IMG/VR virus record: IMGVR_UViG_3300030012_002033 | Span: 1-29,982 of that record | Length of the DNA: 29,982 bases | Strand: one strand, 5' to 3' | Source: a virus | In this document: one piece after another, positions 1 through 29,982 of the stretch | How positions within the stretch are numbered: position 1 is the stretch's first letter | How the letters are laid out: each line of letters starts with the position of its first letter | Notes under the pieces: generated by a model | The model's database searches: none | What the model saw: the letters and a program-made list of their open reading frames with translations, nothing else | What the model was told of the DNA's origin: nothing | Made by a program: the position numbers and the translations under genes

Positions 1-156
1 GTGTTCTTCAAGACTTATATAAGTGTAACCTTTTAAGTTGAAGTAGTTTGTTTTATATTTATTAAACCATTTTGGTAATTGGTGTAATTGGTATGGTAAA
101 TAAGTTTTGTTATTTAATTTAATAATTGAAAGTTGGTTTGTTTTAATTTTGTACAT
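1..156 (-). CDS. Leftward gene, partial at left edge (hypothetical)
   Basis: An open frame on the minus strand starts with ATG at 156 and runs off the window after 52 codons without a stop. The visible protein begins MYKIKTNQLS and is rich in Lys, Asn, Tyr and Leu, with W at residue 30. An in-frame stop lies upstream (193-195), so ATG-156 is the natural start. It follows an A-rich leader (AAAAAAAATATATACA) like the leaders of the rightward genes. I do not recognise a family. It is the only gene here pointing left, so the genome probably switches transcription direction at this point. An opposite-strand gene block is common in crAss-like phages, but that comparison is inference. Confidence 0.55.
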   Translation of the reverse strand, partial: MYKIKTNQLSIIKLNNKTYLPYQLHQLPKWFNKYKTNYFNLKGYTYISLEEH

Positions 157-235
157 TGTATATATTTTTTTTAGTTTATATTTATTTGTTATTCATATAT
201 ATTATCGAAGTGTAGTCGTAGTTAGTTTGTATTAG

Positions 236-282
236 TGTGACATTAGGTAGTTAATTAGGTAGAGTAGGGGGCAAGTGTCACA
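236..282. repeat. Inverted repeat TGTGACA ... TGTCACA
   Basis: Two perfect 7-nt arms (236-242 and 276-282) are separated by 33 nt in the divergent region. The spacing fits a two-half-site operator or a large-loop stem. The arms do not extend further, so chance cannot be excluded. Confidence 0.35.
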
Positions 283-284
283 GT

Positions 285-304
285 GGGGGCCGGGCTGGGG
301 TGGG
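285..304 (+). other. Predicted G-quadruplex motif 1
   Basis: Four runs of G (5, 3, 4, 3) are separated by CC, CT and T, fitting G3+N1-7 four times on the + strand. A further five-G run lies at 267-271. Such a motif is unexpected in AT-rich DNA. Confidence 0.5.
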
Positions 305-402
305 TAGTGCAAGGTAGATACGGATAAATGTAGATAATAGAGGTGTAGAGAGGGTAATCTAGAGTAGCTAGGTGGGGCCCTTCTAGGATGGCGTTTTCCC
401 TA

Positions 403-429
403 GGGGAGGGGAGGGGGTATATAGGGGGG
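403..429 (+). other. Predicted G-quadruplex motif 2
   Basis: Four runs of G (4, 4, 5, 6) are separated by A, A and TATATA. This is the strongest quadruplex-type sequence in the window, about 85 nt upstream of the first rightward start codon. Its G-runs could also pair in the competing hairpin built on CTAGG/CCTAG just upstream. Confidence 0.55.
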
Positions 430-514
430 CAACACCCGGGCTCTATATTTAATACAACTTTTTTTTACAGTGGCCTTACTTAAATATTTTATTTACTATG
501 TAATTATTAGGATT

Positions 515-736
515 ATGAGTAAACAGAGATTATCAGCCGCTGCGGCAAAAGCAAAAGCCATTAGAGACTTAGCATACGCTAACTCACCAGACAGAGAGAA
601 AAAACGTGCTGAAAACCAAAGATTACGTAGAGCCGCTATAAAAGCAGGCATCGATATAAAAGGCAAAGACTACGATCACAAAGACAAGAAATTTAAACCA
701 GCATCGGAAAACAGAGCTGGAACTAAAAACGAATAG
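515..736 (+). CDS. Small basic hypothetical protein, first gene of the rightward unit
   Basis: A 73-residue protein starting MSKQRLSAAAAKAK. The frame is open back to a GTG at 470, but the ATG at 515 is preferred: the protein proper begins with a normal MSKQR start, while the upstream 15 codons read as hydrophobic leader-like sequence from an AT-rich tract. The protein is highly charged, with an Ala/Lys/Arg helix (about 5-45) and a C-terminal part containing KGKDYDHKDKKFK. It probably binds nucleic acid or another virion component; I see no named domain. It lies 1 nt before the next gene, so it opens a tight small-gene cluster. Function unknown. Confidence 0.7.
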   Translation: MSKQRLSAAAAKAKAIRDLAYANSPDREKKRAENQRLRRAAIKAGIDIKGKDYDHKDKKFKPASENRAGTKNE

Positions 737-737
737 T

Positions 738-965
738 ATGGCATACAAAATGAAATATACAAACGGTAAAAAAGCTGATCCTAGTGCTTTTCCGTTTAAA
801 ACAGAAGAGAATACTATGGATAACACCATGGATAATAACGTTGGTGGTGCCGTAGAAGGAGGTAAAAACGATAAGTTAATAGAATTACTTAAAAAAGAGA
901 ACGAAATAAACAAACAGGTTCAAGAAGCTAAGCAAGAAAAAGACCTAGCAACTAAAATGATATAA
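738..965 (+). CDS. MAFK-tag family small protein (MAYKMK...FPFK)
   Basis: A 75-residue hydrophilic protein. Its start, MAYKMKYTNGKKADPSAFPFK, closely matches the start of the next gene product (MAFKMKYNKNNFPFK) and, in the first four to six residues, three others in the window. After the tag comes a Met/Asn/Asp-rich linker with the repeat NTMDNTMDN (about 26-34) and a C-terminal Lys/Glu/Gln helix (about 44-72) that could form a coiled coil. No enzyme motif is seen. The gene lies 1 nt after its upstream neighbour and 2 nt before the next. Inference: a packaged or assembly-associated phage protein recruited through its N-terminus. Confidence 0.7.
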   Translation: MAYKMKYTNGKKADPSAFPFKTEENTMDNTMDNNVGGAVEGGKNDKLIELLKKENEINKQVQEAKQEKDLATKMI

Positions 966-967
966 CT

Positions 968-1369
968 ATGGCGTTTAAAATGAAATATAACAAGAATAAT
1001 TTTCCGTTTAAGTCACCTATGAAAGATGACGATGCTAGTAATAATGGTAACGATAACGAAAATAACGAAAATAATAACCAAGACAACGACAAAGATAAAA
1101 AATCTGATAAAGGAACTTTTAGTTTTCATGATCCTAATATTAAAAAAGACAGTTTTGCTAGTGCTACAGGTAAGTTTTTAGGCAACATGTTGTTAGGAGG
1201 TGCTCAAAACGCTGGTTTAATTGGTAAAACTAGAAGATTTAAGTTTAATTTTGGCAATAAAGACAAAGTACAAGAAATAATTGACGCTAAAACTCCTTCA
1301 CAAAATGCAGATAACTCAGTTAATGTAGATGTTGATGATATTGTTAATCAAAACGTAGAAAACAAATGA
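968..1369 (+). CDS. MAFK-tag family protein with Asn/Asp-rich linker
   Basis: A 133-residue protein in three parts. First is the tag MAFKMKYNKNNFPFKSPMK. Next is a disordered Asn/Asp/Lys stretch (about 20-48). The rest contains a small Gly/Ala/Leu-rich segment (about 65-85, KFLGNMLLGGAQNAGLIG) that could be a short amphipathic or membrane-active helix, and then a basic patch (RRFKFNF). The C-terminus (SVNVDVDDIVNQNVENK) shares an acidic/hydrophobic motif with the next protein. Its stop overlaps the next start (ATGA at 1366), implying translational coupling. Function unknown; possible virion cargo. Confidence 0.7.
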   Translation: MAFKMKYNKNNFPFKSPMKDDDASNNGNDNENNENNNQDNDKDKKSDKGTFSFHDPNIKKDSFASATGKFLGNMLLGGAQNAGLIGKTRRFKFNFGNKDKVQEIIDAKTPSQNADNSVNVDVDDIVNQNVENK

Positions 1370-2103
1370 TAGGGGATGTAGAAGGAGGCGTTTCTCCATT
1401 TAAAATATTTGGTAAACGTAGAAAAGGAGGCACTAAGGTAAAAAGAAAAGCTACTAAGACAGCTAAAAGACGTGGTGGTTTTAGTAAATCTACTAAAAGT
1501 AAAAATATACCTGGCTTTAACAGGCAAACTAGATTTAGTTACAAGCCAAGAGCTGGCTCACCAGCACCAACATCACCTTCTCCACCAGTTGTAACGAGTG
1601 TAGGACCAGGTGGACAACCTGTAATAAACATCGATATAAGTGATTTAGTAGATTTAAACGTAGCTAATGCAGTTTCTACTGGATCACCTTCACCGTTTGA
1701 AGAAGTAATTGAAGAAGAAACAATAACAACGGAAAACAAAGAGATGTCTGGTATAACATCGATAGAACAATACTATGACAAATATAAAAAGCTACCTAAA
1801 TACGAAGAGGTTTGGAAATATAATTTAACATACAAAGATTACGGAAAAACAAGAGATAGATTTGATACTTTTGAAGATTACGTAAGAGCTGCAAACGCGG
1901 ACTGGAAAGGTGGTAGAGTTGAAAGTATTAGCGAATTAGGAGAAAGATCTAAAGGCTCTTTCAAAGAAACTAAATCAGAGAGCTCATCAAGTTCAACTAC
2001 AACTAGATCTAAGAGAACAATAAAAGGAGGAAATAATAATAATAACAAGGACAACAAAATAACTATAAACCAAAAAATTAAAAACAACAACAATGGCATT
2101 TAA
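1366..2103 (+). CDS. Basic, low-complexity hypothetical protein coupled to MAFK cluster
   Basis: A 245-residue protein starting MIGDVEGGVSPFKIFGKRRK. It lacks the MAFK start but has an SPFK sequence near the N-terminus. Residues about 17-60 are a strongly basic, Gly/Lys/Arg/Thr-rich DNA- or RNA-binding-type segment. A Pro-rich stretch follows (about 63-80), then VINIDISDLVDLNVANAV (about 86-103), which resembles the C-terminal motif of the upstream protein. The middle (about 130-185) is Tyr/Lys/Trp-rich and possibly folded; the end is poly-Ser/Thr and poly-Asn. The start overlaps the upstream stop by 4 nt and the end overlaps the next gene by 11 nt. Function unknown. Confidence 0.65.
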   Translation: MIGDVEGGVSPFKIFGKRRKGGTKVKRKATKTAKRRGGFSKSTKSKNIPGFNRQTRFSYKPRAGSPAPTSPSPPVVTSVGPGGQPVINIDISDLVDLNVANAVSTGSPSPFEEVIEEETITTENKEMSGITSIEQYYDKYKKLPKYEEVWKYNLTYKDYGKTRDRFDTFEDYVRAANADWKGGRVESISELGERSKGSFKETKSESSSSSTTTRSKRTIKGGNNNNNKDNKITINQKIKNNNNGI

Positions 2104-3034
2104 ACTACCAGGCAAATCAATGATAAGTGGCTCAGCACCACATAGATCTGCCTTAAAAATGAAAAAAGAGTCCATGGCAAAAATGAAGACCATGGCAAAA
2201 ATGAAAAAAGAGTCGATGGCTAAAATGAAGTCACCGATGAAAGGAGCTTATGAAGACGCTTTGAAAAAAGACGCTAATCTACCAGAGTACATAAAACAAA
2301 GAAGAGCGTTAAAAAAGGCTAATCCAGATGGTTATAAAACTTCTAAGGAGTACGCTAAAATTCAAAACAAAATAAATGCTGCTTACGGTGTAAGCAAGCG
2401 TTATGACGAAGGATCAACGCCTAGAGTAACTAAAACAGTAGACAAGAATATTAATAAAAGTAAAACAGTAACTAGAAAAGACGGTACTGTTAAGAGAACT
2501 GTAGACAAAAACGTTACTGTAAAAGATGGTGAAAAAACAAAGACTAGAACTGTAAAAAAGTTTGACAAAGAAGGTGATTTAAAAAAGACTAGAACAGTAA
2601 CTAGAGGAGGCGGAGAACGTAATGTAAAAGTAACTGATGCAGAAGGAAAAGTTACTAAAGACAGAACTAGAAAAACTATAGGTGGTAGACTTAAAAATAT
2701 TTTTAAGAAAAAAGATAGATCACCTGCTACAATGAAGAAAGAGTCTATGGCTAAGATGAAGAAGCCTATGAAAATGAAAGAGCCAATGAAAATGAAAGAG
2801 CCAATGAAAATGAAAAAAGAATCTATGGCTAAGATGAAGAAAGAAGGGGCAATGAAAATGAAGAAAGAAAGCGCTATGAAAATGAAAAAAGAAGGTGCTA
2901 TGAAAATGAAAAAGGCGCCTAATAAATTTAATGCTAAACTAAAAGCTGCTTCTGCTGCTGGTAAGTTAAGCGGTAAGTTTAAAGAAGCTGTAGATGCTGC
3001 TCCAGTTAAGATGAAAAAGAAAATGAAAAAATAG
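2093..3034 (+). CDS. MAFK-tag, Met/Lys-repeat polycationic protein
   Basis: A 313-residue, extremely basic protein. It opens with MAFKLPGKSMISGSAPHRS and runs into Met/Lys repeats (residues 23-50, KKESMAKMK units). A mixed segment (51-110) follows, then a Thr/Val/Lys/Arg repeat region (about 112-190) with alternating RTV/KTV and DG turns that suggests a beta-repeat. A second, longer Met/Lys array (about 214-274, units such as MKMKKE and MKMKEP) and a Lys/Ala-rich tail complete it. No catalytic motif is visible. The charge suggests DNA or polyanion binding, for example condensing packaged DNA or filling the capsid as an internal protein. The tag links it to the other MAFK proteins. Confidence 0.75.
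   Translation: MAFKLPGKSMISGSAPHRSALKMKKESMAKMKTMAKMKKESMAKMKSPMKGAYEDALKKDANLPEYIKQRRALKKANPDGYKTSKEYAKIQNKINAAYGVSKRYDEGSTPRVTKTVDKNINKSKTVTRKDGTVKRTVDKNVTVKDGEKTKTRTVKKFDKEGDLKKTRTVTRGGGERNVKVTDAEGKVTKDRTRKTIGGRLKNIFKKKDRSPATMKKESMAKMKKPMKMKEPMKMKEPMKMKKESMAKMKKEGAMKMKKESAMKMKKEGAMKMKKAPNKFNAKLKAASAAGKLSGKFKEAVDAAPVKMKKKMKK
2159..2242 (+). repeat. Met/Lys coding repeat, N-terminal array
   Basis: Within the polycationic protein, ATG/AAA/AAG-rich units encode KKESMAKMK-type peptides (residues 23-50). Sequence matches the C-terminal array, so it is also a site for recombination within the gene. Confidence 0.7.
2732..2914 (+). repeat. Met/Lys coding repeat, C-terminal array
   Basis: Near-tandem units encode MKKESMAK, MKMKEP and MKMKKE peptides (residues about 214-274). 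Several neighbouring units are almost identical at DNA level, which suggests recent expansion by slippage or unequal recombination. Confidence 0.75.
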
Positions 3035-3047
3035 GGAAACACCCTAT
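3031..3047 (+). other. Small perfect hairpin over a stop codon
   Basis: ATAGGG (3031-3036) and CCCTAT (3042-3047) are perfect inverted arms around AAACA, and the TAG stop of the polycationic protein lies in the left arm. No T-run follows, so it is not a classical terminator; it could protect mRNA or be chance. Confidence 0.3.
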
Positions 3048-3084
3048 ACCAAGTCAATATTAACCAAAAATAAAACCAAAAACT

Positions 3085-3375
3085 ATGACTTATTTGTATT
3101 ACAAGACTAGTACGTATACTAGCAACCAAAAACCAAACGATAAAACTATTAACCAGTGGAAACATTTAGCAAAAAAAGCTAATTGGCGTATTACGCAGCT
3201 GGCTAATGGTTATTATCAAACAGAGTGTTCTAATCCTGATAGTGATGATTGGCACGCTGTAACTAGAAGAGAAACAGTCGAAGGCGCTGAAACAGCAATT
3301 AACGGTAGCATCGATCACTTTTCTAAAAAACTAGAAGCAACAAAAGGGCCGAAAGTAATTAAAACCTTTAAGTAA
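3085..3375 (+). CDS. Conserved-type hypothetical protein, 96 aa
   Basis: A soluble 96-residue protein starting MTYLYYKTSTYTSNQKP. It has a mixed Trp/Tyr-containing composition and ends with GPKVIKTFK. The pattern of a short strand, a helix (TINQWKHLAKKANW), a strand pair (ITQLANGYYQTEC) and a helix (VEGAETAINGSIDHFSKKLE) looks like a small alpha/beta domain. I do not recognise a family. It has its own A-rich leader and sits between the MAFK cluster and groEL, 23 nt before the latter. The ATG at 3085 follows AACCAAAAACT, typical of leaders here. Confidence 0.7.
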   Translation: MTYLYYKTSTYTSNQKPNDKTINQWKHLAKKANWRITQLANGYYQTECSNPDSDDWHAVTRRETVEGAETAINGSIDHFSKKLEATKGPKVIKTFK

Positions 3376-3398
3376 CACAATAAATTAAATAAAATTAA

Positions 3399-4964
3399 AT
3401 GGAATACAATTTACCTAGCGAAATTGTCAAAGACTTAAACTTTGGCGATAACGCAAAACAAAAAATTATTGCTGGCGTAAGTAAGCTAGCCCAAGCCGTA
3501 AAATCCACATTAGGCGCAAGCGGTAAGTGCGTTATATACGAAGATGGACGCGGTAAACCGGTTATCACAAAAGACGGAGTAACAGTCGCAGAATCTGTTG
3601 TCTTGTTTGACCCGGTTGAAAACATGGGTGCTACGCTTATTAAAGAAGCAGCTAGAAATACAGTGAAAGAAGCAGGTGACGGTACTACTACAGCTACCGT
3701 CCTTGCTGAAGCACTAATAAAACATATTAACCACGAACAAACTCACGGTGTTTCTACTAGAGAAATAAAAGAAGGTATTGCTTCTGGTTTAAAAAAAGTA
3801 AACGATTATCTTGACTCTATTAAAATAGAAGTAAAAGATAATATGTTAGACAATGTCGCTACTATTAGCTGTAACAACGATGGAGAGCTAGGCGCTATTA
3901 TAGCAGATGCTTATAAAAAAGTTGGTAACGACGGCGTTGTTTTAATGGAAACTTCAGATACTGACGAAACTTATGTTGATATAGTTGACGGAGTTCAAAT
4001 TGACTGTGGATTAACATCACCGCATTTTGTCACTGATACAGACAAACAACGTGCAGTGCTTGAAAATCCATTAATTTTAATAGTACAATCAGAAATACCT
4101 AATATTAGAAAAATACAAAATGTATTAGAGTTTGTTATTAAAAATAATAAATCACTTTTAATTGTAGCTCCGGTTAGTCAACAAGTAAAAGCAGCTTTAT
4201 TAATGAACAAAGTAAAAGGTAATATTAAAATAAACATTATAGATTTACCAGGCTTTGGTCCTACTAAAAATGATACAGTAAAAGATTTAGCTTTATTAAC
4301 TAATGCCATTGTTATAAATGAAGAGCTAGGTGATGACTTAGACTCTATATCGTTAGATGTTTTAGGTGAAGTTGAAAAAGTAGTGACTGATGATAATAAT
4401 ACTGTTATAACGTTACAAGAAATAACTAAAGATGTTAAAGATCGTATAAAAGAAGTTAAAAAATTACTTAAAAAAGAAAAGAACGGTTTTTTAAAAAAAT
4501 TTTTAGAACAAAGAATAGCTATGCTTTCTGGTAGTGTAGGTGTTATAAAAGTTGGCGCTAGCTCAAAAGTAGAGTTAAAAGAAAAGAAAGATAGAGTTGA
4601 AGATGCGATATATGCTACTAAAGCCGCTTTGAAAGAAGGTATAGTACCAGGCGGTGGTATTGCTTTGTTAAACGCATCAGAAAGATTACCATCTGAAAAT
4701 ACAGGTGAATCAATACTTTTCGACGCTATTAAATCTCCCTACAAAACTATATTGTCTAACGCTGGTATAGAGCCAACTGAAGAGCTAGCTAGTGGCAATG
4801 GAATAAACGTTATAACTGGCGAAGAAGTTGATATGGTTAAAGCAGGTATAATAGATCCTGTACTTGTAACTAAAAAAGCACTTAAAAATTCCGTTTCTGT
4901 TGTAACTACTATTATATCCGCTGATTGTGTAATATCAAATATAAGAGTCAATGAAGGCAGTTAA
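3399..4964 (+). CDS. groEL: Phage-encoded chaperonin GroEL (60 kDa, group I)
   Basis: A 521-residue protein reading as GroEL through its whole length; the ATP-driven double ring folds proteins in a closed cavity. Visible signatures: the nucleotide-site loop TLGASGK (37-43, canonical TLGPKGR), ITKDGVTVA (56-64), GDGTTTATVLA (93-103, including the catalytic-domain Asp), VEDAIYATKAA with Asp at 402, and VPGGGIALL (416 on). The apical domain keeps the order of the family (CGLTSPHF, IPNIRKI, LPGFG). It is shorter than the usual about 545 residues mainly because the C-terminal Gly-Met tail is absent; it ends IRVNEGS. Its end overlaps groES by 14 nt. Likely clients are phage capsid or tail proteins (inference). 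A leader of TTAAAT repeats precedes the ATG. Confidence 0.95.
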   Translation: MEYNLPSEIVKDLNFGDNAKQKIIAGVSKLAQAVKSTLGASGKCVIYEDGRGKPVITKDGVTVAESVVLFDPVENMGATLIKEAARNTVKEAGDGTTTATVLAEALIKHINHEQTHGVSTREIKEGIASGLKKVNDYLDSIKIEVKDNMLDNVATISCNNDGELGAIIADAYKKVGNDGVVLMETSDTDETYVDIVDGVQIDCGLTSPHFVTDTDKQRAVLENPLILIVQSEIPNIRKIQNVLEFVIKNNKSLLIVAPVSQQVKAALLMNKVKGNIKINIIDLPGFGPTKNDTVKDLALLTNAIVINEELGDDLDSISLDVLGEVEKVVTDDNNTVITLQEITKDVKDRIKEVKKLLKKEKNGFLKKFLEQRIAMLSGSVGVIKVGASSKVELKEKKDRVEDAIYATKAALKEGIVPGGGIALLNASERLPSENTGESILFDAIKSPYKTILSNAGIEPTEELASGNGINVITGEEVDMVKAGIIDPVLVTKKALKNSVSVVTTIISADCVISNIRVNEGS

Positions 4965-5208
4965 TTATTACATAATTATAGAGCAGATAAAAGAAGGACC
5001 TAAAAAAGTAGGTAGCCTTATACTAACAGACGATGTCAACGAAGATAATAGATATTTAAAAGGTAAAGTTGTATCTATTGGTAATAATGTCGAAGGTATA
5101 AAAGAAAACGATGTTATATACTACGACAAGCACGCAGGCCACGGTATACAACATAAAGATAAATTTTACGGCGTTATAAAACAACAAGACGTCGTACTTA
5201 TAGATTAG
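4951..5208 (+). CDS. groES: Phage-encoded co-chaperonin GroES
   Basis: An 85-residue GroES-type lid protein, slightly shorter than the usual about 95. It follows and overlaps groEL by 14 nt, reversing the usual bacterial order (groES then groEL). Residues about 15-33 match the mobile loop, with the hydrophobic tripeptide LIL (23-25) in GSLILTDD at the position of the GroEL-binding IVL. Then GKVVSIGNN (38-46), ENDVIYYDKHAG (52-63) and a final strand DVVLID follow the family pattern. The pair should form a GroEL cap dedicated to the phage chaperonin or able to work with the host one. A gap of about 75 nt separates it from the next gene. Confidence 0.9.
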   Translation: MKAVNYYIIIEQIKEGPKKVGSLILTDDVNEDNRYLKGKVVSIGNNVEGIKENDVIYYDKHAGHGIQHKDKFYGVIKQQDVVLID

Positions 5209-5282
5209 ACCTAAACCATAAACTAAAACCTTAAACTTATAACATTAAATTAACCTAATTATTAACTTTTAAAACTAAAAAA

Positions 5283-5660
5283 ATGGCTTTAAACAAAGTA
5301 ATGTTGTATTTTGCAGAAAATGAATCTGCAGATGCAGAAGCAGATGCGCTATGTGTTCCAGCTGAAAGTGTGATAGGTATTCACCCAACAGCTGCTACTA
5401 CTTGTAACATTTACTTCAAAAACACTAGAGTAGTTGAAGGTACTGATGCTAACGCAGCTTTCAACTATGTACAGTTAACTTATACTTCTGGTAAATTTAA
5501 AGAAGTAGCTGAAGCAGTAACTGGTGCGATGAACGGTGCGCCTGTTATTAACAGTGGTTTTGTTGTTATCGCTGATCAAGACAATGATAAGTACGTTCAC
5601 AGTGCTATCAACAACGTTGAGATTGCGTTTAATGATAATGACGTTGATCCTACTAACTAA
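5283..5660 (+). CDS. Probable virion protein, beta-rich (125 aa)
   Basis: A 125-residue acidic, Ala/Val/Asn-rich protein starting MALNKVMLYFAENESADAEA. Alternating hydrophobic stretches (VIGIHPT, CNIYFKNTRVV, FNYVQLTYTSGK, SGFVVIADQ, NNVEIAFNDND) indicate a small all-beta or beta-sandwich fold, as in phage capsid decoration or minor head proteins. It has its own AT-rich leader (ACTTTTAAAACTAAAAAA) and a tandem stop (TAA TAA), both consistent with strong independent expression. No family was recognised, and the structural role is an inference from composition and position. Confidence 0.65.
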   Translation: MALNKVMLYFAENESADAEADALCVPAESVIGIHPTAATTCNIYFKNTRVVEGTDANAAFNYVQLTYTSGKFKEVAEAVTGAMNGAPVINSGFVVIADQDNDKYVHSAINNVEIAFNDNDVDPTN

Positions 5661-5663
5661 TAA

Positions 5664-6104
5664 GTGAGATTGACTGCGCAAGATTTGCGTGAAATGAATA
5701 TCCTTAAGTATTACAGGCTCACAAGAAAGTGGGCTTGTAAGACTTACGGATTAACAGATGCAGATTTAGAATTATTAATTTACTTAGATTGTAAAAAAAG
5801 ATTTACACGAAACGAATTTATAGATGGTACTTACACCATGAGCTGGGATAAAAACCGGTGGGAAAAACTAAGAAGAGACGGCTGGATAGAGGTGTGGAGA
5901 CACAGAAACAGAACTACAATAAAATACTCTGTATTTAAAACCTCATTTAAATGTAGCCAACTAATAAGTAGAATATATAGAATACTACTTGGCGAAGAAG
6001 ATTTACCTGTTTCAGAGCGAAGTGTATTTTTTAACAATAAATCATATACAGATAAAGTTTATAACAAAGCTATAGACGATATGATTAAAGATAAAGACAG
6101 ATAA
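5664..6104 (+). CDS. Winged-helix (MarR-like) DNA-binding protein
   Basis: A 146-residue protein starting at GTG (MRLTAQDLREMNILKYYRLT); the GTG gives the full N-terminal helix and directly follows the upstream tandem stop. The segment LTDADLELLIYLDCKKRFTRNEF (about 30-52) resembles the first helices of a winged helix-turn-helix. WDKNRWEKLRRDGWIEVWRHRN (about 61-82) looks like the recognition helix plus wing, followed by TTIKYSVF as the wing strand. A basic C-terminal helix region with Lys and Asp follows. Likely a phage regulator of structural-gene transcription. The MarR label is structural analogy only. It is 1 nt upstream of the next MAFK protein. Confidence 0.65.
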   Translation: MRLTAQDLREMNILKYYRLTRKWACKTYGLTDADLELLIYLDCKKRFTRNEFIDGTYTMSWDKNRWEKLRRDGWIEVWRHRNRTTIKYSVFKTSFKCSQLISRIYRILLGEEDLPVSERSVFFNNKSYTDKVYNKAIDDMIKDKDR

Positions 6105-6105
6105 T

Positions 6106-6507
6106 ATGGCATTTAAAATGAAAGGCCCGTCACTATTAAAAATGGTATCGGCATTAAAGAAGAAAGGTGATCCTTACACTAAAGAAGATTATGATTTTTT
6201 AAAAGAGCAAAGAGAAGAAAGAGTTACTTCTATGGACTATTTATCTAAGATACCTAGAGGGCCAGTTGAAACAGAAAGTAAAAAAGGCAATGTTCAAAAG
6301 TTTAAAGAAAAGAATAAACAATACGTGGACAAAGACAAGACTACACCTTTGTCACCTGGTTATGAAGACACTAAAAAAATACAAAGAGTACAAAGAGAAG
6401 GTTTAATACCTAGCTCTCAAAACTTTGATAAAAAAATAAAAAAGCTTAAAAGACCAGATCAAGCTAAATTTAGTGATTTAGAAAAATCAGACGACGATAG
6501 AGGATAA
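6106..6507 (+). CDS. MAFK-tag family protein, 133 aa, charged
   Basis: The protein starts MAFKMKGPSLLKMVSALKKKGDPY, so the tag continues into an amphipathic helix (about 8-20). The rest is very hydrophilic and probably extended or helical, with Lys/Glu/Asp/Gln-rich stretches, the sequence KIPRGPVETESKKGN (about 48-62), and a Lys-rich segment (KKIKKLKRPDQ). It ends with DLEKSDDDRG. No catalytic motif is visible. It is flanked 1 nt upstream by the winged-helix gene and 11 nt downstream by another MAFK gene. Possible virion cargo or internal protein; function unknown. Confidence 0.65.
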   Translation: MAFKMKGPSLLKMVSALKKKGDPYTKEDYDFLKEQREERVTSMDYLSKIPRGPVETESKKGNVQKFKEKNKQYVDKDKTTPLSPGYEDTKKIQRVQREGLIPSSQNFDKKIKKLKRPDQAKFSDLEKSDDDRG

Positions 6508-6518
6508 AATTTATAATT

Positions 6519-6911
6519 ATGGCATTTAAATTAGGTAGTAAAAAAAATAATAGAGCTCCACTTTCTTTTAAAAAAGAAACTGATGAAATACCAGGCACAC
6601 CTATATTTCGTAAAAACTTAGGTAAAGGAATAATGGGTGAAGCTAATAATGATGGTACTATATTTTTAAATAAAGACGTACCAAAAGGTAGCGATTTAGA
6701 AGCCCACGTATTATTACACGAGATGCAACACATGACCGACATGAAGCTTGGTAAATTAAAATATGACGACAACTCTATAACCTGGAACGGTGAAACATAC
6801 GAAAGAAAAGACGGTAAAGTTTTTTTTGAAGGTGAGTTTAAGCCAGAAGGCGATAAATCATTTCCATGGGAAAAAATGCCTTGGGAAGCTAAATATAAAA
6901 ATAAAAAATGA
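6519..6911 (+). CDS. MAFK-tag small zinc metallopeptidase-like protein (HExxH)
   Basis: A 130-residue protein with the tag MAFKLGSKKNNRAPLSFKKE followed by a compact domain. Residues 67-71 are HEMQH, the HExxH zinc-peptidase signature, in a helix (LEAHVLLHEMQHMTDMKLGK). A strand-type segment precedes it (GEANNDGTIFLNKD). The C-terminus has PWEKMPWEAKY (116-126), where Glu123 could be the third zinc ligand as in gluzincins, though this is unproven. Known HExxH families hydrolyse peptides. Here it could process capsid proteins, act after ejection, or help lysis. Its stop overlaps the holin start by 4 nt (ATGA). Confidence 0.65.
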   Translation: MAFKLGSKKNNRAPLSFKKETDEIPGTPIFRKNLGKGIMGEANNDGTIFLNKDVPKGSDLEAHVLLHEMQHMTDMKLGKLKYDDNSITWNGETYERKDGKVFFEGEFKPEGDKSFPWEKMPWEAKYKNKK

Positions 6912-7300
6912 GTATATTAGGTAAAATATTTTCAAGCGGAGCTAATGAATTAGTAAAAGGTGTAGGTGGTGTAATAGACGAACTACATACTTCAAAAGAA
7001 GAGAAGCTTGAAGCAGAAAGAAAAATAAAAGATATGATAATGGGTTACGAAGCTAACATGCAACAGCAAGTGACTAAAAGATGGAAAGTTGATATGGCTT
7101 CTGATTCTTGGTTATCAAAAAATATAAGGCCTTTAGTTCTTATATTCTTAGTAGTATCAACGGTATTAATGATATTTATTGATGCTGGTGTTATTGCTTT
7201 TGAAGTAAAAGACACTTGGGTAGACTTATTACAATTAGTATTAATAACTGTGATCGGTGCTTATTTTGGCGGTAGATCACTAGAAAAAGTAAAAAAATAA
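6908..7300 (+). CDS. Holin-like membrane protein
   Basis: A 130-residue protein. The N-terminal half is a charged helix (about 12-64). Two hydrophobic segments follow: PLVLIFLVVSTVLMIFIDAG (75-94) and WVDLLQLVLITVIGAYFG (104-121). It ends in basic GGRSLEKVKK. The amphipathic N-terminal helix, the motif SWLSKNIRPLVL and the GGRSLEKV end resemble the family of three-TM-type holins (Pfam GTA_holin_3TM class). Holins open the inner membrane at the end of the cycle so endolysin can reach the wall. It is coupled to the HExxH gene by a 4-nt overlap. No endolysin was found in this window. Confidence 0.75.
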   Translation: MSILGKIFSSGANELVKGVGGVIDELHTSKEEKLEAERKIKDMIMGYEANMQQQVTKRWKVDMASDSWLSKNIRPLVLIFLVVSTVLMIFIDAGVIAFEVKDTWVDLLQLVLITVIGAYFGGRSLEKVKK

Positions 7301-7301
7301 A

Positions 7302-7691
7302 ATGGGAATAAATTCAACAGAAGTAAGTTATGCCTTTGGGCAGTTAGGTAGCGTTTACACCTCATCTAGTAGTGACGCTATAAAACCACCAACAAATAAA
7401 GTGTTTGTTGCAATAACAATGTTAACTGATACTGTTTTTGATAGCACTGGTGGTTTAGTTGCTGACAATCCAACTGTTAGAACAGCTGTAACTACTACAG
7501 CAGTAGCTGGTGTTTATATAGGTACAGAAAAAGCTGCTGGTGATTTAGCTGATGGATCAGAAACTACAGACGAAGGATCTGGCGGTAAAGTAGTTGACGA
7601 GGTTACATTTCCTAAAGGAGTTACTATTTATGGTCGTTGGACAGAGATAGATGTAAGCTCAGGAAGTGTTGTAGCTTATATAGGAGACTAA
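7302..7691 (+). CDS. Probable virion protein, beta-rich (129 aa)
   Basis: A 129-residue Thr/Val/Gly/Ser-rich protein starting MGINSTEVSYAFGQLGSVYT. The predicted strands (KVFVAITMLTDTVFDS, AVAGVYIGTE, VTFPKGVTIYGRWTEIDV, GSVVAYIG) fit an all-beta surface or head protein. The C-terminal FPKGVTIYGRWTEIDV...GSVVAYIG is a compact, hydrophobic-aromatic signature that looks structural. It is 1 nt after the holin and its stop overlaps the LamG protein start (TAATG at 7689-7693). No family was recognised; the structural role is inferred. Confidence 0.65.
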   Translation: MGINSTEVSYAFGQLGSVYTSSSSDAIKPPTNKVFVAITMLTDTVFDSTGGLVADNPTVRTAVTTTAVAGVYIGTEKAAGDLADGSETTDEGSGGKVVDEVTFPKGVTIYGRWTEIDVSSGSVVAYIGD

Positions 7692-8446
7692 TGTTAAGTT
7701 TAGGAACTGGATCATCACCAACTATATCGGATATGGCTAATCAAACTTTTTATACTTTTGATGGCTCAGATCAAGAAATAACACCACATTCAAGCGTGGT
7801 AACAACTATTGCTAATGCTGTCACGGCGTCTAGTGTTGAATTTAGTATATCTGCTTGGTTTAAAATAGATAATGTAAGCGCGTCTAGAGTTTTATTCAAA
7901 CTTTTTAAAAACGGAGTCTCAACTGATCAACTTTTACTAATATATCATGCTTCTGCAAACGAAATGAGATTTAGTAGTAAATTTAATAATGTAAATGATC
8001 TTTGTCAACAAGGAACTAATAGCATAGAAGGCGATGGTAATTGGCACCATGTAATTGGCACTTGTAGTAAAACAGATAATACAACAGAACTTTGGATTGA
8101 TGGTAATAAAGTAGATGACAATACAACAGGTGTTGGAACGCCAAGCGTTACATTTGACACAGTAGCAATATGCACTAACGGCGCAGGTGGTGGTTTTTGG
8201 GATGGTAGTGTTGATTCATTAGCTATTTATACTAGACAATTAACAGATACTGAGATAGCAAAAATATACAATGCTGGTGTAAGAGGTTTAGATCTAGCAA
8301 GCGGTTCTCATATTAGTAATTCAAATTTAGTACTATTGCATAGATTTGAAGAAAAATCAGGTACAGTTTGTATAAATGAAGTAGGCCAAAACTCTACTTA
8401 TGTAAACTCACCAGTAGTAGTTCAACATAACGGAGCATTTAGTTAA
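7691..8446 (+). CDS. LamG/concanavalin-like jellyroll domain protein
   Basis: A 251-residue protein. An in-frame ATG lies upstream at 7637 but inside the previous gene; the ATG at 7691 overlaps the preceding stop by one base and gives MLSLGTGSSPTISD, so it is chosen. The sequence has LamG-type features: TFDGSDQEITP, EFSISAWFKI, WHHVIGTC, TTELWIDGNKVD and FWDGSVDSLAIYTRQLTDTEIAKIYNAG (the last very typical of Laminin_G_3). This beta-sandwich binds sugars or extracellular ligands. Likely a virion surface or adhesin protein that helps contact the host. The window has no integrase or recombinase near it. Confidence 0.8.
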   Translation: MLSLGTGSSPTISDMANQTFYTFDGSDQEITPHSSVVTTIANAVTASSVEFSISAWFKIDNVSASRVLFKLFKNGVSTDQLLLIYHASANEMRFSSKFNNVNDLCQQGTNSIEGDGNWHHVIGTCSKTDNTTELWIDGNKVDDNTTGVGTPSVTFDTVAICTNGAGGGFWDGSVDSLAIYTRQLTDTEIAKIYNAGVRGLDLASGSHISNSNLVLLHRFEEKSGTVCINEVGQNSTYVNSPVVVQHNGAFS

Positions 8447-8447
8447 T

Positions 8448-8672
8448 ATGAAAAAATACGTAATAATAAATACAAGTAAACTTTCAAGTGTTAATTACAA
8501 TTTAGTAGAGCAAGACTCTATAGATACTGTTAGAAAATCACTTGACAAGTCGTTATCTTTAATATCGTTTTTTGGTAACACGCCTAGTTTTTTAGAAGGT
8601 GAAACACAATACGATAAACAAGGTATAAAAGAAATATTAGAAAGTGCTGACTGGCACGTAGAAGAAGAATAA
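8448..8672 (+). CDS. Small hypothetical protein, 74 aa
   Basis: A 74-residue soluble protein starting MKKYVIINTSKLSSVNYNL. It reads as a small alpha/beta domain: strand (YVIINT), helix (SIDTVRKSLDKS), strand (LISFFGNTPSFL), helix (KQGIKEILESADW). No family or motif was identified. It lies 1 nt after the LamG gene and 22 nt before the next. Similar compact proteins are frequent in marine phage structural clusters, but I cannot name a function. Confidence 0.65.
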   Translation: MKKYVIINTSKLSSVNYNLVEQDSIDTVRKSLDKSLSLISFFGNTPSFLEGETQYDKQGIKEILESADWHVEEE

Positions 8673-8694
8673 TAATTAAATTAAATTAAATAAA

Positions 8695-8961
8695 ATGGCA
8701 AAAAGAAAAACACCAAAGGCTGCTAAGCCTACAAAAATTAGTAATGAGCATTTAAATAAAATGCAAACTATTATCAACAATTTAAATAGAGGTCAGTTGG
8801 AAATAGGTAGTATAGAAACAAGAAAACACGCCTTATTAAAGCACATAGCTAGCTTTCAAGAAGAATTAAGCTCTATGCAAGGTGAGCTTAAAAAAGAGTA
8901 CGGTACTGATAATATTAATATCCAGACTGGAGAAATAATGAAAGATGAGCAAGCTAATTAG
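8695..8961 (+). CDS. Small coiled-coil hypothetical protein, 88 aa
   Basis: An 88-residue protein starting MAKRKTPKAAKPTK. The N-terminus is basic; residues about 18-68 form an amphipathic helix with Leu/Ile/Gln and Glu/Lys heptad-like spacing, suggesting a coiled coil. It ends with EYGTDNINIQTGEIMKDEQ. Its leader is AATTAAATTAAATTAAATAA, closely like that of groEL. The last 17 nt overlap the next gene. No known domain; could be an assembly or internal protein. Confidence 0.65.
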   Translation: MAKRKTPKAAKPTKISNEHLNKMQTIINNLNRGQLEIGSIETRKHALLKHIASFQEELSSMQGELKKEYGTDNINIQTGEIMKDEQAN

Positions 8962-9166
8962 AAAAATTACTGTAGGTAAAGATTACAAGGAAAACGCTAT
9001 GCACTATGCCGTAGGCCAAGATGTTTACGGTGGTCATACTATATCTGATATAATTGAAGAAAAAGATAAATATTCTATATATATAAAAAAGAATAAAGAC
9101 GTTTTGCCTTGGAAAGACTTCAATAAAAATATGGCTATATCTATAGAATATAATTTAGAATATTGA
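8945..9166 (+). CDS. Small hypothetical protein, 73 aa
   Basis: A 73-residue protein starting MSKLIRKITVGKDYKENAM. The sequence YAVGQDVYGGHTISDII then a strand-type segment (YSIYIKKNKDVL) and WKDFNKNMAISIEYNLEY suggests a mostly beta small domain; the conserved-looking parts are VGQDV.GGHTI and the aromatic C-terminus. It starts inside the previous gene (17-nt overlap) and ends 1 nt before the Cys-rich microprotein. No family recognised. Confidence 0.65.
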   Translation: MSKLIRKITVGKDYKENAMHYAVGQDVYGGHTISDIIEEKDKYSIYIKKNKDVLPWKDFNKNMAISIEYNLEY

Positions 9167-9167
9167 T

Positions 9168-9239
9168 ATGTGTCCTTGTCCAGTGTGTATAATAACAGCT
9201 GTGTTGATATTTTTAGGTTTAAAAAAAGTTAAAAAATGA
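9168..9239 (+). CDS. Cys-rich single-membrane-segment microprotein, 23 aa
   Basis: A 23-residue frame encodes a peptide starting MCPCPVC, followed by a hydrophobic stretch IITAVLIFLGL (8-18) and a Lys-rich end (KKVKK). It has CxCxxC-type cysteines at 2, 4 and 7, one membrane-spanning-size segment and a positive tail. Its ATG is 1 nt after the upstream stop and its TGA overlaps the next ATG (ATGA at 9236-9239), a coupling pattern that argues it is translated. Length is well under usual gene-finder limits. Function unknown; candidates are a metal- or disulfide-linked membrane peptide or a lysis/superinfection factor. Confidence 0.6.
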   Translation: MCPCPVCIITAVLIFLGLKKVKK

Positions 9240-9850
9240 AAGCACCTTTTGACTTTGTTATAGAGCCAAAAGGTAACAGATACAACAATACCAAAAAAGT
9301 TGGTGATAAAAATTTAATACTTAATACTGAAAATTTTAATCACGAGTTTGTAAATAGAAAAGCTATTGTTAAGTCTGTACCTACAGCTTATGATACTAAA
9401 ATAAAAGTTGGCGACACGGTGATAGTTCATCACAATGTTTTTAGAAGATGGCTTAATGCTAAAGGAATAGAAAAAAATAGCAGAAGTTACTTTGATGAAA
9501 ATACATATCTTGTAAAGCCAGATCAAATATTTTTATACAAAAGACCACAGCCTTGGAGTAGATTTAAAGAAGGTCAATGGCAAGCTACAGAAGGATATTG
9601 CTTCGTGCAACCAATAAAGCAAAGAGACAAACTAAAACTAGAAGAAGAAGAACAGTGTATAGGTATAGTTAAATATACTGATGGTACTAACAATATTGAA
9701 GACCTTGTAGGTTTTACACCTTTTTCAACTTATGAGTTTATTATAGACGGAAAACGTTTGTATAGAGTTATGAATAAATTTATTACAATTAAATATGAAT
9801 ATCAAGGAAACGAAGAAGCTTATAATCCAAGCTGGGCAGAAAGCAGTTGA
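9236..9850 (+). CDS. Double GroES-like-fold protein
   Basis: A 204-residue protein that reads as two GroES-like halves. Half 1 (about 1-103): FDFVIEP, a mobile-loop-like NLILNT (26-31), RKAIVKSVP (41-49), IKVGDTVIVHHN (56-67; compare VKVGDIVIF of GroES) and a final strand YLVKPDQIFLYK. Half 2 (about 119-190): GYCFVQPIKQ, QCIGIVKYT, DLVGFTPFSTYEFIIDGKRLYRV (156-178) and ITIKYEY. The C-terminus is EEAYNPSWAESS. It is distinct from the ordinary groES at 4951. The start overlaps the microprotein stop and the end overlaps the next gene by 56 nt, placing it in the packaging cluster. It could be a specialised chaperonin cap or a structural protein that reuses this fold. Confidence 0.6.
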   Translation: MKAPFDFVIEPKGNRYNNTKKVGDKNLILNTENFNHEFVNRKAIVKSVPTAYDTKIKVGDTVIVHHNVFRRWLNAKGIEKNSRSYFDENTYLVKPDQIFLYKRPQPWSRFKEGQWQATEGYCFVQPIKQRDKLKLEEEEQCIGIVKYTDGTNNIEDLVGFTPFSTYEFIIDGKRLYRVMNKFITIKYEYQGNEEAYNPSWAESS

Positions 9851-10073
9851 AGAACTAATTAACGTCGCAAAAGAAAAGATTATTACAAATACAGAAGACG
9901 ATGTTTCTGCTGATAGACTGAAGAATGCTGCGGCTACTAAAAAACTAGCAATATTTGACGCGTTTGAAATACTTAACAGAATACAAGAAGAAAAAAACTT
10001 GCTTGAGGGCAAAACACCTGAAAAGACAGAGAAAAAAGCTTTTAAAGGATTCGCAGAAGGTAGATCTAAGTAA
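9795..10073 (+). CDS. Possible small terminase-type protein (helical, 92 aa)
   Basis: A 92-residue helical protein starting MNIKETKKLIIQAGQKAVEE. It contains long amphipathic helices (about 3-28 and 36-72, the latter with RLKNAAATKKLAIFDAFEILNRIQEEKNLLEG) and a basic C-terminus KGFAEGRSK. It begins inside the previous gene (56-nt overlap) and its stop shares one base with the TerL start (TAATG). Position directly before TerL suggests a small terminase subunit or packaging accessory, but no helix-turn-helix is obvious, so the assignment is by context. Confidence 0.5.
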   Translation: MNIKETKKLIIQAGQKAVEELINVAKEKIITNTEDDVSADRLKNAAATKKLAIFDAFEILNRIQEEKNLLEGKTPEKTEKKAFKGFAEGRSK

Positions 10074-12289
10074 TGTACAAGCAAAGTTTAGTTAAGGTAG
10101 TAGAGCCTGTAAAAAGAACAACTTTAACACGTATGAATCGTGGTAAAAAGTGGAAGTATGGTTATAACAAAGAGTTTGATTTAATTGTATTATCTCACAA
10201 TGGTGTAATAGGAGAAATAATAGAGATACAAAATTTAACTATAGCATTACCCAAACCTCCAAAACAAATATACAAACACTCAACTAATAAGTGGTTTAAA
10301 CAAGAATATCCAAAAGAACTTAGTAGAATTAAAAATATATTTGATTGGAGAGCTTATCCTGAAGAGCAAAAAGATAAGTGGTACGATTATATAAACGAAG
10401 AGTTTAAACGTCGTGAAGAAGGCTTTTGGTTTATTAACAATAGTAAACCAACTTATATAACGGGTAGTCACTATATGTACTTACAATGGAGTAAAATAGA
10501 TGTAGGTGCACCTGACTTTAGAGAAGCAAATCGTTTGTTTTATATATTTTGGGAAGCTTGCAAAGCTGATAAAAGATGTTATGGTATGTGTTACCTTAAA
10601 AATAGACGTAGTGGCTTTAGTTTCATGTCATCAGCAGAAACAGTTAATTTAGCTACAATATCAAGTGATAGTAGATATGGTATATTATCAAAATCAGGTG
10701 CAGATGCTAAAAAAATGTTTACAGACAAAGTTGTGCCAATATCGGTCAACTACCCTTTCTTTTTTAAACCGATACAAGATGGTATGGATAGACCTAAGTC
10801 TGAGCTTGCTTATCGTGTACCTGCGAGTAAGTTTACGCGTAAAAAAATTACTGCAAACGAACAGCAAGAAGACTTGGTTGGACTTGATACTACTATTGAT
10901 TGGAAAAACACAGGTGACAATAGTTATGATGGAGAAAAGCTTAATTTATTAGTACACGACGAAAGCGGTAAATGGGAGAGGCCTGATAATATTTTAAACA
11001 ACTGGCGAGTAACAAAAACTTGTTTACGATTAGGTGCTAGAGTTGTTGGTAAGTGTATGATGGGTAGTACTAGTAATTCACTAGATAAAGGTGGTGATAA
11101 CTTTAAAAAATTATACTATGATTCAAACGTTACAAAAAGAAATCGTAATGGACAAACAAAGTCTGGTTTATATTCTCTTTTTATCCCAATGGAATGGAAC
11201 TATGAAGGATTTATTGATGAATACGGACAACCAGTATTTCATATCCCAGATAATGATGTACACGGACCAGACGGTGAATTAATAGATTATGGTATTATTG
11301 ATCATTGGAACAATGAAGCTGAAGGTTTAAAAAACGATCAAGATGCACTAAACGAGTTTTACAGACAGTTTCCACGTACTGAAGAGCATGCGTTTAGAGA
11401 TGAAGCTAAAAACAGTATATTTAATTTAGTAAAAATATACGAACAAATAGATTACAACGATGGCGTAGGTAATCAAGGAAATATAACCACGGGTAATTTT
11501 CAGTGGGTTAACGGAATAAAAGATACACAAGTTATATTTTACCCAGATCCAAAAGGTAGATTTAATATAAGTTGGACGCCGCAGTCTCATCTTCAAAACA
11601 GGGTGGTACTTAAAAACGGTATTAAATATCCTGGTAACGAACACATGGGTGCCTTTGGTTGTGATAGTTACGATATATCAGGAACTGTAGATGGTAGAGG
11701 TTCTAATGGTGCTTTACACGGTTTAACAAAGTTTAGCATGGAAGATGCACCACCTAATCACATGTTCTTAGAATACATAGCTAGACCACAAACTGCTGAG
11801 ATATTTTTTGAAGATGTATTAATGGCTTGTGTGTTTTACGGTATGCCAATATTAGCAGAGAACAATAAACCTAGATTACTATACCATTTTAGACGTAGAG
11901 GCTACAGAGGATTTAGTATGAATAGACCTGATAAAATTTGGAACAAGTTATCTGTAACAGAAAAAGAAATAGGTGGTATACCTAACTCAAGTGAAGATAT
12001 AAAACAAGCTCATGCTGCTGCTATTGAAATGTACATACAACAACATGTTGGTCATTTAAAAGACGGCGTTTATGGTAATATATATTTTAACAAAACTTTA
12101 AACGATTGGGCTAAGTTTGATATAACTAAAAGAACAAAATTTGACGCTACTATAAGTAGTGGATTAGCGATTATGGCTTGCAATAGAAATTTGTATAAGC
12201 CTAACGCTAAAATAGAAAAACCAAAATTAAATATAAGTATAGCTAAGTTTAACAACAAAGGCAATGCTTCAAGAATAATAAAAAATTAA
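10073..12289 (+). CDS. terL: Terminase large subunit (packaging motor)
   Basis: A 738-residue terminase-like protein: an ATPase that drives DNA into the prohead and a nuclease that cuts the concatemer. The ATPase half contains LKNRRSGFS (about 175-183) in the Walker-A place, lacking the canonical GKT/S, and LLVHDES (292-298) as Walker B with Asp296/Glu297. The nuclease half has GCDSYD (529-534) and later conserved-looking stretches (FEDVLMACVFYGMPILAENN; FRRRGYRGFSMNRPD). The N-terminal region is rich in Trp/Tyr (FKRREEGFWFINNSKPTYI). It follows the small gene with one shared base and precedes the portal by 1 nt, the usual phage order. Confidence 0.85.
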   Translation: MYKQSLVKVVEPVKRTTLTRMNRGKKWKYGYNKEFDLIVLSHNGVIGEIIEIQNLTIALPKPPKQIYKHSTNKWFKQEYPKELSRIKNIFDWRAYPEEQKDKWYDYINEEFKRREEGFWFINNSKPTYITGSHYMYLQWSKIDVGAPDFREANRLFYIFWEACKADKRCYGMCYLKNRRSGFSFMSSAETVNLATISSDSRYGILSKSGADAKKMFTDKVVPISVNYPFFFKPIQDGMDRPKSELAYRVPASKFTRKKITANEQQEDLVGLDTTIDWKNTGDNSYDGEKLNLLVHDESGKWERPDNILNNWRVTKTCLRLGARVVGKCMMGSTSNSLDKGGDNFKKLYYDSNVTKRNRNGQTKSGLYSLFIPMEWNYEGFIDEYGQPVFHIPDNDVHGPDGELIDYGIIDHWNNEAEGLKNDQDALNEFYRQFPRTEEHAFRDEAKNSIFNLVKIYEQIDYNDGVGNQGNITTGNFQWVNGIKDTQVIFYPDPKGRFNISWTPQSHLQNRVVLKNGIKYPGNEHMGAFGCDSYDISGTVDGRGSNGALHGLTKFSMEDAPPNHMFLEYIARPQTAEIFFEDVLMACVFYGMPILAENNKPRLLYHFRRRGYRGFSMNRPDKIWNKLSVTEKEIGGIPNSSEDIKQAHAAAIEMYIQQHVGHLKDGVYGNIYFNKTLNDWAKFDITKRTKFDATISSGLAIMACNRNLYKPNAKIEKPKLNISIAKFNNKGNASRIIKN

Positions 12290-12290
12290 T

Positions 12291-14651
12291 ATGTATACGC
12301 AGTTTCCAAGTCAAGTAGTTAGTGATGTAGAAAAAATAAGTTATGAGTACGGGCTTAAAGTTGCTCAAGCCATAGAAAGCGAGTGGTTTGACAAAGACAA
12401 TTATTCTAATAGATACATACATAATAGAAATAATTTTCACAACTTAAGGCTATACGCTCGTGGAGAACAATCAATACAAAAATATAAAGATGAATTATCT
12501 ATAAATGGTGATTTGTCTTATTTAAATTTAGACTGGAGACCAGTACCTATTATACCTAAGTTCGTAGATATAGTTGTTAATGGTATAGCTGAAAGACTTT
12601 ATGATGTAAAAGCACACTCTCAAGATCCTTTTGGGGTTAGCAAAAGAACAGAGTATATGGACCAGATAATGGAAGATATGCGTACTAAAGAATTAAAGAC
12701 TTTTATTAAAGATAATTTTGGTATGGATTTATTTAGCAGTAATCCTAATCAATTACCTGATTCTCAAGAAGAGTTAGATTTACACATGAAGTTAAACTAT
12801 AAACAAGCGGTTGAAATAGCAGAAGAACAAGCTATAAACACATTGCTAAAAGGTAATAAATATAATTTAACAAAAAAGAGGTTTTATTATGATTTAACTG
12901 TTTTAGGTATAGGCGCTGTAAAAACTTCTTACAATACTTCTGAAGGTGTAAAAATAGAATATGTTGATCCTGCTAATTTAGTTTATTCTCATACTGAGTC
13001 ACCATATTTTGAAGATATATACTATGTAGGTGAACTTAAAACTATACCTGTTAACGAGTTAACAAAAGAGTTTCCACATTTAACGCAAGAAGACTTAAAA
13101 GAAATAACTCAATATCAAAACGCTGGTCAAGGTAAATACGAATACAATAAGTATAGAGAAGATGACTATGACAATAATAAAGTAAAAGTTTTATATTTTA
13201 ATTATAAAACTTATATGAACGAAGTTTATAAACTAAAATTAATGTCTAGTGGAGCTGAAAAAGCTATAGAAAAAGATGATAGCTTTAATCCTGAAGAAAA
13301 TCCTAACTTTAGAAAAGAGTCTAGAAAAATAGAGTGTTTGTACGAAGGCGCTTTAGTTTTAGGTACTAAAAAACTACTTAAGTGGGGTATGGCTAAAAAT
13401 ATGATGAGACCTAAAAGCGATTTTACGAAAGTAAAAATGAATTACGCTATATGTGCGCCTAGGATGTACGAAGGAAGAATAGAGTCTTTAGTAAAGCGTA
13501 TAGTAGGTTTTGCAGACATGATACAGCTAACGCATTTAAAACTACAGCAAGTTATGTCTCGTATGACACCAGACGGTGTTTATTTAGATGCTGATGGTTT
13601 AGCTGAAATAGATTTAGGTAATGGAACAAACTATAACCCACAAGAAGCTTTAAATATGTTTTTTCAAACTGGTAGTATTATAGGTAGAAGTTTTACTTCT
13701 GAAGGTGATATGAATCCAGGTAAAATACCTATTCAAGAAATACAAAATAGTAGTGGAAGTAATAAATTACAGGCACTTATAGGTAACTATAACTACTACT
13801 TACAAATGATAAGAGATGTAACTGGATTAAATGAAGCTAGAGATGGTAGTATGCCAGCTGAAAGATCTTTAGTTGGAGTACAAAAACTAGCGGCTGCTAA
13901 TAGTAACACAGCAACAAGACATATACTGCAAGGCGGTTTGTTTTTAACACAAGAAATATGTGAGTGTTTGTCATTAAGAATATCTGACATTATAGAATAT
14001 TCACCAACTAGAAAGGCATTTATACATCAGATAGGTGCCCACAACGTAGCGACACTATCTGAGTTAATGGATTTACATCTTTATGATTTTGGTATATTTA
14101 TAGAACTAGCACCAGACGAAGAAGAAAAAGCTGTATTAGAACAGAACATACAAGTAGCACTAGGACAACAAAACATAGAGTTAGAAGATGCTATTGATCT
14201 TAGAGAAATAAAAAATGTAAAATTAGCTAATCAATTATTAAAAATTAAAAGAAGAAAAAAGTTAGCTAGAGATCAAAAAATGCAACAAGAAAATATGGAA
14301 GCTCAAGCACAAGCTAATATACAACAACAAGAAGCGGCTGCTGAGTTTGAACAAAGAAAACAAGACTCTGGTACACAAGCAGCTATTGCTTTAGAAACTG
14401 CTAGGCAAGAACTTAATGATAAATCTATGATGGCTGAAGCTGAAGTTAAAAAACAACTAATGATGCTTGAGTACGAAATGAACGTTAAGTTAAAACAAAT
14501 GGAGTTAAAAAACCAACAAATGTTAGCTGACAAAAAAGAAGATGGAGCAACAAAAAGAACAGCTATGCAAAGTAAGCAAAAACCTTTTGAGTCTAAAGGA
14601 AATGATGTATTAAATAAAAGTATAGATATGTCAAGATTTGGACCTAGATAA
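12291..14651 (+). CDS. Portal protein
   Basis: A 786-residue protein immediately after TerL, in the place and size of the portal ring through which DNA enters and leaves the head. The N-terminal half has the crAss-like-type composition (RNNFHNLRLYARGEQSIQKY; PVPIIPKFVDIVVNGIAERLY); a middle region (DVTGLNEARDGSMPAERSLVG, about 515-535) resembles the portal stem/wing zone. The C-terminal part (about 623-760) is Gln/Ala/Glu/Lys-rich and predicted coiled coil, matching portal barrels that extend into the capsid. No motif is catalytic. A leader of only 1 nt follows TerL, so translation is coupled. Confidence 0.8.
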   Translation: MYTQFPSQVVSDVEKISYEYGLKVAQAIESEWFDKDNYSNRYIHNRNNFHNLRLYARGEQSIQKYKDELSINGDLSYLNLDWRPVPIIPKFVDIVVNGIAERLYDVKAHSQDPFGVSKRTEYMDQIMEDMRTKELKTFIKDNFGMDLFSSNPNQLPDSQEELDLHMKLNYKQAVEIAEEQAINTLLKGNKYNLTKKRFYYDLTVLGIGAVKTSYNTSEGVKIEYVDPANLVYSHTESPYFEDIYYVGELKTIPVNELTKEFPHLTQEDLKEITQYQNAGQGKYEYNKYREDDYDNNKVKVLYFNYKTYMNEVYKLKLMSSGAEKAIEKDDSFNPEENPNFRKESRKIECLYEGALVLGTKKLLKWGMAKNMMRPKSDFTKVKMNYAICAPRMYEGRIESLVKRIVGFADMIQLTHLKLQQVMSRMTPDGVYLDADGLAEIDLGNGTNYNPQEALNMFFQTGSIIGRSFTSEGDMNPGKIPIQEIQNSSGSNKLQALIGNYNYYLQMIRDVTGLNEARDGSMPAERSLVGVQKLAAANSNTATRHILQGGLFLTQEICECLSLRISDIIEYSPTRKAFIHQIGAHNVATLSELMDLHLYDFGIFIELAPDEEEKAVLEQNIQVALGQQNIELEDAIDLREIKNVKLANQLLKIKRRKKLARDQKMQQENMEAQAQANIQQQEAAAEFEQRKQDSGTQAAIALETARQELNDKSMMAEAEVKKQLMMLEYEMNVKLKQMELKNQQMLADKKEDGATKRTAMQSKQKPFESKGNDVLNKSIDMSRFGPR

Positions 14652-14664
14652 AAAAATTATTAAC

Positions 14665-14681
14665 TATTATTATATTATATT
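14665..14681 (+). promoter_or_regulatory. TATTATATTATATT translation leader (scaffold gene)
   Basis: The 17 nt before the scaffold ATG have no Shine-Dalgarno sequence. They share a 16-nt block, TATATTATATTATGGC including the start codon, with the leader of the gene at 17465. This resembles SD-less initiation of Bacteroidota. Confidence 0.45.
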
Positions 14682-15893
14682 ATGGCTAAAAAAAGCAAAA
14701 AAGAAACAACTGAAGAAGTTGTTGAAGAAATTAAAAACGATAAAGACGTTGTTAAAGTAAACTTAGATGAGTCATCTGAAGAGTTTATTGAAGACAATGT
14801 TATAAAAGTAGATTTAAGTAAACCACCAAAAATAAAAGAAGATGCCGTTCAGGAGCAAAGCACAGATGAGGTTTCTTTACGCGACGAACCCAAAGCTAGC
14901 GAAGAAATACTCGAAGAAAACGTCGAAACAACAAATGAAGAACCTACCGGAGAAAGTACCGTTCAAGATGAGCAATCCGTTGTTGAAGAAGTAACAAACG
15001 AACAAGCTGAAGAGTTAGAGCAAGAAGCTGTTGAAGCTATTGTTGAAGCTGAGCAAACTGGAACGCCGCTTCCAGAAAACATACAAAAGCTTGTTGATTT
15101 TATGGAAGAAACAGGTGGTGATATTAATGATTACGTAAAGTTAAATCAAGATTATTCTGATATGGATAATCATACACTGTTGCACGAGTATTACAAACAA
15201 ACAAAACCTCATTTATCTAATGAAGAAATAGATTTTGTTATGGAAGATACTTTTGCTTATGACGAAGAAGAAGACAGTGAAAAAGAAATAAAAAGAAAAA
15301 AATTAGCTATGAAGGAGCAAGTTGCTCAAGCAAAGCAACACTTGGAAAGTGTAAAATCCAAATACTATGAAGATATTAAAGCTGGAAGTAGATTAACTGA
15401 AGAACAACAGAAAGCAATTAATTTCTTCAATAGATACAACAAGGAATCAGAACAAAATCGTTTAAAAAGCGAAGAGCAAATTCAAGTCTTTAAAAACAAA
15501 ACAAATCAAATCTTCAATAAAAATTTCAAAGGTTTTGAATATAACGTTGGAGAAAAGAAGTTTAGATTTAACGTAAAAGACGCTGAAAAAGTAAAAGAGA
15601 GCCAAGCAGACATTAACAACTTCATCAAAAAGTTTTTGACAGAAGATAATTTAATAGACGATGCTAAAGGTTATCACAAAGGACTTTTTACAGCTATGAA
15701 TCCAGATCAAATAGCAACACATTTTTACGAGCAAGGCAAAGCTGACGCTTTAAAAGAAAGCATTGCTAAATCTAAAAATGTTAGCATGGATCCAAGACAG
15801 TCACACGTTGAAAATGTAAACACCAGTGGTTTTAAAGCTAGAGTGTTAAACGATGATGGACCTGATTTTAAGTTTAGAATTAAAAGAAAATAA
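14682..15893 (+). CDS. Capsid scaffold-like protein
   Basis: A 403-residue protein between portal and major capsid genes. The first about 210 residues are strongly acidic and Glu-rich (EEVVEEIKNDKD, EELEQEAVEAIVEAE) with long helices. A Lys/Gln coiled-coil part follows (about 205-280) and the very C-terminus is basic (FKFRIKRK). An acidic helical body with a basic tail that grips the coat is the classical scaffold design, for example P22. It has Lys-rich MAKKSKK at its start. The role follows from gene order and composition; no sequence family was recognised. Confidence 0.7.
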   Translation: MAKKSKKETTEEVVEEIKNDKDVVKVNLDESSEEFIEDNVIKVDLSKPPKIKEDAVQEQSTDEVSLRDEPKASEEILEENVETTNEEPTGESTVQDEQSVVEEVTNEQAEELEQEAVEAIVEAEQTGTPLPENIQKLVDFMEETGGDINDYVKLNQDYSDMDNHTLLHEYYKQTKPHLSNEEIDFVMEDTFAYDEEEDSEKEIKRKKLAMKEQVAQAKQHLESVKSKYYEDIKAGSRLTEEQQKAINFFNRYNKESEQNRLKSEEQIQVFKNKTNQIFNKNFKGFEYNVGEKKFRFNVKDAEKVKESQADINNFIKKFLTEDNLIDDAKGYHKGLFTAMNPDQIATHFYEQGKADALKESIAKSKNVSMDPRQSHVENVNTSGFKARVLNDDGPDFKFRIKRK

Positions 15894-15917
15894 TAACTAA
15901 ATTAAAAATTAAAAAAA

Positions 15918-17393
15918 ATGGCATTAACACCAGGAAATAATTTGAATAGCGTACCAGCTTCTCAACAGCAAGCGTTATCTTCAAATTATCTAGATTTTAC
16001 GTCCGGTGCAAACGACTGGGCACAACAATACTTACCAGATCTAATGGAGAAAGAAGCTGAGGTTTTCGGACCAAGAACTATTTCAGGTTTCTTATCACAA
16101 ATTGGAGCTGAAGAGGCTATGCAAGCTGATCAAGTTGTATGGTCTGAGCAAGGTAGATTACACCTTTCTTACAAAGGTAAAATGACTGACTCAACATCAT
16201 TTTTAGTTCAAGCTGACATTGATGGAGCTGATTCTAACAACAATGGTATCTCACATGGTGGTACAACTATTCAACACGGTATTAGAGTTAATGATACTGT
16301 TATTTTAGCTGACGCTAATGGCGTTACTAAATGTCTTGTTACAGCTGTTTCTACTGATGATGTTACTGTAGCGCCTTACGATGGTTCTACTATTACTGCT
16401 TTAAACACTAACCTAACTACTACTATTTTAGTTTATGGTTCTGAGTTTGGTAAAGGTACTACTTATCATGATGCTTCTGCAGCTGATACTGATCAAAGAG
16501 GAGCTAACGAGCCAAGATTTAAATCTTTTACTAACAAGCCAATCATAATAAAAGACTACTACGAAGTATCAGGTTCTGATACAGCTAGAGTTGGTTGGGT
16601 TGAAGTTGCTTCTGAAAGTGGACAATCAGGTTACTTATGGTACTTAAAAGCTGAAGCTGATACTAGAGCTAGATTTACTGACTACTTAGAAATGGCTATG
16701 TTAGAAGGTGAAAGCGGTAACACAGGTGGTGACGCTGATGTTTTAATCAACGGTAACGGTAACGCGTTTGGTACTGAAGGTTTATTTGCTGCTATCGCTG
16801 ATAGAGGTAATACTACTTCAGGTGTAACAGGAGTTAACGCTGCTACTGATTTAGCTGAGTTTGACGCTATCTTAGCAGAGTTTGACAAGCAAGGTGCTAT
16901 AGAAGAAAACATGATGTTTGTAAATAGAGCTACGTCTCTAGCTATGGATGACATGCTAGCTTCAATGAACTCTTACGGAGCTGGTGGTACTTCTTACGGA
17001 GTATTCGACAACTCTGAAGATATGGCTCTTAACTTAGGTTTCTCTGGATTCAGAAGAGGTTCTTATGACTTCTACAAGTCTGACTTTAGATACTTAAACG
17101 ACAAAGCTACTAGAGGATCTATTAATGATGCTAACGCTGCTGAAGCTATTAGAGGTGTCATTATTCCAGCTGGTACTTCAACTGTTTATGACCAAATGTT
17201 AGGTAAAAACCTTAAGAGACCTTTCTTACATGTTAGATTTAGAGCTTCGCAAACTGACAACCGAAGAATGAAGACTTGGGTTACTGGTTCTGTTGGAGCT
17301 GCTACATCTGCTTTAGATGCAATGCAAATCCACATGTTATCAGAAAGATGTTTAGTAGTACAAGGTGCTAACAACTTTATGTTAATGAAGTAA
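15918..17393 (+). CDS. Major capsid protein (HK97-fold expected)
   Basis: A 491-residue protein after the scaffold, with its own TTAAAAATTAAAAAAA leader and a strong terminator behind it. The body has typical coat-protein features: an N-arm (MALTPGNNLNSVPASQQQ), DWAQQYLPDLMEKEAEVFGPRTI (32-54), a long Gly/Asp-rich E-loop-like region, and an Ala-rich C-terminal part (LKRPFLHVRFRASQTDNRRMKTW...MLSERCLVVQGANNFMLMK). A beta insertion at about 108-170 (GIRVNDTVILADANG ... DDVTVAPYDGS) could be a surface domain. Codon use is rich in GCT, GGT and ACT, consistent with high expression. HK97 fold is inferred from order, size and pattern. Confidence 0.85.
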   Translation: MALTPGNNLNSVPASQQQALSSNYLDFTSGANDWAQQYLPDLMEKEAEVFGPRTISGFLSQIGAEEAMQADQVVWSEQGRLHLSYKGKMTDSTSFLVQADIDGADSNNNGISHGGTTIQHGIRVNDTVILADANGVTKCLVTAVSTDDVTVAPYDGSTITALNTNLTTTILVYGSEFGKGTTYHDASAADTDQRGANEPRFKSFTNKPIIIKDYYEVSGSDTARVGWVEVASESGQSGYLWYLKAEADTRARFTDYLEMAMLEGESGNTGGDADVLINGNGNAFGTEGLFAAIADRGNTTSGVTGVNAATDLAEFDAILAEFDKQGAIEENMMFVNRATSLAMDDMLASMNSYGAGGTSYGVFDNSEDMALNLGFSGFRRGSYDFYKSDFRYLNDKATRGSINDANAAEAIRGVIIPAGTSTVYDQMLGKNLKRPFLHVRFRASQTDNRRMKTWVTGSVGAATSALDAMQIHMLSERCLVVQGANNFMLMK

Positions 17394-17405
17394 ACACTTT
17401 ATATT

Positions 17406-17435
17406 AAAAGACCGGGGCTTCGGCCTCGGCCTTTT
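17406..17435 (+). terminator. Rho-independent terminator with UUCG loop after the capsid gene
   Basis: AAAAG (17406-17410) pairs with CTTTT (17431-17435); inside, CCG/CGG and GGC/GCC with a G-T pair close a TTCG loop. A T-rich tail (TTTATTTTATTAATTTT) follows. It lies just after the capsid stop, so it could limit read-through and stabilise a capsid-rich mRNA. Confidence 0.85.
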
Positions 17436-17448
17436 ATTTTATTAATTT

Positions 17449-17464
17449 TATTATATATTATATT
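17449..17464 (+). promoter_or_regulatory. TATATTATATT translation leader (276-aa protein gene)
   Basis: The leader before ATG-17465 shares the 16-nt block TATATTATATTATGGC (including the start codon) with the leader at 14682, and both genes open with MAKK. No Shine-Dalgarno sequence is present. Confidence 0.4.
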
Positions 17465-18295
17465 ATGGCAAAAAAGAAAAAAGTAGAGGTTGAAGAACCT
17501 CAAATTGAAGAGACAGTTGTAGAAACTGCTCCGGTTGTAGAACAACCAAGACAAAGACTTAAACCTAAAAATGAATGGGAAATAAAAGATAGAGTATATT
17601 ATTTAAAAAGTGGTAAAAGACCAGTTTCTTACTCTATGAGATCATCAAACATTTTTTGGTTTGACGAAGAGAAAGGATATGAAAGAGAGTTAAAGTATTG
17701 TGAAAATCAAAAAACTTCTTTTGTTGATGAGATGCAAGGAGATCAAAGACTTTCTCATATTATTTTTAGAGATGGTAGTTTGTTTGTACCTAGAGAAAAA
17801 ACAGTTTTACAAAAACTATTATCACTTTATCATCCTCATAGAGATAAATTATTTTACGAATACAAACCTGCTCAACTAGCTGAAGAAGAAATTGACGTTT
17901 TAGAAATGCAAGTAGACGCGTTAACAGCTGCTAGAAGCATTGACATTGATATGGCTGAAGCTATTATGCGTGTAGAAATTGGTTCTAGCGTATCAGAGTT
18001 GAGTTCTAAAGAACTTAGAAGAGATTTACTAGTATTTGCTCGTAATAATCCTAAACTGTTCTTAGAGTTAGCAGATGACGAAAACGTAATGTTAAGAAAC
18101 TTTGGTATTAGAGCTGTCGAAAGTGGTATATTAAGATTATCTTCTGATCAAAGAAACTTCTTGTGGGGAAGTAATGGTAGAAAAGTAATGACAATACCAT
18201 TTGATGAGCATCCATACACTGCTTTAGCGCATTGGTTTAAAACCGATGAAGGTATGGAAATATATACAAATATAGAAAAAAGATTAAACAACTAA
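17465..18295 (+). CDS. Conserved-type virion-cluster protein, 276 aa
   Basis: A 276-residue protein starting MAKKKKVEVEEPQIEETVVE. After a disordered basic/acidic N-terminus (1-30) it has a beta-type part (NEWEIKDRVYYLKSGKRPVSYSM, about 37-60; IFWFDEEKGYERELKY) and a helical C-terminal half (LAEEEIDVLEMQVDALTAARSIDIDMAEAIMRVEIGSSVSELSSKELRRDLLVFARNN split over about 138-196). A Trp/Gly sequence (FLWGSNGRKVMT) follows. No enzyme motif. It lies between capsid and connector genes, so a head-associated role is likely. The N-terminus resembles that of the scaffold-like protein. Confidence 0.7.
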   Translation: MAKKKKVEVEEPQIEETVVETAPVVEQPRQRLKPKNEWEIKDRVYYLKSGKRPVSYSMRSSNIFWFDEEKGYERELKYCENQKTSFVDEMQGDQRLSHIIFRDGSLFVPREKTVLQKLLSLYHPHRDKLFYEYKPAQLAEEEIDVLEMQVDALTAARSIDIDMAEAIMRVEIGSSVSELSSKELRRDLLVFARNNPKLFLELADDENVMLRNFGIRAVESGILRLSSDQRNFLWGSNGRKVMTIPFDEHPYTALAHWFKTDEGMEIYTNIEKRLNN

Positions 18296-18301
18296 TCAAA
18301 C

Positions 18302-18338
18302 TGTAGAGCGGTCGCCCTACGGGGCGATCGTAACTACA
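18302..18338 (+). other. Strong hairpin with UACG loop, no T-run
   Basis: TGTAG (18302-18306) pairs with CTACA (18334-18338); then CGGTCGCCC (18309-18317) pairs with GGGCGATCG (18322-18330), with one G-T pair, closing a TACG tetraloop. It is followed by A-rich ATAAAAAAATATT instead of T, so it is not a standard terminator. It sits in the 5' leader of the next gene and could serve for RNA processing, mRNA protection or attenuation. Confidence 0.65.
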
Positions 18339-18351
18339 ATAAAAAAATATT

Positions 18352-19053
18352 ATGATAAACGTAGATAGAATATATCAAAGAGTATTAACACTCGCTAATA
18401 AAGAACAAAGAGGTTATATAACACCTCAAGAATTTAATCTGCTAGCAAACCAGGCGCAAATGGATATATTCGAGCAGTACTTCTACGATTTAAATCAATT
18501 TCTAAGAACGCCTGGAAATAACACTGTACATGCTGACACTGTAGATATTTTAGAAGAAAAAATAAGTATTTTTGAACAAACAGCACCTGCCAATGTTTCT
18601 GTAGTTGAAAATAGTATTTTATTAACTGCTCTTCCAAATTTTTATAGATTAACTAATATATCCTTTAAAAATATAATATACGAGCGTGTAACTAAAAAAG
18701 AATTTAAATTATTTCAACTTAGTCCTCTAGCAGAGCCTACACCAAAAAGACCTATATATATAGTAGATAGATTTGATAGTATAGCTAGTTTTGCAGGTAG
18801 ACAAGATCAGGTTGTTAGCGTAGATTACATAAGAAAACCTAAATTAGTAAATTGGACTTATGTAGTAGTAGGAAACAAAGCGCTTCATAACTCAACTTCT
18901 CCTGATTTAGTAAACTTTGAATTACATCCTTCTGAAGAAACAGAATTAGTTTTAAAAATACTTAGTTTAGCTGGCTTCACGCTTAAAGACCAAGCGTTAC
19001 AACAAGTAGCGGCTAACGAAGACTTAAAAAATACTCAACAAGAAAAACAATAA
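18352..19053 (+). CDS. Head-tail connector/ring-like protein
   Basis: A 233-residue protein starting MINVDRIYQRVLTLANKEQR. The first 70 residues are helical, with GYITPQEFNLLANQAQMDIFEQYFYDLNQF (about 21-50), a pattern recalling connector/adaptor proteins of podoviruses including crAss-like ring proteins. Beta segments follow (FYRLTNISFKNIIYERV; QVVSVDYIRKPKLVNWTYVVVG) and a C-terminal helix with Gln/Glu. No known catalytic motif. The gene is preceded by the UACG hairpin and is 5 nt before the next connector gene. Role inferred from order and pattern. Confidence 0.7.
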   Translation: MINVDRIYQRVLTLANKEQRGYITPQEFNLLANQAQMDIFEQYFYDLNQFLRTPGNNTVHADTVDILEEKISIFEQTAPANVSVVENSILLTALPNFYRLTNISFKNIIYERVTKKEFKLFQLSPLAEPTPKRPIYIVDRFDSIASFAGRQDQVVSVDYIRKPKLVNWTYVVVGNKALHNSTSPDLVNFELHPSEETELVLKILSLAGFTLKDQALQQVAANEDLKNTQQEKQ

Positions 19054-19058
19054 AATAA

Positions 19059-20516
19059 ATGGCATTATTAACTCAAACGCAGCAAGATTATTATGACGGT
19101 GACAATTTTGGTGGTTACCAGTTCGTATCATTAGATGATATTATAACTAACTTTACAATAGCTTATGTTGGTGAAAATAAAATAATACCAAAAATAAAAA
19201 GAACTGATATAGCCTTTCATGCTCAAAGAGCAATACAAGAGCTTTCTTTTGACACTTTTAAATCTATAAAATCGCAAGAGTTTGACGTTCCACCTACATT
19301 AGTTTTTCCATTACCTCATGATTACGTTAACTATACAAAAATATGTTGGACTGACAGCTCTGGTATAGAACATCCTTTATATCCTATTAGACACACTTCT
19401 AATCCTCCTTCTTTTAAACAAGATGAAAATGGAAGTTATAAATTAACAGCTGTGGGTACATTATCAGATTCTACTAATATTGTTACTTTAGACAAAGAAT
19501 ATAAAAACATTTTAGTGGGCATGCAGGTAGATGGTACTAATTTTGATAACAATAATCCATTTCCTAACATACCTCTAGGTACTGTTGTCGGAAGTGTCGT
19601 GCATAGTGGTGGTGTAACAACTATAGGTTTAGTAGATTACCTTCAGACTGGTTTTCCTTCTATTATCAATGTTAACGATATTGTTGATGGTGCTGCAATT
19701 ATACCTGCTTTTACTGGCGATGAAACTCTAACTTTTCGTATGTTTCCAGAGCCTTTTCCTAGTAACGGTGGTAACACGGCTGTAAATGAAGATCTTGTTG
19801 TAGAGATAGGAGATGCTTTTGTGTTAAGCGGGGTTACTTATAGTGAAAACGAAGATAAAATAACAGCCGCTTCAGTTAGTGATGCCGCTCAAGTTTCTAT
19901 AGGTATGTATGTTTCGCATACTCACGCAACGCCTGGTACTAAAGTAATAGCTGTAGACGGAGCTGTAATAACAGTTGATAGTATTATGCTTAAAAACTCT
20001 ACATCTAGTGATTTTGGCTCTACAAATCAGATTACTTTTGTTGCAATACCTGGAGATTCTAAAGCTTGGAGTAACTTTAAAACTCATGACACTAATACTA
20101 ATTCTGTAGTAGACGAATATGATTACAACGACGATATATACGAATTAAATATTGGCGGTAGATATGGTTTAGAACCTACAATGGCTCAAGTTAACGGGCA
20201 TTATTATATAGACGAGTTAAGAGGTTTAATTCATTTTTCATCTAATATTTCAGGAAATAATGTAATATTAAAGTATATAAGCGATGGTTTAGGTACTGAT
20301 CAAGAAATGATAGTACACAAGTTTGCAGAAGAAGCCATGTATAAGTCAATAGCTTTTGCAATACTCTCTACTAGTAGTTACGGACAAAATTTAGTACCTA
20401 GATTTAAAAAAGAAAAATTTGCAGCTATAAGAACTGCTAAATTAAGATTATCAAATTTAAAGTTAGACGAACTAGCGCAAAGCTTTAGAGGTAAGTCTAA
20501 AATAATTAAACACTAA
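19059..20516 (+). CDS. Connector/ring-like protein with repeated beta insertion
   Basis: A 485-residue protein. The ends look like a connector: N-terminal FVSLDDIITNFTIAYVGEN...AFHAQRAIQELSFDTFKS and C-terminal IVHKFAEEAMYKSIAFAIL...RFKKEKFAAIRTAKLRLSN. Between them lie two similar beta modules. Module A (about 127-200) has GTLSDSTNIVTLDKEY, VGMQVDG and GTVVGSVVHSGG. Module B (about 253-315) has VTYSENEDKITAASV, SIGMYVSHT and GTKVIAVDGAVITVD. Such modules might be a surface-exposed domain. The 485 residues are long for this class because of the insertion. It overlaps none of its neighbours and precedes the giant tail gene by 3 nt. Confidence 0.7.
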   Translation: MALLTQTQQDYYDGDNFGGYQFVSLDDIITNFTIAYVGENKIIPKIKRTDIAFHAQRAIQELSFDTFKSIKSQEFDVPPTLVFPLPHDYVNYTKICWTDSSGIEHPLYPIRHTSNPPSFKQDENGSYKLTAVGTLSDSTNIVTLDKEYKNILVGMQVDGTNFDNNNPFPNIPLGTVVGSVVHSGGVTTIGLVDYLQTGFPSIINVNDIVDGAAIIPAFTGDETLTFRMFPEPFPSNGGNTAVNEDLVVEIGDAFVLSGVTYSENEDKITAASVSDAAQVSIGMYVSHTHATPGTKVIAVDGAVITVDSIMLKNSTSSDFGSTNQITFVAIPGDSKAWSNFKTHDTNTNSVVDEYDYNDDIYELNIGGRYGLEPTMAQVNGHYYIDELRGLIHFSSNISGNNVILKYISDGLGTDQEMIVHKFAEEAMYKSIAFAILSTSSYGQNLVPRFKKEKFAAIRTAKLRLSNLKLDELAQSFRGKSKIIKH

Positions 20517-20519
20517 GAT

Positions 20520-23500
20520 ATGCCAGAGATTAAAAATGTTTTTCGTCAAGGTGTAATGAACAAGGACCTTGATGAAAGATTAGTACCTAACGGACAGTAT
20601 AGAGACGCTATGAACGTAGAAATTTCTACTTCTGAAAACTCAGATGTTGGAACTGTACAAAATATTTTAGGTAACGAAGTAGTTGGTATAAATAAATTTG
20701 ATACGTTTTACGACGATGATTTAGTGTGTGTTGGCGCTATAGCTGATGAAAAAAACGATGTTTTTTATTATTTTTTGACAGGCGTTAATAACAATTTTAT
20801 AATCGAACTAGATCATTTTGGAAATGAAACTTTAGTTTTTGTTGATACAAAAAGAATTTTAGGTTTTAACCCAAATAAAATAATTACGGGCATAAATATA
20901 ATAGACGATTTATTGTTTTATACTACAAACGAAAACGAGCCTAAAAAAATAAATATAAAATCTTGTAAACAAGGAACTACATCTGTGACAACTCATACTC
21001 AACTTGTAGTTAATGGTGTAAACCAAGGTGATATTCAGTTAGAAAATATAACTGTAATTAAAAAAAGACCAACTAAATCACCTGATGTTATATTTAAAGA
21101 ATCAGCTATACAAAACTTAGTTGTTTTGCCTGCTGTTAACTTTTTTGGACAAAATATTGGTGATACTATTTCCGGTGTATTAATTGGAGATATTAATAAT
21201 CCGATATGGCCTTCGCCTTTTCAATTAGACGATATTATTCTAGCAAGCTCAGATACTACTTCTTTAACAGCTGGTGTTTTTGACGTTTCTCTTAGAGTAG
21301 TATCTATTATTCCTCAACCGCCAGCTTCAATTGGAACTCCACCTGTTTTAACTTCTTTTGGTGTTGAAATAGATTTTGAAATAGTAGCTATAAATAGCGG
21401 TACTTTTCAAACAGATGTTGCTCAAAGTTTTAATGCTATAAAGAAGGTAGATATAGAACCTATATTTGAAAGAGAGTTTATAAGATTTGCAACAAGATAT
21501 AAATATGTAGACGGTGAATATTCTGCTTTTTCACCTTTTACACAACCCGTTTTTTTAGCAGGTAGATTTGGTTTCCATCCAACAAAAGATCCTTATAATC
21601 TTGGTATGGAAAATAATTCTATAAATATATTGCTTAATAACTTAGTAGAAGCAAACGTTCCTAAAGACGTTGTTCAATTAGATATACTGTTTAAAAAAGA
21701 AAGATCTACTACAATATATACAGTAGACAGTATAAAGCCAGATGACCCTGGAACGCCTAACAAATGGAACACAAACGACTTTCCTAATAACGCTATACTT
21801 AGTTGGAGTGGTAGCACTTTACAAAGTAGTATTATAGAAGGTAATAGTCCTACTGGACAATACGAGATAACAGTAGAAAATATATACGCAGCATTACCTG
21901 AAAATCAATTATTAAGACCTTATGATAATGTTCCTAAAAAAGCTTTAGCACAAGAAATAACTGGTAACAGATTAGTTTTTGCTAACTATGTACAGAACTA
22001 TAACATGATAGACTCGCAAGGTAGTTATGTTAAACAAGATATACAAGTAGCAAAAGAACAAAGAGGTTTTTATTTTAACGAGAATATTAACTTTCCAGAA
22101 AACAAAGGTAAAAAATCTATAAAATCATTAAGAACTTATTATCTTGGCGTTGTGTATGGTGATGAATTTGGAAGAGAAACACCTGTTTTTACAAGTAAAA
22201 ATGCTTCAATAAACATACCTTATGATGATGATGAGTCTTCGACTTATGATTTATTTAATCCAGATAAATCTTTAAGATTAAAAGCTAAATTAAACGGGCC
22301 GCCACCTGATTGGGCTTATTATTTTAAATATTATATAAAGCAAACTACTGGAGAGTACTACAACCTAACGATGGATAGGGTTTACAAAACATCTGGTGAT
22401 GAAAATTTATGGATATCTTTTCCGTCATCTGATAGAAACAAAATACAAGAAGGGGATTATTTTAGTATTAAAAAACAGGTTGATATAGAACAAATAGTTC
22501 CTGTTGAAAACAAAATAAAAATAATAGATATAAAAAATGAATCTCCAGAGTCTATTAAATATAACTATCAAAACTTAGGTACAGCTTCTGGAAGCTTAAC
22601 CGTTTTAGAAGATTTATTTCCTAATATTAATAAAAGACCAGGCGAAGGTGTCGCTAGTATTGAAGTTGACGCCGATGAATTTGTGAATACTCACGGTGGT
22701 ATAGATATTGAAAAAGCATTAACCCCTAGCGATAGAATAGCACTTCAATTTTCTATAAACGCTCCTAATGGAAACGGTGTTATAAAATCTAAAGTTTATT
22801 TAGTAACTGCTTTTGCTGTAGAAAATACAACTGTTGGTTCTTCTGCTACTGGCCAATACAACATAGCTTTAAAAGATAAAATAGCAGAATCAGACTCATG
22901 GGTAAGAGACGGTAACGGTAATTTAAATGCTACAGATGGTTTAACGTTTAGCATACTTAAAACAGTAGAGAAAGACGCTACAGAGTTTGAAGGTAGATTT
23001 TTTGTTAAAATAATTTCTAGCCCTATAACGCAGCAGTTTTTAATACCGTCTACAACTGATACTACTAATTTTTCTAATATTGGTGTAGTGCAATATTTTA
23101 ATTTGTCAAACACAATACAAGATCCTGGTAACGGTAATACGCTACTTGGTATAAATCCATTTACGTGTGTTAATAGTGTTTTAACAACTACTATACCAAA
23201 CTTGTCAGTTCAACCAAGTGATTTTGCTAGCGCTTCTACGTTTGATAGTGGTGCCAATAATGACACTGGTTGGTTTGTTGATGCTTTAGGTTTTGTGGCT
23301 GCTCAAGAAGATTCATCACCTTTAGACGCTGACAAAAGCGGTAGAATGACAAAAGGAGATCCTTCGGTAAGTAAAAATCAATGGGTAAATGGTTTAGAAG
23401 GTGTTATTTCTTTTCCTAATGGTACGGCAGGAACGCCATATAGCTTGACAAGCGCTAGACAATGGAGCAATAAAGCTTATAGACTTGCGAACGATAGAAA

Positions 23501-26500
23501 AATATATCAAACTATACAAGACTTTGGATACGTAGGTAATACTGGCGGTGGTTTTACAAATACATACAATTCTGCTAATAGTTCTACGCCTTCTTATTTA
23601 CACCTTTCTTTTATGTCGCCTGGCGTAGATTTACATGACGGTAACTTTAATGCTGTCAAATCCAAATTCCAAAATAATTTTCCTGCTCTAGGTCTTGAGT
23701 GGTCTGAACTGTATAACATTTTGTTTTCTAAAGAATTTTTACAAAAAATACATGCTGAAAGTATATACCAGCCTAAATTAAAGCTAGGACCAGGTGGACA
23801 AGAAGAAAGATTTAAAGCTACAACCAATGCGATTGGACTAAATTTTGGTGGCGCTCGTTTTCAAGACGAGTGGGGTAATATTGGTACTAGCAATTATCTT
23901 ACAAATGGATCTAGTTCTTGGAATCCAAACCCTACTAGTGAGGGTCTAACCAACACAGATCCAAACGACCCTGATTGGGCACGATGTTTCGATCCTACTT
24001 ATGTTCAACCTTCTAACCAAGGTATAATAGATAATTTAGTACAAGGCCGTAGATTTACAATAGAAGGAGATGATAATACTGTTTATACAATACTAAAAGT
24101 AACAAAACACTTTTTATACAACCACACTAGTTGGAATCCTCATTTTAGATGGAAGAGTGGTCCAGCTGGAGGTTATTCTAAATACCCTTTTATTACCCCA
24201 GTCACAATAAACGGAGTTAACGCGGTTTATACTCATGACGGTCCAATTAATTACGGATCTTCTTCGTCAACTCCACCAATTTTTGCTCATTTTTCTGTAG
24301 CTCAAGCTATGTGGGAGTTTGCATCTCTATTTAATTATACCGGTTCTGGTGGTCCTGGAAATGGTGTAGGTGCGCCGCAATGGGACGATCTTGAGAAAAC
24401 TATAGTTAATTTTGGTAAAGCTAACAATAGAAGAGTTACTTATATTCTAGAGTTAGATAAAGATCCAAGAACAGCAAGTCCTAGCACTAGTATTTATACT
24501 TCTGATAACGGCGCTGGTACCGTTAGTGATACAATTCCTTCATTAATAAATTTTATAGACAATTATTTAGAAACAGGTTCTAACACACTTCCTACATCTC
24601 CAGCAATATTTGAAACAGAAGCAAAGGAAGACGTTGATTTAAATATTTATTTTGAAGCTAGTGATAATATACCTATTGGTGTAGTTGAAGACTCTGAAGA
24701 AGTTAGAGGTAATATACTTGCGCCTCCGGGTACAAAAGTTGTTTCAGAGCTTGATGGTGCAGATCCTACTGACTGGGAGGTTGTAAATGACAACGCTGGA
24801 ACAGAAAATTTATTTTTAAAAGTTAGAAACTGGGAAAATGGTAACACACTGCGTTTAACGCCACCTGGACTTGTTCACGGAACGACAGGCTTACAGACTG
24901 CAGATTACATAGGAAGTAAACTTAGATTTATTAGAGAAGATGGTAGCTATATAGAGGCTACAATAATAGATATAGAAGTAGTTAACAATAAAATATTTAC
25001 TTTAAAGATAAATCCTGATGTATTTAATGAGTACTATGGACTTCCATATTACAACTGTTTTAGTTTTGGCAATGGTGTTGAATCTAATAGAATTAGAGAT
25101 GATTTTAACGAAAGCTTTATACTAAACGGCGTGAAAGCTTCAACTGTTTTAGAAGAGCCATACGCTGAAGAGCATAGAAAGTATGGCTTAATATTCTCTG
25201 GTCTATATAACTCTACTAGTGGTGTAAATAACTTAAATCAATTTATACAAGCTGAAAAAATAACTAAAGACGTTAACCCTACGTTTGGTAGCATACAAAA
25301 ACTTTACTCAAGAACAAAAGATTTAGTTACATTTTGTGAAGATAAAGTACTGCAGATATTTGTTGATAGAGACTTGTTGTTTAACGCAGAAGGACAAACG
25401 CAGCTTTTAACAAGTAATAGATTTTTAGGTACAACACAGCCATTTGCTGGTAATTTTGGTATATCTACTAATCCAGAATCTTTTGCCGCTGAATCATTTA
25501 GAGCTTATTTTACAGACAAACAAAGAGGCGCTGTACTTAGACTATCAAGAGATGGTTTAACGCCTATATCTGACGCTGGTATGACAGATTATTTTAGAGA
25601 TAAATTACCTAATTACGATGTTTTGTATGGTAGTTATGACGCTTACAAAGGTGATTACAACTTAACTTTGAAACAAAAAAATACAAATAACAACTCTACA
25701 AGAGGCGCTCTTACTAGATCTGTAGTTTTAGAAGACACAACCGTAACGTATAATGAAACAGCAAAAGGTTGGGTAAGTTTTAAATCTTTTATTCCTGAAA
25801 TAGCCTTAAGTTCAGTTAAACAATACTACTCGTTTGATAAAGGACAGTCTTATAAGCATCACGTTAATAATATAAGAAACACTTTTTATGGTAAATTTTT
25901 AGATTCGTCTATAACGCCTATATTAAACATGCAGCCAGAGCTAGTAAAACATTTTAACACATTGAACTATGAAGGTACGCAGTCTAAAGTAGATATATTT
26001 ACAACTGATCCAATTACAGGGCTTACAGATGGGCAATATTATAATTTACAAGCGAAAAAAGGTTGGTATGTTGAAAGTGTGTTTACTAATAAGCAAGAAG
26101 GTACTGTAAATGAATTTATTGAAAAAGAAGGAAAATGGTTTAACTATATAAAAGGTACGGAGTTTCATATAGATCCTGCTGCTTTTAATTTTCAAGGAAT
26201 AGGTATTGTTGACAAAGTAAAAAACCCACCACCCCCTCCACCAGTAGACGTTTTTGGATGTACTGATTCAACAGCAATTAATTATAATCCTCTTGCTACT
26301 GTTGATGATGGTTCGTGTGTATTACCAGTTTATGGATGTACAGATATTACAGCTGCTAACTACGACCCTAACGCAAACGTTGATGACGGTAGTTGTATAC
26401 CTATTATATATGGATGTACAAATCCAAACGCTGTTAATTATAATGCAGGCGCCCAACAAGATGATGGAAGTTGCATTTTTACAGCACAAAGTTTTGAGCT

Positions 26501-26807
26501 TCAAATTAGAGAGAATAATAGTCCTACCGCGACTATCGGTGCTGCTAGAGTTGCATATAGCGGTACAAATATACCTGTAACTATTTCTGATGGCTTTACG
26601 TTCGCTTGGAGTAATGGCGGTACAGGTGAAGAAGTTACTAATTTACCAATGGGACCTATCGCTGTTACAATTACAAGTGCTAACGGAACTCCATATAATT
26701 TAAATGGTTTTTTAGCTGCAAACGTCCATTATGGGTGTACAAATCCAAATGCAAGTAATTTTGATTACACTGCTAACACAGACGATGGTAGCTGTATAAT
26801 CCCTTAA
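20520..26807 (+). CDS. Giant tail protein with Bacteroidota-type C-terminal repeats (muzzle/stabilisation-like)
   Basis: A 2095-residue protein starting MPEIKNVFRQGVMNKDLDER. The opening MNKDLDERLVPNGQYRDAMN and SENSDVGTVQNILGN match the start of the large tail stabilisation or muzzle-like proteins of crAss-like and related phages. The body is mostly beta, with few charged repeats. The C-terminus holds a poly-Pro linker (about 1903-1910), three tandem GCT...NY...DDGSC repeats (1913-1985), a SprB-like beta repeat (about 1986-2071, with FAWSNGGTGEEVTNLPMG) and a fourth GCT repeat (2072-2092). The Cys pairs suggest disulfide-closed loops. It is probably a tail-tip or tail-surface protein that contacts the host. 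The crAss link is by recall. Confidence 0.75.
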   Translation: MPEIKNVFRQGVMNKDLDERLVPNGQYRDAMNVEISTSENSDVGTVQNILGNEVVGINKFDTFYDDDLVCVGAIADEKNDVFYYFLTGVNNNFIIELDHFGNETLVFVDTKRILGFNPNKIITGINIIDDLLFYTTNENEPKKINIKSCKQGTTSVTTHTQLVVNGVNQGDIQLENITVIKKRPTKSPDVIFKESAIQNLVVLPAVNFFGQNIGDTISGVLIGDINNPIWPSPFQLDDIILASSDTTSLTAGVFDVSLRVVSIIPQPPASIGTPPVLTSFGVEIDFEIVAINSGTFQTDVAQSFNAIKKVDIEPIFEREFIRFATRYKYVDGEYSAFSPFTQPVFLAGRFGFHPTKDPYNLGMENNSINILLNNLVEANVPKDVVQLDILFKKERSTTIYTVDSIKPDDPGTPNKWNTNDFPNNAILSWSGSTLQSSIIEGNSPTGQYEITVENIYAALPENQLLRPYDNVPKKALAQEITGNRLVFANYVQNYNMIDSQGSYVKQDIQVAKEQRGFYFNENINFPENKGKKSIKSLRTYYLGVVYGDEFGRETPVFTSKNASINIPYDDDESSTYDLFNPDKSLRLKAKLNGPPPDWAYYFKYYIKQTTGEYYNLTMDRVYKTSGDENLWISFPSSDRNKIQEGDYFSIKKQVDIEQIVPVENKIKIIDIKNESPESIKYNYQNLGTASGSLTVLEDLFPNINKRPGEGVASIEVDADEFVNTHGGIDIEKALTPSDRIALQFSINAPNGNGVIKSKVYLVTAFAVENTTVGSSATGQYNIALKDKIAESDSWVRDGNGNLNATDGLTFSILKTVEKDATEFEGRFFVKIISSPITQQFLIPSTTDTTNFSNIGVVQYFNLSNTIQDPGNGNTLLGINPFTCVNSVLTTTIPNLSVQPSDFASASTFDSGANNDTGWFVDALGFVAAQEDSSPLDADKSGRMTKGDPSVSKNQWVNGLEGVISFPNGTAGTPYSLTSARQWSNKAYRLANDRKIYQTIQDFGYVGNTGGGFTNTYNSANSSTPSYLHLSFMSPGVDLHDGNFNAVKSKFQNNFPALGLEWSELYNILFSKEFLQKIHAESIYQPKLKLGPGGQEERFKATTNAIGLNFGGARFQDEWGNIGTSNYLTNGSSSWNPNPTSEGLTNTDPNDPDWARCFDPTYVQPSNQGIIDNLVQGRRFTIEGDDNTVYTILKVTKHFLYNHTSWNPHFRWKSGPAGGYSKYPFITPVTINGVNAVYTHDGPINYGSSSSTPPIFAHFSVAQAMWEFASLFNYTGSGGPGNGVGAPQWDDLEKTIVNFGKANNRRVTYILELDKDPRTASPSTSIYTSDNGAGTVSDTIPSLINFIDNYLETGSNTLPTSPAIFETEAKEDVDLNIYFEASDNIPIGVVEDSEEVRGNILAPPGTKVVSELDGADPTDWEVVNDNAGTENLFLKVRNWENGNTLRLTPPGLVHGTTGLQTADYIGSKLRFIREDGSYIEATIIDIEVVNNKIFTLKINPDVFNEYYGLPYYNCFSFGNGVESNRIRDDFNESFILNGVKASTVLEEPYAEEHRKYGLIFSGLYNSTSGVNNLNQFIQAEKITKDVNPTFGSIQKLYSRTKDLVTFCEDKVLQIFVDRDLLFNAEGQTQLLTSNRFLGTTQPFAGNFGISTNPESFAAESFRAYFTDKQRGAVLRLSRDGLTPISDAGMTDYFRDKLPNYDVLYGSYDAYKGDYNLTLKQKNTNNNSTRGALTRSVVLEDTTVTYNETAKGWVSFKSFIPEIALSSVKQYYSFDKGQSYKHHVNNIRNTFYGKFLDSSITPILNMQPELVKHFNTLNYEGTQSKVDIFTTDPITGLTDGQYYNLQAKKGWYVESVFTNKQEGTVNEFIEKEGKWFNYIKGTEFHIDPAAFNFQGIGIVDKVKNPPPPPPVDVFGCTDSTAINYNPLATVDDGSCVLPVYGCTDITAANYDPNANVDDGSCIPIIYGCTNPNAVNYNAGAQQDDGSCIFTAQSFELQIRENNSPTATIGAARVAYSGTNIPVTISDGFTFAWSNGGTGEEVTNLPMGPIAVTITSANGTPYNLNGFLAANVHYGCTNPNASNFDYTANTDDGSCIIP
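26256..26795 (+). repeat. GCT...DDGSC repeats and SprB-like repeat (C-terminal coding)
   Basis: Three tandem 21-residue units (about 78 nt period; residues 1913-1933, 1939-1959 and 1965-1985) with consensus GCT[DN]xxAxNYxxxAxxDDGSC and 5-residue spacers ending in Y. An about 86-residue SprB-like unit follows, then a fourth copy (26733-26795). Aligned copies keep both Cys and the DDGSC end. Confidence 0.85.
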
Positions 26808-26821
26808 AATCTAATATAAAT

Positions 26822-28114
26822 ATGGCATATACACCTATAAAAATTTCTGCAGCAGCACAAAAAGTTGTTTTAAAAACAGCTAGCGGCTTAGAATTAATAA
26901 ACAAAATAACAGTAGATTCAAAACCTTTAAAATCTTCAGCAGGAACTTTTCAGTTAGTAGTTGAAGGTACTAGCAATGCTTTGTTTGATTTACAAGTACA
27001 AAGATCTTCAGATTCTAGATATTATAACTTTGATACTAGAACTTTTGCTTCTACATATAGTAATTTTAGTAGATTAAAGCGTATTACACCGGGCTCTTAT
27101 GCAATACAAGTTCCATCTGCTAGTTCAGGCGATACGTATGAAGTTCAAGTTTATACTAACCCAGCTTACAACACAGAGATAGACAATGATAACAATAGAT
27201 ATTTTGCTAAAGTTACAAAAAAACAATTTAAAAGTACTACTATTACACTTATAGTGAGTGGAAGTGGAGGTGCAATACAAAACACAACTATAGGCACGCT
27301 AACTTCTTCTGTTATTGATGACACTAGTAATACTATTAAAATGGTAGACAAACAATTGTCTATGCAAGCTTCAATAGTTGATCTTGGATTTTTTATAACT
27401 GACACAGAAGAAAATTCAAACATTGGAACTTGGGGCCAAAAAGCCATGTATTGGGAAACTGGAAATTACACGGCTAGCGGTAGTGGTAGTAACTCTACTT
27501 CATTAACACTGACTAGCGTAGATGGTTTAGTTGTTGGCATGCAAGTTAGCTCTATAAACAGTGTTTACCAAAGCGAGTTAAGAGCTATAACAGCTATTAA
27601 CAGAGATACTAACACGGTTACTTTAGACGGCAACGAAACTTGGAGTGATACTCACGTTATTTTGTTTAGAGCTTATGGTCCTGAATTAATTAATGAAGCT
27701 ATAGGTATAAAATTATCAGTTGATAGTACTGTTGTTAAGTTAAGTAAAATAACAAAGACTGTTAGAACCGCTATAACAACTGACACCGCAACTATAAACC
27801 TGAACGGAACAACTGGTGTTGGCGCGGGCGCTAGAGTAAGAATTAGGGGGTTGCTACCAGCTGTTGATCCTAATTTAGTTACAATATCTGCTGTTACTCC
27901 AGTAGACTTAACTAACGGTAGTATAGTAATAACAGGAGGTGAAGTAATTGGTTCAGAAAGAACTGTTAGAGTTGGTACTAGAGTGCATATAGATGGTTGT
28001 AGTAACGAAGTGTTTTTAACTGGAAACGTAAATTTTACTAGGTTTCCTAGCGCTAATCAAAACATATATATAGATGCAAATAAAATATTAACCGCAGGAA
28101 CAGATTCTGCTTAA
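26822..28114 (+). CDS. Beta-rich virion protein, 430 aa
   Basis: A 430-residue Thr/Ser/Val-rich, low-charge protein starting MAYTPIKISAAAQKVVLKTA. The sequence is a string of beta strands; a module at about 222-284 (STSLTLTSVDGLVVGMQVSS ... RAITAINRDTNTVTLDGNETW) resembles the beta modules of the connector-like protein at 19059. A second Val/Thr-rich part (about 315-400) includes RTAITTDTATINLNGTTGVG. It ends NIYIDANKILTAGTDSA. Likely a tail or head surface protein. It lies 14 nt after the giant tail gene and 9 nt before the next. Confidence 0.7.
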   Translation: MAYTPIKISAAAQKVVLKTASGLELINKITVDSKPLKSSAGTFQLVVEGTSNALFDLQVQRSSDSRYYNFDTRTFASTYSNFSRLKRITPGSYAIQVPSASSGDTYEVQVYTNPAYNTEIDNDNNRYFAKVTKKQFKSTTITLIVSGSGGAIQNTTIGTLTSSVIDDTSNTIKMVDKQLSMQASIVDLGFFITDTEENSNIGTWGQKAMYWETGNYTASGSGSNSTSLTLTSVDGLVVGMQVSSINSVYQSELRAITAINRDTNTVTLDGNETWSDTHVILFRAYGPELINEAIGIKLSVDSTVVKLSKITKTVRTAITTDTATINLNGTTGVGAGARVRIRGLLPAVDPNLVTISAVTPVDLTNGSIVITGGEVIGSERTVRVGTRVHIDGCSNEVFLTGNVNFTRFPSANQNIYIDANKILTAGTDSA

Positions 28115-28123
28115 AAAATAAAC

Positions 28124-28480
28124 ATGCCAACATATACTATAAACTTTACATCAAACATAAATAATGATTCTCTACAATTAGGCGATTATGCTTACAGCGT
28201 AGATCCAAACTTAATTGGTGGCTTTAATCAAAGTCCGCAAACGCCAGTTTTACTAGGTGTTATTGTAGAAATAACTAACAACTCTATAGACATAGATAAT
28301 GATAACGTAGGTGTTGCAACTCAGCCTACTAACGGTGATTTTATTATGTTTGCTAAAGATAGTAGAATTAACTTGTCTGGATTAGTAGGTTATTATGCTG
28401 AAGCAAAATTTAAGAATAATAGCAAGGCGAAAGCTGAAATGTACTCTGTTGGATCTGAAATAACTATTAGTAGTAAATAA
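28124..28480 (+). CDS. Small virion-type protein, 118 aa
   Basis: A 118-residue protein starting MPTYTINFTSNINNDSLQLG. Alternating strands (YAYSVD, VLLGVIVEITNNSIDID, GDFIMFAKDSRINLSGLVGYYAEAKFKNNSKAKAEMYSVGSEITISS split across about 74-117) give a compact all-beta domain with an Ala/Lys-rich joining segment. The pattern FIMFAKD...GYYAEAKF...NNSKAKAEM...GSEITISSK resembles small marine phage virion proteins. No enzyme motif. It is followed by a weak hairpin before the next gene. Confidence 0.65.
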   Translation: MPTYTINFTSNINNDSLQLGDYAYSVDPNLIGGFNQSPQTPVLLGVIVEITNNSIDIDNDNVGVATQPTNGDFIMFAKDSRINLSGLVGYYAEAKFKNNSKAKAEMYSVGSEITISSK

Positions 28481-28494
28481 CACTAAAACAGTGT
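28480..28494 (+). other. Weak hairpin ACACT...AGTGT after the 118-aa gene
   Basis: ACACT (28480-28484) and AGTGT (28490-28494) surround AAAAC. Only five pairs and no T-run, so an intergenic hairpin of doubtful function. Confidence 0.2.
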
Positions 28495-28519
28495 AATTAT
28501 ACATTAAATAAATATAATT

Positions 28520-29197
28520 ATGAAAAGAAATAAAAAATCACCAAATAAATTTGTAAACGCTTTGTTCGGTAGAGCACAGTTAAGAAGAGAACAAGAAGTT
28601 GCTAATCAAGATTTTGAACAGCAATATGAAGATTATTTTGGTGGAAAAATAGAGAACCCTTATGCTGGCGTAAAAAATCCATACGAAAACTTACAAAATG
28701 TTTATGAAGACGCTACTGTAAATCTTACGCAAGCTAAGTTCGCAAAAGAACAGTCACAACAAGCAATGGCTAATATAATGTCTAGTATGCAAGGTGCTGC
28801 TGGAGGTAGTGGTGTTGCTGGTTTAGCACAGGTTCTAGCTAACCAAGGTGTTAAACAGGCGCAAGAAGCTTCTATTAGTATTGGTGCTCAAGAACAAGCT
28901 AACCAACAAAAAGCTATAGCTGAGTCAGGTAGATTAGCACAGCAAAAAGCAGAAGGCGAGCAACAAAGAGATTTATTAGAAAGAAAAGGTAGACAATTAG
29001 TAGAACAAGACGCGTTAACAAGACAGCAAGCTGAAATGGATTTTGCTTTACAAAGAAAAGAAGCTGCTGATGCAAGATTAGATGATGCAAACGCTCAGTT
29101 TGATAAATTTATATCAGGAGCTGTAACAACTGGTCTAAACATGGCTTTGCCTGGTGCTGGTAGTATGATGGGCGCTGTTACAGGTGGTGGACAATAA
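28520..29197 (+). CDS. Helical Ala/Gln-rich internal or ejection-type protein
   Basis: A 225-residue protein starting MKRNKKSPNKFVNALFGRAQ. It has an N-terminal basic segment, an acidic part with YEDYFGGKIENPYAGVKNPYENL (about 35-58), a hydrophobic Gly/Ala stretch (MANIMSSMQGAAGGSGVAGLAQVLANQG, split about 86-112), a long Gln/Glu/Arg coiled coil (about 115-195), and a Gly/Ala C-terminus (GAVTTGLNMALPGAGSMMGAV). This order (helical rod with short membrane-active ends) is typical of internal virion proteins ejected with DNA, for example T7 gp14-like in type, not in proven homology. It lies 11 nt before the last gene. Confidence 0.65.
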   Translation: MKRNKKSPNKFVNALFGRAQLRREQEVANQDFEQQYEDYFGGKIENPYAGVKNPYENLQNVYEDATVNLTQAKFAKEQSQQAMANIMSSMQGAAGGSGVAGLAQVLANQGVKQAQEASISIGAQEQANQQKAIAESGRLAQQKAEGEQQRDLLERKGRQLVEQDALTRQQAEMDFALQRKEAADARLDDANAQFDKFISGAVTTGLNMALPGAGSMMGAVTGGGQ

Positions 29198-29208
29198 AAT
29201 AAAAAAAC

Positions 29209-29982
29209 ATGGCTGAAGATATATACGTAAAAAAATATTTTGAAAATTTACCATACGGAAACGATGCAAAGTCTTCTGAGGTTCATGGTAAAAGAAACCA
29301 ATTGGTAATAAACGAGTTTGTGGCTAACTTAACAAAGCAGTATGACGCTTTAATGGCTAGTAACCAGTCTGCAAAAGCACAGCACATGGCTGGTGCTATT
29401 AGAAATATAGCTAGACAACTTGATAGTTTGAAAAATTTAAAAGCAGACTTTGCTACTTACTACGGCGGTGGAGTTGGAGGTAAAAAATTATTTTCTAACT
29501 ATACCGATTTAACATGGGACAGAATATTTTGGACAGAAGGTGGTTTTATAGAGTTTGGCCCTGGTTTTGAAATTTTATTAAGTTGTATTGTACCACCAAA
29601 CAACCAAGTGGTTACTAAAAGAATTATGGATGTAACTGAAAACTGGGTAATAAAAGGTGACGAAGAAATGAGGTACATGCAACTACATCAACAATTAGTA
29701 AAAGAAGGTCAAACCGCAGCTAAACATCCTAGCTTTAATATAGACTTTACTGTTGATAACATGCTTATAAATAATGATGCTTGGAAAATATTTGTTTCTG
29801 ATAAAATAGGTGGTATATACTTTTTGCACGAATACTTACAAGATGTGTCAGAAGATTTAGCTGCTGGTAATATATCAGATGAAATATTACATCCTAACTC
29901 TTTTCATCCTGAAAAAGATACTAGATTACACCAATTTTATGCTGACAGACTTAGGTCTGCATTTGACCCTAATTATGTGGCT
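29209..29982 (+). CDS. Large virion-type protein, partial at right edge
   Basis: ATG at 29209 opens a frame that stays open for all 258 codons to the window edge. The protein starts MAEDIYVKKYFENLPYG. Residues about 25-85 are helical with Gln/Ala/Asn (QLVINEFVANLTKQYDALMA), then YGGGVGG, and a Trp/Phe-rich part (WDRIFWTEGGFIEFGPGFEILL). No domain was named; another structural or internal protein is likely from the operon. The gene has a short A-rich leader. The rest lies outside the window. Confidence 0.75.
   Translation, partial: MAEDIYVKKYFENLPYGNDAKSSEVHGKRNQLVINEFVANLTKQYDALMASNQSAKAQHMAGAIRNIARQLDSLKNLKADFATYYGGGVGGKKLFSNYTDLTWDRIFWTEGGFIEFGPGFEILLSCIVPPNNQVVTKRIMDVTENWVIKGDEEMRYMQLHQQLVKEGQTAAKHPSFNIDFTVDNMLINNDAWKIFVSDKIGGIYFLHEYLQDVSEDLAAGNISDEILHPNSFHPEKDTRLHQFYADRLRSAFDPNYVA

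Follow-up and report, generated by a model that had tools for sequence, protein, structure and literature searches.

The DNA analysed here, called the window throughout, is the whole 29,982-nt stretch of IMG/VR virus record IMGVR_UViG_3300030012_002033. Near its left end a non-coding island separates a leftward gene from rightward genes, as the initial annotation had described. The genes downstream of the island are late genes of a tailed phage and encode GroEL, terminase, portal and virion proteins. Judged by the terminase, the nearest relatives are an uncultured podovirus from Manatee Spring (65%) and Elemovirus (46%), followed by phages of Cellulophaga, Tenacibaculum and Maribacter; the nearest isolates infect marine and Baltic Flavobacteriaceae. 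The features of the island and its flanks are collected in Table 1.

Table 1. Features in and around the island, with coordinates of the window.
Feature	Position	Strand	Basis or remark
Leftward gene, 5' part (MYKIKTNQLSIIKLNNKTYLPYQLHQLPKWFNKYKTNYFNLKGYTYISLEEH...)	1..156	-	Cut by window edge; read directly from sequence; early promoter points into gene
Leftward early promoter, consensus TTACAAACTAAATACGA-N9-GATAATATA	198..232	-	Weight matrix score 33.2
Perfect 8-bp inverted repeat, 5' arm TTGTATTA and 3' arm TAATACAA	227..234 and 450..457	+	Repeat search, 100% complementary
Palindrome C (TGTGACATTAG...GGCAAGTGTCACA), 47 bp, putative operator	236..282	+	Model R1 match 232-287, 55.5 bits, E 3.6e-10
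Element B, G-rich, RNA-like; 3' block GGGGGGCAACAC...CTCTATATTTAATACAA	about 284..466 (284..458 without T8 tract)	+	Fixed-spacing block common to 41 relatives
Hairpin P3 of B, TATAGGG / CTCTATA, 7 pairs, one G-U	420..447	+	Read from sequence
T8 tract right after closing arm	459..466	+	Possible 3' end of B RNA
Late promoter motif (TGTAAAT-like ... TTTACTATGTAATTATTA)	478..507	+	A few nt before first late ATG; motif matches in relatives
First late gene, 73 aa	515..736	+	Weak phrog_6437 match

The composition of the island departs strongly from that of its surroundings. Between 213 and 424 the + strand holds 20 TAG and only 4 CTA triplets, with 84 G against 20 C; 5.5 ± 2.2 TAG would be expected, and none of 5000 composition-preserving shuffles reaches 20. 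Among all 212-nt segments of the record, the TAG count is highest (19; mean 5.0, sd 2.5) in those starting at 200-220, where G minus C also peaks, and the GC content is about 0.49 in the island versus about 0.33 elsewhere in the window. The TAG-dense, G-rich character that first drew attention to the island is therefore real. The triplets are irregularly spaced, at 4-40 nt, and form no periodic array.

Comparison with related phages, a check that the initial annotation had suggested, shows that the short elements of the region are conserved. The 73-aa first late gene was used to collect 32 IMG/VR loci as relatives, and their upstream regions carry the same set of short elements as the window. 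This conservation contradicts the view that the island is a compositional oddity or functionless foreign DNA. Its GC and TAG content is indeed far from that of the rest of the window, but with many relatives carrying the same elements at the same place that view is scarcely credible, and the initial suggestion of foreign DNA falls with it. The TAG triplets themselves were rejected as the conserved signal, as relatives do not keep them: the upstream regions (up to 700 nt) mostly hold 4-27 TAG. On this comparison, TAG density is a feature of the lineage and the conserved signal lies elsewhere, in a functional unit that is wider than 210-430 and spans about 198-514. G-quadruplexes were likewise discarded as a conserved feature; the window has two such motifs (shuffles give one in 15%), yet they are present in only 7 of 35 relatives. 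In the sequences compared, more than 100 uncultured phages share a conserved region of which the island is one variant; there a single intergenic region holds a leftward early-promoter motif, palindrome C, the G-rich element B and a late-promoter motif.

The early promoter was recognised with a weight matrix built on 325 distinct 35-mers from related phages, and, against the value in Table 1, the next-best sites of the window score -9.3 on the - strand and -4.7 on the + strand. In related genomes the 35-mer has 184 matches in front of many leftward genes, 174 of them extragenic, mostly less than 60 nt from the ATG. Many of the early promoters in the early block are adjoined on their upstream side by TGCTATACA or its complement TGTATAGCA (L030 4790-4803, L016, L046, L114 and other loci). 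The late motif, TGTAAATTAC-N-TTTACTATGTAATNATA, lies 5-6 nt upstream of the ATG of the first late gene or genes in most relatives; most of its 42 matches there fall 5-29 nt before the start of a late gene, chiefly the first one or ones. A standard sigma-70 promoter scan found nothing above chance. The primary-sigma promoter of Bacteroidetes consists of TAnnTTTG at -7 and TTTG at -33 (PMC7366714), and these boxes are absent from both the early and the late consensus; the two promoter classes are therefore likely to be read by an unusual or phage-encoded sigma factor.

Palindrome C (also written TGTGACATTAG...GGCNNNTGTCACA) abuts the -35 side of the early promoter, three bases from its upstream end. 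It is present in all 30 whole related records, mostly in two or three copies per genome, one at the divergence, another 4-9.5 kb away and sometimes a third; owing to its near symmetry, many of its places are recorded on both strands. In the 26 cases where B precedes C and both neighbours are seen outside an ORF call, the genes on either side of C diverge in 22. In most relatives only a few bases separate the end of C from the late motif downstream, unlike in the window, where it stands on the early-promoter side, about 200 bp from the late motif; L016 and L036 share the early-promoter side. A pattern scan of viral contigs found at least 120 stretches with C, and the same scan of bacterial genomes found it in one contig, which is phage-like and carries early promoters, B and C ahead of a rightward gene. 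The MAG into which that contig (L159, PANU01000065.1) has been binned, SAT25, belongs to the Flavobacteriaceae, which hints at the family of the host. A blastn search with C against isolate phages gave no match.

The sequence of C points to recognition by a protein. The arms GACA/TGTC are nearly invariant, whereas the symmetric positions -3/+1 are complementary in just 18 of 176 sequences, about 52 being the estimate expected from base frequencies; position -1 is an A-C mismatch in 51 of the 176, and position +5 is also non-complementary. These counts come from related sequences and are not independent. Avoided complementarity and A-C mismatches indicate selection on a sequence with polarity rather than on pairing alone, and as judged from these patterns C looks more like a site recognised by a protein than like a hairpin alone. 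The initial annotation had considered a promoter region with protein-binding repeats such as GTAG. The promoter part of this idea has been borne out by the early promoter, the late-promoter motif and the conserved palindrome, while the GTAG repeats have given way to the 47-bp palindrome as the putative site.

Two further functions of C were weighed and appear far less probable than that of an operator. As a mere bidirectional intrinsic terminator, C would account for the A-tracts before and T-tracts after its copies in the left block and for its frequent location 2-20 nt away from an ORF end. This reading is very unlikely: across many phages C is conserved almost letter for letter, much more strictly than termination would require, copies of it extend over start codons, and no terminator-like site was called in the window region. 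Still more improbable is a role in site-specific recombination, with the C copies as the sites at which the early block would be inverted. The copies are mostly inverted and 6-8 kb apart, and there are weak matches to HTH_7 (resolvase) and phrog_125 (DNA invertase), but the genomes whose gene order was compared show one orientation only, with the early block pointing away from the late genes, and the regulator protein described below is without a resolvase catalytic domain.

A second copy of C ties the palindrome to a particular gene. Among the best 80 relatives of a protein of about 205 aa with an HTH-like region, C covers the start codon of the gene at all 80 loci (76 by pattern and four whose left arm was cut off by the search frame), always in one fixed register, ...GGCTAATGTCA, with ATG TCA inside the right arm. 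Such tight linkage of gene and site is what an autoregulated operator predicts. The C-terminus of the protein matches Pfam HTH_11, HTH_23 and HTH_7 with E values of 1e-4 to 4e-2, below curated cut-offs, and this region has an AF2 pLDDT of about 82-92; the predicted HTH assignment is weak. Foldseek returned no significant match for the protein, and no convincing sequence match was found in the PDB. None of the isolates encodes it. The gene that follows codes for a sigma-70 factor with regions 2 and 4 (phrog_351, E 3e-19 and 2e-20), and the next for an ERF annealing protein. The 30-kb record of the window ends before the regulator gene; going by the relatives, the same genome would also carry it.

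The position of C over a start codon also raises the possibility that it acts as RNA, namely as a translational operator at the start of the regulator combined, in the late leader, with a site for processing or for antitermination of the put/nut kind. In this double form the reading is doubtful, although C is hairpin-capable and several features speak for it: the start codon lies in the 3' arm at 80 of 80 loci, the loop length varies by 1-2 nt, and in most genomes the orientation of C is that of the following operon. At the regulator gene C usually sits where two ORFs adjoin or overlap, with no obvious early promoter beside it, an arrangement that would also fit an RNA (translational) operator. 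Against an RNA hairpin stand the lack of covariation between the arms, the A-C at -1 and the non-complementary positions -3/+1 and +5 noted above, and the five pairs that are all RNAalifold retains on C; at the late operon C is upstream of the late motif, so it need not be part of the late mRNA. An RNA role restricted to the start codon of the regulator is nonetheless a serious alternative, and one that could coexist with a transcriptional switch.

Element B lies between C and the late motif in the window, and its 3' block, GGGG-CAACAC-TATA-CYYC-WATATTTATAAYR, keeps a fixed spacing in 42 sequences. The similarity between B of the window and that of relatives has a z of 7.3. Where the B model gives a match, it is confined to a single place in the genome, which is almost always the divergence; the threshold is passed by 15 of 29 records and by no isolate. 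B was not found in the divergence regions of phi38:1 and MW202828 (z 0). Elemovirus (Flavobacterium phage elemoA) resembles the present phages in having a B-like stretch ahead of its first late gene (z 5.1) and a similar late gene set, but it differs in that no C occurs in the part searched, no HTH regulator is detected by tblastn, and the late promoter resembles the TAnnTTTG type that is standard in Bacteroidetes.

Several lines of evidence suggest that B is transcribed. The inverted repeat would close the whole island as RNA and is present in both the MFE and centroid folds. The window region folds with a z of -4.15 on the + strand versus -0.21 on the - strand, and 222-462 again gives -3.95; B itself reaches -2.5 on the + strand and +0.8 on the - strand. 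An alifold of 17 relatives gives -7.3 versus -2.3 for the same strands, the + strand consensus having two hairpins and a closing stem. Hairpin P3 recurs in relatives as AUAGGGG/CYYCUAU with 88% of cells paired, and the MFE fold of the window favours other pairings. Across the alignment, G-U cells outnumber A-C cells (54 vs 12), and the given pairing holds in 87% of cells versus 41-58% when it is slid. T runs of at least six follow B in 19 of 43 relatives versus a 2% background, and A runs of that length in 1 of 43. A stable fold of B in each relative was rejected, the mean z of single relatives being -0.84; covariation is modest, with column shuffles not clearly exceeded (38-265 of 500). The initial proposal of a structured RNA gene is thus moderately supported: the strand-specific fold of the window and the consensus of the relatives on the same strand uphold it, while the ordinary folds of single relatives and the modest covariation count against it. 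B is probably a + strand RNA, a reading held with moderate confidence. No Rfam family reaches its gathering score in the window region or in relatives.

The same element could instead mark a replication origin, which the initial annotation had also named. The G-rich + strand RNA ending at a T-tract would then serve as an R-loop or primer, and C as an initiator or primosome site. Such an origin would explain the single place of B in each genome, nearly always at the divergence, the G-rich RNA-like strand followed by a T-tract, and the B-like stretch of Elemovirus, which is without the regulator. Some B copies (L041, L118, L028, L083) also carry two direct repeats of GTAAC-N3-CTGATAATCAG, a pattern that suits a protein-binding array or an origin. 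Strand composition lends no support to this. The sign of the GC skew switches at the island solely because the genes diverge there, coding-strand skew being alike on both strands, so that the proposed skew check yields nothing in favour of an origin; in the four near-complete genomes no skew switch independent of gene strand was found, and third-position skew is near zero in most of them. C on the start codon of the regulator would not be expected either, and an origin is considered rather unlikely.

The elements together make it probable, as far as sequence comparison can indicate, that in an uncultured podovirus-like clade of flavophages the island acts as the region where transcription switches from early to late genes. 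Early transcription would run leftward and produce both the phage sigma factor and the HTH protein. The latter would bind C on its own gene, resulting in autoregulation, and at the divergence it may have two effects: lowering early transcription, as suggested by the window, where C abuts the early promoter, and helping to start late transcription, as suggested by most relatives, where C adjoins the late promoter. The phage sigma factor may recognise the late promoter. In the least certain step, B would be transcribed rightward as a small or leader RNA, often ending at the T-tract. Binding, repression, activation and the B transcript are what we infer from these arrangements. A bolder version, offered tentatively, is that B constitutes a new RNA class, phage-encoded, transcribed rightward, ~70-240 nt long and without an Rfam family, and that C is an operator with two modes of action, working as DNA at the divergence and, on the gene of its own regulator, as an RNA hairpin that spans the start codon, the whole being widespread in an uncultured flavophage clade.

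The closest functional parallel is the p4 switch of phage phi29, where the p4 sites are placed between the promoters A2c/A2b and A3 and two of these sites overlie early -35 elements (PMC3100819). At the level of motifs the window has the same layout, with divergent early and late promoter motifs and C between them. In both cases palindromic sites (here putative) of a phage-encoded early regulator are placed between divergent promoters, one site abutting the early -35, and the sites are pseudo-inverted repeats with asymmetry. The differences are equally clear: C is a 47-bp palindrome, whereas the phi29 sites are CTTTTT-N15-AAAATG; C also covers the start codon of the regulator; the regulator here is HTH-like, while p4 has a novel fold; and here a sigma factor gene follows the regulator and an RNA-like B is present. 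Searches of the regulator against Pfam and PHROGs gave no p4 match. By analogy, the proposed switch would work as p4 does in phi29, but with an unrelated regulator and unrelated sites it falls outside that system. A looser resemblance exists to lambda nut and HK022 put. These are conserved hairpin-forming elements near operon starts that serve as antitermination sites. C is likewise found near operon starts, in two or three copies per genome and oriented with transcription, but it differs in being without covariation, in lying over a start codon and in standing upstream of the apparent promoter at the late operon.

To our knowledge, almost nothing is known about gene control in marine flavophages. 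The present comparison connects two classes of phage promoter with a cis element, a regulator gene and a phage sigma factor across more than 100 uncultured genomes, and it provides short, concrete sequences for testing both an early-to-late switch and a candidate new RNA. C alone locates the regulator and the early/late boundary, making it a useful handle for annotating related viral contigs.

The flanking operons show some features of their own. The late operon of the window includes GroEL and GroES-like genes (3399-5208), and groEL/groES also occur in phi38:1 and Elemovirus. Several late proteins begin with a similar N-terminal peptide (MAFKMKY.., MAYKMKY.., MAFKLPGK.., MAFKMKGP.., MAFKLGSK..; coordinates 738-800, 968-1030, 2093-2180, 6106-6170 and 6519-6580), which is also seen in the relatives L003 and L014 and could be a shared targeting or packaging tag. 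A 313-aa late protein (2093-3034) is rich in Lys and Met and built of KMKKESMAKMKK/PMKMKE repeats, and the C-terminal end of a 2095-aa protein (26100-26804) consists of several GCTDPNATNYNPxAxxDDGSC-type repeats, which are common in flavobacterial surface proteins. Among relatives, an 11-kb late gene encodes a virion protein of 3694 aa, perhaps an injected enzyme (L160:564-11648; Elemovirus gp21), and in the early blocks of L162-L170 a small protein (SKRFVIRKSLIG...YNHDKVY...) is represented by several paralogues, often each with an early promoter.

Follow-up and report, generated by a model that had tools for sequence, protein, structure and literature searches.

The window analysed here is the whole of IMG/VR record IMGVR_UViG_3300030012_002033, 29,982 bases of viral DNA that carry no completeness estimate. 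It is probably a fragment of about 30 kb, since its relatives are 60-78 kb long. Its terminase and portal genes make it kin to the Flavobacterium phage elemo, the Cellulophaga phage phi38:1 and the Maribacter phage Panino, and the lineage is defined by the terminase large subunit (10073-12289, forward strand; PHROG 6681, E = 4e-171). Phage phi38:1 belongs to the marine Bacteroidetes phages of "group 2", which bear groEL (PMC5332604); the window phage appears to resemble this group. Phages of the group are described as abundant in the oceans (PMC7198788). The majority of the small genes in them lack explanation.

The window encodes its own chaperonins, a phage groEL (3399-4964; Cpn60_TCP1, E = 9e-56) and a groES recognized from its position and sequence (4951-5208), both on the forward strand. 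A second GroES-like protein (9236-9850; PHROG 13932, E = 2e-15) lies shortly ahead of the terminase, a place it holds throughout the lineage. Between the portal and capsid genes is an acidic protein of 403 residues (14682-15893), the probable scaffold by P22-like gene order. A PADLOC search gave no match.

The feature of main concern is an open reading frame on the forward strand at 6519-6911. It encodes a tagged, minimal metallopeptidase-like protein of 130 residues, here called the zincin. Its N-terminus reads MAFKLGSKK, of which MAFKLGS (6519-6539) is the tag. A linker of about 20 residues follows, with LSFK at residues 16-19. The motif HEMQH (residues 67-71; 6717-6731) would form the active-site helix, and two short PWE motifs stand near the C-terminus. 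The TGA of this gene overlaps by 4 nt the ATG of a holin-like gene (6908-7300, forward strand; PHROG 3427 holin, E = 2e-32), whose match to Pfam GTA_holin_3TM (2e-4) is slightly below the Pfam cut-off. An earlier, sequence-only reading had described such a MAFK-tagged protein with HEMQH and a stop overlapping a holin start, and this arrangement is confirmed.

Conservation and predicted fold of the zincin

Homologues of the zincin are common in IMG/VR. A first scan found 40, and a profile scan extended the family to 519 stretches. In 33 close relatives the HExxH motif shows no variation, nor does Glu118 (6870-6872), which stands in FPWE, the first of the two PWE motifs. In a diverse alignment of 36 sequences with 25-80% identity, the only invariant columns are H67, E68, H71 and E118. 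Untagged homologues from isolate phages, both T4-like and jumbo, retain all four of these residues. HExxH followed by a distal conserved glutamate, the pattern of the gluzincins, is thus found across all 36 diverse sequences. The motif is kept by essentially all homologues and is therefore not a chance occurrence; the one exception (L234) reads EEDNH and may be degenerate.

These residues indicate that the gene is of a conserved, minimal metallopeptidase type, as had been proposed; its product may bind zinc and cut proteins. The third zinc ligand is another matter. The sequence-only reading had offered Glu123 (6885-6887), in the second motif PWEA (residues 121-124, with WEA at 122-124). The alignments rule this residue out: its position is Asp in one relative (L027) and Gly in another (L029), and is missing from clades that end in LPWEFKD or FPWEQH. 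Because Glu118 is invariant, unlike Glu123, it is the likely third ligand.

Two AlphaFold2 models of the zincin have mean pLDDT values of 75.9 and 77.5. Residues 1-20, with pLDDT of about 40-50, are probably disordered. The remainder is modelled as short strands, a helix at residues 59-77 and beta hairpins ahead of Glu118. Structure prediction had been suggested as a check on the motif, and in the models both histidines lie on that one helix.

Searches with the window's zincin against Pfam give weak results. The scores for M90 and M91 (14.5 and 15.1 bits) are below the cut-offs of 26.2 and 25, other members of the family being weak as well, and there is no match to the S77 or S78 prohead serine proteases. 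Bacterial genomes were also scanned by pattern, and none of the 56 matches is a relative.

The N-terminal tag and its lineage

The tag, M-A-[FY]-K-[ML]-x-G, is not peculiar to the zincin. It heads more than 50 otherwise unrelated protein families in the phi38:1-like lineage. In loci that were not selected by the tag, 161 tagged proteins other than the zincin form about 58 families when compared without the tag. The tag is found on 6.3% of the other open reading frames in zincin-positive loci, where composition would predict 0.23%, and zincin-negative relatives have almost no tagged proteins. Among the zincins themselves, 126 of 137 distinct homologues start with M[AGP]FK[ML]. The tag is the chief finding here, and the weight that the sequence-only reading had placed on it as an informative feature is supported.

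Four further tagged genes are found on the forward strand of the window. A basic protein with MAFKMKG (6106-6507) is encoded directly upstream of the zincin, and two small proteins, one with MAYKMKY...FPFK (738-965) and one with MAFKMKY...FPFKSPMK (968-1369), are encoded near the start of the window. The fourth (2093-3034) starts with MAFKLPGK and is a lysine-rich protein of MAKMKKE/MKMKKE repeats with one SPMK; it resembles a basic DNA-condensing internal protein.

What tagged proteins have in common beyond the tag is limited. In an alignment of 109 tagged-family representatives, a set that is larger than the 58 families and was in part chosen through the tag, nothing is conserved but MAFKMKG and a weak SPxK. 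The latter occurs within the first 60 residues of 34% of tagged proteins and of 3.5% of others. Some zincins and other tagged proteins have a second block in common, FKMKY...FPFK (the window genes at 738 and 968; L399 and L403), an indication that the tag can be exchanged as a module. In the isolate homologues the N-terminal region is longer than in the zincin and the tag is lacking, so the tag is a module added to the zincin.

Matches to known proteins are few. Ten long tagged proteins compared with PHROGs gave no match, and one of the 109 representatives matches a "virion structural protein" family (E = 1.2e-6). The tag was not found on the capsid, portal and scaffold candidates, no isolate phage with the tag was seen, and the papers searched mention no FKMKG tag. 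In phage elemo, a gene beside the portal gene that is annotated as a structural protein (L095:23810-24829) has the start MFKMKLEG, which resembles the tag. It is the sole tag-like start counted among zincin-negative isolate relatives.

A second sample consisted of contigs picked solely because their DNA encodes MAFKMKG. The window-type terminase is present in 24 of the 25 long contigs of this sample, and the zincin in 19. In the five zincin-negative members of the lineage, the terminase gene is only about 0.3-4.6 kb from the contig end on its upstream side, and the region of the zincin is therefore missing from these contigs. Alone among the tagged proteins, the zincin is present in nearly all members of the lineage, and it is kept by each genome examined that is complete enough; it appears to be core to the lineage, with the other tagged proteins varying. 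Co-occurrence of tag and zincin was dropped as independent evidence, since all 24 contigs belong to one terminase lineage and so do not prove a functional link. One contig of 120 kb (G027, also L296), with MAFKMKG DNA and neither a window-type terminase nor a zincin, represents either a chance occurrence or another lineage with the tag.

The holin neighbour and the question of lysis

An overlapping holin gene invites the idea that the zincin is an enzyme or accessory of lysis. It would be released via the neighbouring holin and would cut cell-wall peptides or envelope proteins late in infection. In the nearest relatives the zincin is indeed 0-2 genes upstream of the holin gene (144 loci have both). 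The 4-nt overlap itself is unusual, being found in 3 of 126 distinct zincin-holin pairs. About a quarter of these pairs are adjacent and most others are separated by no more than two genes or by a short gap, with at least one intervening gene in about half.

The association is not conserved among more remote relatives. Of 20 divergent ones, at least 7 have the zincin away from the holin, while all 20 keep the MAFK tag. It is upstream of groEL in five loci (L389, L394, L396, L397 and L400) and in another module in two (L391 and L402), adjoining a PhoH-like gene in the former. The coupling, on which the sequence-only reading had drawn for a lysis role, is thus a poor guide to function. Members of the holin family are also found in unrelated phages of Vibrio and Nonlabens, and in one locus (L122) a different HExxH protein, of 131 residues and with HELIHH, is encoded a few nucleotides upstream of a gene of this family (5131-5526).

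That reading had also made the zincin a candidate for a missing endolysin. The idea was reasonable, because in isolate relatives a conventional endolysin gene precedes the terminase and the window has none. Moreover, 19 of 33 long zincin-positive contigs have no tested endolysin family; most of these are fragments, though three exceed 64 kb. Searches for Amidase_3 and M15_4 found nothing, as did one for GH108 that had no positive control. In two contigs (G022 and G039) the zincin is 2-3 kb from an Amidase_2 gene.

As a general rule, a sole endolysin is nevertheless ruled out by endolysin genes elsewhere in zincin-positive contigs. Peptidase_M15_3 is present in 9 of the 14 long contigs of the first sets and in 2 of 19 further ones (G029 and G031), and Amidase_2 in 3 of the latter (G022, G026 and G039), so that at least 14 of the 33 encode one or the other. 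The window, for its part, is a fragment. The zincin would thus not be the lineage's only cell-wall enzyme, nor is it regularly paired with a holin. It has no apparent cell-wall-binding domain or signal peptide, and phages with untagged homologues, such as Melnitz, carry separate genes for GH108 or a cell wall hydrolase. Given the endolysins elsewhere and the holin proximity lost in divergent relatives, a role in lysis is highly doubtful.

Possible roles of the tagged protease

The tag suggests a signal for sorting into the virus particle rather than a function in cell lysis. The reading preferred here, tentatively, is that the zincin is a tag-sorted protease of the prohead or virion. In this model, a gluzincin-type minimal protease, with three short strands, one HExxH helix and the distal Glu118 near the C-terminus, is joined to the N-terminal tag by a basic disordered linker. 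The tag would act as a capsid-targeting sequence and bring the protease and the small lysine-rich proteins together in the prohead or virion. While the head matures, the protease would cut tagged or scaffold proteins packaged with it, or else it would be carried into the next host. The model is favoured because the pattern of tagging resembles that of the T4 internal proteins and because zincins occur in packaged or injected phage proteins. A core protease with variable cargo would fit an enzyme in the service of the tag system, for instance one that cuts tagged proteins.

A narrower proposal makes the zincin a protease of prohead maturation, one that takes off the tag or clears the scaffold. 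It would be the metalloprotease equivalent of gp21 in T4 and would act on the tagged proteins. The presence of the zincin in nearly all members of the lineage, as other tagged families vary, fits this, and a search of 20 relatives for an S78 prohead protease found none. A search for S77 was also negative, although it had no positive control. No conserved cleavage site emerged: SPxK is enriched in tagged proteins but may be a binding motif. In addition, P22-like heads mature without a protease. Since the portal and the gene order here are P22-like, the head may need no maturation protease, which also counts against the packaging model in general. A dedicated maturase is unlikely. T4 offers a model for it, since its internal proteins, once packaged, are cleaved from their targeting tag (PMC7697877). 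A fuller version has MAFKxxG as a capsid-targeting tag with no relation to the T4 one, and has the prohead mature through cleavage of tagged internal proteins by the tagged minimal metalloprotease; it is distinctly improbable. If true, it would mean head maturation by a metalloprotease rather than a serine protease.

Alternately, the zincin may act in the cytoplasm, as a protease similar to IrrE or SprT that cuts a regulatory or DNA-bound protein of host or phage. The tag would then serve folding, solubility or binding, for instance to the phage GroEL. Zincins of the SprT and IrrE/PprI types are among the fold matches, one untagged homologue is annotated ImmA/IrrE, and a groEL gene is present in the window as well as in several tagged relatives. 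The phages elemo, Panino and ctfjg026 encode GroEL too, but have no MAFK-type tag. That dozens of small basic proteins bear one and the same tag also fits co-localization better than individual regulation, and a cytoplasmic role is considered somewhat unlikely.

Sorting into the particle, the preferred reading, would matter beyond the zincin. A single tag that ties dozens of unexplained families to a core protease gives them a common property that can be tested, namely presence in the virion. If confirmed, the MAFK tag would be a new encapsidation tag.

Comparison with known systems

The nearest phage families of the zincin are PHROG 10499 and PHROG 16532, both with function unassigned. Profile matches to them have E values of 1e-8 to 1e-4, with divergent members reaching 4.5e-9; PHROG 16532 is matched by 32 of 33 close members, at best with 2.9e-6. 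A tblastn search of isolate phages with the window zincin gave no match, and a divergent member bridged the gap, with E = 2e-4 to 3e-5 to Melnitz and OC. The phages of these families are Xanthomonas XacN1, Tenacibaculum pT24, Ochrobactrum OC and Methylophilales Melnitz. Their proteins share HExxH ... W.GK.Y ... PWExEA with the zincin; they differ in being longer (140-190 residues), with a longer N-terminal region and no MAFK tag.

Among proteins of known structure, the best fold matches are the minigluzincins, with zincins of the SprT and IrrE/PprI types close by. Foldseek gives a probability of 0.97, yet modest E values of 0.1-0.4, and structural alignment gives Z scores from 5.2 (rmsd 4.6, 76 residues aligned) to 5.7 (rmsd 3.6, 65 aligned). 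When the 36-sequence profile was run against all PDB chains, selecase was the sole match (E = 2.2e-4, over the strands and HExxH). The minigluzincins, selecase (MJ1213; 4qhf-4qhj), abylysin (4jiu) and jannalysin (4jix), are likewise about 100-130 residues long and, as in the models of the zincin, consist of strands followed by an HExxH helix. In contrast to the zincin, they are archaeal and untagged, and the significant sequence match is limited to the strands and the HExxH helix. The zincin is also modelled with beta hairpins between HExxH and the PWE glutamate and without an N-terminal helix.

The closest parallel for the tag is the set of T4 internal proteins, which have only an N-terminal targeting sequence of about 10 residues in common (PMC3012670, PMC7697877). 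This sequence can encapsidate almost any protein (PMC7697877, PMC3012670). In both systems, one short N-terminal sequence is found on otherwise unrelated small basic proteins, here on about 58 families. The sequence of the tag is different, its role in encapsidation is putative, and the tagged set here includes a metalloprotease.

For the protease, a comparable case is the zincin-like MPTase domain of polyvalent proteins, where a zincin core likewise occurs in packaged or injected phage proteins (PMC5512222). Those domains are fused in large multidomain proteins, whereas here the zincin is a stand-alone, minimal domain.
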